44,180 nt of DNA from Gammaproteobacteria bacterium (lineage in GTDB: Bacteria; Pseudomonadota; Gammaproteobacteria; GCA-001735895), in the NCBI GenBank assembly GCA_024763505.1, contig JANTFI010000009.1:1-44180 (forward strand). Direction: 5' to 3'. Position numbers and translations under genes: made by a program. Shown piece by piece: positions 1-44,180 of the stretch. The first letter of the stretch is position 1. Every line of letters starts with the position of its first letter. Below the pieces are notes generated by a model. It had not been told where the DNA came from, did no database searches, and worked only from the letters and a program-made list of their open reading frames with translations.

Positions 1-1009
1 GGAAAGATGCATCAAATTTCCTGACACATAACACAAATGAATCAGGGGCTACTACAGACTGAAAACCTGTTAAAGAAATTGTGGCCGCATTTAAATCAGT
101 ATTTGTTGCTGCATCAGAGTTCCCCGGTCTCCACATGGCCTGGCCTAATATGGCACCAGCACAGCTAGTATTTCTAATTTCAGCCTGAAGTCGAGCATTG
201 GTAAAACCAGTAATTTCAATACTGAAATGGGCATTTAATGCAACATTAATAACTCCCGGATCAGTGATAGACAACGATGCGATCTCTGTATGTGTTGTAG
301 AATTTATGGTAATACTCGAACTGGCTGTAGTTCCCAGAACACCACTCGTCTTTACATCATCTATTTCACAGGTTACAGCACCCGTTGAATCGATGGTTCG
401 AATCGATTGGCCGGCAGGGCAAATTCCTGAAACCCTGGACTGAACAGTTGATGAATCCACATTAATAGTTACATCACCCGTTGCACCCCCACCCGTCAGA
501 CCCGTGCCTGCAGTTACGCCTGTGATATCACCACTTGAAACTGTATCTTCATCCGCGGCACAAACCCAGTTGCTGCCATCAAATTTTGCCACCTGGTCAG
601 GACTACAGCTTAAACTAGTTAATGTATCTGTATTGGTGTCTGTGTCGATATCTTCAGCACAGGCCCACGATGCCCCATTAAATTTGGCTACCTGATCAGG
701 GCTACAGCTTAACCCTGCGAGGGTATCTGTGCTTCCTGAATCATCAACTTCACAGGTCACAGTTCCATCAGTTGCAACGGCTCGTATTGATTGGCCAGCA
801 GGACATCCCGTGTCAAGATTCTGAGTTTGGGATTCGATAACTCCAGTACGAGAATTATTATCATTCACCGCATCCTTGATTTCATTCATCTGTGTCTCAG
901 TTAGCACAGTGCCATCACTAAAAGTATTCGTTACCTCTCCGCCCTGTGCCCCAGATACCACCAACATGGCCGTAGTAAAAATTGTTAAGATAATTTGATT
1001 TTTTTTCAT
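1..1009 (-). CDS. Secreted repeat-containing fibre-like protein (3' end outside window)
   Basis: The reading frame opens at ATG 1009 behind a GGGAGCTGAC ribosome site and stays open to the left edge, so the C-terminus is missing. A short Lys-rich N-terminus and hydrophobic run (KKNQIILTIFTTAMLVVSG) look like a signal peptide. After about residue 70 come two copies of a module reading CPAGQSIR...V/I-DD, two copies of DTL..LSCSPDQVAKF.G..W.CA.D, and a GTGLTGGG..GDVT.NVD stretch typical of trimeric tail-fibre or adhesin-like stalks. The last visible part is Ser/Thr/Asn-rich beta-type sequence resembling a C1q/TNF-like head, which is only a guess. It lies 37 bp downstream of the lipoprotein gene on the same strand, so the two may be co-transcribed. 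Base composition is visibly more AT-rich than the window average. It is probably a surface protein; its ligand is unknown. Confidence 0.7.
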   Translation of the reverse strand, partial: MKKNQIILTIFTTAMLVVSGAQGGEVTNTFSDGTVLTETQMNEIKDAVNDNNSRTGVIESQTQNLDTGCPAGQSIRAVATDGTVTCEVDDSGSTDTLAGLSCSPDQVAKFNGASWACAEDIDTDTNTDTLTSLSCSPDQVAKFDGSNWVCAADEDTVSSGDITGVTAGTGLTGGGATGDVTINVDSSTVQSRVSGICPAGQSIRTIDSTGAVTCEIDDVKTSGVLGTTASSSITINSTTHTEIASLSITDPGVINVALNAHFSIEITGFTNARLQAEIRNTSCAGAILGQAMWRPGNSDAATNTDLNAATISLTGFQSVVAPDSFVLCVRKFDASF

Positions 1010-1046
1010 GTCAGCTCCCGTGAAATATATCCTGTTCCAGTAATTG

Positions 1047-1628
1047 TTAAGACCCTAATTCGCATTGACCAAGCTGGGTGGTTCCTATTTTACAAAGCGC
1101 CACAACCGGACTTGTTTTGGAGTTCACGTCCAGTTCAGCGATATTGCTAAGGCCATCGCCATCCGCATCAAAGGCAGTCGTGTCATAATTGCTATCGGAA
1201 AATCCGATCAGATTCGTGCCTGTCGTGATTGTAAATGTTTTTTCTGCACGGGCGATTTCCAGCGGCCCATAGGGGGCAAGATCGTAAGTAAACAGAATAG
1301 TGAATGTCGTACTGCCGGCTGGAATATTCGTCACAGTGGCGCTGGCCGTGGTACCAGCAATCGTCATCGGTTGTGGAGTACCACCATTTACCGAGATGGT
1401 CGCGGTCAGGGTGCCTGCTCCCTGACTCAGAATAGTGCCAAAAATAGAATCAGGTAATTGAAACGACATGTTAACGTCAAGCCCTGAGGGGGCGGTATCT
1501 GATGATTTGCTATTACCACCACATCCAGACAATACAAATGCAGCGATCAACAAAAGTACAAAAGTGGGATTAATTGAATTGAGGATTTTTTTGTTAACTA
1601 AGCAAAACATTTCGCTAAACCATTCCAT
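1047..1628 (-). CDS. Lipoprotein with calcium-loop (thrombospondin type 3-like) motif
   Basis: A 193-residue protein with an N-terminal hydrophobic segment ending in a lipobox (VLSG-Cys36), so it should be lipidated and exported. The mature part starts GGNSKSSD, a flexible linker, then beta-rich sequence. Near the C-terminus DADGDGLSNIAELD is a calcium-binding DxDxDG loop of the thrombospondin type 3 / dockerin-like kind. Two cysteines (CKIGTTQLGQC) close the C-terminus. The start at 1628 has no strong ribosome site; Met7 (MFCLVNKK) would also leave a good lipoprotein signal. It sits just upstream of the fibre-like gene, and a paired role at the cell surface is possible. No specific family was recognised beyond the motif. 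Confidence 0.7.
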   Translation of the reverse strand: MEWFSEMFCLVNKKILNSINPTFVLLLIAAFVLSGCGGNSKSSDTAPSGLDVNMSFQLPDSIFGTILSQGAGTLTATISVNGGTPQPMTIAGTTASATVTNIPAGSTTFTILFTYDLAPYGPLEIARAEKTFTITTGTNLIGFSDSNYDTTAFDADGDGLSNIAELDVNSKTSPVVALCKIGTTQLGQCELGS

Positions 1629-1855
1629 AATCAGCTTTAATTCAACATACCACTATAGTCCGTTCAAGCAAAGCTGAATCCTCTTCCTGCTAAAATTAAT
1701 CAATGCATGCATGCGAAAGCTGTCAAGTCATGCTTCTCGCCAAACTGGATAAAGTTTGCATTTCAATGTCTAAACAGGCGAACGTCTGGTTCTGGGCAGG
1801 CCCTCAACTTCGTGCCGGTTTATTAAATGAGATTTAATAAGAATATGACCCAGCG

Positions 1856-2353
1856 TTATGAATTGCCAACAACCTTACTGCGCCGTTCCAGCAACACCAC
1901 ATCGCGCCAGCGCCCGTCGGGCATTTGCGCCGGCCTTTCGCGTGTACCAACAATGCGAAAGCCGTTTTTCTGGTGCAGCTTCAGGCTGGCTGAATTCTCG
2001 GGGAAGATGCCGGCAGTCAGCGTCCAGTATCCGTGTTTCTCAGAGCATTCGATCAACGCCTGCATCAGGGCCTGGCCGATGCCTTTTCCCTGCGCTTCAT
2101 TGGCGACATAGATGCTGATTTCGGCCAGCCCGTGAAAAAACGTATGGCCCGCCGAACCGGTTAACGCGGCCCAGCCGACGACTGTTTTTTCATCGGTGGC
2201 GACGAGGCGGCAATCGTCCAGTTTTGACCGATTCCATTCTTCCCATTCGGGAGCGTGCGCTTGAAACGTGGCATCACCGTAATCGATGCCTTGCTGGAAA
2301 ATCGCTTTGAGCGTGGGGTAATCGTCGGTTTCAAACGCGCGAATCGTCAGCAT
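1856..2353 (-). CDS. GNAT N-acetyltransferase, phosphinothricin acetyltransferase-like
   Basis: A 165-residue GNAT enzyme expected to move an acetyl group from acetyl-CoA to an amine. The order of elements matches the Pat/Bar/YncA branch: IRAFETDDYPTLKAIF at the start, the AEISIYV strand, the acetyl-CoA loop EAQGKGIGQALM (Q/RxxGxG/A) and the terminal NSASLKLHQKNGFRIVGT. Length is normal. ATG 2353 was preferred to GTG 2356; the start is 6 bp after the phnA-like stop, so the two genes are probably coupled. The amine substrate (methionine sulfoximine, phosphinothricin or another amino acid analogue) cannot be told from sequence. Confidence 0.85.
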   Translation of the reverse strand: MLTIRAFETDDYPTLKAIFQQGIDYGDATFQAHAPEWEEWNRSKLDDCRLVATDEKTVVGWAALTGSAGHTFFHGLAEISIYVANEAQGKGIGQALMQALIECSEKHGYWTLTAGIFPENSASLKLHQKNGFRIVGTRERPAQMPDGRWRDVVLLERRSKVVGNS

Positions 2354-2359
2354 CACTCA

Positions 2360-2941
2360 TCAATTCGATTTTTTGACGAACTGGGTCAGGATGACGATTT
2401 GCTGGCCATTGACCTTGCCTTCGATGTGCTCCGGGTTATCGGCCACCAGCGAGATATTGCGCACGGCGGTGCCGCGTTTGGCGGTGAAGTTCGCACCCTT
2501 GACGTTCAAATCCTTGATCAGTGTAACGGTGTCGCCAGCCTGCAAGACATTGCCATTGCTGTCCTTGTGTACGACCGCGTCAGCCGATTCCTCGTCGCCA
2601 GCGGCTTTGGCCCAGGCCAGTGTGTCATCGTCGAGATACAGCATGTCGAGTAAATCCTGTGGCCAACCTTCTGCGCTCAGACGCGTCAGCATGCGCCACG
2701 CCATCACTTGCACGGCTGGTGTCTGGCTCCACATGCTGTCGTTGAGGCAGCGCCAGTGGTGTACATCGACCTCGTCCGGATTTTCAATCTGTTCGCGGCA
2801 GGTATTGCAAAGCATCAGGCTGTGGTCGGCATCATCAACGGAAACCGGCGGAATCGCGTAGATGCCCAGTTGTTCGGTGGCTTTGCAGAGTTCGCAACAG
2901 GATCCGCTGCGCTCATGGAGTTGCTGTTCGAGTGTTTTCAT
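2360..2941 (-). CDS. PhnA/YjdM-family zinc-ribbon protein
   Basis: A 193-residue protein. The frame stays open 5' to 3085, but the extra part overlaps the next gene and is low quality, while ATG 2941 begins the family start MKTLEQQLHERSG. The N-terminal half carries zinc-ribbon cysteines (CCELC ... CNTC). The C-terminal half (VVHKDSNGNVLQAGDTVTLIKDL..KG) is the PhnA/YjdM domain, an SH3-like barrel. E. coli YjdM is about 110 residues; this is the longer proteobacterial form. Despite the name, YjdM is not established as an enzyme of phosphonate breakdown. The neighbouring GNAT gene overlaps in transcription unit, and a PhnD-like protein is encoded 0.5 kb away on the other strand, which may be coincidence. 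Confidence 0.88.
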   Translation of the reverse strand: MKTLEQQLHERSGSCCELCKATEQLGIYAIPPVSVDDADHSLMLCNTCREQIENPDEVDVHHWRCLNDSMWSQTPAVQVMAWRMLTRLSAEGWPQDLLDMLYLDDDTLAWAKAAGDEESADAVVHKDSNGNVLQAGDTVTLIKDLNVKGANFTAKRGTAVRNISLVADNPEHIEGKVNGQQIVILTQFVKKSN

Positions 2942-2990
2942 GTCGGGCCAAGCACAAGAGTCGGGACAAGCGGGGATTCTACCACTCGAA

Positions 2991-3167
2991 TCAGTCTGCA
3001 TCACTGCGTCTGGCAAACCAGGCCACAATCCACAGCGCCAGTGCAATGACGCAGGCAAAGCTGGTAATAGGCAAGACATAGGCATAGAAACGGGAAGGGC
3101 TATCCATGTCGGAGAAATAAAAGGCCGGCAGCCCGATCAGCAGAATGAAAAACAATTTGATCGCCAT
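2991..3167 (-). CDS. Small two-helix membrane protein
   Basis: A 58-residue protein from ATG 3167, which has a good GGAGAA ribosome site 6 bases upstream; the frame extends to 3251 but that part looks non-coding. Two hydrophobic stretches (IKLFFILLIGLPAFYF and YVLPITSFACVIALALWIVAWF) are separated by a short polar loop, and the C-terminus is FARRSDAD. Such a hairpin should sit in the inner membrane with Arg-rich ends in the cytoplasm. No family was recognised and no function is proposed. It is upstream of the phnA-like gene on the same strand with a 49-bp gap. Confidence 0.6.
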   Translation of the reverse strand: MAIKLFFILLIGLPAFYFSDMDSPSRFYAYVLPITSFACVIALALWIVAWFARRSDAD

Positions 3168-3298
3168 GTTGGTTCTCCGCAGCTTGCAATCTTTGCAGTG
3201 TAGCGCCTTGCGGGCAGTAAAAGCGAGGGCCGGATGGTCACTTCGCCACATCGAATGCCTTTGAACAGAATACCCACGGTTTACTGGCTGTTGCAGGC

Positions 3299-3329
3299 TT
3301 GAACCGGGAAGGTCAACTTCTGCTATGAT
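3299..3329 (+). promoter_or_regulatory. Extended -10 sigma-70 promoter for the leader RNA / phnD-like operon
   Basis: TGCTATGAT at 3321-3329 is an extended -10 element (TGn plus TATGAT). TTGAAC at 3299-3304 is a possible -35 with a long 19-bp spacer, which an extended -10 tolerates. Transcription would begin near 3336, at the first base of the structured leader described next. Confidence 0.55.
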
Positions 3330-3335
3330 TATTGC

Positions 3336-3410
3336 GACGCCGGGAGGGTGTCCCGGAAAAGGCAGTTTGCGGCCGGACCCGGTCTGGCCGATGGTTTCCG
3401 GGCGTTTTTT
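3336..3410 (+). ncRNA. Candidate cis-regulatory leader RNA with attenuator terminator
   Basis: Three helices can be drawn by eye. Helix A: CCGGGA 3340-3345 with TCCCGG 3351-3356. Helix B: 3371-3378 with 3382-3389 (8 pairs, one G-U, 3-base loop). Helix C: CCCGGAAA 3352-3359 with TTTCCGGG 3395-3402, followed by CG and six T, i.e. an intrinsic terminator enclosing helix B. A and C share bases 3352-3356, so they exclude each other, as expected for an attenuator or riboswitch expression platform. The gene start lies 70-90 bases downstream. It matches no riboswitch class I can recall (GEMM, cobalamin, ykkC types, TPP and fluoride were considered). A free-standing small RNA ending at this terminator is the alternative. 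Confidence 0.5.
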
Positions 3411-3479
3411 ATCCAGCGCATTTCGGGTCGAGCCATAAAAAATTAAAAAGAATATCCCTTTTATTCGCTGTCGGGTGCT

Positions 3480-4379
3480 GTGTTTTCTGTGTTTTCTGTG
3501 TTACGTGTTTTACTTGCCATAGTAGGGCTTTCCGGTGCGCCGGTATTTGTGGCGGTCGCTCAGTCAACTGTGGTCGATGGCGCGTCGGATGCGGACAACG
3601 ACGGCAAGGTCGTGTATAGCTGGAGCGTGGTCCCCCAGTTTTCGCCCACCCGTGTCCATCAGGACTGGCGGCCTTTTCTCGACGAGCTGGAACAGCGCAC
3701 AGGCTTGTCTTTCGAACTCAAACCGGCTGATACTTTCAATTATTTTGAAAGCGGCATCCGCCAGCGCCGTTTCGATTTCTTATATGGCAATCCTTATCAA
3801 ACCCTGCTGGCCTACGAGCAAGGCGATTACACGCCACTGGTGCGGGATGAGCAACGGCGTCTGACCGGTATTCTGGTGGTCAGAAAGGATAGTCCGGTGC
3901 AGCATGTCAGCGATCTGGATGGTGCCCGCATCGCGTTTGCCGCACCCAATGCCTTTGCCGTATCTCTGTATATGCGCGCGTTACTGAAAGAAAAATTCGG
4001 CATCTCCTATATCGCCGACTACGTCGGTTCTCACAGTAATGCCTATCGAAAGGTTTTGCTGGGCCGTGATATGGCTTCCGGCGGGGTTTATCGCACGCTT
4101 AATTGGGAGCGCCTTGAAGTGATCGAAAACCTGCGAGTGATTTATGAAGCGCCGAGTACCATAACCCATGCGATTTCTGCACTCATCAGCTTGCCGCAAT
4201 CGGTGCGAGACCGGGTGACCCGGGCGATTCTGGAAATGGCCAGGACTGAACAGGGTCGAAAGCTGTTGACGCCGGTTTTCTTGCCGCAACCGATCGAAGC
4301 CGATTTCGAGCGGGATTATGCGCCGCTGAAACAACTCAAGCTGGATGACTACGTGGTCTGGGAGGAGCAATCACCATGA
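3480..4379 (+). CDS. PhnD-like periplasmic substrate-binding protein
   Basis: Up to 299 residues, a phosphate/phosphonate-type binding protein (PhnD superfamily, PF12974-like). The signal peptide VLRVLLAIVGLSGAPVFVAVA is followed by AQS, a likely cleavage point. Family landmarks: YSWSVVPQFSPTRVHQDWRPFLDELEQ, the FDFLYGNPYQ segment, GILVVRKDSPV.HVSDLDGARIAF, then the second lobe ending in a helical tail. No ATG is available: GTG 3480, 3489 or 3498 could each start, the last giving the most compact signal peptide. No ABC permease or ATPase accompanies it; instead it overlaps the next gene (GGDEF-EAL) by ATGA. It therefore probably acts as the ligand-sensing partner of that membrane signalling protein rather than in uptake. 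The ligand is unknown. Confidence 0.85.
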   Translation: MFSVFSVLRVLLAIVGLSGAPVFVAVAQSTVVDGASDADNDGKVVYSWSVVPQFSPTRVHQDWRPFLDELEQRTGLSFELKPADTFNYFESGIRQRRFDFLYGNPYQTLLAYEQGDYTPLVRDEQRRLTGILVVRKDSPVQHVSDLDGARIAFAAPNAFAVSLYMRALLKEKFGISYIADYVGSHSNAYRKVLLGRDMASGGVYRTLNWERLEVIENLRVIYEAPSTITHAISALISLPQSVRDRVTRAILEMARTEQGRKLLTPVFLPQPIEADFERDYAPLKQLKLDDYVVWEEQSP

Positions 4380-6850
4380 CCCGTTTCTGGCGAAACCTGC
4401 CCTTGCACCTGCAAATCGCGCTGGCCAGCTCGGTGATTTTGATGATCACCCTGTTGCTGACCACACTCTGGAATGTACGCGAGCAACAGCAGCAGTTACT
4501 CGAAAACAATGCCCGTCAGGCGATAGGTTTGGCGCGCACGGCGGCACTGGCTTCGCGCTATCTGGTGATTGCCGACAAGCTCGATGAACTCGAGGAATTG
4601 ATGCTACGGTTGGCACATTATCCTGATTTGCGCGAGTTGGCCGCTCTCGATGATCAAGGGCAGATTTTGACCGATATCCATGCCAGCGAGGGCGAGCCGA
4701 AAGTCAGTTATCAGTACACTCGTTACGTACTACCGATGGATGAGCAGGCAGACCCGCAACCGGTCCAGCAGGTTGGTGATAACACCCTGACGATCTGGTA
4801 TCCGATCAAAACCTCATCGCTGCTCGGCTGGATAAAACTGGAGCAGGATTTATCCGGCACCCGCCATTTGTTAAAAACGATTCTGCTGGATAATCTGCAA
4901 GCCTCGGCGCTGGCACTGGCCATCGATCTGCTGGTGCTGCTGGGAATTCTGTATCTGCCCGGCAAGCATTTTCGCCGTGCCGTGAAATTTGCCCAGCGTC
5001 TGGTCGATGACCCGGGCCAGCAACTCGAGCGCAGCGGTGCTTCGAGAGAAGTCGGGCAATTGATCGATGCGCTGAATGATACCTCGAGTCGCTTGTATCA
5101 GCAGCGGCAGAATCTGGAACAACTGAATACCGAACTGGAACATCGCGTTGAAACCCGAACCCGGGCGCTGGTCAAGAGTCGAGAAAGCGAAGTGTTGCTG
5201 CATCAGGCCATCACCCAGAGCCGGGTCGGTGTCGCGATGCTGGAACATGACTTTACGGTGATGGAATCCAATCCGTCCCTGCTGGCGATGAGTGGCTACG
5301 AACTGGATCAGTTGAAGGGCCGGGACGGGCTGGCCACTGTCTGGTCTGAAAAGAACCCGTCGCATCTGCTGCAAGACGTGAAGAAACTGTTGCTTCACGG
5401 TGAAACCTGGAATGGTGAAGTGTTGGCGCAGAATAAAAGTGGTGAGCGCTTCTGGGTACAACTGGGAATCACGCCGGTGACAAATTCGCGCGGAGAAACC
5501 AGTTACCTGTTGAGCATGGACGATATCTCCGACCGCAAGGCCTATGAGCAGGAATTGATCCATCAGGCCAATTATGACGGCTTGACCGGCTTGCCCAACC
5601 GGATGCTGGGCATGGATCGTTTGAAGCAATCACTGCAACAGGATCGCCGCAAAAATCGTAAAACCGTGTTACTGTATATTGATCTGGACCGATTCAAGCA
5701 AGTCAATGATACGCTGGGTCATCATGTCGGTGATTTGCTGTTGATTGAAACCGCCGGTCGATTGACCGCTTGCGTGCGAGATTACGACACGGTCGCGCGG
5801 CTCAGTGGTGATGAATTCATGGTGGTGTTAAGTGGAATTGTTGATGCCGTCACGGTGGAATCGATCGCTGAAAAAATTCTGGAATCGATTGCCTGTCCAT
5901 TCAAGATTGAAGAAAAGGATTTGCATATTCGGGCCAGTATCGGTATCGCGGTGTTCCCGGACGACAGCATGGATGCCGATGAGTTATTGCGTTACGCCGA
6001 TACCGCCATGTATCAGGCCAAACAACTTGGTCGCAACCGCTTCAAATACTATACCCAGTCGATGAATGAAGAAGCCCTTCAGCGCTTGCGTATCGATACC
6101 GCCATGCACTACGCGCTCGAAAACAAGGAGTTGACCATGGTGCTGCAACCCATTGTTAATAATAATAGTGCCATAGTGAGCGGGGCAGAAGCGCTGATGC
6201 GCTGGCAGTCTGAAAAACTGGGCATGGTTCGGCCGGATATTTTTATTCCGATCGCCGAAGAAAATGGTTTGATCGTAGCGATGGGGGAATGGATTCTGTA
6301 CCGCGCCTGCCAGACCGCAGCGACTATGGAGGGTGACTTTTTTATCACGGTCAATGTAGCGACGGCACAATTTCGAAAGCCTGGTTTTGTCCAGGTGGTG
6401 CAGGATGCGCTGGTCGATAGCGGATTGACTCCGTCCCGATTGCATCTGGAAATTACCGAAAACGTGTTGATGGAAAATACCGATGAAATCGAGCAAACCA
6501 TCCGGGGTATCGTCGAGCTGGGCGTGGAGCTGGTCATCGATGATTTCGGCACCGGCTATTCATCGCTTTCATACCTGACCCAGTTCCCCTGTACGGTGCT
6601 GAAGATCGACCGATGCTTTGTGCTCGACATGATGTCGAGCAAGCAGAGTGCCGGACTGGTTGAAGCGATTATCCAGATGGGACATTCGCTGAAGTTGAAA
6701 ATAATTGCCGAGGGCGTGGAGGATTTACCGCAACTGGAAAAAATACAGCAACTCGGCAGTGATTATATTCAGGGATATTATTTTTCTCCGCCGTTGACGG
6801 TCGAAGCCTTTTCTCAGTGGATGAGTGAACACCCGCATTCGCTGGCTTGA
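4376..6850 (+). CDS. Membrane PAS-GGDEF-EAL c-di-GMP signalling protein
   Basis: 824 residues. A first membrane helix (about 12-32), a periplasmic domain of about 140 residues and a second helix (about 180-197) are followed by a HAMP-like/coiled-coil linker, a PAS domain (about 270-385), GGDEF (about 405-560) and EAL (about 575-820). The cyclase signature is SGDEF (477-481), a variant found in active and inactive enzymes, with an RxxD inhibitory site RDYD at 468-471. The phosphodiesterase part keeps EAL (605-607), LEITEN, IDDFGTGYSS (722 onwards), KIDR and AEGVED, so c-di-GMP hydrolysis looks intact; the net activity cannot be predicted. Translation is coupled to the PhnD-like gene, whose periplasmic product could dock on the 140-residue sensor loop. 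Confidence 0.93.
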   Translation: MTRFWRNLPLHLQIALASSVILMITLLLTTLWNVREQQQQLLENNARQAIGLARTAALASRYLVIADKLDELEELMLRLAHYPDLRELAALDDQGQILTDIHASEGEPKVSYQYTRYVLPMDEQADPQPVQQVGDNTLTIWYPIKTSSLLGWIKLEQDLSGTRHLLKTILLDNLQASALALAIDLLVLLGILYLPGKHFRRAVKFAQRLVDDPGQQLERSGASREVGQLIDALNDTSSRLYQQRQNLEQLNTELEHRVETRTRALVKSRESEVLLHQAITQSRVGVAMLEHDFTVMESNPSLLAMSGYELDQLKGRDGLATVWSEKNPSHLLQDVKKLLLHGETWNGEVLAQNKSGERFWVQLGITPVTNSRGETSYLLSMDDISDRKAYEQELIHQANYDGLTGLPNRMLGMDRLKQSLQQDRRKNRKTVLLYIDLDRFKQVNDTLGHHVGDLLLIETAGRLTACVRDYDTVARLSGDEFMVVLSGIVDAVTVESIAEKILESIACPFKIEEKDLHIRASIGIAVFPDDSMDADELLRYADTAMYQAKQLGRNRFKYYTQSMNEEALQRLRIDTAMHYALENKELTMVLQPIVNNNSAIVSGAEALMRWQSEKLGMVRPDIFIPIAEENGLIVAMGEWILYRACQTAATMEGDFFITVNVATAQFRKPGFVQVVQDALVDSGLTPSRLHLEITENVLMENTDEIEQTIRGIVELGVELVIDDFGTGYSSLSYLTQFPCTVLKIDRCFVLDMMSSKQSAGLVEAIIQMGHSLKLKIIAEGVEDLPQLEKIQQLGSDYIQGYYFSPPLTVEAFSQWMSEHPHSLA

Positions 6851-6912
6851 ATGCGGATGCGTGTTGTACCTGAAAATCGTCGCCTTCGACGATACTGTTT
6901 TCAAGAGTGGTC

Positions 6913-8667
6913 ATGAAATTATTTACACCGCGATTTTCTGTACTTTCTTTTCTTTTGTTCCTGCCTTTTCGCGAGCTGTTTTGTCTATTGTTTTTTTTCC
7001 CGGCTGTTACGCTTCATGCCGCAACTCTGGAGGCAGTTTCCGTCGATCGGGAATGGATTGCGCTGGGGCCGCATATACAATTTATGCAGGAGCAAGACCA
7101 GCCCTGGAGCTGGACGCAGGCGCTACGGAAATTCGAAACCTCTACGCCCGGTCAGTCTCAACTGGCGGTGCTGAACTTTGGAATCGATGCGGCACCGGTG
7201 TGGCTGGTTTTTGCTGTGCAAAATGACCATGCTCAAGCCGTCAAGCGGCGGCTGGTACTGGAAAATTCCTGGCTGGATGAAGTCAGTTTTTATCTGGTCG
7301 GGCCTCTGGGTCAAATGCGGGAATACCAGCTGGGTGACAGCCGGCCGTTTGATCAGCGGCCGTTGCTACGGCGATTTCTAAGTTTTGACTTTGACTACCC
7401 GCCCGGACAGACGCGAGTACTCATTCGTGCCGCAACCCCGGATCCGATGCTGCTACCGCTGTATTTTGGCACGAGCGAGCAACTCGATCGTCGCGTAATC
7501 GCCCAGGCCTACAGCTATGGGTTTCTGTATGGCGTGATCCTCGCCCTGCTGCTGTATAACCTGATTTTGTACCTCGGCATTCGGCAGCACCGATATCTTT
7601 TTTATGTCGTTTATCTGGCCATGTTCATGATGATGAATCTGACCTATACCGGTCATGCCTATCAATGGCTCTGGCCTGATTTTCCACGCTGGCAGCAGTG
7701 GAGTAATCCCTTTTTTATTATGTTGTATGGTGCCAGCGGGATTCTGTTTGCGTTAAGTTTTCTCAATGTGCGGCGACATTTTCCCCGTCTCGATCAGGTG
7801 CTGAAATGGCTGGTCGGCGCTGCACTGCTGGCCCAGGGTTTGATGTTGTTGCTGCAATGGCAGGATGCGGCAGTCCAGTTTTCGATCGCTTTCGTGTTTG
7901 TGTTTTCCGGCTTTACTTTGTGGTTGAGCATTTTGTGCCTTTCGCGGTCGATGAAAGAAACCATTTATTTTCTGCTGGCGACGCTGGCTTCGATTATTGG
8001 TGCCACCATAACCGCAATGACTGTATGGGACGCATTACCGTACTCCGAGTGGTCGTATCGTGCGGTCGAGATCGGTACCGCGATCGATGTCATCCTTCTT
8101 TCGATCGCGTTGGCCGAACAATTTAATCAGGCTAATAGTGAAAAAATCAAAGCGCAGGATCTGGCCCGGATCGATCCATTGTCCGGTCTTTATAACCGGC
8201 GCGCCTTTTATGAATTATCGCAACCACTGGTGGATGCGGCTCATCGTTACCAACACGATATGTCGATGATGATGCTCGATATCGATCGCTTCAAGGTGAT
8301 CAATGATAGCTGGGGGCATCTGGCCGGGGATGAAGTGCTGCGGCAATTATCGACGCTGCTGCGTTCGTTGATTCGCAAGGGAGATGTTGCGGCTCGCTGG
8401 GGCGGGGAAGAATTTGTCGTCTTTCTGCCGGAAACCAGTCATTCCAATGCGCTCCGGTTGGCGGAACGGTTGCGCCGCGAGGTTGAAGCCCTGCAAGTGC
8501 TGGTTGACGGTGAAATGATTCTGTTCAGCGTCAGCCTCGGCGTGGTCAGTGCCCAATTGCCCGAGGAGTCGCTCGATGATTTGCTGAAGCGGGCCGATGA
8601 ACGTTTGTATCAGGCCAAGAGCAGTGGTCGCAACCGGGTCAATGCCGTTACAGATGGGGGCGGCTGA
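6913..8667 (+). CDS. 7TMR-DISM sensor diguanylate cyclase
   Basis: 584 residues from ATG 6913, which has AAGAG just upstream; GTG 6907 is the alternative. A signal peptide ending near LHAATLE leads into a 7TMR-DISM extracellular domain (7TMR-DISMED2-like, about 35-175), seven membrane helices (about 190-395) and a C-terminal GGDEF domain. GGEEF at 497-501 and the RKGD inhibitory site five residues before it are intact, so GTP to c-di-GMP synthesis with product inhibition is expected. The 7TMR-DISM outer domain resembles carbohydrate-binding folds, but the signal is unknown. It lies 62 bp after the GGDEF-EAL gene on the same strand and may be read from the same transcript, giving a maker and a likely breaker of c-di-GMP side by side. 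Confidence 0.92.
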   Translation: MKLFTPRFSVLSFLLFLPFRELFCLLFFFPAVTLHAATLEAVSVDREWIALGPHIQFMQEQDQPWSWTQALRKFETSTPGQSQLAVLNFGIDAAPVWLVFAVQNDHAQAVKRRLVLENSWLDEVSFYLVGPLGQMREYQLGDSRPFDQRPLLRRFLSFDFDYPPGQTRVLIRAATPDPMLLPLYFGTSEQLDRRVIAQAYSYGFLYGVILALLLYNLILYLGIRQHRYLFYVVYLAMFMMMNLTYTGHAYQWLWPDFPRWQQWSNPFFIMLYGASGILFALSFLNVRRHFPRLDQVLKWLVGAALLAQGLMLLLQWQDAAVQFSIAFVFVFSGFTLWLSILCLSRSMKETIYFLLATLASIIGATITAMTVWDALPYSEWSYRAVEIGTAIDVILLSIALAEQFNQANSEKIKAQDLARIDPLSGLYNRRAFYELSQPLVDAAHRYQHDMSMMMLDIDRFKVINDSWGHLAGDEVLRQLSTLLRSLIRKGDVAARWGGEEFVVFLPETSHSNALRLAERLRREVEALQVLVDGEMILFSVSLGVVSAQLPEESLDDLLKRADERLYQAKSSGRNRVNAVTDGGG

Positions 8668-8754
8668 GATAGAGCGCCCGGCCCTGCCAATAGTTTACGA
8701 GCCGGGCGTGCTGTCGTTGCGATTCGCAGGCAATGATCTGGATACGGCCAGCGC

Positions 8755-9297
8755 TCAACCACTCGCCTGGCTGGAGACTGGGCTGGAGATTGGTCTGGAG
8801 ATGGGCGGCCCATCTTTAAACCTCGCCATGGCGATGATATCGAGATAACGCTGGCGCATGAAGCAAGCCTTGCGCTTCACGCCCTCTTGCTGGAATCCGT
8901 GTTTCTGATACAGCCGGATCGCGGCGACATTGTCGGAAAATACTTCCAGTTGAATGCGCTGGATCGCGATTGCGTCGGCGCGAGCCAAAGCCCGGGATAT
9001 CAATTGCTGCCCCAATCCCTGGCCTCGGTATCCGGCAACGATTCCCATCCCGAGATTGGCCATATGTGACTGGTTTTGTCTAGGCAACGGAATGATATCG
9101 CACCAACCGATCAGCTGTTCCTTGTGCTCGGCGATGAAGTGGACATGCGGCTTGTCGATATAGGATTTCACCCAGTCAGCCATTTTATCTTCGGGCGGTG
9201 TCTGCGTGGTCAGAATATAGCGTTGCTCGGCCGCAACCTGTCCGATCGCCTGGCAAAAGGGGGCGATGTCATCGAGTTGCAAATCACGAATTTCCAT
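8755..9297 (-). CDS. GNAT family N-acetyltransferase
   Basis: 180 residues from ATG 9297 (MEIRDLQLDD); a GTG three codons earlier is possible. The acetyl-CoA loop GYRGQGLGQQLI and the C-terminal NVAAIRLYQKHGFQQEGVKRKA are clear GNAT marks, close to ribosomal-protein/polyamine acetyltransferase-like members. An unusual Ser/Pro tail (ISRPISSPVSSQASG) follows the normal domain end and is encoded by short GGAGA-rich repeats at 8760-8805, which looks like a recent extension. It converges on the upstream cyclase gene. The substrate is unknown. Confidence 0.85.
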   Translation of the reverse strand: MEIRDLQLDDIAPFCQAIGQVAAEQRYILTTQTPPEDKMADWVKSYIDKPHVHFIAEHKEQLIGWCDIIPLPRQNQSHMANLGMGIVAGYRGQGLGQQLISRALARADAIAIQRIQLEVFSDNVAAIRLYQKHGFQQEGVKRKACFMRQRYLDIIAMARFKDGPPISRPISSPVSSQASG

Positions 9298-9594
9298 CCA
9301 AACCACCGTACGTCTGAGAGTAACATCAAGCGTAACGGCTGGCAGATATTTTTACAAGTTTGCGGTTGAGCGTAGCTGTCATGTGCGTTGGGGATCAGTC
9401 CTGAGATACAGACGCTTTCAACGGCTTGCACTACTAAGCGCTTCGAATCAGTAGACCGGCTGTGTGAACCGGGGCGAGCAGATTGTCGTGGTGAATTATG
9501 CCTTTGCGGTTTGGCCGGTGGCGGTATCCGGCACCTAGCCAGGGAGTAGTGAAGTCCAGAACCGAAGGCGAGTGGGCTCGGAAGCTGCGGCGCT
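9298..9594. other. Intergenic stretch, no gene seen
   Basis: About 300 bases between the GNAT gene and the DUF302 gene. A long minus frame crosses it (9210-9680), but its composition and its overlap with both neighbours mark it as spurious. I see no tRNA, no clear terminator and no convincing promoter. It should hold the upstream region of the GNAT gene on the minus strand. Confidence 0.5.
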
Positions 9595-10071
9595 TTACAA
9601 CTCTTTGGAGGCGGCCAATTCGTCGAAGATGGCGCGCAGATCGCTTTCCCAGCGACCGAACTGGTTTTGCAAATCTTCATTGGGAAACAGCGCCGACAGC
9701 GACAGCGGGTTGAGTGCGGCCAGCAGAATGCTGTCGTTTTCTTTCATCACTGCAATCTTCAGCGGCAGGTAGGGAATTAGTTCCGGATGCGTGCCGGTGA
9801 GGTGGCGCATTTCCTGGAATTTGCCGAAGAACACGGATTTGTATTCATCGGTTTTGTAGCCAAAGCCGGACAGGCCGCCATCGCATTTCTGGATATGGGC
9901 AATGCGATAGCCATAATCGTTGAGCGCTTCCTTGAGCAGGATCATGGTGTTGTCGAAGTTCTGGTGGACGCGCACCATGATCATGTTTTCTGCCTGCGCC
10001 GGAGCAACCATCAGCCATAGCAGACACAGCAGTACTGACCTGAGCCAGATTGTTTTTTTGCAGCGATTCAT
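9595..10071 (-). CDS. Secreted DUF302 protein
   Basis: 158 residues with a signal peptide ending APAQA before ENMIMV. The mature part is one DUF302 domain: HQNFDNTMILLKEALNDYGYRIAHIQKCD, then the FGKFQEMRHL and LPLKIAVMKENDSILLAALNP segments. It starts inside the stop of the upstream cytochrome gene (ATGA overlap, 10068-10071), so the two are translated together. DUF302 has no firmly known reaction and is often found beside sulfur and redox genes. Because the partner is a cytochrome c with its own DUF302 domain, the two probably work together in the periplasm. Confidence 0.85.
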   Translation of the reverse strand: MNRCKKTIWLRSVLLCLLWLMVAPAQAENMIMVRVHQNFDNTMILLKEALNDYGYRIAHIQKCDGGLSGFGYKTDEYKSVFFGKFQEMRHLTGTHPELIPYLPLKIAVMKENDSILLAALNPLSLSALFPNEDLQNQFGRWESDLRAIFDELAASKEL

Positions 10072-11108
10072 AACGTAGCCTCGTCAATCAATTCCATCAC
10101 CGAGTCGTGCATCTGTTCCGCGATTTCAGTTAACTGGGTATTGTTGAACAGGCGGGCGGCCATCTTCATATTGATCAGATAGAGTTTGACCGCACCGTCC
10201 GGTTGTTCGACCACGGTGATGCGGCAGGGCAGTACGATGCCAAGTCGCGGGTCGATATTGATCAGTTTGTAGAGTTGGTTGAAATTGCAAAAGCGTAACG
10301 ACAATTGCTTTTTATTGATCTCCTTGTCCGGTGCCAGCCCCATTTCCATATAGCGATCCGGAAAATAGCGGAAGTTCAATCCTTTCAACGACTGTTTGAG
10401 ATTGTGCACGGTGGTGTCGAAGTCGTAGGGCGAATCAAAAACCAGCGTCGGTTGGTCTTCTTCCAGCGCTTCATGCTTTTGGTAACTCTGTTCAAAGCTG
10501 CGAATATGGCTGACGATGTCTTTTACCTGTTGATCTGTCAATTTCAGCTTTTTTTGTGGCGGCATGATGGTTCCACGTCGGCCATTCTGGATGGTGTCGT
10601 AGATCCAGTAGTCACTGGCCGAGGCAAGAAAACCGGGGTTATTCAAGGCCGGCGGTACAACCTTGAATTTTCTTTCTCGAGATGTGGTAACGCCGGTGCC
10701 TAGCCCATTGCTTTTGCCATCCTTGCCATGGCAGGCAGCGCATTTCCGGGCAAACAGTTCAGCCCCTGCTTTCGGGTTGCCGGTGATTTTTTGATCTGAA
10801 TATTCGGCGCGCTCTGATGTCTTCTTCCAACTGAAAACGTAGTCCACAATAGCGTCGATTTGCGCATCGCTGAGTTTGCCAAAGGCCGGCATAACCCGAC
10901 CCTCGCGGCCGAGCCGGATGGTTTTAAACACATAGTCGCGCGGAAAATGCTCGATCTTTTCCCCATTCAGCGGCAAGCCGATACCGCCCATGCCGTTGTC
11001 GTTGTGGCATACCGAACAATGTCGGGTGTACAACTGCTTCCCGTTCGGAGCAGCCAGTATAGCCAGTGGAACCAGCCATATACAAAATGCTAGCAGTGAT
11101 CGAGTCAT
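10068..11108 (-). CDS. Two-haem cytochrome c fused to a DUF302 domain
   Basis: 346 residues with a signal peptide (LLAFCIWLVPLAILAAPNG). The first class I cytochrome c domain (about 20-95) has CSVCH and a distal Met in RVMPAFGKLS. The second (about 105-210) has CAACH with GTIMPPQKKL. From about residue 222 (LVFDSPYDFDTTVHNLKQSL) to 320 follows a DUF302 domain, matching the separate protein encoded next. It should be a soluble or loosely bound periplasmic electron carrier. The fusion ties DUF302 to electron transfer, but donor and acceptor are not visible. Upstream (11109-11563) is a long untranslated region. Confidence 0.88.
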   Translation of the reverse strand: MTRSLLAFCIWLVPLAILAAPNGKQLYTRHCSVCHNDNGMGGIGLPLNGEKIEHFPRDYVFKTIRLGREGRVMPAFGKLSDAQIDAIVDYVFSWKKTSERAEYSDQKITGNPKAGAELFARKCAACHGKDGKSNGLGTGVTTSRERKFKVVPPALNNPGFLASASDYWIYDTIQNGRRGTIMPPQKKLKLTDQQVKDIVSHIRSFEQSYQKHEALEEDQPTLVFDSPYDFDTTVHNLKQSLKGLNFRYFPDRYMEMGLAPDKEINKKQLSLRFCNFNQLYKLINIDPRLGIVLPCRITVVEQPDGAVKLYLINMKMAARLFNNTQLTEIAEQMHDSVMELIDEATL

Positions 11109-11563
11109 GATGGTGCCGTGTCAGAAAAGTAGAATAGTAACCTGTGTTAACCGGGGTTCAAGAGGAAACCGCCGTCTTAATGATCTGGGTCAGCCGCTGG
11201 GAACATCAATCTGAAGTGGAGTCAGAAACGGCATTAAGCCCAATCAAACCGCTTAAACCTGTAAATTTTAATCGGCGTGCCTGTGTAAATCAGCCCAGGT
11301 AGTCAGCGGCTGGTCAAAGTGGTCTATCGCCATTCCAGATTCCATGCTGATCAGCGGGAAAACAGCGGCGGCCAGAAAACAGGGTCGAAATCCCGCTACG
11401 ATGCGGCGGCAAGCGCTGAGTGCCGGGATCCTGAATAGAGAGAAAGGCCATAAAACGATTTCGCGGTGGTAATTTACAGCAGGCTAATTTAGCATATTTG
11501 CCTGACCCGCTGTCCGCTCTATTTTAATAATGTGACGGCACCTCTGACAAAAACGAGCCAGTC
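11109..11563. other. 455-base intergenic region between divergent genes
   Basis: Separates the minus-strand cytochrome operon from the plus-strand sigma factor gene. No plausible coding frame was found. A candidate sigma-70 type promoter for the sigma factor is TTGCCT 11498-11503, 16 bases, TATTTT 11520-11525. No classical GGAAC-type ECF promoter was noticed that would show self-regulation. The middle (11350-11440) is GC-rich with short inverted repeats of no clear type. Confidence 0.4.
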
Positions 11564-12091
11564 ATGAAATGCATTACCCGGGCATGGGATCTCCATGAAA
11601 ATGAATTACGCGGCTTTCTGCTCGGACAAGTCAAAGATCCGCAATTGAGTGAAGACTTGCTGCAGGATGTGTTCGTCAAGGCACTGGCCGAAAACGACAA
11701 GTTTTGCACACTGGAAAACACCCGTGCCTGGCTGTATCGGGTGACGCGCAATCGACTGATTGACTATTACCGTACTCACAAGATTCTCGATGACGTGCCG
11801 GAAGAATTACCTGACTCAAAAATAGACCCTGAACCGGTCGTCAACCTGTCGAAGTGCCTGCCAACCGCGCTGCAGCAATTATCCGAACAGGATCGCGATA
11901 TCATCGAGCAATGCGATCTCGATGGCATGAGCCAGAGTGACTATGCCGAACTGCGCGGGTTGACGCTGGTGGCGACCAAATCCCGCATTCAGCGCGCCCG
12001 CGTCAAACTGGAGAACGCGCTGAAAAAATCCTGCGGAATCATCTTCGATGAACAGGGTAATGTCTGCTGTTTTGATTCCAACTGCGAATAG
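11564..12091 (+). CDS. ECF sigma factor, SigZ-like
   Basis: 175 residues. Region 2 is WDLHENELRGFLLGQVKDPQLSEDLL.DVF with RAWLYRVTRNRLIDYYR. Region 4 is LPTALQQLSEQDRDIIEQCDLDGMSQSDYAELRGLTLVATKSRIQRAR. The C-terminal end CGIIFDEQGNVCCF is typical of the SigZ group, which ends after a short Cys-containing tail instead of an extra domain; here the tail has four cysteines. No anti-sigma gene follows, consistent with that group. The tail could respond to metal or redox state, which is inference. The next plus-strand genes (rhodanese onward) are candidate targets. Confidence 0.88.
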   Translation: MKCITRAWDLHENELRGFLLGQVKDPQLSEDLLQDVFVKALAENDKFCTLENTRAWLYRVTRNRLIDYYRTHKILDDVPEELPDSKIDPEPVVNLSKCLPTALQQLSEQDRDIIEQCDLDGMSQSDYAELRGLTLVATKSRIQRARVKLENALKKSCGIIFDEQGNVCCFDSNCE

Positions 12092-12160
12092 GCGGGGTCG
12101 CGGTTTTTACTGAAGCCGGATATTTGTTGCGGGCTGAAGTCTGGCGATTTCTCCAAAAAT

Positions 12161-12525
12161 CTAGCAGCGGATGTTGAGCCGTTTCATTTTTTGCCACAAG
12201 CCTTTGCGACTGATGCCCAGCGCATCGGCGGTTTGCTGGATTCTGTGATTGTGCTGCGCCAGCGTGGCGATGATTTTCCTGCGCTCCGCCTGCTCCATCC
12301 TGTGTTCCATATCTTCATGCCTCGCTGGCTGGGCGGTCAGACCGAGTAATTCCCGGGTCAATGCCTGCCCGTCGCAGAATATGCAGGCGCGATCGATGGC
12401 ATATTTCTTTTCCCACGCATTGCCAGAGCAATGTTATGCAAGGCATGGTGGATTTGACCAAAAAATACCCGATTCAGCAGCATCTTTTCAAGACCTGGCT
12501 CGTTATCTCTGAATAATGTATTCAT
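12161..12525 (-). pseudogene. Small Fis-type HTH regulator, apparently frameshifted
   Basis: The 3' part (12161-12433 open) encodes a clear Fis/NtrC-type helix-turn-helix, RRKIIATLAQHNHRIQQTADALGISRKGLWQKMKRL, preceded by AIDRACIFCDGQALTRELLGL, like the end of a sigma-54 activator module. The 5' part in another frame (ATG 12525, stop 12358) reads MNTLFRDNEPGLEKM...HNIALAMRGK. The two join naturally if one base is added or lost in the A-rich run at 12404-12411, giving about 120 residues. Alternatives: two coupled small proteins (the stop and a TTG start overlap as TTGA) or a leftover of a longer NtrC-type gene. It diverges from the rhodanese gene with 26 bp between, so it could have been its regulator. 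Confidence 0.5.
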
Positions 12526-12551
12526 GCAACGACTGACCTGAGGAGGTTTTT

Positions 12552-13466
12552 ATGAAAAAAATATTGCTATTGGCAACCGTTTTACTGGCCGTGATGTCCA
12601 CCGCAGCACAGGCCGGGCGTGAATTTCTGGTCGATGCCGACTGGCTGTCGGAACACATCGATGACGACAATCTGGTGGTGCTGGAAGTACGCTACCACCC
12701 GCACCGTTATTTTACCGTCGGACATATTCCGGGGGCCGTGCAGGTGCAGCGCTTCAAGGATCTGGGTGACAATATGGCCAACCCGATCATGCGCATGCCG
12801 TCACGCGAAAAATTCCAGCAAACGCTACGCAGCTGGGGCATCAATAATGACTCCACCGTTGTTGTGTATGACGATTCCAGCACCGCGCTGGCTTCGCGTG
12901 TGTATTACCTGCTGGATCTGTTCGGGTTCAACATGGATCAGGTCAAGATTCTCCAAGGCGGCACCATCGAATGGTCAGCATTTGAGGAAATGACCAAGGA
13001 GCCGACACAGGTGAAAGCCGGCAATGTCACACTCAAGCCGATGAATCAAAATAAGGTGATCGAGTGGACCGATGTCTATGACGATGTGGTGTCGCGCCGT
13101 GATCCTTCGGTTTTTCTGCTCGATGCGCGTCCACACGACATGTACACCGGCGAGGTGATCAGACATTCGATTCTCGGCGGTCATATCCCGGGCGCGAGCA
13201 ATATCGTCAGCCTCGAAGGTACCGAATCGCAAAAATGGATCAGCGAGCAGGATTTGGCGGATATGTACAAACAGATTCCGAAGGACAGCACGGTGTATGC
13301 CTATTGTCACGATGGTTTTCGCATGAGCCTGGCCTATGTGCAATTGAAAAGCCTCGGCTACAAAGATGTACGCCTGTATAACGGCGGCTGGTCGCACTGG
13401 GGTAATCGCTTGACCCTGCCGACGGTGGAAGGTGAAAAGCCCTACGCCGGGGATTACGACCTGTGA
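12552..13466 (+). CDS. Secreted tandem-domain rhodanese (sulfurtransferase)
   Basis: 304 residues behind an excellent ribosome site (GAGGAGG). The signal peptide ends AAQA before GREFLVDADW. Two rhodanese domains follow: an inactive N-terminal one (about 25-150, whose loop reads VYDDSSTALASR with no cysteine) and a C-terminal one (about 165-295) with the active loop CHDGFR, Cys252. This matches the SseA/thiosulfate sulfurtransferase arrangement, which moves sulfane sulfur from thiosulfate or persulfides to thiols or cyanide. Its export places it in the periplasm. Its stop overlaps the start of the metallo-beta-lactamase-fold gene (TGATG), so the two form one unit closed by the terminator at 14404-14449. 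Confidence 0.92.
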   Translation: MKKILLLATVLLAVMSTAAQAGREFLVDADWLSEHIDDDNLVVLEVRYHPHRYFTVGHIPGAVQVQRFKDLGDNMANPIMRMPSREKFQQTLRSWGINNDSTVVVYDDSSTALASRVYYLLDLFGFNMDQVKILQGGTIEWSAFEEMTKEPTQVKAGNVTLKPMNQNKVIEWTDVYDDVVSRRDPSVFLLDARPHDMYTGEVIRHSILGGHIPGASNIVSLEGTESQKWISEQDLADMYKQIPKDSTVYAYCHDGFRMSLAYVQLKSLGYKDVRLYNGGWSHWGNRLTLPTVEGEKPYAGDYDL

Positions 13467-14392
13467 TGCTGGCTCGTGGATTCCTCGTCGCCTTGCTGCT
13501 ATTGGTGGGCACGGCGGCGCAAGCCTTTGCGCTGAAAACCGAAAAGGTTACCGAAAACGTCTATGCGCTGGTCGGGGAGATCGGCCCGCGCAGTGCCGAA
13601 AATCATGCGCTCAACAATACTGTCGGTTTTGTGGTGACGCCCGGTGGCGTGGTGCTGGTCGGCTCGGGTGCGACACCGGTCGGCGCGAAATTGATCGAGC
13701 AATCGATTGCTGTGGTTACGCCCAAACCGATACGCTGGGTCGTTAATATCGGTGCGCAGGATCACCACTGGCTTGGCAACTCGTATTTTGCGGCAAAAGG
13801 CGTCCCGATCATCGCCCTGTCCAGAACGGTGGCCGAGCAGAAAAAGCATGTCGATGATCATCTTTCCCGGCTGAAACAGGTCGCGCCGACCGAGGTGGAT
13901 GCCGTCAAGCCGGCTTATGCGCCAGACCCGATCGACAAGGACCGGGTGGAGCTGAAACTTGGTGGTATCGACTTCGAATTACTGTGGCCGGGGGGCGGAC
14001 ATTTTTCCGGCGATGCGGTGTTATGGATGCCCGCACAGCGCGTTTTGTTTAGTGGCGATTATATCTTTAATGATCGCATGCTCGGCGTGCAACCGTATTC
14101 CCCATTGCTGCCCTGGCAACAATCCTTTCATAAACTGGCGGCCCTGAAACCGCGATGGGTCGTGCCGGGACACGGCCATGCCAGTGATTGGGCCAAGGCC
14201 CAACGCGACACCGGCGATTATCTCGACTGGCTGGTGAAAGAAGTCGGCAAGGCGCAGGAAGACTGGAAAGAAATCGGTGATACCGTTAATGATCTGGCCG
14301 ATGCGCCGCAGTTCGGGCATTTGCAGTTTTATGATGGCTGGCACCGCAAGAATATCAACCGCAGCTACCTGTATCTGGAAGCGAATCAATAA
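13466..14392 (+). CDS. Secreted metallo-beta-lactamase-fold protein with altered metal motif
   Basis: 308 residues from ATG 13466 (GTG 13463 also possible). The signal peptide ends near AAQAFA. The MBL fold is visible: NNTVGFVVTPGGVVLVGSG, VVNIGAQDHHWLGN, GGGHFSGDAVLW, FSGDYIFND and PGHGHASDW. The usual HxHxDH metal motif is replaced by GxQDHH, while the later His, Asp and His ligands are kept, so metal binding may be mononuclear or different. I recall the same NxGxQDHxWLGN pattern in other MBL proteins of sulfur bacteria, so it is probably a family trait. Coupling to a secreted rhodanese suggests work on persulfide or glutathione-type sulfur, as in persulfide dioxygenase-rhodanese pairs, but this is inference. 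Confidence 0.85.
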   Translation: MLARGFLVALLLLVGTAAQAFALKTEKVTENVYALVGEIGPRSAENHALNNTVGFVVTPGGVVLVGSGATPVGAKLIEQSIAVVTPKPIRWVVNIGAQDHHWLGNSYFAAKGVPIIALSRTVAEQKKHVDDHLSRLKQVAPTEVDAVKPAYAPDPIDKDRVELKLGGIDFELLWPGGGHFSGDAVLWMPAQRVLFSGDYIFNDRMLGVQPYSPLLPWQQSFHKLAALKPRWVVPGHGHASDWAKAQRDTGDYLDWLVKEVGKAQEDWKEIGDTVNDLADAPQFGHLQFYDGWHRKNINRSYLYLEANQ

Positions 14393-14403
14393 ACCTTCGT
14401 TTG

Positions 14404-14449
14404 GCCGCGAAAAGAAGCAAATTATTTTGCATCTTTTCGCGGCTTTTTT
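14404..14449 (+). terminator. Strong Rho-independent terminator
   Basis: A perfect 12-bp stem, GCCGCGAAAAGA 14404-14415 with TCTTTTCGCGGC 14432-14443, a 16-base loop and six T at 14444-14449. It closes the rhodanese-MBL unit. The permease start is only 37 bases further on, leaving little room for a separate promoter, so partial read-through is possible. Confidence 0.92.
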
Positions 14450-14485
14450 CGTTATCCAGTTAATTAGTTTTTACTGGAGCACATC

Positions 14486-15547
14486 ATGAATGAAACAACG
14501 GTTCAAAATCTGCAAACCGGACCGTCGCGACAATTGATTGCGTGGCTGGCAGGCATCCCGCTGGCGACTGCAGCCTGGTTTTTGCTGTACGGGCAATTGA
14601 TTCCGTTCGCCGACTGGGTTTTGTCGCTGACCGGGCAAACCCGCGACACCCATCTGGGTGAAGCGATTCATTTCTTTTTCTATGACACCCCCAAGGTCAT
14701 GATGCTATTGATCGGCGTGGTGTTTTTCATGGGCATCATTCAGACCTTTTTCTCCCCCGAGCGTACTCGCGCGCTGCTGGCTGGAAAACGTCTGGGTGTC
14801 GGCAACTCGCTGGCGGCCACGCTCGGCATTGTGACCCCGTTTTGCTCTTGCTCGGCGGTTCCGCTGTTTATTGGCTTTCTGTCAGCAGGCGTACCGCTGG
14901 GTGTGACCTTTTCCTTTCTGATTGCGGCACCGATGGTGAATGAAATTGCGCTGGTACTGTTGTTTGGCCTGTTTGGCTGGAAGATCGCCGCGCTGTACCT
15001 CGGGCTGGGTCTGTCGATCGCAATCGTGGCCGGTCTGATCATCGGCAAGCTGAAAATGGAAAATCATTTGCAGGACTGGGTGCGTGATATTCACATCGGT
15101 AAGGACTTACCCGCCGACAACACCAAAATGAGTTGGGAAGCCCGTTTTCAGAAAGGCTGGCAGCACGTCAAGGAAATCGTTTTCAAGGTGTGGATTTACG
15201 TCGTCATCGGTATCTCGGTCGGCGCCATCATCCACGGCTTCGTACCGGAAGATTTCATGGTCAGCATCATGGGTAAGGATGCCTGGTGGTCGGTGCCGGC
15301 CTCTGTCGTTCTCGGCGTACCGATGTACACCAATGCCGCTGGCGTGATTCCGATTGTCGAGGCATTGATCGGCAAGGGCGCGGCACTGGGCACCACGCTG
15401 GCCTTCATGATGAGTGTGATCGCATTGTCACTGCCGGAGATTCTGATCCTGCGCAAGGTGCTGAAGACCCGTCTGATTGCGACCTTCGTCGGCGTGGTTT
15501 CTACCGGCATCCTGATCGTCGGGTTTGTGTTTAACGCATTATTGTAG
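14486..15547 (+). CDS. ArsP/PF03773-family permease
   Basis: 353 residues with about eight to ten membrane helices and a central cytoplasmic loop (about 190-225). The conserved TPFCSCSAVPLFIGFLSAGVPLG segment contains the cysteine pair of the family, and the repeat half carries VPMYTNAAGVIPIVEALIGKG. Relatives include ArsP, which exports trivalent organoarsenicals, and SO_0444-type copper/zinc permeases. GGAG precedes ATG 14486. It is followed after 10 bases by an AhpD-like gene and then a CxxC redoxin, both with Cys-Cys tails, and shortly by GAPDH-arsJ, which favours arsenic or another thiol-binding metal(loid). I would not call it arsP without a tree. Confidence 0.85.
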   Translation: MNETTVQNLQTGPSRQLIAWLAGIPLATAAWFLLYGQLIPFADWVLSLTGQTRDTHLGEAIHFFFYDTPKVMMLLIGVVFFMGIIQTFFSPERTRALLAGKRLGVGNSLAATLGIVTPFCSCSAVPLFIGFLSAGVPLGVTFSFLIAAPMVNEIALVLLFGLFGWKIAALYLGLGLSIAIVAGLIIGKLKMENHLQDWVRDIHIGKDLPADNTKMSWEARFQKGWQHVKEIVFKVWIYVVIGISVGAIIHGFVPEDFMVSIMGKDAWWSVPASVVLGVPMYTNAAGVIPIVEALIGKGAALGTTLAFMMSVIALSLPEILILRKVLKTRLIATFVGVVSTGILIVGFVFNALL

Positions 15548-15557
15548 GGAGAAAATC

Positions 15558-15857
15558 ATGGCTGAATTACATTCATCAATCGTTGCGCTGGTTTCACTGG
15601 CATCGGGTATCGCCAGTAACCATCCAGCGATGGGGCAGTGCCAGCTGGCCAGGCTGCGCCACATGGGCGTCAGCGAAGAGCAGATCGCGACCGTGATCGA
15701 AATCGCCCGTCACATCCGCGACGAAGCGGCGCAAAAACTCGATGTCGCATTCGACGCAGCGGCTTATCCCAATGGATCACAAACACAGCCGGTTGCCGAG
15801 GCTGATGCCGGGGGCAGCTGTTGTTCCAGCACGGCCAGCGGGCAATCCTGCTGCTGA
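15558..15857 (+). CDS. AhpD/carboxymuconolactone decarboxylase-like protein with Cys-Cys tail
   Basis: 99 residues from ATG 15558 (GGGAG upstream). Residues 5-70 (SSIVALVSLASGIASNHPAMGQCQLARLRHMGVSEEQIATVIEIARHIRDEA) match the helical AhpD/CMD fold but with one cysteine, not the CxxC of AhpD. The C-terminal 30 residues are a flexible Ser/Gly/Ala linker ending GGSCCSSTASGQSCC. The tail offers four cysteines in two vicinal pairs, a good soft-metal or As(III) ligand set. The gene lies between the permease and a redoxin with a similar tail, so the three proteins probably hand over a thiol-bound substrate; this is inference. Confidence 0.8.
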   Translation: MAELHSSIVALVSLASGIASNHPAMGQCQLARLRHMGVSEEQIATVIEIARHIRDEAAQKLDVAFDAAAYPNGSQTQPVAEADAGGSCCSSTASGQSCC

Positions 15858-15892
15858 ATCTTTTTAAAATTTATTTTGTTGAGGAAAATGAC

Positions 15893-16180
15893 ATGACAAA
15901 CATTAAAGTATTGGGCACCGGTTGTACCAATTGCAAAACCACTCTTAAACTGATCCAGGATGCCGCCAACGCGGCCGGTGTCGAAGTGGAACTGGAAAAG
16001 ATCGAAGAGATGCCGGAAATCATGAGTTACGGCATCATGTCCACGCCCGGGGTGGTGGTGGATGGTGAAGTGGTTCACTCTGGTGGTATCCCTTCCAAAG
16101 ACAGCATCAATGAATGGATCAAGGGCAACAATGGTGGATGCTGCAGTGGTGATTCATCATCAAGCGGATGCTGTGGTTAA
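15893..16180 (+). CDS. Thioredoxin-fold small protein with CxxC and Cys-Cys tail
   Basis: 95 residues from ATG 15893 with GAGGAAAA upstream. Residues 1-76 form a TRX_3-type redox-active disulfide domain: IKVLGTGCTNCKTTLKLI with the active CTNC, and MSTPGVVVDGEVVHSGGIPS with the cis-Pro. The tail GGCCSGDSSSSGCCG carries two vicinal cysteine pairs like the previous gene product. Small redoxins of this type commonly sit beside PF03773 permeases and may deliver or reduce the cargo. It is cytoplasmic, with no signal peptide. Confidence 0.88.
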   Translation: MTNIKVLGTGCTNCKTTLKLIQDAANAAGVEVELEKIEEMPEIMSYGIMSTPGVVVDGEVVHSGGIPSKDSINEWIKGNNGGCCSGDSSSSGCCG

Positions 16181-16243
16181 TGAGTTGTGAAAATAAATCC
16201 GGCTCGGTAGTTCATTCCTGTTGAATACCGGGATGTATCGATT

Positions 16244-16276
16244 TGTTCATCAAACTGTCATACCGGGAAATATAAT
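16244..16276 (+). promoter_or_regulatory. TATAAT promoter with Pho-box-like element for gapdh-arsJ
   Basis: TATAAT at 16271-16276 has no good -35. Instead CTGTCAT at 16255-16261, exact to a PhoB half-site, lies nine bases upstream. An imperfect second half TGTTCAT (16244-16250) precedes it after the usual 4-base A-rich gap. This spacing is that of a PhoB-activated promoter in which the box replaces the -35. The second half is weak, so chance cannot be excluded. Confidence 0.45.
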
Positions 16277-16310
16277 GAACAGCTTTATTAAAAGTTAATC
16301 TGGGCAACTT

Positions 16311-17312
16311 ATGTCTATTAGAATAGGTATCAACGGTTTCGGTCGAATGGGCCGATTGGGGTTGCGAGCCGGTTGGGACCGGCCGCAGCTTGAGTTTGTG
16401 AAAGTCAATGAGATAGCTGCCGATGCAGCCGCATCGGCGCATCTGTTGCAGTTCGATTCGGTGCACGGCATCTGGGGCGTTGTGACCGATGCAAGCCCGG
16501 ATGCGATGCTGGTGCAGGACCATCGCATTGCCTATTCCTCTTGTAAAACCATCGCCGAGAATGACTGGTCGGATTGCGATATCGTCATCGAAGCGACTGG
16601 CAAACATCATAAAAAGCCGGAATTATTGCAGCACTATTTTGATCAGGGCGTGAAGAAGGTGATTGTCGCAGCACCCACCCAGGGCGCGCTGAATATCGTT
16701 TATGGTGTCAATCATCACGACTATGACCCCGAAAAAAATCATCTGGTCACGGCTGCTTCCTGTACTACCAATTGTCTGGCCCCGGTGGTCAAGGTGATGC
16801 ATGAAAATATCGGTATCCGTCATGGTTCGATGACGACGATTCACGATATCACCAATACCCAGACTATTGTTGATAAAGGGCATAAGGATTTGCGCCGCGC
16901 GCGTGCCTGCGGGCAATCGCTGATTCCGACCACCACCGGATCGGCCAAAGCCATTACCAAAATCTTCCCGGAGCTTGAGGGACGGCTGAATGGGCATGCC
17001 ATCCGCGTACCAATGCTGAATGCCTCGATCACCGATTTCGTGTTCGAAGCTGAGCGTGCCGTCACGGCCGAAGAAGTGAATGGTTATTTCGCCGCCGCGG
17101 CCGACGGGGAAATGAAAGATATTCTGGGCTATGAACAGCGCCCGCTGGTATCGGTCGATTATCTCAATGATCCTCGTTCATCCATTGTCGATGCCTTGTC
17201 CACGCTCGTCATCAATGAAACCCAGGTCAAGATCTATTCCTGGTATGACAATGAATGGGGCTATGTCAATCGCATGATGGATATTGCGGATATGGTGGCA
17301 GAGTCGCTGTAA
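16311..17312 (+). CDS. ArsJ-associated glyceraldehyde-3-phosphate dehydrogenase
   Basis: 333 residues, full-length [20 protein letters not shown] is the NAD-binding start, [10 protein letters not shown] holds the catalytic Cys151, and WYDNEWGY is the usual C-terminal motif. The gene is followed after 3 bases by arsJ, the known pairing in which GAPDH uses arsenate in place of phosphate to make 1-arseno-3-phosphoglycerate and ArsJ exports it. The insertions and the unusual [22 protein letters not shown] segment fit the Ars-associated branch, not the glycolytic enzyme. A separate housekeeping gap gene is expected elsewhere. Confidence 0.93.
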
Positions 17313-17315
17313 CCG

Positions 17316-18536
17316 ATGGATCAAAGCATCAGGAATTATCTGGTCGTAACGGGCGGTTACTGGGCCTTCACCATCACCGATGGTGCGATCCGCATGCTGG
17401 TGGTGCTGTACTTTCACATGCTCGGTTATTCGCCGTTTGAAGTGGCAATGCTGTTTTTGTTTTACGAATTCTTCGGCATTGTGACCAACCTGGTCGGCGG
17501 CTGGCTGGGTGCGCGCATCGGCTTGAACCTGACGATGAATATCGGCATGGCGATGCAGGTGGTCGCCTTGCTGGCGCTGACTGTGCCGGATGCCTGGCTC
17601 GGTGTGGCCTGGGTGATGGCAGCACAAGCGTTGTCCGGTATCGCCAAGGATCTCAATAAAATGTCAGCCAAGGCATCGGTCAAGACGCTGGCCACTGACT
17701 GCAGCGAATCGTCCCTGTTCAAATGGGTAGCAATTCTGACCGGCTCGAAAAACGCCCTCAAGGGGGCTGGCTTTTTTGTCGGTGCCGGGTTGTTGCAATG
17801 GGTCGGATTTCGCAGCAGTCTGGCAATTCTTGCGGCCATGCTGTTCTTGGTATTGCTCATCACCGTGTGGATGTTGCCCTCGGCCGTGGGCAAGATGAAA
17901 AGTAAGCCCAAATTTATCCAGGTTTTTTCCAATATTCCGGCCATCAATATTCTGTCTGCGGCACGTTTTTTTCTGTTTGGTTCTCGCGATGTCTGGTTTG
18001 TCGTCGGGCTGCCGGTGTTTTTATACGACACCCTGCATTGGCAGTTTTCAGAAGTCGGTGCCTTTCTGGCGCTGTGGGTGATCGGCTATGGCATTGTGCA
18101 AGCCACTTCGCCGAAGTTGCTGAAAAAGCGTCGGCAGGGTCAGGGACCGAATGCATCGAGTGCACGGTGTTGGGTGTTTGCTCTGGCACTTTTACCCGCC
18201 TCGATGGCAATCGCCCTGCAACAGGGTTGGCCGGCCGGTCAGGTATTGATCGTCGGACTGGTGTTGTTTGGTATTGTGTTTGCCATCAACTCGGCTATTC
18301 ACAGTTATCTGATTCTGGCTTATTCACATCATGACAAGGTCGCGATGAGTGTCGGTTTTTATTACATGTCCAATGCCGGTGGCCGGCTTGCCGGCACGGT
18401 GCTGTCGGGCTGGGCCTATCAAACCCAGGGGCTGGTTGGCTGTCTGTGGTGGTCGGCGAGCTTTGTAATGATGGCTGCTCTGGTTTCGCTGGCGTTGCCA
18501 TCGCTTGAGCAAGCAACGCTTAGCGAGTCTCCTTAA
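17316..18536 (+). CDS. arsJ: ArsJ, MFS exporter of 1-arseno-3-phosphoglycerate
   Basis: 406 residues, about twelve membrane helices of the major facilitator type. The start MDQSIRNYLVVTGGYWAFTITDGAIRMLVVLYFH and the segments LTGSKNALKGAGFFVGAGLLQWVGF and YYMSNAGGRLAGTVLSGW are characteristic of ArsJ. It follows the dedicated GAPDH by 3 bases and overlaps a redoxin gene at its stop (TAATG). Together with GAPDH it gives resistance to arsenate without reduction. No arsR, arsC or arsB is present nearby, consistent with this reductase-free route. Confidence 0.93.
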   Translation: MDQSIRNYLVVTGGYWAFTITDGAIRMLVVLYFHMLGYSPFEVAMLFLFYEFFGIVTNLVGGWLGARIGLNLTMNIGMAMQVVALLALTVPDAWLGVAWVMAAQALSGIAKDLNKMSAKASVKTLATDCSESSLFKWVAILTGSKNALKGAGFFVGAGLLQWVGFRSSLAILAAMLFLVLLITVWMLPSAVGKMKSKPKFIQVFSNIPAINILSAARFFLFGSRDVWFVVGLPVFLYDTLHWQFSEVGAFLALWVIGYGIVQATSPKLLKKRRQGQGPNASSARCWVFALALLPASMAIALQQGWPAGQVLIVGLVLFGIVFAINSAIHSYLILAYSHHDKVAMSVGFYYMSNAGGRLAGTVLSGWAYQTQGLVGCLWWSASFVMMAALVSLALPSLEQATLSESP

Positions 18537-18775
18537 TGGAAATCGTTGTGCTCGGATTTGACTGTGCGGCCTGCCGAAAGGCTTACCGGCTGATCGGTGA
18601 TCTGGCGGCGCAACAGGGTCTGGATATTCATCTGAGCAAGCAAAGTGACCCACAACTGTTTGTGCAGTATCAAGTCATGACCGCTCCGGGCATACTGGTA
18701 GACGGTCAGCTTGTTTATCAGGGCGGATGCCCAGATAGCAAAACCATTCTCGGTTGGCTGAACAAAACCGGCTGA
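18536..18775 (+). CDS. Thioredoxin-like CxxC small protein
   Basis: 79 residues, TRX_3-type fold: VVLGFDCAACRKAYRLIGDLA with CAAC, then MTAPGILVDGQLVYQGG with the cis-Pro. It is the minimal form, without the Cys-rich tail of the homologue at 15893. Its ATG overlaps the arsJ stop, so it belongs to the gapdh-arsJ unit. It is probably a cytoplasmic thiol-disulfide partner of arsenic handling; the exact partner is unknown. Confidence 0.87.
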   Translation: MEIVVLGFDCAACRKAYRLIGDLAAQQGLDIHLSKQSDPQLFVQYQVMTAPGILVDGQLVYQGGCPDSKTILGWLNKTG

Positions 18776-18798
18776 TTCTATCCGACTGATCCTGTCAG

Positions 18799-18812
18799 TT
18801 GATCTACATCAA
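18799..18812. promoter_or_regulatory. FNR/ANR/DNR-type binding site
   Basis: TTGATCTACATCAA is an exact match to the FNR-family consensus TTGAT-N4-ATCAA. It lies 94 bases before the start of the 145-aa protein gene at 18907, the first of a tightly spaced operon. No good -10 was found at the spacing of a class II site, so activation from a class I position or repression are both possible. Confidence 0.7.
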
Positions 18813-18906
18813 TCTTCTCCACATAAGTGCTGCAGCAGCGTGAAGCTGTCGCATCTTTTTCCGTATTCAGTCGTCTTCTATGTATTCCACAACCAGCGAA
18901 GGCAAC

Positions 18907-19344
18907 ATGACACAACACAGCAATTTTCAGCAGCGACTCGATGGCCGTTTCGAAGGCATACTGCGTTGGCGGAAACTGGATGAATTCTGGCCTGTTATGA
19001 AGCAATCGGATCAACCCTGGTATTTCTATCAGGTGGGTTCACCGGTGCCTCGGAAAGCCTTGTCGACACAGGAATTGTCCGACTCAATCGATGAACTGGA
19101 TGCCCTGCTGCGCAAGGAGCACGACTATGATTATTGCGGTATTGTCTATGCCGATGACCTGCAGCAACCGACTCTGGTCAAGGTGTATGACCCGAATAAT
19201 CTGGGTTCTTCCTGTGGTTGCAGCGGACAACGCATACCGCCACGCTGGATCATCAGCCAGCAGCCACCCGAAGAAATTATCGATGATGCCCCCACACCAA
19301 ACAATCGCAAGCGTTGGTGGAATCAATTATTTCGTCTGCGATAG
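18907..19344 (+). CDS. Conserved unknown protein, copy 1 of a 145-aa family
   Basis: 145 residues from ATG 18907, chosen over ATG 18880 because GAAGG lies just upstream and the length then equals the paralogue at 29415. There is no signal peptide or membrane helix. Blocks kept in both copies: FQ.RLDGRFEG, WYFYQVGSP, HDYDYCGIVY, TLVKVYDPNNLGSSCG.SG, PPRWIISQQ, and the C-terminus EIIDDAPTPNNRKRWW with a basic-aromatic end. By hand alignment 109 of 145 residues are identical without gaps. Cysteines at 77, 103 and 105 (the last only here) might bind metal. No known family was recognised. It is first in an operon with redox, metal and sulfite-export genes behind an FNR-type box. Confidence 0.8.
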   Translation: MTQHSNFQQRLDGRFEGILRWRKLDEFWPVMKQSDQPWYFYQVGSPVPRKALSTQELSDSIDELDALLRKEHDYDYCGIVYADDLQQPTLVKVYDPNNLGSSCGCSGQRIPPRWIISQQPPEEIIDDAPTPNNRKRWWNQLFRLR

Positions 19345-19352
19345 CAAACGTC

Positions 19353-19610
19353 ATGTCGAGTTGCGGATTACACGATACTGCCAATTTTCCGGTGCTCAGG
19401 CTAAAGCTGGTCGGGCGCGGTGAAGATGCGATGCGGTTGGAAAAGCGTTTGCGCTGTGCCGGTCGCGCGATTGGTGCCAGAGTCGAAATTGACTGGCAGT
19501 CACAACACTACGGTGAACCGGTAGTTTATTTCGGCGAAGAAAAAATCATTGATCGATTGCTCAGTACCGAACAGATCGAGCAGCGTTTGAAACCGTTACT
19601 AAATAAATGA
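19353..19610 (+). CDS. Thioredoxin-fold-like small protein lacking the CxxC motif
   Basis: 85 residues from ATG 19353, 8 bases after the previous stop. The order beta (VLRLKLVG), helix (DAMRLEKRLRCAGRAIG), beta (RVEIDW), cis-Pro-like GEPVVYFGEEKI and final helix (LSTEQIEQRLKPLL) follows the small redoxins at 15893 and 18536. The active CxxC is gone; only one Cys remains in the first helix, plus Cys4. It may be a binding rather than redox protein. The fold assignment is by pattern only. Confidence 0.65.
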   Translation: MSSCGLHDTANFPVLRLKLVGRGEDAMRLEKRLRCAGRAIGARVEIDWQSQHYGEPVVYFGEEKIIDRLLSTEQIEQRLKPLLNK

Positions 19611-19639
19611 GACAAAAAACTTGATACAGGACCTTTATT

Positions 19640-20539
19640 ATGAGCGAACACAACCATTCGCATGAAGTACCTGAAAGCGGCGGCCGCCTGGCCATCGTCA
19701 TCGGGTTGAATTTTCTGATCACCATCACCGAAGTGATCGGCGGCATCATTTCAGGCAGTTTGTCGCTGCTGTCCGATGCCCTGCATAATTTCAGTGATGG
19801 CATTGCCATCATCATCGCCTGGATCGCGATTCGGCTGGAGCAACGCGAGCGCAGCGATCACTACACCTTTGGCATGAAGCGGGCGCAAGTGCTCGCCGCC
19901 GTGTTCAATGCCGGTACCCTGGTCGCGATCAGCCTGTATCTGTTCTTCGAAGCCTGGCAGCGATTCAATGATCCGCAACCGATTTCCGGTCTGGTGATGA
20001 CTTCTGTTGCCGCGGTCGGTTTGGCCGCCAACGTCATCGGAACTGCTTTGCTGCATCGCGGCTCGAAACAGAATATGAACCTGAAAGCCGCTTACCTGCA
20101 TCTGTTTTCCGATGCGATTTCCAGTATCGGTGTCATCCTCGGTGGACTCGCGATCATGTATCTGGACTGGTACTGGGTCGATCCACTGTTGACCGTTGCC
20201 ATCGGCCTGTATGTGCTGAAAGAAAGCATGGAAATTCTATGGCGATCGCTGGGCATGTTCATGCTGGCGGCACCACGAGGAATCTCGTTGCCACAAGTGC
20301 GTCAGGCTGTGCTCGATATCGACGGCGTGAAAGGTTTGCATCATGTGCATCTATGGGAAGTGTCGGAGCACGACATCAAGTTTGAGGCGCATATTACGGT
20401 TGAAGACCAGATGCTGCACCAGACAGAAGGGCCGCGCAAGACGATCGAAGAAACCCTGCATGAACAGTTCGATATCAACCATTGTCTGCTGCAAATCGAG
20501 CAAGTCGGAGCGGATTGCGATACCGCAGACCTCGCTTGA
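19640..20539 (+). CDS. Cation diffusion facilitator (CzcD/ZitB-like)
   Basis: 299 residues, a metal/proton antiporter of the CDF family with six helices. The metal site residues are in HNFSD (about residue 51) and HLFSDAISS (about 154), and the cytoplasmic C-terminal domain has VKGLHHVHLWEVSEHD. The N-terminus is His-rich (HNHSH), usual for zinc/cadmium/cobalt exporters. It follows the previous gene by 29 bases with its own ribosome site region, within the FNR-box operon. Confidence 0.92.
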   Translation: MSEHNHSHEVPESGGRLAIVIGLNFLITITEVIGGIISGSLSLLSDALHNFSDGIAIIIAWIAIRLEQRERSDHYTFGMKRAQVLAAVFNAGTLVAISLYLFFEAWQRFNDPQPISGLVMTSVAAVGLAANVIGTALLHRGSKQNMNLKAAYLHLFSDAISSIGVILGGLAIMYLDWYWVDPLLTVAIGLYVLKESMEILWRSLGMFMLAAPRGISLPQVRQAVLDIDGVKGLHHVHLWEVSEHDIKFEAHITVEDQMLHQTEGPRKTIEETLHEQFDINHCLLQIEQVGADCDTADLA

Positions 20540-20549
20540 GTAAACGGGA

Positions 20550-21287
20550 ATGGATTTACTGATATATTTTTTACTGACGCTGTTTTTCTCCACGCTGTTT
20601 TCGATGGGCGGCGTGGGGTCGGCGATTGCACTGGTCAGCATCTTCCCGATGGTGGGCATGCCGCTGAATCTGGCCAAGGCGGTCGGTCTTTTCATCAATG
20701 CCACCAGCACTATCAGTGCCAGCGTGATGAACCTGTTGCGCGGTGTGCTGGATTTTCGCTTCGCCATGCCATTGGTGATCTCGATTCTGATCAGCACCCC
20801 ACTGGGTGCGTACATCAGCCAGTTTATCGCCGAATACTGGGTGCGCTGGGTGTTGATCGGGTTTCTGCTGATCAGTGCCACCCTGCTGATCAAGCGCCGC
20901 CGCGAAGCCCGCTATGCCTTCACCAAAACGTGGATACTGTATGTCATCGGCGGCTCGGTGGGTTTGCTCTCCGGTCTACTGGGCGTGGGCGGTGGCGCCT
21001 TGATTATTCCGTTGTTGATTCTGCTCGGCTTCGAGCCGAAAAAGGCTGCCTACACCGTCAGTTTCGTGATTCCGTTTTCTTCGCTGGGGGCCTTTTTTAC
21101 CTATCTGAATTTCGTCGATATGGACTGGATGCTGCTGGCGGTGGTGGCAGTTGCGGCATTTCTCGGTGGCATCATCGGCAACCGCATCATGCATTTCCGC
21201 CTGACCGAAGCACAAGTCAAGCAATTGATCGCGGTAGTGCTGTATCTGCTCGCGGGTAAACTGATCTGGACACAACTGGGGTTGTAA
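20550..21287 (+). CDS. TauE/SafE-family anion exporter
   Basis: 245 residues with about eight helices. Two homologous halves carry the family motif: GGVGSAIALVSIFPMVGMPLNLAKAVGLFINATST and GLLGVGGGALIIPLLILLGFEPKKAAYTVSFVIPFSS. Members export sulfite, sulfoacetate or similar anions. Given the surrounding rhodanese, OsmC and DUF302 genes, sulfite or another sulfur oxyanion is the likely cargo. It starts 10 bases after the CDF gene and ends 2 bases before the next gene. Confidence 0.9.
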   Translation: MDLLIYFLLTLFFSTLFSMGGVGSAIALVSIFPMVGMPLNLAKAVGLFINATSTISASVMNLLRGVLDFRFAMPLVISILISTPLGAYISQFIAEYWVRWVLIGFLLISATLLIKRRREARYAFTKTWILYVIGGSVGLLSGLLGVGGGALIIPLLILLGFEPKKAAYTVSFVIPFSSLGAFFTYLNFVDMDWMLLAVVAVAAFLGGIIGNRIMHFRLTEAQVKQLIAVVLYLLAGKLIWTQLGL

Positions 21288-21289
21288 TC

Positions 21290-21580
21290 ATGCTGAATAT
21301 ACTGAAAACACTGTCCGATTATTTACTGAAAATGGAACAGGGCGAAGAAGTATCCTGCGCCATTCCTGACGAAAGCATCTCTGACTGGTATGACCAGGTG
21401 AGCGAAAAACTGGAAGCCTTGCGTCAGAAACCAGAGCGGGATCAAATCCGTATTGCACAGTTGGAAGATATTCAGCAGCATTTGCAGCAGGTGAAAGCCA
21501 TTCGTGAGAAAAAGTGCCGCAGTGGAGGAGAAAATGCTCGAATACCATGTCACTGCAAAACGCATCGATCAGCACGGTAG
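21290..21580 (+). CDS. Small hypothetical helical protein
   Basis: 96 residues, starting 2 bases after the tauE-like stop and overlapping the OsmC start by 47 bases. Residues 1-75 are charged and helical (LNILKTLSDYLLKMEQGEE, EKLEALRQKPERDQIRIAQLEDIQQHLQQVKAIREKK). The last 20 residues are Arg/Cys-rich and lie in the overlap, so they may not matter. No family was recognised. Codon use in the first part looks like that of its neighbours, so it is probably real. Confidence 0.6.
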   Translation: MLNILKTLSDYLLKMEQGEEVSCAIPDESISDWYDQVSEKLEALRQKPERDQIRIAQLEDIQQHLQQVKAIREKKCRSGGENARIPCHCKTHRSAR

Positions 21581-21953
21581 CCTGGCACAATGCAAGCAGG
21601 CTGAAATCGTACTCGATACCGATCTGGCCGGACGCGACGATGCCTTTAACCCGGCCGAACTGCTGCTGGGTGCGCTGTCGGCCTGTATGCTGAAAAACAT
21701 CGAACGGGTATGCCCGATTATTCACTTCGATTTGACCGCGGTGGAAATCAAGATGACCGGTTACCGTCTGGACAGCCCGCCCAAAATGCAGCGCATCGAA
21801 TACGAAATTACTATCGACTGCGATGAAACGCAGCGCAAGCTCGATTTGCTGCACAGCAATGTCAAAAAATACGGCACCGTTTACAACACGCTGGCGATCG
21901 GTTGCGAGTTGACTGGCACTCTGCGTCAGCGTGAAAAAATTTATAACTCTTAA
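21534..21953 (+). CDS. OsmC/Ohr-family protein
   Basis: 139 residues from ATG 21534, preceded by GTGGAGGAGA. OsmC-fold marks are FNPAELLLGALSACMLKNIERVC with the first conserved Cys, and the C-terminal YGTVYNTLAIGCELTGTL with the second. OsmC-type proteins reduce organic hydroperoxides with a pair of cysteines. This short version (DUF-like YhfA/OsmC branch) may instead act on persulfides or other thiol adducts. It sits in a sulfur/redox operon and is followed after 9 bases by a rhodanese remnant. Confidence 0.88.
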   Translation: MLEYHVTAKRIDQHGSLAQCKQAEIVLDTDLAGRDDAFNPAELLLGALSACMLKNIERVCPIIHFDLTAVEIKMTGYRLDSPPKMQRIEYEITIDCDETQRKLDLLHSNVKKYGTVYNTLAIGCELTGTLRQREKIYNS

Positions 21954-21962
21954 GGGTGATTT

Positions 21963-22182
21963 ATGAAAACAATAGATTTTAACCAATACCTGCGCGACTT
22001 CGATTACAACGAACGCAAGGCAATGAAAAATCAACTGCCCGAATTGCTCGAACTGTATCAGCAAGACCAAGGCTCAGAAGCGCGATATCCGCTCCAACAT
22101 GGCGTATAGTTACCTCATCAACAAGGGCTTTGATGCGAAATATCTTCAGGGTGGCTTGCTCGGTCTGGTCGATCGATTATAA
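21963..22182 (+). pseudogene. Rhodanese gene with internal deletion and frame change
   Basis: The start reads MKTIDFNQYLRDFDYNERKAMKN...LLELYQQ, the usual beginning of a small (about 110-residue) single-domain rhodanese. Without the middle of the domain, the sequence passes into another frame reading KRDIRSNMAYSYLINKGFDAKYLQGGLLGLVDRL and a stop at 22180-22182, the usual end. About 40 residues containing the active-site Cys loop are gone, and the first frame stops early at about 22107. The gene should therefore give no sulfurtransferase. It ends the FNR-box operon, 9 bases after OsmC. Confidence 0.75.
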
Positions 22183-22221
22183 GGTGGCCGCGCTAAAGAT
22201 ATTAATATCTAGCGAGGTGGC
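22182..22221. repeat. Palindrome flanked by 7-bp direct repeats
   Basis: AGATATTAATATCT (22197-22210) is a perfect 14-bp palindrome, extended outward by CGCTA/AGCG. It is bracketed by two copies of AGGTGGC at 22182-22188 and 22215-22221. It lies between the rhodanese remnant and the broken adaptor gene. It could be an operator for the transport operon or a scar of a past insertion. Confidence 0.6.
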
Positions 22222-22302
22222 GTCTTGATTTTGGCAGCTGGTTTTCCCGATGCCAGTGCCTCCGCTGACTGACAAAAGCGATCTATTCTTTACAGGTTTG
22301 AC

Positions 22303-23479
22303 TTGAAATTATTGAAACCACGCGTTTCTATTCACTGCTGTTACTCGCAGCCAGTATCGGCATTATCGCACTCATACTCATCAAGGGGCCGCTGGCTCCG
22401 GTGGCGGTGAACACGACGCGGTTGCAAAGCGGCGATTTGCAGCCCGCGGTTTTCGGCGTGGGCACGGTGCGGCGCGTCGCAGTTACAACATCGGTTTTAC
22501 CCGTGCCGGGCGTTTGCAGTCACTTGAAGTCGATCAGGGTGATCCTGTCGAGCGCGGTCAGATACTCGGAAAGATGGATCCGATCGATCTGCCGCAGCGT
22601 ATCCGTAGTGCAGATTTACTACTGCAAAAAACCGAGCATCTGGTGCTGGCGTCCGAAGCCGCATTACGCGAAGCGGAGGAACGCGCAGAGCAAGCGCAAC
22701 TGGAAATGGTCCGTTATCAAAAACTGGCCGCGCAAAATCAGGTCAGTCAGGAACTCGCCGATACCCGTACCAGCGATGCACGAGCCGCAAAGGACAAGGT
22801 CAGCGAAGCGCAAGCCGGTCTCGATGCAGTCAGGCATGATTACCAGCGCATGCAGGAAGATATCAAGGCGCTCGATGTGCAATTGTCCGAGCTGACTTTG
22901 CGCAGCCCGGCCAGCGGCATCATCAGTGCGCGAAACCTCGAACCGGGTTCGGTCGTCGGCGCCGGCATTGCGGTGCTGAATTTAATCGAGCCACAGTCAT
23001 TATGGGTGCAGGTCAGAATCGATCAGGCCGCCAGCGGCGCGATTGAACCCGGCCAGCCGGCGAAAATCGAATTGCGCCATCAGGCGGGTCAGTTATTGGG
23101 CGCAAACGTCATTCGACTGGAAATGCTGGCCGACAGTCTGACCGAAGAGCGGCTGGTGGATATCGCCTTCGATGAAATCCCGAAGAATATTTCCATTGGC
23201 ATGCTGGCCAATGCGACGATTTTCCTGCCCGCTGTCGAACGAGCCGAGTGGTTGCCGGCGGCGGCTATTGTCTATCAAAAAGGGCAGGCAGGGGTGTGGC
23301 TTATCGAGCAGGGCAAGGCGGTCTTCGCAGCCGTTGAAACCGGCACCAAAACACTCGATGGCAAGGTGCAGGTTTTAAGCGGAATTTCGGACCAGGACGA
23401 AGTCATCACCTATGCCGCCAGGCCGCTGCAGCCGGGCAGCAAGGTCAAACCGCAAGCCAAAGCCATCCATCATGATTAG
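22303..23479 (+). pseudogene. HlyD/MacA-type periplasmic adaptor gene with two apparent frameshifts
   Basis: The protein can be read in three frames: LKLLKPR from TTG 22303; FYSLLLLAASIGIIALILIKGPLAPVAVNTTRL..GDLQPAVFGVGTV (membrane anchor and first strand); then, from about 22478 to the stop, RSYNIGFTRAGRLQSLEVDQGDPVERGQILGKMD and a normal coiled-coil hairpin, lipoyl and beta-barrel domain. Both junctions (about 22320-22326 and 22469-22478) are explained by one missing base each. The last frame alone (from TTG 22514) would lack the membrane anchor. It is an adaptor for the two ABC genes that follow. True decay or two base-calling errors are both possible. Confidence 0.8.
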
Positions 23480-24659
23480 TCTCGCCTATCGGGACATCGG
23501 CAACAGCTTCGGCCGCTACCTGTTCACCGGCATTGGCATCGGCTTGCTGATCGGCGTGACGCTGACCATAGCCGGTGTGTTTCGCGGCATGGTTGAAGAT
23601 GGCCGCGCGCTGCTCAAGGTGGCCGATGCGGATATCTGGGTGGTGCAGCAAAATACACTCGGACCATTCGCCGAACCGTCCTCGTTGCCGGATGATTTTT
23701 ACCGTGGACTGCTGGCGCTGCCCGGCGTCGACCGCGCTCGCAATGTGGCCTATCTAACACTGGAAATCGGCAGTGACACCCAGCGTGTACGAGTCATGCT
23801 GCAAGGCATCGACCCTGACACCTTTTTGTCCAACATTATTGCAGGTCGTCCTCTGTCGCGTTCGCATTACGAACTGGTGGTCGATCAGCGCAGCGGTTTT
23901 CAAATCGGCGACACCATTAAAATCCACCGTCATGAGTATCGCGTGGTCGGCATCACCGAAGGCGTGCGTTCACCTTCCGGAGACCCGATGGTTTTCCTGC
24001 CGTTGAAAGATGCGCAGGAAATCCAGTTCCTGAAAGACAATGATGCGCTGTACCGCGATCGAAAAAAATTACGCGATAACCCGCAGCTCAATCCGCCGAA
24101 TAATCCACAACTGATCGATGCGGTGGAACAATCACTGTTTTCCAATCATCGGGTGAATGCAATTTTGCTCACTACCCGGGCCGGTTTTGATCCCGATCAA
24201 ATTGCGGCAGATATCGAAAAATGGCTGCGCGTGACGGCCTACACCAAAACGCAAATGGAGCAAATTCTGATCGGTAATCTGATTGCCACAGGTTCCAGAC
24301 AGATCGGCATGTTTCTGGCCATTCTGACCATCGTCACAGCTGCCATCATTGCACTGACGGTGTATTCGATGACGCAAACCAAGCTCAAGGAAATCGCGGT
24401 GCTGAAATTGATTGGCACATCCAATTTTCTGATTTCGCGGATGATTCTGCTGGAAGCGCTGGGGCTCGGCCTGATCGGTTTTCTCAGTGGCAAGCTGGCG
24501 GTGACGTACTGGGCGCCGCTATTCCCCAAGCATGTCGTATTGCTGATGGATGACACGCTGCGCGCACTGGTGCTGACGCTGATCATCTGCGTGCTGGCCA
24601 GCATCGCTGGCATTCGCAGTGCGCTCAAGGTGCCGCCATCTTCGGCCATCGGGGGGTAA
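23472..24659 (+). CDS. FtsX/MacB-type ABC transporter permease
   Basis: 395 residues from ATG 23472, overlapping the adaptor stop by 8 bases. One N-terminal helix (YLFTGIGIGLLIGVTLTIAGVF), a periplasmic MacB-like core domain (about 40-260), and three C-terminal helices starting QIGMFLAILTIVTAAIIALTVYSMTQTKLKEIAVLK. This is the four-helix layout of the type VII superfamily (MacB, LolCE, DevC). It probably uses force across the periplasm to move a substrate through the adaptor. The substrate is unknown. Confidence 0.88.
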   Translation: MISLAYRDIGNSFGRYLFTGIGIGLLIGVTLTIAGVFRGMVEDGRALLKVADADIWVVQQNTLGPFAEPSSLPDDFYRGLLALPGVDRARNVAYLTLEIGSDTQRVRVMLQGIDPDTFLSNIIAGRPLSRSHYELVVDQRSGFQIGDTIKIHRHEYRVVGITEGVRSPSGDPMVFLPLKDAQEIQFLKDNDALYRDRKKLRDNPQLNPPNNPQLIDAVEQSLFSNHRVNAILLTTRAGFDPDQIAADIEKWLRVTAYTKTQMEQILIGNLIATGSRQIGMFLAILTIVTAAIIALTVYSMTQTKLKEIAVLKLIGTSNFLISRMILLEALGLGLIGFLSGKLAVTYWAPLFPKHVVLLMDDTLRALVLTLIICVLASIAGIRSALKVPPSSAIGG

Positions 24660-24665
24660 GCGCGC

Positions 24666-25388
24666 ATGAACGTTGAACAACAATCTGCCACCATGCCCGC
24701 CATTCAGGTCGAGAACCTGAGCAAAACCTTTGGCAAGGGGGAGTCGGCCGTAACTGTGCTGAAGGATATCAATATGCAGGTTGCTGGTGGCGAAGTGGTC
24801 GGCTTGCTGGGGCCGAGCGGCTCGGGAAAAACCACGCTGCTGCAATGTCTGGGCGCAGTCATCGACCCCGATGTCGGACGCATCACCTTCGGTGGTGAAA
24901 CCCTGTTTAATGATGGCTGGAAACAGCAGGACCGGCGTGCGCTGCGACGCGATCACATCGGCTTTATCTTCCAGCGTCCGTACCTGATTCCATTCATGGA
25001 TGCGACCGAGAACGTGGCGTTTCTGCCGATGTTGCAGGGCAAAAGTAACAAACAGGCATATCAGCGCGCGCATGATTTGCTGGAATTACTCGATGTCGCA
25101 CATCGTGCCGATGCACACATCGAACAATTGTCGGGCGGCGAGCAACAGCGCGTCGCCATCGCGCGGGCGTTGGCGAATAACCCGCCGGTTATTCTGGCCG
25201 ATGAACCGACCGCTCCGCTGGATAGCCAGCGCGCGTTGACGGTGATGAAGCTGTTGCACGAAATGGCGCAAAAATCATCCGCTGCGATTATCGTGGTGAC
25301 CCATGATGAAAATATCATCCCGTTGTTCAAGCGTTTGTATCGTTTGCGCGATGGTATTTTGCATGAAGAATTGCAACAGGCAGATTGA
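24666..25388 (+). CDS. ABC transporter ATP-binding protein (MacB/LolD/DevA group)
   Basis: 240 residues. Walker A GPSGSGKT, Q-loop FIFQRPYLIPFM, signature LSGGEQQR, Walker B VILADEPTAPLD and the switch His in VVTHDE are all intact. The sequence groups with ATPases of MacB/DevA-type exporters. It starts 6 bases after the permease stop. With the preceding adaptor and permease it forms a tripartite exporter unit whose adaptor appears broken. Confidence 0.92.
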   Translation: MNVEQQSATMPAIQVENLSKTFGKGESAVTVLKDINMQVAGGEVVGLLGPSGSGKTTLLQCLGAVIDPDVGRITFGGETLFNDGWKQQDRRALRRDHIGFIFQRPYLIPFMDATENVAFLPMLQGKSNKQAYQRAHDLLELLDVAHRADAHIEQLSGGEQQRVAIARALANNPPVILADEPTAPLDSQRALTVMKLLHEMAQKSSAAIIVVTHDENIIPLFKRLYRLRDGILHEELQQAD

Positions 25389-25455
25389 ATCTTGTGACGG
25401 CTTTCCAGCCAATTTTCTGTTACCGTCTTAACTCCAACAATCGAGGACAGGAACG

Positions 25456-25779
25456 ATGAGAGATTATGACAATATGCCCGTACTGCAATGGCAAGATGCG
25501 GTTTCCACACGCAAGGCAATGGCGCAGGTACATCATGCCGAGCCGGTGATTATCCAGTTACCTGAGGATTTCAATCTGGGTATAGATGTCGATACCTGTG
25601 GCTGCCAGCCCGGTAAACAGGCGGAACATCACATCGATTGCCAGGCGCTCTCACTGTTGCAGCAACTGGGACAAAAGAATGATCAGCCGGAGTTTTCCGA
25701 GCTGGCACAAGTCGCTCAGGAAGCCGGCCAGGTTGTGGATATTGATACGCTTTCTCGGCGCATCGTGATTCACGATTAG
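25456..25779 (+). CDS. Small hypothetical protein
   Basis: 107 residues, cytoplasmic, with GAGGACAGG upstream of ATG 25456. The middle contains a Cys-rich spot (DTCGCQPGKQAEHHIDC) that might bind a metal; the rest is acidic and mostly helical. No family was recognised. It lies between the ABC exporter and a CDF transporter, 67 and 12 bases away, so it may belong to the second gene's transcript. Confidence 0.65.
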   Translation: MRDYDNMPVLQWQDAVSTRKAMAQVHHAEPVIIQLPEDFNLGIDVDTCGCQPGKQAEHHIDCQALSLLQQLGQKNDQPEFSELAQVAQEAGQVVDIDTLSRRIVIHD

Positions 25780-25791
25780 AGACTGCTTGCG

Positions 25792-27009
25792 TTGAGCGAT
25801 AGCGCCACCGCATCAGAAGCGAACACGGCGGATACGGTACGGCCGAACGAAGTCGCCAAGTGGCACTGGATGCTGGCTTCTACCGTGCTCAATGCCTTGC
25901 TCGCCGGGGCCAAACTGGGCTGGGGAATCTTCTCCGGCAGTACGGTAGTGCTGGCCGATGCCATCCACAGTCTGTCGGATGTGGTCGGTGCATTGCTGGT
26001 GTACGCGGCGGTGCGTCTGGCACCGCATCAGTCACGCCGGTTTCCGCTGGGGCTGTACAAGCTGGAAGATATGGCTGCCGTCATTGCCGGTATCGGTGTC
26101 GTGTTTGCCGGTTATGAAATATTGCGCTCGGTGTTTGTCGGCGAGGGGGTATCGGCATCCAGCGTGCCGGTGCAAACGCTGGCGTTTATGGCGGTCATTA
26201 TCCTGATTCAGTTTGCCTTTTATTTTTATGAGAAGCGTGCCGCGCGCATTCTGCAGTCGCCCGGTGTCAGCAGTGATGTAGCGAACTGGATGGGCGATAT
26301 CGGCGCGGGCCTGGTGGTTATTGTCGGTGTAGCTGGGCATGCGCTGGAAATTCCCTATGTGCAAGAGATTGCGGTGCTGGTCATCGCGCTGCTGATTTTC
26401 CACAGTGCCTACGAAGTGTTGCGCGACGGCTTGCTGTCGTTGCTCGATGCCTCGGTAGCGCAAGACGAAGAGAATGCAGCGCGCCGGTTTCTCGAGTCTT
26501 TGCCTTATGTCGAACGGGTCAGCGAAGTGATGATCCGCAAGGCTGGCAGTGTGTTCTTTCTCAAGGCGACGCTGCAAGTCAATACCCATGGGCTGGAGCA
26601 GGCACACCAGTGGGTGGATGAAATCGAGCAGCAATTGAAGGCACGGCTACCGCAACTGGAGCGAGTCACCGTCCACTATGAACCGGTCAAAAAGGCTTAC
26701 TTTCGTGTCGCCCGGTTGTATCAAGCCGACCGCAAAACGCTGGCTACACTTTTTGGTCAGACAGCATGCATTCTGATGCAAACCTATCCGGATAAAGATT
26801 CGGCGGACCGGGATGCAGCACCGGATCATCAGAGCTGGCTGGAAAACCCGTTTGAGCGTACAGCACACGGGAAAAGTATGAAGCTTGCAGCCTGGCTGAT
26901 TCAGCAGCAAGTCAACCGCGTGGTGCTGGACGGCAAGGGCGCGGCGATGGATTCTGCTACGCTGGATGAATTGCTGTCGGCAGCGGGCATCGAACTGGTG
27001 ATTGTGTAA
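25792..27009 (+). CDS. CDF metal transporter with C-terminal NifX-like domain
   Basis: 405 residues from TTG 25792, as no ATG occurs before the first helix except Met26 in that helix; the start is uncertain. Six helices carry the CDF sites ADAIHSLSDVVG and DVANWMGDIGAG, the latter unlike the usual HxxxD. Then follows the cytoplasmic dimerisation domain (about 215-300). Residues about 305-405 (YFRVARLYQADRKTLATLFG ... GKSMKLAAWLIQQQVNRVVL, GKGAAMDSATLDELLSAAGIELVIV) resemble the NifX/NifB Fe-Mo cofactor-binding fold, a fusion known in some CDF proteins. The metal may be iron, manganese or zinc; the extra domain could sense it. Confidence 0.8.
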   Translation: MSDSATASEANTADTVRPNEVAKWHWMLASTVLNALLAGAKLGWGIFSGSTVVLADAIHSLSDVVGALLVYAAVRLAPHQSRRFPLGLYKLEDMAAVIAGIGVVFAGYEILRSVFVGEGVSASSVPVQTLAFMAVIILIQFAFYFYEKRAARILQSPGVSSDVANWMGDIGAGLVVIVGVAGHALEIPYVQEIAVLVIALLIFHSAYEVLRDGLLSLLDASVAQDEENAARRFLESLPYVERVSEVMIRKAGSVFFLKATLQVNTHGLEQAHQWVDEIEQQLKARLPQLERVTVHYEPVKKAYFRVARLYQADRKTLATLFGQTACILMQTYPDKDSADRDAAPDHQSWLENPFERTAHGKSMKLAAWLIQQQVNRVVLDGKGAAMDSATLDELLSAAGIELVIV

Positions 27010-27169
27010 GTTGAAAAGGTTCTCTACAAGCCGTATTCGACAACTTGATTGAATAGGTAAACCATTGCGCATACCACTGTCATTTCTCTCGCGTTAGAAT
27101 AGGCCGGGAAAACCACGATCTGCCAGAGCTTTACGCTGATCATTATTTAAAACCAGCCGGGAAAGGATC

Positions 27170-28192
27170 ATGAGCGAAGACCAGAAATCAGCTGAAACCA
27201 GCAATTCCGAGACTGAGAATTCCAAAAGCCAGAACGCCGAGAGCAAGAAAGCCGTTAGCAGGAAAGCCGTCCGTAAGAAGGCGTCCAGCCGAAAAACGGC
27301 GGCTAAAAAATCGGTCATTCGCAAAGCTGCTGTTCAGAAATCGGCGACCAAAAAGGCAAGTGCGAAAAAATCTTCAGCAGCGGCAAAAACCGCAGCTCCG
27401 GCTTCGAGCAGTGCGGCGGCTTCCGCCATTCGTGCAGCACAAGACACTGAACGGACGCTGACGCTGGTGCGGGATCTGGTGGAAACACTGAAACAGGAAA
27501 ACCATAGTCGCGACAAGCACATGGCGCAACTGGTCAGTGAAGTTCGCCAGGGCTTTTCGGAGGTATCTTCGCGCAGTGGTGCTCAAAAAGATGCGCAGGA
27601 TCAGGAAAGACAAAGGCTGTATGACTCATTGCAGCATGCCTTTAGCAATGCCGAGGATAGCAACAAGGCGAGTGAAGAACGCAGCTTGATGATACTGAAA
27701 TCGTTAAGCGATTCGCTGATGCGCGATCACGAATTAACGCTGAAAGAAATGCAGGAACAAAGCGAACTACAGGACCGCAAAATCGAAGACTTGACCCGTA
27801 TCGAAGAAAAACGGGCGCGGCGCAGCCGCTGGCTGGCCTTGCCCGGCATGGTGCTGGCGATCATTGCCATTATCTACATGTTTCAGGTGGTCAAGGTGAT
27901 GGAAAAGGCCATGACCAGCATGTCGGGTGACATGAACCAGATGAATCTGTCGGTCGGAAATATGTCGAGCAAAATGGATGGTATGGCCAGCGATACCGGC
28001 AGCCTGAAACAAAGCGTCGCCGATATGACCGGGCTGATGGGGGAAATGTCCACGAATACCGCTTCGATGAGCCGCGATATGGATCGCCTGAACAATAACC
28101 TGACCAGTATGAATTACAACCTCGGTATCATGACCCGGCAGGTTTCACCCACCATGAAAGGGATGCGCGACATGATGCCCTGGTCGGACTAG
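27170..28192 (+). CDS. Membrane protein with histone-like N-terminus and Met-rich C-terminal segment
   Basis: 340 residues. Residues about 25-75 are a Lys/Arg/Ala/Ser tail with KKA, RKA and KKS repeats like histone H1 or bacterial AlgP/Hc1 tails. Residues about 85-215 are a charged coiled coil. A single helix at about 220-242 (WLALPGMVLAIIAIIYMFQVVKV) is followed by about 95 residues with 19 methionines by my count (MTSMSGDMNQMN, MSSKMDGM, MGEMS), of coiled-coil type. With RRSRW before the helix, the basic part should be cytoplasmic and the Met-rich part periplasmic. A DNA-to-membrane tether is an attractive guess; Met-rich periplasmic parts can also bind copper. No family was recognised. Confidence 0.8.
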   Translation: MSEDQKSAETSNSETENSKSQNAESKKAVSRKAVRKKASSRKTAAKKSVIRKAAVQKSATKKASAKKSSAAAKTAAPASSSAAASAIRAAQDTERTLTLVRDLVETLKQENHSRDKHMAQLVSEVRQGFSEVSSRSGAQKDAQDQERQRLYDSLQHAFSNAEDSNKASEERSLMILKSLSDSLMRDHELTLKEMQEQSELQDRKIEDLTRIEEKRARRSRWLALPGMVLAIIAIIYMFQVVKVMEKAMTSMSGDMNQMNLSVGNMSSKMDGMASDTGSLKQSVADMTGLMGEMSTNTASMSRDMDRLNNNLTSMNYNLGIMTRQVSPTMKGMRDMMPWSD

Positions 28193-28250
28193 AACAAATG
28201 GCCGCACTTCACTGTAGCAGTTCTGTGTCTAACATACTTCAGCAGGACAC

Positions 28251-29237
28251 ATGAAGATACGCGTAGCAATCTTTTCTTCACATGGATTGGGTGACGGCTT
28301 AATACAGCTCGTGTTGGCGAATAACCTGTTTCGGAATGGCTATGAAGTAACTTACTATAGCGATTTCGTCAGTCAACTGGACGATTACATTGAAGGCATT
28401 CAAGTTCTTCCTTTTCCAGACTATGAACAGGTGCAAGCCGATCTCGATCAGGTTCAACTCATTCTGTACGATTCATTTTCCAATTTCGTAAGGCAACTTC
28501 CAAAAGAGTTGGATCACTGGTTTTCTTGCAACGGCATTGCATATTCCAATGCAAAGGCACAACCTCTTCATCAGGAGATCACTGTCGAACAATTGAAGCG
28601 TCGCTTACCGGAAACAGCCAGTCATTTGGCTGAACGTTTTATCTTACTCAATCGCTCATTTCGCGGTCAAAGATTCAAGTGGGAGCGTCCACCCATCGTT
28701 CATCAACTGTTAGAAACACTCTCGTTAAGTCTGGGACTGAAGAACCCGACTATAGATAATGGGCTGAGTTTAAGAGGCGCAAAAATACCGCTTCATGAAA
28801 AACGTGTAGTCATTCATCCGACCAGTTCCAGTGTCAAAAAGAACTGGTCTCCGCAACAGTTTATTGAGCTGGCAAACCGGCTAAAGAACAATGGCTGGGA
28901 GCCGGTATTCACTGTAGCTCCATCTGAACGGAAAGATTGGCTGCAACTGGTATCTGGTCGATTTATTGTGCCTGAATTCTTGACGATCAGACAGTTAGCC
29001 GAGTTTTATCAGGGCGCAGTGTTTTTTATCGGTAACGATTCTGGAAATGCACATCTGGCATCTTGCCTCGGACTACCGACGCTGGTTATCTTTAATCGGT
29101 GGAGAAAATATCCTCCCTGGCGACCCGGTTGGGCGCCAACACAAGTGATTTACCCGCGAACGCTGATACGAAAGAACTGGCAAAGAAAAGTAACGGTCGA
29201 CCGCGTATTGGGGGCTTTTGAAAAGTTGCTGGCATAG
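28251..29237 (+). CDS. Glycosyltransferase family 9 (heptosyltransferase-like)
   Basis: 328 residues with two Rossmann-like halves. The start is MKIRVAIFSSHGLGDGLIQLVLANNLF. The second half has VVIHPTSSSVKKNWSPQQFIELANRL and GNDSGNAHLASCLGLPTLVIF, the GT9 nucleotide-sugar site. Members add heptose or other sugars to lipopolysaccharide core on the cytoplasmic side of the inner membrane. Its codon use and base composition are visibly more AT-rich than its neighbours, it stands alone with no other LPS genes, and both flanks are intergenic, which suggests acquisition by transfer. Confidence 0.85.
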   Translation: MKIRVAIFSSHGLGDGLIQLVLANNLFRNGYEVTYYSDFVSQLDDYIEGIQVLPFPDYEQVQADLDQVQLILYDSFSNFVRQLPKELDHWFSCNGIAYSNAKAQPLHQEITVEQLKRRLPETASHLAERFILLNRSFRGQRFKWERPPIVHQLLETLSLSLGLKNPTIDNGLSLRGAKIPLHEKRVVIHPTSSSVKKNWSPQQFIELANRLKNNGWEPVFTVAPSERKDWLQLVSGRFIVPEFLTIRQLAEFYQGAVFFIGNDSGNAHLASCLGLPTLVIFNRWRKYPPWRPGWAPTQVIYPRTLIRKNWQRKVTVDRVLGAFEKLLA

Positions 29238-29247
29238 CGGGCTTTGA

Positions 29248-29279
29248 TTGACGACTGAAATAAGCCAGGCTGTTATGCT
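29248..29279 (+). promoter_or_regulatory. Candidate promoter for the second 145-aa gene
   Basis: TTGACG at 29248-29253 and TATGCT at 29274-29279, the latter with an upstream TG (extended -10: TGTTATGCT). The spacer of 20 is long but acceptable with an extended -10. Transcription would start near 29286, placing the inverted repeat at 29312 in the early leader. Confidence 0.4.
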
Positions 29280-29311
29280 TTCAATGTAAGCAGGCTCTGG
29301 TTATATCGAAG

Positions 29312-29328
29312 CAAATTCTCCGAATTTG
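29312..29328. promoter_or_regulatory. Perfect inverted repeat, possible operator
   Basis: CAAATTCTCCGAATTTG is a 7-bp perfect inverted repeat with a 3-base centre. It lies about 30 bases downstream of the proposed transcription start and 87 bases before the 145-aa gene. A repressor operator is likelier than a terminator as no T run follows. The other copy of the gene has an FNR-type box instead and no such repeat. Confidence 0.5.
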
Positions 29329-29414
29329 ATGCTGTTGTCAGCTAAATCCACGCATGGTTTGATTTACCTCGCATCACTGCGGTAACCTCTATAAATTTCC
29401 AGGAATGATTAATC

Positions 29415-29852
29415 ATGACTGAGGAAGTCTCTTTCCAGCTGCGGCTGGATGGCCGATTTGAAGGCATTATGCGCTGGCCGCAACTCGATGAATTGTGGCA
29501 AACACTCAAGCAATCGAGGGCAGGCTGGTATTTTTATCAAGTCGGCTCGCCGATGCCAACGCAGGCGCTTTCCAAAGATGAATTGGCATCGTCACTGCAG
29601 GAACTGGATGCACTGCTGCATCAGGAACATGATTACGATTATTGCGGCATCGTTTATGTCGACCATGCTCAGGCACCGACGCTGGTCAAGGTGTATGACC
29701 CGAATAATCTCGGCTCTTCCTGTGGCAGCAGTGGCGTCCGATTGCCTCCTCGCTGGATTATCAGCCAGCAAAAACCGACAGAAATCATCGATGACGCACC
29801 GACACCGAATAACCGCAAACGCTGGTGGAACGGCTTGTTCCGGTTACGATAA
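29415..29852 (+). CDS. Conserved unknown protein, copy 2 of a 145-aa family
   Basis: 145 residues, about 75% identical to the product of 18907-19344 across the full length with no gaps (hand alignment). It differs at Cys105, which is Ser here (SSCGSSGVR), while Cys77 and Cys103 stay. The most constant parts are HDYDYCGIVY, TLVKVYDPNNLGSSCG and the C-terminal DAPTPNNRKRWW..LFRLR. There is no signal or membrane helix. It is followed after 12 bases by a DUF4282-like membrane protein. Different upstream control elements suggest the two copies answer different signals. Confidence 0.8.
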   Translation: MTEEVSFQLRLDGRFEGIMRWPQLDELWQTLKQSRAGWYFYQVGSPMPTQALSKDELASSLQELDALLHQEHDYDYCGIVYVDHAQAPTLVKVYDPNNLGSSCGSSGVRLPPRWIISQQKPTEIIDDAPTPNNRKRWWNGLFRLR

Positions 29853-29864
29853 AGGGTACGCGTA

Positions 29865-30191
29865 ATGGCTGATTTTCTCCTTTTCGACGACTTTATTTCC
29901 AGCCAGGTACTGATCGTCTTTTACTATTTCGGCGCAGTAGTGATGCCACTGCTTCTATGGTGGTCGAGGCGATACCTGATCCAGCGTTTCGCACTGATGG
30001 GCTGGTTGAATGAACAACAGGGTCAGATGTTCCGGCAATTGTCACGATCGGACCAGATTAAACTGATCCTCGCAATATTGTTGATGTTTTTATGCCTGCA
30101 ACTGGGCTGGCGCATGATGTTCGAAGCGATGATCGGTTACTTCCAGATGCATGATTATCTGCAACTGCTTTCCCAATCCGCCGGGTATTGA
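29865..30191 (+). CDS. Small membrane protein, DUF4282-like
   Basis: 108 residues with two hydrophobic helices: SSQVLIVFYYFGAVVMPLLLWW and LILAILLMFLCLQLGWRMMFEAMIGYF, separated by an Arg/Gln-rich loop. The phrase FDDFISSQVLIVFYYFGAVV resembles the start of DUF4282 proteins, whose function is unknown. It is probably co-transcribed with the 145-aa gene. It ends 2 bases before the pgi stop on the opposite strand, so the two transcripts converge without a visible terminator. Confidence 0.7.
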   Translation: MADFLLFDDFISSQVLIVFYYFGAVVMPLLLWWSRRYLIQRFALMGWLNEQQGQMFRQLSRSDQIKLILAILLMFLCLQLGWRMMFEAMIGYFQMHDYLQLLSQSAGY

Positions 30192-30193
30192 AT

Positions 30194-31849
30194 TCAGCCC
30201 AGTTTTTTCGGTTTGCGCTCCAGATAATAATTGATCAAGCCATTGGTCGAGCTGTCATGTTCCGATACCGGATTGCCCTGATTGATTTCTTCCAGTATAT
30301 GCGAGGCCAGCACCTTGCCGAGTTCCACGCCCCACTGGTCAAAAGAATTCAGATTCCAGATCACGCCCTGCACAAAGATTTTGTGCTCATATAGTGCAAT
30401 CAGTGAGCCGAGAGTCTTCGGATCGAGGGTGTAAAACAAAAAGGTGTTGGTGGGTCGGTTACCGGGGAAAACCTTATACGGCAACAGCCTTGCAATGCTT
30501 TGCTCGTCCATGCCCTGTTGTTCCAACTCGGCGCGTACCTCGGCTTCATTCTTGCCTTTCATCAGAGCTTCGGCCTGGGCAAAAATATTCGACATCAAGG
30601 CCCGGTGATGGTTGGCGATGCAATGATAATTGGAAATGGGGGCCAGCATATCGGCCGGTACCAGCTTGGTGCCCTGATGCAGTAACTGGTAGAAGGCATG
30701 CTGACTGGCAATGCCGATTTCGCCAAACAATACCGGCCCGGTTTGATAGTCGACCGGCTTACCCTCGCGATCCACGCCCTTACCATTGCTTTCCATATCG
30801 GCCTGCTGCAGATAAGCCGGAAAGCGGTGCATGTTCTGGTCATAGGGCAATACGGCGATCGACTCGGCACCGAAAAAATTGTTATACCAGACACCGAGCA
30901 AAGCCATGATCACCGGAATATTCTGCTCCAGCGGCGCCGACTTGAAATGTTCATCGGCTTCATAAGCACCTTCCAGCAACATGTCAAAATTTTCACTGCC
31001 GATGGCGATCACGATCGGCAAACCAATGGCAGACCACAGCGAGTAGCGGCCGCCGACCCAGTCCCACATCTTGAAGATATTTTCATGGGCGACGCCGAAT
31101 TCGACCGCCGCTTCGACGTTCGAGGTAACCGCGACCAGATGACGGTGCAACAACTGCTCGCTGTCGAGTTTTTCCATCAGCCATTTTTTTGCGGTCTGGG
31201 CATTGAACAGGGTGTCCTGGGTACGGAAACTCTTCGATGCGATGATAAACAACGTGGTGTCGGCGTTGAGTGTTTCCAGCGTATTATTGATATGGTTTTC
31301 ATCAATATTGGAAACAAAATGGATTTTCAGATCGTGAATGGAATAGGGCCTCAGCGCTTCGGTCACCATGAGCGGGCCGAGGTGCGAGCCACCAATGCCG
31401 ATATTGACCACGTCGGTTATCGGTTGGTCACTATGGCCGCGCCAGTGCCGGGTGCGGATACTTTCGGCCAGCGCCTTGACCCGCGCCAGCTCGCTCTTGA
31501 TTTCCTGATCAATGCGCTCGTCACCGGCATACAGGGGTTCGTTGCGGCGGTTGCGTAACGCCACATGCTGAACTGCGCGCTGCTCGGTATGATTGATCAA
31601 TTCCCCGGCGAACATTTTATCGCGCCAGCCTGTGACATCGGCTTGCTCAGCCAGTTTCAGCAACAACCCGAGAGTTTCATCGGTAATCCGGTTTTTGGAG
31701 AAATCAAACAGAATGTCATTCAGCGACAGCGAGAATTGCTCGAAGCGTTGCGGGTTTTGATCGAACAAATCGCGCATATGCACATTCTTGATGCCCTCAA
31801 AGTGTGCATCTAACTGTTGCCAGGCACTCAGATCGGTAAGTAAAGTCAT
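30194..31849 (-). CDS. pgi: Glucose-6-phosphate isomerase
   Basis: 551 residues from ATG 31849 (MTLLTDLSAW); a longer frame to 31930 runs through the promoter. It interconverts glucose-6-phosphate and fructose-6-phosphate. Signatures: NIGIGGSHLGPLMVTEAL, VSNIDENHINNTL, ASKSFRTQDTLFNA, VGGRYSLWSAIGLPI, and the catalytic Glu/His/Lys region ADMESNGKGVDR...YHCIANHHRALMSN and FDQWGVELGK. Length is normal for the bacterial enzyme. It is divergent from the gnd-zwf-pgl operon and so sits beside the competing use of glucose-6-phosphate. Confidence 0.97.
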   Translation of the reverse strand: MTLLTDLSAWQQLDAHFEGIKNVHMRDLFDQNPQRFEQFSLSLNDILFDFSKNRITDETLGLLLKLAEQADVTGWRDKMFAGELINHTEQRAVQHVALRNRRNEPLYAGDERIDQEIKSELARVKALAESIRTRHWRGHSDQPITDVVNIGIGGSHLGPLMVTEALRPYSIHDLKIHFVSNIDENHINNTLETLNADTTLFIIASKSFRTQDTLFNAQTAKKWLMEKLDSEQLLHRHLVAVTSNVEAAVEFGVAHENIFKMWDWVGGRYSLWSAIGLPIVIAIGSENFDMLLEGAYEADEHFKSAPLEQNIPVIMALLGVWYNNFFGAESIAVLPYDQNMHRFPAYLQQADMESNGKGVDREGKPVDYQTGPVLFGEIGIASQHAFYQLLHQGTKLVPADMLAPISNYHCIANHHRALMSNIFAQAEALMKGKNEAEVRAELEQQGMDEQSIARLLPYKVFPGNRPTNTFLFYTLDPKTLGSLIALYEHKIFVQGVIWNLNSFDQWGVELGKVLASHILEEINQGNPVSEHDSSTNGLINYYLERKPKKLG

Positions 31850-31877
31850 AAATCGTCCTAAATCTGGATTTAACGGG

Positions 31878-31905
31878 ATTATAAGAGTTAAATAAACATT
31901 GTCAT
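31878..31905 (-). promoter_or_regulatory. Sigma-70 promoter for pgi
   Basis: On the minus strand ATGACA (31905-31900), a 16-base spacer and TATAAT (31883-31878). Transcription would begin near 31871, about 22 bases before the pgi start. On the plus strand a weaker set, TTAACG 31870-31875 and TAAACA 31893-31898 (17-base spacer), could serve gnd, so the promoters would overlap. Confidence 0.6.
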
Positions 31906-31948
31906 AGTGGCCAGGATCAACTAGCCACACCTATCTGAGGAAATCGTG

Positions 31949-33379
31949 ATGAATGATATTGCAGTCATTGGACTGGGTGTGATGGGACGAAACATCGCGC
32001 TCAATCTTGCCGATCGCGGACATGCGGTAGCGGTTTATAACCGCAGTCCAGGTAAAACTGAAATCATGATGGGTCAAGTCTCATCACCCCAACAGGTCGA
32101 GGCATTGCATGATCTGGCACAATTGAAAGATTGCCTGTCGGCTCCACGCAAGGTACTGCTGATGCTGACGGCGGGCGCAGCAGTGGATGCCGTCATCGAA
32201 CAATTGACCGGCATACTCGAGCCGGGTGATGTCATTATCGACGGCGGTAATTCCAATTTTCATGATACCCAGCGGCGCTGGCAAGCGTTGAAACAACAGG
32301 GCTATCTGTTTATCGGTGCCGGAATTTCCGGTGGAGAAGAAGGTGCGCGGCACGGACCGTCGATCATGCCCGGTGGTGATCCGGCCGGCTGGCCGTTGGT
32401 GCAACCCCTGTTGCAATCGATTGCAGCCAGAACCGATGATGGCGAAGTCTGTTGCCAGTGGGTCGGCGAAGGCGGCGCCGGCCATTATGTCAAGATGATT
32501 CACAATGGTATCGAATATGGCGACATGCAACTGATCGCCGAAAGCTGGGCGCTGATGCAGGCAGCCAGACTGTCGGAGCAGGAAATCGCTGACACCTTCT
32601 ATCAATGGAACGATGGCGTGCTGCAATCCTACCTGATCGAAATTACGGCCGATATCCTGCGTGTACGCGATGACGATGGCGAATTACGGGTACAGCGCAT
32701 ACTCGATAGCGCCGGGCAGAAAGGTACTGGTCGCTGGACTGTAATCGACTCCCTCGAACTCGGTGCGCCGCTGACGCTGATCAGCGAAGCGGTCTATGCC
32801 AGAATTCTGTCTGCGTTCAAGGCACAGCGAGTGGCTGCATCCGAAAAGATATCGCTGTCCGGCCAATCGCCGGAAGTGGATACCTCTGTTTTTGTAAACA
32901 ATTGTGAGCAAGCGTTGTATGCCTCGAAAATCATTTCCTACACCCAGGGCTTTATGCAAATGCGGTTAGCGGCAAAGGAATATGGCTGGAATCTGCAATA
33001 CGGCAATATCGCTTTGCTTTGGCGTGCCGGTTGCATCATCCGCAGCCTGTTTTTGACGGACATCAAAAAAGCCTTCGATCAAGATCCGGATCTTGACAGT
33101 CTGATGCTGGATAATTTTTTCGCACAGGCACTGCAACAGGCAGAAGCGGCCTGGCGCAGCAGCTGTATGCTGGGGATACAGTCCGCGGTGCCGATGCCGG
33201 CGATGAATGCGGCGCTGATTTTTTACGATGGCTATCGCTCTGCTACCTTATCGGCCAATCTGCTTCAGGCACAGCGGGATTACTTTGGCGCGCACACTTA
33301 TAAACGAATCGATCAGCCTGAAAATGTCAGCTTTCATACCGACTGGACCGGATCCGGCAAGGAGGAGATTGTGTCATGA
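31949..33379 (+). CDS. gnd: 6-phosphogluconate dehydrogenase, decarboxylating
   Basis: 476 residues from ATG 31949, with GAGG 8 bases upstream; GTG 31946 is less likely. It oxidises 6-phosphogluconate to ribulose-5-phosphate and CO2. The NADP site is IGLGVMGRNIALNLADRGHAVAVYNRSPGKT; substrate and catalytic residues lie in GAGISGGEEGARHGPSIMPGG and HYVKMIHNGIEYGDMQ. The length matches the long dimeric form. It overlaps zwf by ATGA, so the gnd-zwf-pgl-kinase genes form one operon. Confidence 0.95.
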   Translation: MNDIAVIGLGVMGRNIALNLADRGHAVAVYNRSPGKTEIMMGQVSSPQQVEALHDLAQLKDCLSAPRKVLLMLTAGAAVDAVIEQLTGILEPGDVIIDGGNSNFHDTQRRWQALKQQGYLFIGAGISGGEEGARHGPSIMPGGDPAGWPLVQPLLQSIAARTDDGEVCCQWVGEGGAGHYVKMIHNGIEYGDMQLIAESWALMQAARLSEQEIADTFYQWNDGVLQSYLIEITADILRVRDDDGELRVQRILDSAGQKGTGRWTVIDSLELGAPLTLISEAVYARILSAFKAQRVAASEKISLSGQSPEVDTSVFVNNCEQALYASKIISYTQGFMQMRLAAKEYGWNLQYGNIALLWRAGCIIRSLFLTDIKKAFDQDPDLDSLMLDNFFAQALQQAEAAWRSSCMLGIQSAVPMPAMNAALIFYDGYRSATLSANLLQAQRDYFGAHTYKRIDQPENVSFHTDWTGSGKEEIVS

Positions 33380-34872
33380 CACATTCGGTCACTCTGGTGA
33401 TACTCGGCGCGACCGGAAATCTCGCCAAGGTCAAGCTGATCCCCTCGCTGTATCACCTTGATGCAGCCGGGTTGCTCGACGATGATTTGAAAATCATTTG
33501 CAGCGGCCGACGCGAAATCGATCATCCACAATGGGTTGAATACATAGAGGAAACAGTAAGATCCTATTCGCGTGACCAATGGAATCAGGATGTTTTTAAT
33601 CGATTTTCTGCCCGTATTGAATATTTTTCCGGCGAATACAGCAACATCGAAACCTTTTCGAATCTACAGCAAACCCTCGCTCAGGGTTACCCGCCCAACC
33701 ATATCTTTTATCTTTCCGTGCCGCCGTCGAGTTATGTGAAAATCGTGCAGTCGCTGGGCAAACTGGAAATGCTGGAAGAAAACGGTCACTGGCGCAGAGT
33801 GGTGATCGAAAAACCTTTCGGGCATGATCTGGAAAGTGCCAAGAGCTTGCAGAAAATGTTGTGGAAACATTTGAAAGAGCACCAGACGTTTCGTATCGAT
33901 CACTATATGGGCAAGGCAATGGTGCAGAATGTACTGGTGTCCCGTTTTGCCAATCTGATGCTCGAGCCACTGTGGAACCGTAATTATATCGACCATGTGC
34001 AAATTACCCGTACCGAGCAACTCGGTGTCGGCACCCGCTCGGCCTTTTATGAAAAAACCGGTGCATTGCGCGATATGTTGCAAAGCCATTTGATGCAATT
34101 GATGTCGTTGGTTGCGATGGAACCACCGGTATCGATGGATGCCAATGACTTGCGTGACGAAAAGGTCAAGGTACTGAAATCGATCCGGCCGATTCACCCG
34201 ACCTCAATCAATGCCCAGGCCTTTCGCGCACAGTATGCCGAAGGCGTTATCAATGGCGAACGTGTACCGGGTTATCTGCAAGAGCCCAATGTCGAACCGG
34301 ACAGTGTTACCGAAACCTATGCCGCGCTGAAGTTGTATGTCGACAACTGGCGCTGGCGTGGCGTACCGTTTTACCTTCGCACCGGCAAACGAATGGCCGA
34401 GGCACAGACGATGCTGGCGATTTGTTTCAAGCAACCGCCGAAACAATTCTTTCGTAGCGCCCACATCGAAAAAATTCCACCTAACTGGTTGATCATGAGC
34501 ATGTCACCGGAAGAATCGATGCGGCTGGAAATCACGGTCAAGCAGCCGGGACTGGAAATGCAGACCCGCCAGATCAGTCTGGATGCGCCCTTTCGTTGTG
34601 AACATCACGTTGATGCAGATGCCTACGAAGGATTGATTCTGGATGTCATTGAAGGCGACCGCTCTCTGTTTCTGCGTTTTGACGAAGTCGAGTGGGCGTG
34701 GCGCATTGTCGATCCAGTATTGCGTAACTGGTCAACCGAAAGAGATTATATAGAAACCTATCCGGCCGGTGAGTGGGAGCCGCGAGAAGTCATGCGGATA
34801 TTCGACAAGCCGGAGCATCGCTGGCGTTGCAAGCTGGATCCGGATGAACATAATGAATGTGGCAACCTATGA
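33376..34872 (+). CDS. zwf: Glucose-6-phosphate 1-dehydrogenase
   Basis: 498 residues. It oxidises glucose-6-phosphate to 6-phosphoglucono-lactone. The nucleotide site is LGATGNLAKVKLIPSLYHL (usually GASGDL, here GATGNL), EKPFGHD follows, and RIDHYMGKAMVQNVL holds the catalytic His and Lys. The C-terminal beta domain is complete. It overlaps gnd before it and pgl after it by 4 bases each, a tight translational chain. Confidence 0.96.
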   Translation: MTHSVTLVILGATGNLAKVKLIPSLYHLDAAGLLDDDLKIICSGRREIDHPQWVEYIEETVRSYSRDQWNQDVFNRFSARIEYFSGEYSNIETFSNLQQTLAQGYPPNHIFYLSVPPSSYVKIVQSLGKLEMLEENGHWRRVVIEKPFGHDLESAKSLQKMLWKHLKEHQTFRIDHYMGKAMVQNVLVSRFANLMLEPLWNRNYIDHVQITRTEQLGVGTRSAFYEKTGALRDMLQSHLMQLMSLVAMEPPVSMDANDLRDEKVKVLKSIRPIHPTSINAQAFRAQYAEGVINGERVPGYLQEPNVEPDSVTETYAALKLYVDNWRWRGVPFYLRTGKRMAEAQTMLAICFKQPPKQFFRSAHIEKIPPNWLIMSMSPEESMRLEITVKQPGLEMQTRQISLDAPFRCEHHVDADAYEGLILDVIEGDRSLFLRFDEVEWAWRIVDPVLRNWSTERDYIETYPAGEWEPREVMRIFDKPEHRWRCKLDPDEHNECGNL

Positions 34873-35546
34873 CGCAATGGGTTGAATTTGAAACGGCCGA
34901 CGATGTCGCATTGGCGGCAGCGGATTCGATTATGGAGCATGCTCGTTTTTCGATTCAACAGCGCGCTGAATTTCGTCTTGTGCTGGCGGGTGGCACTTCG
35001 CCGATCTCCTGCTATCGCAAGCTGGCACAACGCGAGCTGGAATGGAATCGCTGGAAGCTATTCTATGGCGATGAACGTTGTCTGCCTCAGCAGGATGCGC
35101 AACGCAACGCCAATATCGTTGCCAGCACCGGGTTGCCTCAACGGGTCGGTCAGCACTTTCCGATTCCGGCCGAGCTGGGTGCGGAAAAGGGGGCACAGCA
35201 ATATGCATCTATCATCGACTCGCAAATGCCCTTCGATACCGTCCTGCTGGGCATGGGTGAAGACGGGCATACCGCCAGCCTGTTTCCCGGTCAGGACTGG
35301 ATGCAAACATCGACTGAACCATCTGTAATCCCGGTTCACCAAGCTCCAAAACCGCCACCGGATCGTATCAGTCTGTCGCTGTCGGCGCTGCAAAATTGCC
35401 GCCAGATGCTGGTTCTGGTCAGCGGAGAATCGAAGCGGGAAGCCGTCCGACGTTGGCAGCAGGGTGAAGATTTGCCCATCGCCCAAGTCTCCAATGTAGA
35501 GCAGGCCATCGTTTTTGTCGAGTCTTCACTGGTGAATCCGGTATGA
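34869..35546 (+). CDS. pgl: 6-phosphogluconolactonase
   Basis: 225 residues from ATG 34869, overlapping zwf by ATGA. It hydrolyses the lactone made by zwf. Family marks: LVLAGGTSPISCYRKLA, WKLFYGDERCLPQQDAQRNA and DTVLLGMGEDGHTASLFPG. It is a standard DevB/SOL-type enzyme. The following kinase gene overlaps its stop by 4 bases. Confidence 0.95.
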   Translation: MTQWVEFETADDVALAAADSIMEHARFSIQQRAEFRLVLAGGTSPISCYRKLAQRELEWNRWKLFYGDERCLPQQDAQRNANIVASTGLPQRVGQHFPIPAELGAEKGAQQYASIIDSQMPFDTVLLGMGEDGHTASLFPGQDWMQTSTEPSVIPVHQAPKPPPDRISLSLSALQNCRQMLVLVSGESKREAVRRWQQGEDLPIAQVSNVEQAIVFVESSLVNPV

Positions 35547-36451
35547 AGCTGTCCGCGTCAACCCGGGCCTTTCTGCAGCAGGAAATCAAACAACGGGATT
35601 TGCCCGACGAGTTTATCCAGACCGTTGAACAATGGTATTTTCCTCTGGCACAATCGCTTGTCGAAAAAAAGGGGACAGGGAGCCTGGTGGTCAGTTTTAA
35701 TGGATCTCAGGGATCCGGAAAGTCGACTCTCACCGCTTTTTTACGGTTAATCTTGATTCATCATTTTGGTATGAACACGGTCGAAATCTCGATCGATGAT
35801 TTTTATCTGACTCGCCGCCAGCGCAAGCAACTCGCCAGCGAGGTTCATCCACTGCTCATAACGCGCGGCGTACCGGGTACCCACGATGTGGAACTAGCGG
35901 TGAACACCATCCGCGACCTGCAAAACTGTTCGGCCGATCATCCCTGTCTGATTCCCGGTTTTAACAAGGCGGTCGATGATCGAGCCGACCGGTCAGCGTG
36001 GCGACGACAGACACAGTCTGCAGATCTGATTCTGTTTGAAGGCTGGTGCAATCACGCACCGGTACAAAGCGAAGCCGAGTTGATTGGGCCCGTTAATCAA
36101 CTGGAGCGGGAGGAAGACGGGCAGGGAGTCTGGCGTCGCTATGCCAATGAGCAATTAAAGGTATATCACCAGAAGCTTTTCTGTCTGGCCGAGTCGCTGG
36201 TGTTTTTGCAAGTCCCGTCTTTTGAAAAGGTGTATGAGTGGCGCGGATTGCAGGAACAGAAATTAAGGCGCCAGTCCGGTCATACCGGTCAAGTCATGAG
36301 TGATCAGCAACTGCGGCGCTTTATAGAACACTATGAACGTATTACCCGCTCATGCCTGAAGGTGTTGCCACAGCAAGCCGATGTCGTTCTGAAACTGGGT
36401 GACGATCACCAGATTACCGCCAGACTGGATCGCGCTTCCGACGGCGGCTGA
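35543..36451 (+). CDS. P-loop kinase, D-glycerate 3-kinase/Tda10-like
   Basis: 302 residues. Walker A GSQGSGKST sits near residue 54, followed by VEISIDDFYLTRRQRKQLA and GVPGTHDVELA; ADLILFEGWC is the Walker B region. The pattern matches the glycerate kinase GLYK/Tda10/YggC group related to pantothenate kinase. Its position after pgl in the pentose phosphate operon suggests it feeds a sugar-acid, possibly glycerate to 3-phosphoglycerate, but the substrate is not proven for bacterial members. It ends 2 bases from the convergent panC gene. Confidence 0.85.
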   Translation: MKLSASTRAFLQQEIKQRDLPDEFIQTVEQWYFPLAQSLVEKKGTGSLVVSFNGSQGSGKSTLTAFLRLILIHHFGMNTVEISIDDFYLTRRQRKQLASEVHPLLITRGVPGTHDVELAVNTIRDLQNCSADHPCLIPGFNKAVDDRADRSAWRRQTQSADLILFEGWCNHAPVQSEAELIGPVNQLEREEDGQGVWRRYANEQLKVYHQKLFCLAESLVFLQVPSFEKVYEWRGLQEQKLRRQSGHTGQVMSDQQLRRFIEHYERITRSCLKVLPQQADVVLKLGDDHQITARLDRASDGG

Positions 36452-36453
36452 AT

Positions 36454-37296
36454 TCAGTCGACCTCAATGTTATCGATCAGCCGGGTATTGCCGAGTCGTG
36501 CGGCGGCGAGCAGGACCGCCGGTGATTTTCCTTGTAAAGGGGCCAGTGTGTCTCGGTTGCAGAAATCGAAGTAATCCACCTCAAATCCTCGGCGTTGTAA
36601 CTGCTGTGCAGCTTGCTGGCAAATTGATTCCGCACTGACTTCGCCGTTGCGTATCTTTTCTCGCGCCTGCACCAGCAGACTTTGCAACTGGTTGGCAGTC
36701 TTGCGTTCTGTAACGGATAGAAATTGATTGCGCGAACTCATCGCCAGCCCATCTGGATCGCGTACCGTTTCGCCGGCAATGACATCTATTGGCAGGTTCA
36801 GGTCTTGCACCATTTTTTCGATCATGCGCCATTGTTGGTAATCCTTTTTGCCGAATACGGCGACATTTGGCTGCACCAGATTGAAAAGTTTCAGTACGAT
36901 GGTACTGACACCATCGAGGTGGCCGGGGCGAAACCGGCCTTCAAAGTCTTCGGTGATGTCGGGTACATGCACGGTCGTGGTCTGTTGCAAGCCCTGCGGG
37001 TATAAATCCCGGTCGGTCGGCAGGTACACCAGATCGCAGTCATGTTCCATCAGCGCCTTGCAATCCTGCTCCAGCGTGCGCGGATAATTGTCCAGATCTT
37101 CATGCGGGGCGAATTGCAGCGGGTTGACGAAAATACTGCTGACCAGTTTATCAGCCTGCTCTCGGCCGAGGCGCAGCAGCGACAGATGTCCTTCGTGCAG
37201 GTTGCCCATGGTCGGCACGAAGGCGATGGTTAAACCCTGTCGCTTCCATTCATGGACTTGCGCGCTCAATTCATTGTGATTGTGAACCTGTAACAT
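36454..37296 (-). CDS. panC: Pantothenate synthetase
   Basis: 280 residues. It joins pantoate and beta-alanine with ATP. Marks: VPTMGNLHEGHLSLLR (the HIGH-like site), SIFVNPLQFAPHEDLDNYPRTLEQD, VAVFGKKDYQQWRMIEKMVQDL and MSSRNQFLS (the KMSKS-like loop). It is last in the minus-strand pcnB-folK-panB-panC series, 19 bases after panB. Confidence 0.97.
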   Translation of the reverse strand: MLQVHNHNELSAQVHEWKRQGLTIAFVPTMGNLHEGHLSLLRLGREQADKLVSSIFVNPLQFAPHEDLDNYPRTLEQDCKALMEHDCDLVYLPTDRDLYPQGLQQTTTVHVPDITEDFEGRFRPGHLDGVSTIVLKLFNLVQPNVAVFGKKDYQQWRMIEKMVQDLNLPIDVIAGETVRDPDGLAMSSRNQFLSVTERKTANQLQSLLVQAREKIRNGEVSAESICQQAAQQLQRRGFEVDYFDFCNRDTLAPLQGKSPAVLLAAARLGNTRLIDNIEVD

Positions 37297-37315
37297 AAAA
37301 CTGCCAATACCGGTT

Positions 37316-38134
37316 TCAGGAAAAGCTGTGGGAAGCGTCCGGGAAGTGTCCGTTTTTCACAGCGCTGACATAACTGCTGATCGCCGACTCGATGCTGTCT
37401 GCCTGCTCCATGAAGTTTCTGGAAAAACTCGGCAACCTGCCGTGCGTGATGCCGAGCATATCCTGCATCACCAGAATCTGACCGTCGCAAGCTGCGCCTG
37501 CGCCGATGCCGATGACCGGAATCTGCAGCAGTTCGGTGATTTCCGCTGCCAGCGATGCGGGCACGCATTCGAGCAGTAACAGGTCGGCGCCGGCCTGCTC
37601 GATCTGCTGCGCAGTGTCTTTCATTTCGATGGCGCGGTCGTGCTCGCGTCCCTGTACCTTATAGCCGCCCATTTTATGGACAGACTGCGGTTGCAGGCCG
37701 AGATGCGCGCAAACCGGAATATTATATTTGGCCAGCGTCTCGACCGTGCGAATCTGGTTGATGCCGCCCTCCAGCTTGACTACCTGTGCGCCACTGCCCT
37801 TGATCAGTTGGCTGGCATTGTCGAGCGCCTGTTGCGGCGAGTTCAACGAACCAAACGGCATATCCGCCATCAGCAGGGTTTTATCCAGACCCCGTGCCAC
37901 TGCGCGAGCATGGTATTCGATTTCCTGCAGCGTCACCGGCAGCGTGGTGTCATGCCCCTGAATCACCATGCCCAGCGAATCACCGACCAGCACGACCTCG
38001 ACCGCTGCTTTTTCCATCAGGCGGGCGAAACTGTAGTCATAAGCGGTCAGGCAGGCGAATTTCTCTCCCTGTTGCTTGAGCTGGCTGAGTGTCGGCAGGG
38101 TAATCTTTTTTTCCAGTGGTTTGGGTGTGTACAT
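37316..38134 (-). CDS. panB: 3-methyl-2-oxobutanoate hydroxymethyltransferase
   Basis: 272 residues. It makes ketopantoate from alpha-ketoisovalerate and methylenetetrahydrofolate. Marks: LTAYDYSFARLMEKAAVEVVLVGDSLGMVIQGHDTTLPVT, ADMPFGS, VKLEGG and the GIGAGAACDGQILVMQDMLG end. It is followed by panC, giving the first two committed steps of pantothenate synthesis. The folate-requiring step makes the adjacent folK a sensible neighbour. Confidence 0.97.
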   Translation of the reverse strand: MYTPKPLEKKITLPTLSQLKQQGEKFACLTAYDYSFARLMEKAAVEVVLVGDSLGMVIQGHDTTLPVTLQEIEYHARAVARGLDKTLLMADMPFGSLNSPQQALDNASQLIKGSGAQVVKLEGGINQIRTVETLAKYNIPVCAHLGLQPQSVHKMGGYKVQGREHDRAIEMKDTAQQIEQAGADLLLLECVPASLAAEITELLQIPVIGIGAGAACDGQILVMQDMLGITHGRLPSFSRNFMEQADSIESAISSYVSAVKNGHFPDASHSFS

Positions 38135-38191
38135 GCAATTGTCAGGGGTAAATTTGGCGCAAGTATTTCACTGTCGTCAGGTGGTTGCAAA

Positions 38192-38704
38192 CTATTTTCG
38201 GGCGCTGAAGACGTCCAGTTTACGCATTCGCAAGGGTTCGGCCTGTTGCAGCAGATAACGCAGGCTGCCCAGCCCCGGCAGGTAGAAATCATCGCGGATT
38301 TCCAGCAGCGGTTCGAGTACGAAGCGGCGTTTGTGCAATTGCGGATGCGGCAGGGTCAGGTGCGAGTCATTCATCTGCAGTTGTTCAAACAGTAATATGT
38401 CCAGGTCCATCGTTCGCGGCCCCCAGTGAATATCCGGGTCGCGCTGGCGGTAGAACGCCTGTTCGATGGCTTGCAGTTCGAGCAACAATCCGGTGGGTGA
38501 AAGCGTGGTTTCGAGACAGGCCACTGCGTTGATGTAGTCTTGCTGTTCGATGTCACTCACCGCTGCGGTTTGATACAGTGACGAGTGGGCACACAAGCGG
38601 GTATTGCTGATGCCATTCAGCAGAGGCAGCACGTCGATGACTTGCTGTACCGGTTCGCCGAGATTGCTGCCGATACCGATATAAACCGATGCAGGTTTTT
38701 TCAT
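38192..38704 (-). CDS. folK: 2-amino-4-hydroxy-6-hydroxymethyldihydropteridine pyrophosphokinase
   Basis: 170 residues. It transfers pyrophosphate from ATP to the pterin in folate synthesis. Marks: VYIGIGSNLGEPVQQV, the loop AIEQAFYRQRDPDIHWGPRTMDLDILLF (two Asp metal ligands) and LPHPQLHKRRFVLEPLLEI. Its ATG is immediately after the pcnB stop with no gap, so translation is coupled. Confidence 0.96.
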   Translation of the reverse strand: MKKPASVYIGIGSNLGEPVQQVIDVLPLLNGISNTRLCAHSSLYQTAAVSDIEQQDYINAVACLETTLSPTGLLLELQAIEQAFYRQRDPDIHWGPRTMDLDILLFEQLQMNDSHLTLPHPQLHKRRFVLEPLLEIRDDFYLPGLGSLRYLLQQAEPLRMRKLDVFSARK

Positions 38705-40036
38705 TTACGATTGTTCGGTCGTGCCCTTGCGTGGGCCACGATGGCGACGGGGTCGATGCCCCGGTTTGCGTTGTGGTTTTTGTGGCGGATGCTCGATCTG
38801 GTACTGCGTCCACCACTGGCATAATTGGTGGGTGGTCAGGCCGACCATTGATTGTATGCAAAAGAAATCATAGGCGGCGCGAAAATTGGGGTGGTTGACC
38901 AGCCGTTGCGGTTGTTTGCCACGGGTATTGCTAAAGCGCGGTTGCATATTCCAGATATTTTTCGATATCTGGCTGAAGCGTTTCGGCACCGCAATGGTCT
39001 TGATTTGCTGAGAAAAGATTTCACTGCCGGCGATTTGCAGGGCTGGTAGCGTAGCGACCTTTTCCGCCTGCAACTGAATGACTTTCTGGTGCACCAGCGG
39101 CCATAACAAGGCAGCGAAAATGAACGCAGGCGATACCGGTTTGTTTTCAGCGATGCGCTGGTCTGTGTTGACCAGCGCCTGCTCGATAAAATCGAGCATG
39201 GCTTCGGCCGGTTCCTGATTGAGATAGCGATCCAGTGCCGGAAACAGATACTGGAACAGGTCGTATTCCCGCAGCATTTCATAGGCCGGCAGGGCAAAGC
39301 CGGAATGGAAGATTTTCAGAACTTCGTCATACAGCCGCGCCGATGGAATATCGCGCAGTAAATGACCCTGCTCGTGGATGGCTTGCGCCGCCTCCGTCTC
39401 GATTTCGAAACCCAGCTTGCAGGCGAAGCGGATCGCTCGCAGCATGCGGACCGGGTCTTCCTGATAACGCGTGGTCGGGTCGCCAATCAGCCGCAGCGTC
39501 CTGTTTTTGATATCTTCCATGCCCGAGGTGTAATCGAGAATCGAGTAATCGGCGATGTCGTAATACAGTGCGTTGACGGTGAAATCGCGGCGCAGGGCGT
39601 CTTCCTCGATACTGCCGAAGGTATTGTCGCGCAGAATACGACCTTCATCGTTGAGTTCGGTTTTGGGGGATTCCGGTGCATGACTGCGGAAGGTGGCGCA
39701 TTCGATCACTTCGCGGCCATAACGTAAATGGGCAAGCCGAAAACGGCGACCGATCAGACGGCAGTTTTTGAACAGGGCGCGCACTTCATCGGGGGTCGCA
39801 CTGGTAGCGATGTCGAAATCCTTTGGCTGTTTGCCAAGCAGCACATCGCGCACGCCACCACCGACCAGACAGGCGCGATACCCCGCCTTGTGCAACCGAT
39901 ACAGGGACTTCAGCGCTGCCTCGGAAATATTGCGACGCGATATCGGGTGTTCAGAGCGGGGGATTTTGGTCAGAGTTGTGGTTTGCGAACTTCCTTTGGT
40001 CACGGATGTAATCAGATTTTTAATTGCGCGAATCAT
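38705..40036 (-). CDS. pcnB: Poly(A) polymerase I
   Basis: 443 residues. It adds 3' poly(A) tails that promote RNA decay. The nucleotidyltransferase head has LVGGGVRDVLLGKQPKDFDIATSATPDEVRALF with the metal Asp pair, RRFRLAHLRYG and RDFTVNALYYDI. The basic C-terminal tail (KPQRKPGHRPRRHRGPRKG) is typical of PcnB rather than CCA-adding enzymes, as is the linkage to folK. The start at 40036 has no strong ribosome site; later starts are possible but would cut into a family-variable region only. Confidence 0.95.
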   Translation of the reverse strand: MIRAIKNLITSVTKGSSQTTTLTKIPRSEHPISRRNISEAALKSLYRLHKAGYRACLVGGGVRDVLLGKQPKDFDIATSATPDEVRALFKNCRLIGRRFRLAHLRYGREVIECATFRSHAPESPKTELNDEGRILRDNTFGSIEEDALRRDFTVNALYYDIADYSILDYTSGMEDIKNRTLRLIGDPTTRYQEDPVRMLRAIRFACKLGFEIETEAAQAIHEQGHLLRDIPSARLYDEVLKIFHSGFALPAYEMLREYDLFQYLFPALDRYLNQEPAEAMLDFIEQALVNTDQRIAENKPVSPAFIFAALLWPLVHQKVIQLQAEKVATLPALQIAGSEIFSQQIKTIAVPKRFSQISKNIWNMQPRFSNTRGKQPQRLVNHPNFRAAYDFFCIQSMVGLTTHQLCQWWTQYQIEHPPQKPQRKPGHRPRRHRGPRKGTTEQS

Positions 40037-40157
40037 AGCATTGTGGCGCGATTAAAAAAGCATTGAGGCCGGTTATTTAGCGAATTAGCTCGGATCGGGG
40101 CTTTTGCGGTGGTTGTCCCGATTGTGTGGAGATGGGATGGCAACCGGGGCGGTAGGC

Positions 40158-42032
40158 TCACACGGACTCCAGCGCTTCCCAGCGTTCGAATAATTGCTCG
40201 AGTTCCTTTTCCAGCGAGGCCAGATTCTGCTGCGCCTCGCTGATTTCCTCGGCTGGTTGTTTGTAAAAATCCGGCTCGGCCATCTGCTGTTGCAGGGCTT
40301 CGATCTGTTGCTCGAGCTTTTCGATCTTGCGCGGGATCGCTTTCAATTCCTTTTGCTCGTTGAAACCGAGTTTTTTACGCGCGGGTTTCGCTTTGGGCTG
40401 AGTCGGGGTTTGTTTTTTGGCCGGTTTTTCCACCGTGGCGACTGGCTTGCGCTGGCGCAGCCAGTCATCATAGCCGCCGACATATTCGTTGACCCGGGCG
40501 TTGCCCTCGAAGGCGAAACAGTAATCGACAATGTTATTGATGAAGCTGCGGTCATGGCTGACCAGCAACAGGGTGCCATCGAAATCCATCAGCAATTCTT
40601 CGAGCAATTCCAGCGTGTCGATATCGAGATCATTGGTCGGTTCATCCATGATCAGAAAATTGAAAGGGCGGGTAAAAAGTCGCGCCAGCATCAACCGGTT
40701 GCGCTCACCGCCTGACAGTGCCTTGACCGGCGTGTTGACCTGATCGGGGCGAAACAGGAAATCCTTCAGATATCCGATCACATGCTTGTTGCTGCCATTG
40801 ATTTCGATGTTGTCCGAGCCATCGGCGATATTGTCGCGCACCGATTTTTCCAGATCGAGTTCATTGCGATTCTGGTCGAAGTAGGCGATTTCGAGCTTGC
40901 TGCCAATCTTGACCTGACCACTGTCCGGCTGCAGCTTGCCGAGCAGGAGCTGGATCAAGGTGGACTTGCCGCAGCCATTCGGTCCGATGATGCCGATCTT
41001 GTCGCCGCGCAGAATCTTGCAGCTGAAATTACGCACAATGGCTTGCTGTTGCCAGTTGAAATCGATGGCATCGGCTTCGATCACAATCTTGCCGGACGGG
41101 TCGGCTTTCTGGGTATTGAGCGCAGCCTTGCCGGATTGCTCGCGCCGCTGGGCACGTTCGACGCGCAGTTTTTGCAGTGCGCGCACGCGACCCTCGTTGC
41201 GGGTACGGCGTGCCTTGATGCCCTGGCGTATCCACGCTTCTTCCTGCGCCAGCTTCTTGTCGAACAGGGCATTGGCGGTTTGTTCGGCATCCAGTTGCTG
41301 CTGTTTGTTGAGCAGATACCGTTCATAATTGCCGGGCCAACTGCTGAGCTGACCTCGATCGAGATCGATGATGCGGGTAGCCAGATTTTGCAGAAAAGAG
41401 CGATCATGAGTGATGAACAGAATCGCGCCATGAAACGACTTCAGAAAGTTTTCCAACCATAGAATGGAATCGATATCGAGGTGGTTGGTGGGTTCGTCGA
41501 GTAGCAGCAGATCGGGCTCGGTGACCAGTGCCTGGGCCAGCAGACAGCGCCGCTTGAGCCCGCCCGACAGCGCGTCGAAGGCTTCTTCCGGTGGCAGTTG
41601 CAGCAGCGAAATGGTGGCACCGATGCGTTGCTCGATATTCCAGCCGTTTTGCGCCTCGATCTGCTGCTGCAGAGTTTCCATGCGGGTCAGCGCGGACGGG
41701 TCTGTACCCGCTTGCAAAGCCGCGTGATGCCAGTCGCGGATCACCTGACCGAGTTCGCCGACACCTTCAGCGACCACATCGTACACCGAGCCGGGAAGGG
41801 TCGGCGGCACGTCCTGACGTAATTGCGCCACGCGCATACCCTGGCTGACGATGACTTCACCCTCGTCCGGTTTGATTTGCCCTGCCAGCAGTTTCAGCAG
41901 GGTCGATTTGCCTTCTCCATTGCGCCCGACCAGACAAACCCGTTCGCCGGGTTCAATAGTCAGGTTGACATGGTCGAGCACCGGGTGGCTGCCGAAGCTG
42001 TGGTACAGGTTTTTCAGTGTGACGACGGGCAT
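40158..42032 (-). CDS. uup: ABC-F ATPase Uup
   Basis: 624 residues from ATG 42032. Two ATPase halves have Walker A GRNGEGKS and GPNGCGKS and signatures LSGGLKRR and LSGGERNR, with Walker B LLLLDEPTNHLD and FLIMDEPTNDLD. A linker joins them, and a coiled-coil C-terminal domain (about 530-624: EQKELKAIPRKIEKLEQQIEALQQQM) is the DNA- or ribosome-contacting tail that marks Uup. It acts on ribosomes and influences transposon excision. It has no membrane part. The 121-bp gap to pcnB probably contains a new promoter for the pcnB series. Confidence 0.93.
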   Translation of the reverse strand: MPVVTLKNLYHSFGSHPVLDHVNLTIEPGERVCLVGRNGEGKSTLLKLLAGQIKPDEGEVIVSQGMRVAQLRQDVPPTLPGSVYDVVAEGVGELGQVIRDWHHAALQAGTDPSALTRMETLQQQIEAQNGWNIEQRIGATISLLQLPPEEAFDALSGGLKRRCLLAQALVTEPDLLLLDEPTNHLDIDSILWLENFLKSFHGAILFITHDRSFLQNLATRIIDLDRGQLSSWPGNYERYLLNKQQQLDAEQTANALFDKKLAQEEAWIRQGIKARRTRNEGRVRALQKLRVERAQRREQSGKAALNTQKADPSGKIVIEADAIDFNWQQQAIVRNFSCKILRGDKIGIIGPNGCGKSTLIQLLLGKLQPDSGQVKIGSKLEIAYFDQNRNELDLEKSVRDNIADGSDNIEINGSNKHVIGYLKDFLFRPDQVNTPVKALSGGERNRLMLARLFTRPFNFLIMDEPTNDLDIDTLELLEELLMDFDGTLLLVSHDRSFINNIVDYCFAFEGNARVNEYVGGYDDWLRQRKPVATVEKPAKKQTPTQPKAKPARKKLGFNEQKELKAIPRKIEKLEQQIEALQQQMAEPDFYKQPAEEISEAQQNLASLEKELEQLFERWEALESV

Positions 42033-42057
42033 CAAAGGCTGCGCTGCAAAACGCGCA

Positions 42058-42086
42058 ATTATACCTTTCGAATGGGTGCTATTCCA
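42058..42086 (-). promoter_or_regulatory. Sigma-70 promoter for uup
   Basis: On the minus strand TGGAAT (42086-42081), a 17-base spacer and TATAAT (42063-42058). Transcription would begin near 42051, about 19 bases before the uup start. The -35 is a weak match. Confidence 0.5.
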
Positions 42087-42160
42087 TGTTCTGCGGGTGA
42101 TTCATTACCCGGCCTGCAAACTTCATGGATTTCAGCGCTATTATTGGGTAAATTGGTGCA

Positions 42161-44180
42161 ATGATGTTGTGCCCACAGTGCCGCAGTGAAAATGATGAAA
42201 GTCATCGGTTTTGCTTTCAATGTGGCACCGTTTTGCAAGTCGTTTGCGGCGCTTGTCGGTTTTTGAACCGTCCCGAAGCCCGGTTTTGCAGCGGATGTGG
42301 CGTCACTCTCAAGCCGGTTACGCCCGTCAACCGCCTGGCCCGCCCACAACCTGCGCCCTCTCCTGACGTACAACCCGAAAACACCCAGGCTGCCCCGGCT
42401 TCGCGGGTGGAGCGTCGTCAATTGACTCTGATGTTTTGCGATCTGGTTGGCTGGACATCGATCTCTACCCGGCTTGATGTCGAGGATTTGCGTGACATTA
42501 TCCAGTCTTATCAGGCGCTGGCCAGCTCGTCAGTAGCTCGCTATGACGGTGTGGTGTCACGCTTCATGGGGGATGGTGTTTTCAGCTATTTCGGCTATCC
42601 GCAGGCGCATGAAAACGATGCCGAACGAGCCGTGCTGAGCGGGCTGGAAATCGTCTCGGGCATGCGCCAGCTCGATGCCAAACTGGGCCGGCAGTTTGGT
42701 GTCGAACTGGCCGTCCGGGTCGGTATTGCAACCGGTCCTGTGGTGGTGGGAGACTTGATCGGTGCGGGCACGGCAGAAGAACGAGCGGTGGTCGGGAAGA
42801 CACCGAATCTGGCGTCGCGTATCGAGACGATTGCCAACCCCAACAGTGTTTTTATTGCCGGCTTGACACGCCAGCTGGTCAAGGAACGGTTCGCAATGAA
42901 AAGCATGGGAACGTTTGCACTGAAGGGCTTTGATGAGCCGGTGGAAGCCTGGCAAGTGCTCGGCAGTAAAAAGGCGAATAACCGCTACGATGCGATCAAT
43001 GTCCGCGAATTGTCCAACCGGGTCAGCCGCGATGCAGAAATCGAAGCCTTGATGCAAGCCTGGCAGGTCGCGCAGGCTGGACAGGGTTCGGCGTTGCTGG
43101 TTAAAGCCGAGGCCGGTTTTGGCAAATCGCACTTGTTGCAAGTGTTAAAAGACCGCTTGCGCGATCAGTTCCACAGTGTGCTGGAATGCCAGTGTTCTCC
43201 ATTTCATAGTAGCTCGGCATTTTATCCGGTGATCGATGTGCTGTCGCATCAATTGAAACTAAACGACAGCGACCCGGAACAAACCCGTCGCGACCAGTTG
43301 CATCATTTTTTGTGCCAGTTGGGGTTGGTGGACGATGAATCCTTTTTAATGCTGGCTTCCCTGTTGTCTGTGCCGGTTAAACAAACCAGTCCGCCGGTGA
43401 TCTGGACGGCCAACGAAAAAAAGCACAAGACACTGACTTCCTTGAGCCGGTTGATCCGGCTCATGTCCGGCGAGATGCCGTTGCTTCTGATTCTGGAAGA
43501 TATGCACTGGGTAGATCCGTCTACACTCGAGTTACTGACCCAGCTGCTGCGTGACTGCGTTGATGAAAAGATGTTGCTGGTGCTGACCTGCCGACCCGAG
43601 TTCAATCATTCCTGGGCCGGGTTCGAAAATTTTAAAACCCTGTCGCTGGCCCGTTTGAATCCGGAGGAAGCCGGACAGTTGGTGGAAAATATTGCCCGGC
43701 CACGACAGCTTTCACCGCAATGGATTGAGAAAATTGTCGAGCGCGGGGATGGTATTCCGCTGTTCATCGAAGAAATCACCCGGGTCGTGCTGTCGCAGGG
43801 GCAAGACGAGCAGGGCCACGAATATTTCACACTGTCGCAAGATCTCGATATTCCTGTGTCGCTGCGGGATTCGTTGACCGCGAGACTCGACCATCTGGGC
43901 GAAGTCAAGCCGCTGGCTCAATTGGCAGCCACGATCGGGCGAACCTTTACCTTTAATCAATTGTATCGAGTGGCCAATCTGGGTGCTGATACCTTGCGCC
44001 AGCAATTAACCCGGCTTTGCGCATCGAACCTGGTATACGAACATGGCAGCTATGGCAATCAGGCCTATACGTTCAAGCACGCTCTGATTCAGGATGCCGC
44101 CTATGAATCCCTGCTCAAGAGTCAGCGCCGCGAATACCATGCGCTGATCGCTACCGAGTTTGAAATCAGTTTCTCACAAA
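42161..44180 (+). CDS. Zinc-ribbon, class III cyclase and AAA-type ATPase signalling protein (3' end outside window)
   Basis: Open from ATG 42161 (or the next ATG 42164) to the right edge, over 670 residues. Two zinc ribbons come first (CPQC...CFQC and CGAC...CSGC, residues 4-46). A class III nucleotide cyclase domain follows (about 84-260) with FCDLVGWTSIS and SRFMGDGVFSYFGYP carrying the two metal Asp residues and VGKTPNLASRIE the transition-state Asn/Arg. Then an ATPase domain begins: the Walker A AEAGFGKS (316-323) has Ala where Gly is usual, and LLLILEDMHWVDPS is the Walker B. Members of this group are large LuxR/TPR-type regulators whose cyclase makes cAMP. The base-specifying Lys appears as Arg (SRF), so product identity is unsure. 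No C-terminal domain is visible. Confidence 0.9.
   Translation, partial: MMLCPQCRSENDESHRFCFQCGTVLQVVCGACRFLNRPEARFCSGCGVTLKPVTPVNRLARPQPAPSPDVQPENTQAAPASRVERRQLTLMFCDLVGWTSISTRLDVEDLRDIIQSYQALASSSVARYDGVVSRFMGDGVFSYFGYPQAHENDAERAVLSGLEIVSGMRQLDAKLGRQFGVELAVRVGIATGPVVVGDLIGAGTAEERAVVGKTPNLASRIETIANPNSVFIAGLTRQLVKERFAMKSMGTFALKGFDEPVEAWQVLGSKKANNRYDAINVRELSNRVSRDAEIEALMQAWQVAQAGQGSALLVKAEAGFGKSHLLQVLKDRLRDQFHSVLECQCSPFHSSSAFYPVIDVLSHQLKLNDSDPEQTRRDQLHHFLCQLGLVDDESFLMLASLLSVPVKQTSPPVIWTANEKKHKTLTSLSRLIRLMSGEMPLLLILEDMHWVDPSTLELLTQLLRDCVDEKMLLVLTCRPEFNHSWAGFENFKTLSLARLNPEEAGQLVENIARPRQLSPQWIEKIVERGDGIPLFIEEITRVVLSQGQDEQGHEYFTLSQDLDIPVSLRDSLTARLDHLGEVKPLAQLAATIGRTFTFNQLYRVANLGADTLRQQLTRLCASNLVYEHGSYGNQAYTFKHALIQDAAYESLLKSQRREYHALIATEFEISFSQ

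Follow-up and report, generated by a model that had tools for sequence, protein, structure and literature searches.

A putative structured 5' leader with a predicted terminator before the PhnD-like/PAS-GGDEF-EAL operon of a gammaproteobacterium: a lineage-specific candidate attenuator

Three kinds of described bacterial RNA come close to the element considered here, which occupies positions 3336-3410 of the window (contig C9, 44 kb, from a draft assembly of 3.08 Mb and 229 contigs). Attenuator leaders that work through an intrinsic terminator share with it a promoter followed by a short structured leader, a helix and U tract placed before the operon, and a further helix (helix A below) overlapping the 5' arm of the terminator. 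They differ in that neither a leader peptide with regulatory codons nor a known protein site was recognised in our element, which also shows no conservation, and in that a compatible 5' hairpin makes an antiterminator role of helix A doubtful here. The c-di-GMP riboswitches (the GEMM classes of Rfam) likewise lie in leaders of c-di-GMP genes, but the leader in the window matches none of them at gathering or relaxed thresholds. Terminator-ended small RNAs are of similar size and likewise have a 5' hairpin and a terminator with a U6 tail, whereas no relatives of this RNA were found and the only good promoter of the operon stands before it.

The element and the two genes of the operon lie on the forward strand. 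The first gene (3480-4379) encodes a PhnD-like periplasmic binding protein (Phosphonate-bd, PF12974; Pfam E = 3.2e-47), and its stop is overlapped by a gene for a PAS-GGDEF-EAL protein (4376-6850; Pfam), after which comes a gene for a 7TMR-DISM GGDEF protein (Pfam). The upstream neighbour, on the opposite strand, is a YjdM/PhnA-domain gene (Pfam), with a 56-amino-acid ORF before it. The PhnD-like gene begins with GTG and has a weak ribosome site, and its true start is uncertain given the weak start codon context. When the read-through transcript is folded computationally, the leader sequence CGGAAAA (3354-3360) pairs with a TTTTCTG repeat near this GTG (about 3482-3490), which is arranged in tandem as CTGTGTTTT; if formed, such pairing might mask the start codon.

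Ahead of the element we identified a predicted sigma-70 promoter of the extended -10 type (3299-3329; TTGAAC, TGC-TATGAT), composed of the -35-like TTGAAC at 3299-3304, a 19-bp spacer and the extended -10 TGCTATGAT at 3321-3329. On a rough sigma-70 score, built on general hexamer frequencies, this site ranks sixth among 88,268 positions on both strands of the window, in agreement with the original prediction of an extended -10 promoter ahead of a compact RNA, and transcription would be expected to start at about 3336. The automated promoter scan does not report it because that scan accepts only spacers of 16-18. By the same rough score the interval from the T tract to the PhnD-like gene (3405-3480) contains no comparable promoter, its best site ranking 933rd.

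Several helices can be drawn within the leader. Helix A (3340-3356) pairs CCGGGA with TCCCGG (3340-3345/3351-3356) around a GGGTG loop, and the 8-bp terminator helix (3352-3402) pairs CCCGGAAA with TTTCCGGG (3352-3359/3395-3402) before a T6 tract at 3405-3410; all three had been described exactly as they occur in the sequence. The internal hairpin (3370-3390), previously given as 8 bp, comprises 8-9 bp including one G-U pair (3370 or 3371 to 3378 with 3382 to 3389 or 3390), has a CCG loop and forms with a pairing probability of about 1.0. Not included in the original description was a 5' hairpin, GACGCC-GGGAG-GGTGTC (3336-3352, pairs 3336-3341/3347-3352, one G-U), which appears in the folds of prefixes and among the suboptimal structures, and recurs in the folded read-through transcript. 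The minimum-free-energy fold instead contains an alternative closing helix, GACGCC/GGCGTT (3336-3406, pairs 3336-3341/3401-3406), that abuts the U tract. As a terminator the structure is atypical, with a large branched loop and, in its 7-8 bp form, 2-3 nt separating stem and U tract; because the terminator helix encloses 35 nt and ends 2 nt short of the T tract, it is not listed by a standard terminator scan.

How far these structures exceed chance was assessed with shuffled sequences. Perfect 8-bp helices abutting a run of at least five T occur twice in the window as opposed to 0.24 expected from shuffles. The second of them, at 14404-14444 with its T run reaching 14448, lies just past the end of an ORF at 14392 and is probably an ordinary gene terminator. 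Shuffling of the leader RNA itself reproduced the terminator helix in 183 of 20,000 cases (0.9%), and the terminator helix together with a competing hairpin in 4 of 20,000 composition-matched shuffles, although these comparisons were set up post hoc, with the element already seen, and therefore exaggerate significance. The total folding energy of the leader is ordinary (z = -1.34, with 22 of 200 shuffles equally stable), and the self-complementary word CCGG occurs five times in 75 nt where 0.56 copies are expected, so that alternative pairings arise readily. These last two properties, together with the lack of conservation anywhere searched, speak for one of the two main rival readings, a non-functional leader: untranslated sequence rich in GC and in CCGG whose pairing is fortuitous, without efficient termination or a regulatory role. 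We consider such a leader rather unlikely; against it, the combination of a terminator helix by a T6 tract with a competing hairpin is rare among the shuffles, even if it was recognised post hoc.

The folding of successive prefixes bears on whether the leader could act as a switch. Helix A, at -11.4 kcal/mol alone, is the first helix to form, is no longer optimal in prefixes longer than about 63 nt and has a low probability in the complete RNA. Once the 3' arm of the terminator is included, the best folds combine the 5' hairpin with a 7-bp terminator helix (-34.1 kcal/mol) or have a long closing helix, GACGCC/GGCGUU, that abuts the U tract (-34.5 kcal/mol). The fold with helix A and the internal hairpin comes to only about -28 kcal/mol, leaving the terminated folds ahead by some 6 kcal/mol. 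The original prediction held helix A and the terminator helix to be mutually exclusive. This stands for helix A and the full 8-bp helix, which have positions 3352-3356 in common, but not as a forced choice, as the 5' hairpin coexists with the 7-bp terminator helix. Since the 5' hairpin GACGCC/GGTGTC can form alongside the terminator helix, the RNA is not confined to a choice between helix A and termination, and its folded form does not require helix A. Going by these modelled energies, antitermination would have to draw on roughly 6 kcal/mol of stabilisation of helix A, or on kinetic trapping.

The explanation we favour, with a probability of about 0.5, is that the element is a structured 5' leader, specific to this lineage, which belongs to the PhnD-like/PAS-GGDEF-EAL operon and acts as an attenuator, possibly of the basal level, that lowers or tunes expression of the operon. 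It is favoured by the high rank of the promoter and the absence of another good one before the gene, by a terminator helix and T6 tract above chance expectation, by terminated folds that are more stable than the helix A fold, and by a conserved, tightly packed gene pair downstream. Transcription start, termination and regulation we infer from the sequence. RNA polymerase would start at about 3336 from the operon's own promoter, and the nascent RNA would fold into the 5' hairpin and the branched terminator helix, so that a fraction of transcripts may end in the U tract at about 3405-3410 while those that read through would express the operon; helix A, being the first to form, is a possible transient antiterminator. 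The order expected of an attenuator, promoter and then terminator before the first gene, is predicted from the sequence. None of the inspected homologues, however, not even the closest, is preceded by the element, so attenuation is not conserved among them.

Searches for other copies of the RNA returned none. Rfam gave no gathering-level match in the window and, at a relaxed threshold, only a chance match outside the element (E = 9.7), in keeping with the earlier failure to match the RNA to a known riboswitch class. No further copy was found in its own genome or in 40 other genomes of the family (DNA, pattern and single-sequence covariance-model searches), nor in 369 sampled genomes of the class (DNA and pattern searches), and searches of plasmids, phages and viral contigs yielded no match to the element. 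The covariance search that had been proposed as a check found no homologue in the 41 genomes of the family and hence no compensatory changes to count.

A few weak candidates were rejected. Beyond the element itself, the family-wide covariance-model search gave only weak chance matches (E 0.37-0.99), whose sequences, once inspected, appeared unrelated or coding. Weak matches to this model within homologous loci amount to simple hairpins or to alignments that had been forced. A 29-bp match of 90% identity in another family (locus L087 of genome G351, 1501-1529, minus strand), covering -7 to helix A, sits in an unrelated intergenic region, with what by eye is the end of a fumarase-like gene on one side and a further gene on the other, and lacks a terminator helix of this form; it was treated as chance because six congeners match only the neighbouring coding end and not the element. 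Another match, of 26 bp (L003), falls inside an apparent MnmG coding region (by eye). Reading the dyad GACGCC-N5-GGTGTC as a DNA operator was also set aside, with just two sites in the genome, too few for support.

These searches bear on the proposal of a new ligand-binding riboswitch, in which a small molecule would stabilise helix A or the terminator fold and so control the c-di-GMP operon. Helix A and the full terminator helix do share bases, helix A does come first in the prefixes, and the downstream gene encodes a ligand-binding protein by its Pfam match. Yet neither homologue nor covariation was found, the closest orthologous operons are without the element, similarity to Rfam families is lacking, and little sequence is left unpaired to form a binding pocket. 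With no conserved structure, no association with the gene among 44 homologues and no Rfam match, the anatomy of the element is left as the sole positive support, and we regard the proposal as highly improbable. Also very improbable is a riboswitch or protein-controlled attenuator of recent origin, restricted to this lineage, that would tune the operon through the choice between helix A and terminator.

Comparison with related operons placed the leader in the context of its genes. The PhnD-like protein has its four closest orthologues at loci L028, L029, L059 and L060; they are 53-62% identical to it, and in each the next gene encodes a PAS-GGDEF(-EAL) protein, overlapping or a few bases off, in the same gene order (domains read by eye from translations that end at the locus edge). 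In relatives of the same class, the PhnD-like protein and the membrane PAS-GGDEF-EAL protein are thus encoded by a conserved, tightly packed gene pair, as judged from sequence, and a literature search found no paper on a PhnD-type protein paired with a GGDEF/EAL protein. The suggestion of a promoter-proximal, terminator-like leader before a PhnD-like and GGDEF/EAL operon is supported by Pfam, by the promoter rank, by the terminator helix against chance and by the operon arrangement kept in relatives. Synteny through the YjdM/PhnA-domain gene was not informative: six relatives gave a good match, and in none of them is the adjoining region the same.

The leader RNA itself was not found upstream of the 44 inspected homologues, the four closest orthologues among them, and the nearest homologous loci have short leaders. 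In three of those four orthologues a promoter-like site precedes the gene by about 40 nt, and sites of the extended -10 type lie about 40-60 nt ahead of homologous genes in L028, L029, L035, L037, L038, L059 and L064. The motif TGCTANNNT (a TGCTA-type extended -10) occurs upstream of 9 of the 44 PhnD-like homologues, compared with about 2.5 in shuffles, and recurs for example in L035, L037, L038, L061 and L064. These similar sites suggest that the promoter in the window is the operon's own, with an extra leader placed after it. Some distant homologues carry terminator-like hairpins upstream, most of which probably end the preceding genes.

The position of similar promoters just upstream of homologous genes also speaks against a small RNA in its own right, about 70-75 nt long and made up of the 5' hairpin, the internal hairpin and a terminator with its U6 tail, that would adjoin the operon but be functionally separate from it. 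Such an RNA would have its own strong predicted promoter and terminator, and the fold with 5' hairpin and terminator is near-optimal; it would, however, leave the operon without another promoter, and no homologue appears in its own genome, the family or the class sample. We hold a separate small RNA to be rather unlikely, and the preferred reading remains a terminator-bearing leader of the operon.

The conserved unit among these bacteria is the gene pair and not the leader RNA. Close relatives of this pair of periplasmic sensor and c-di-GMP enzyme have a simple short leader only; if the leader described here controls termination, it would provide a compact, lineage-specific means of setting the level at which the pair is expressed.
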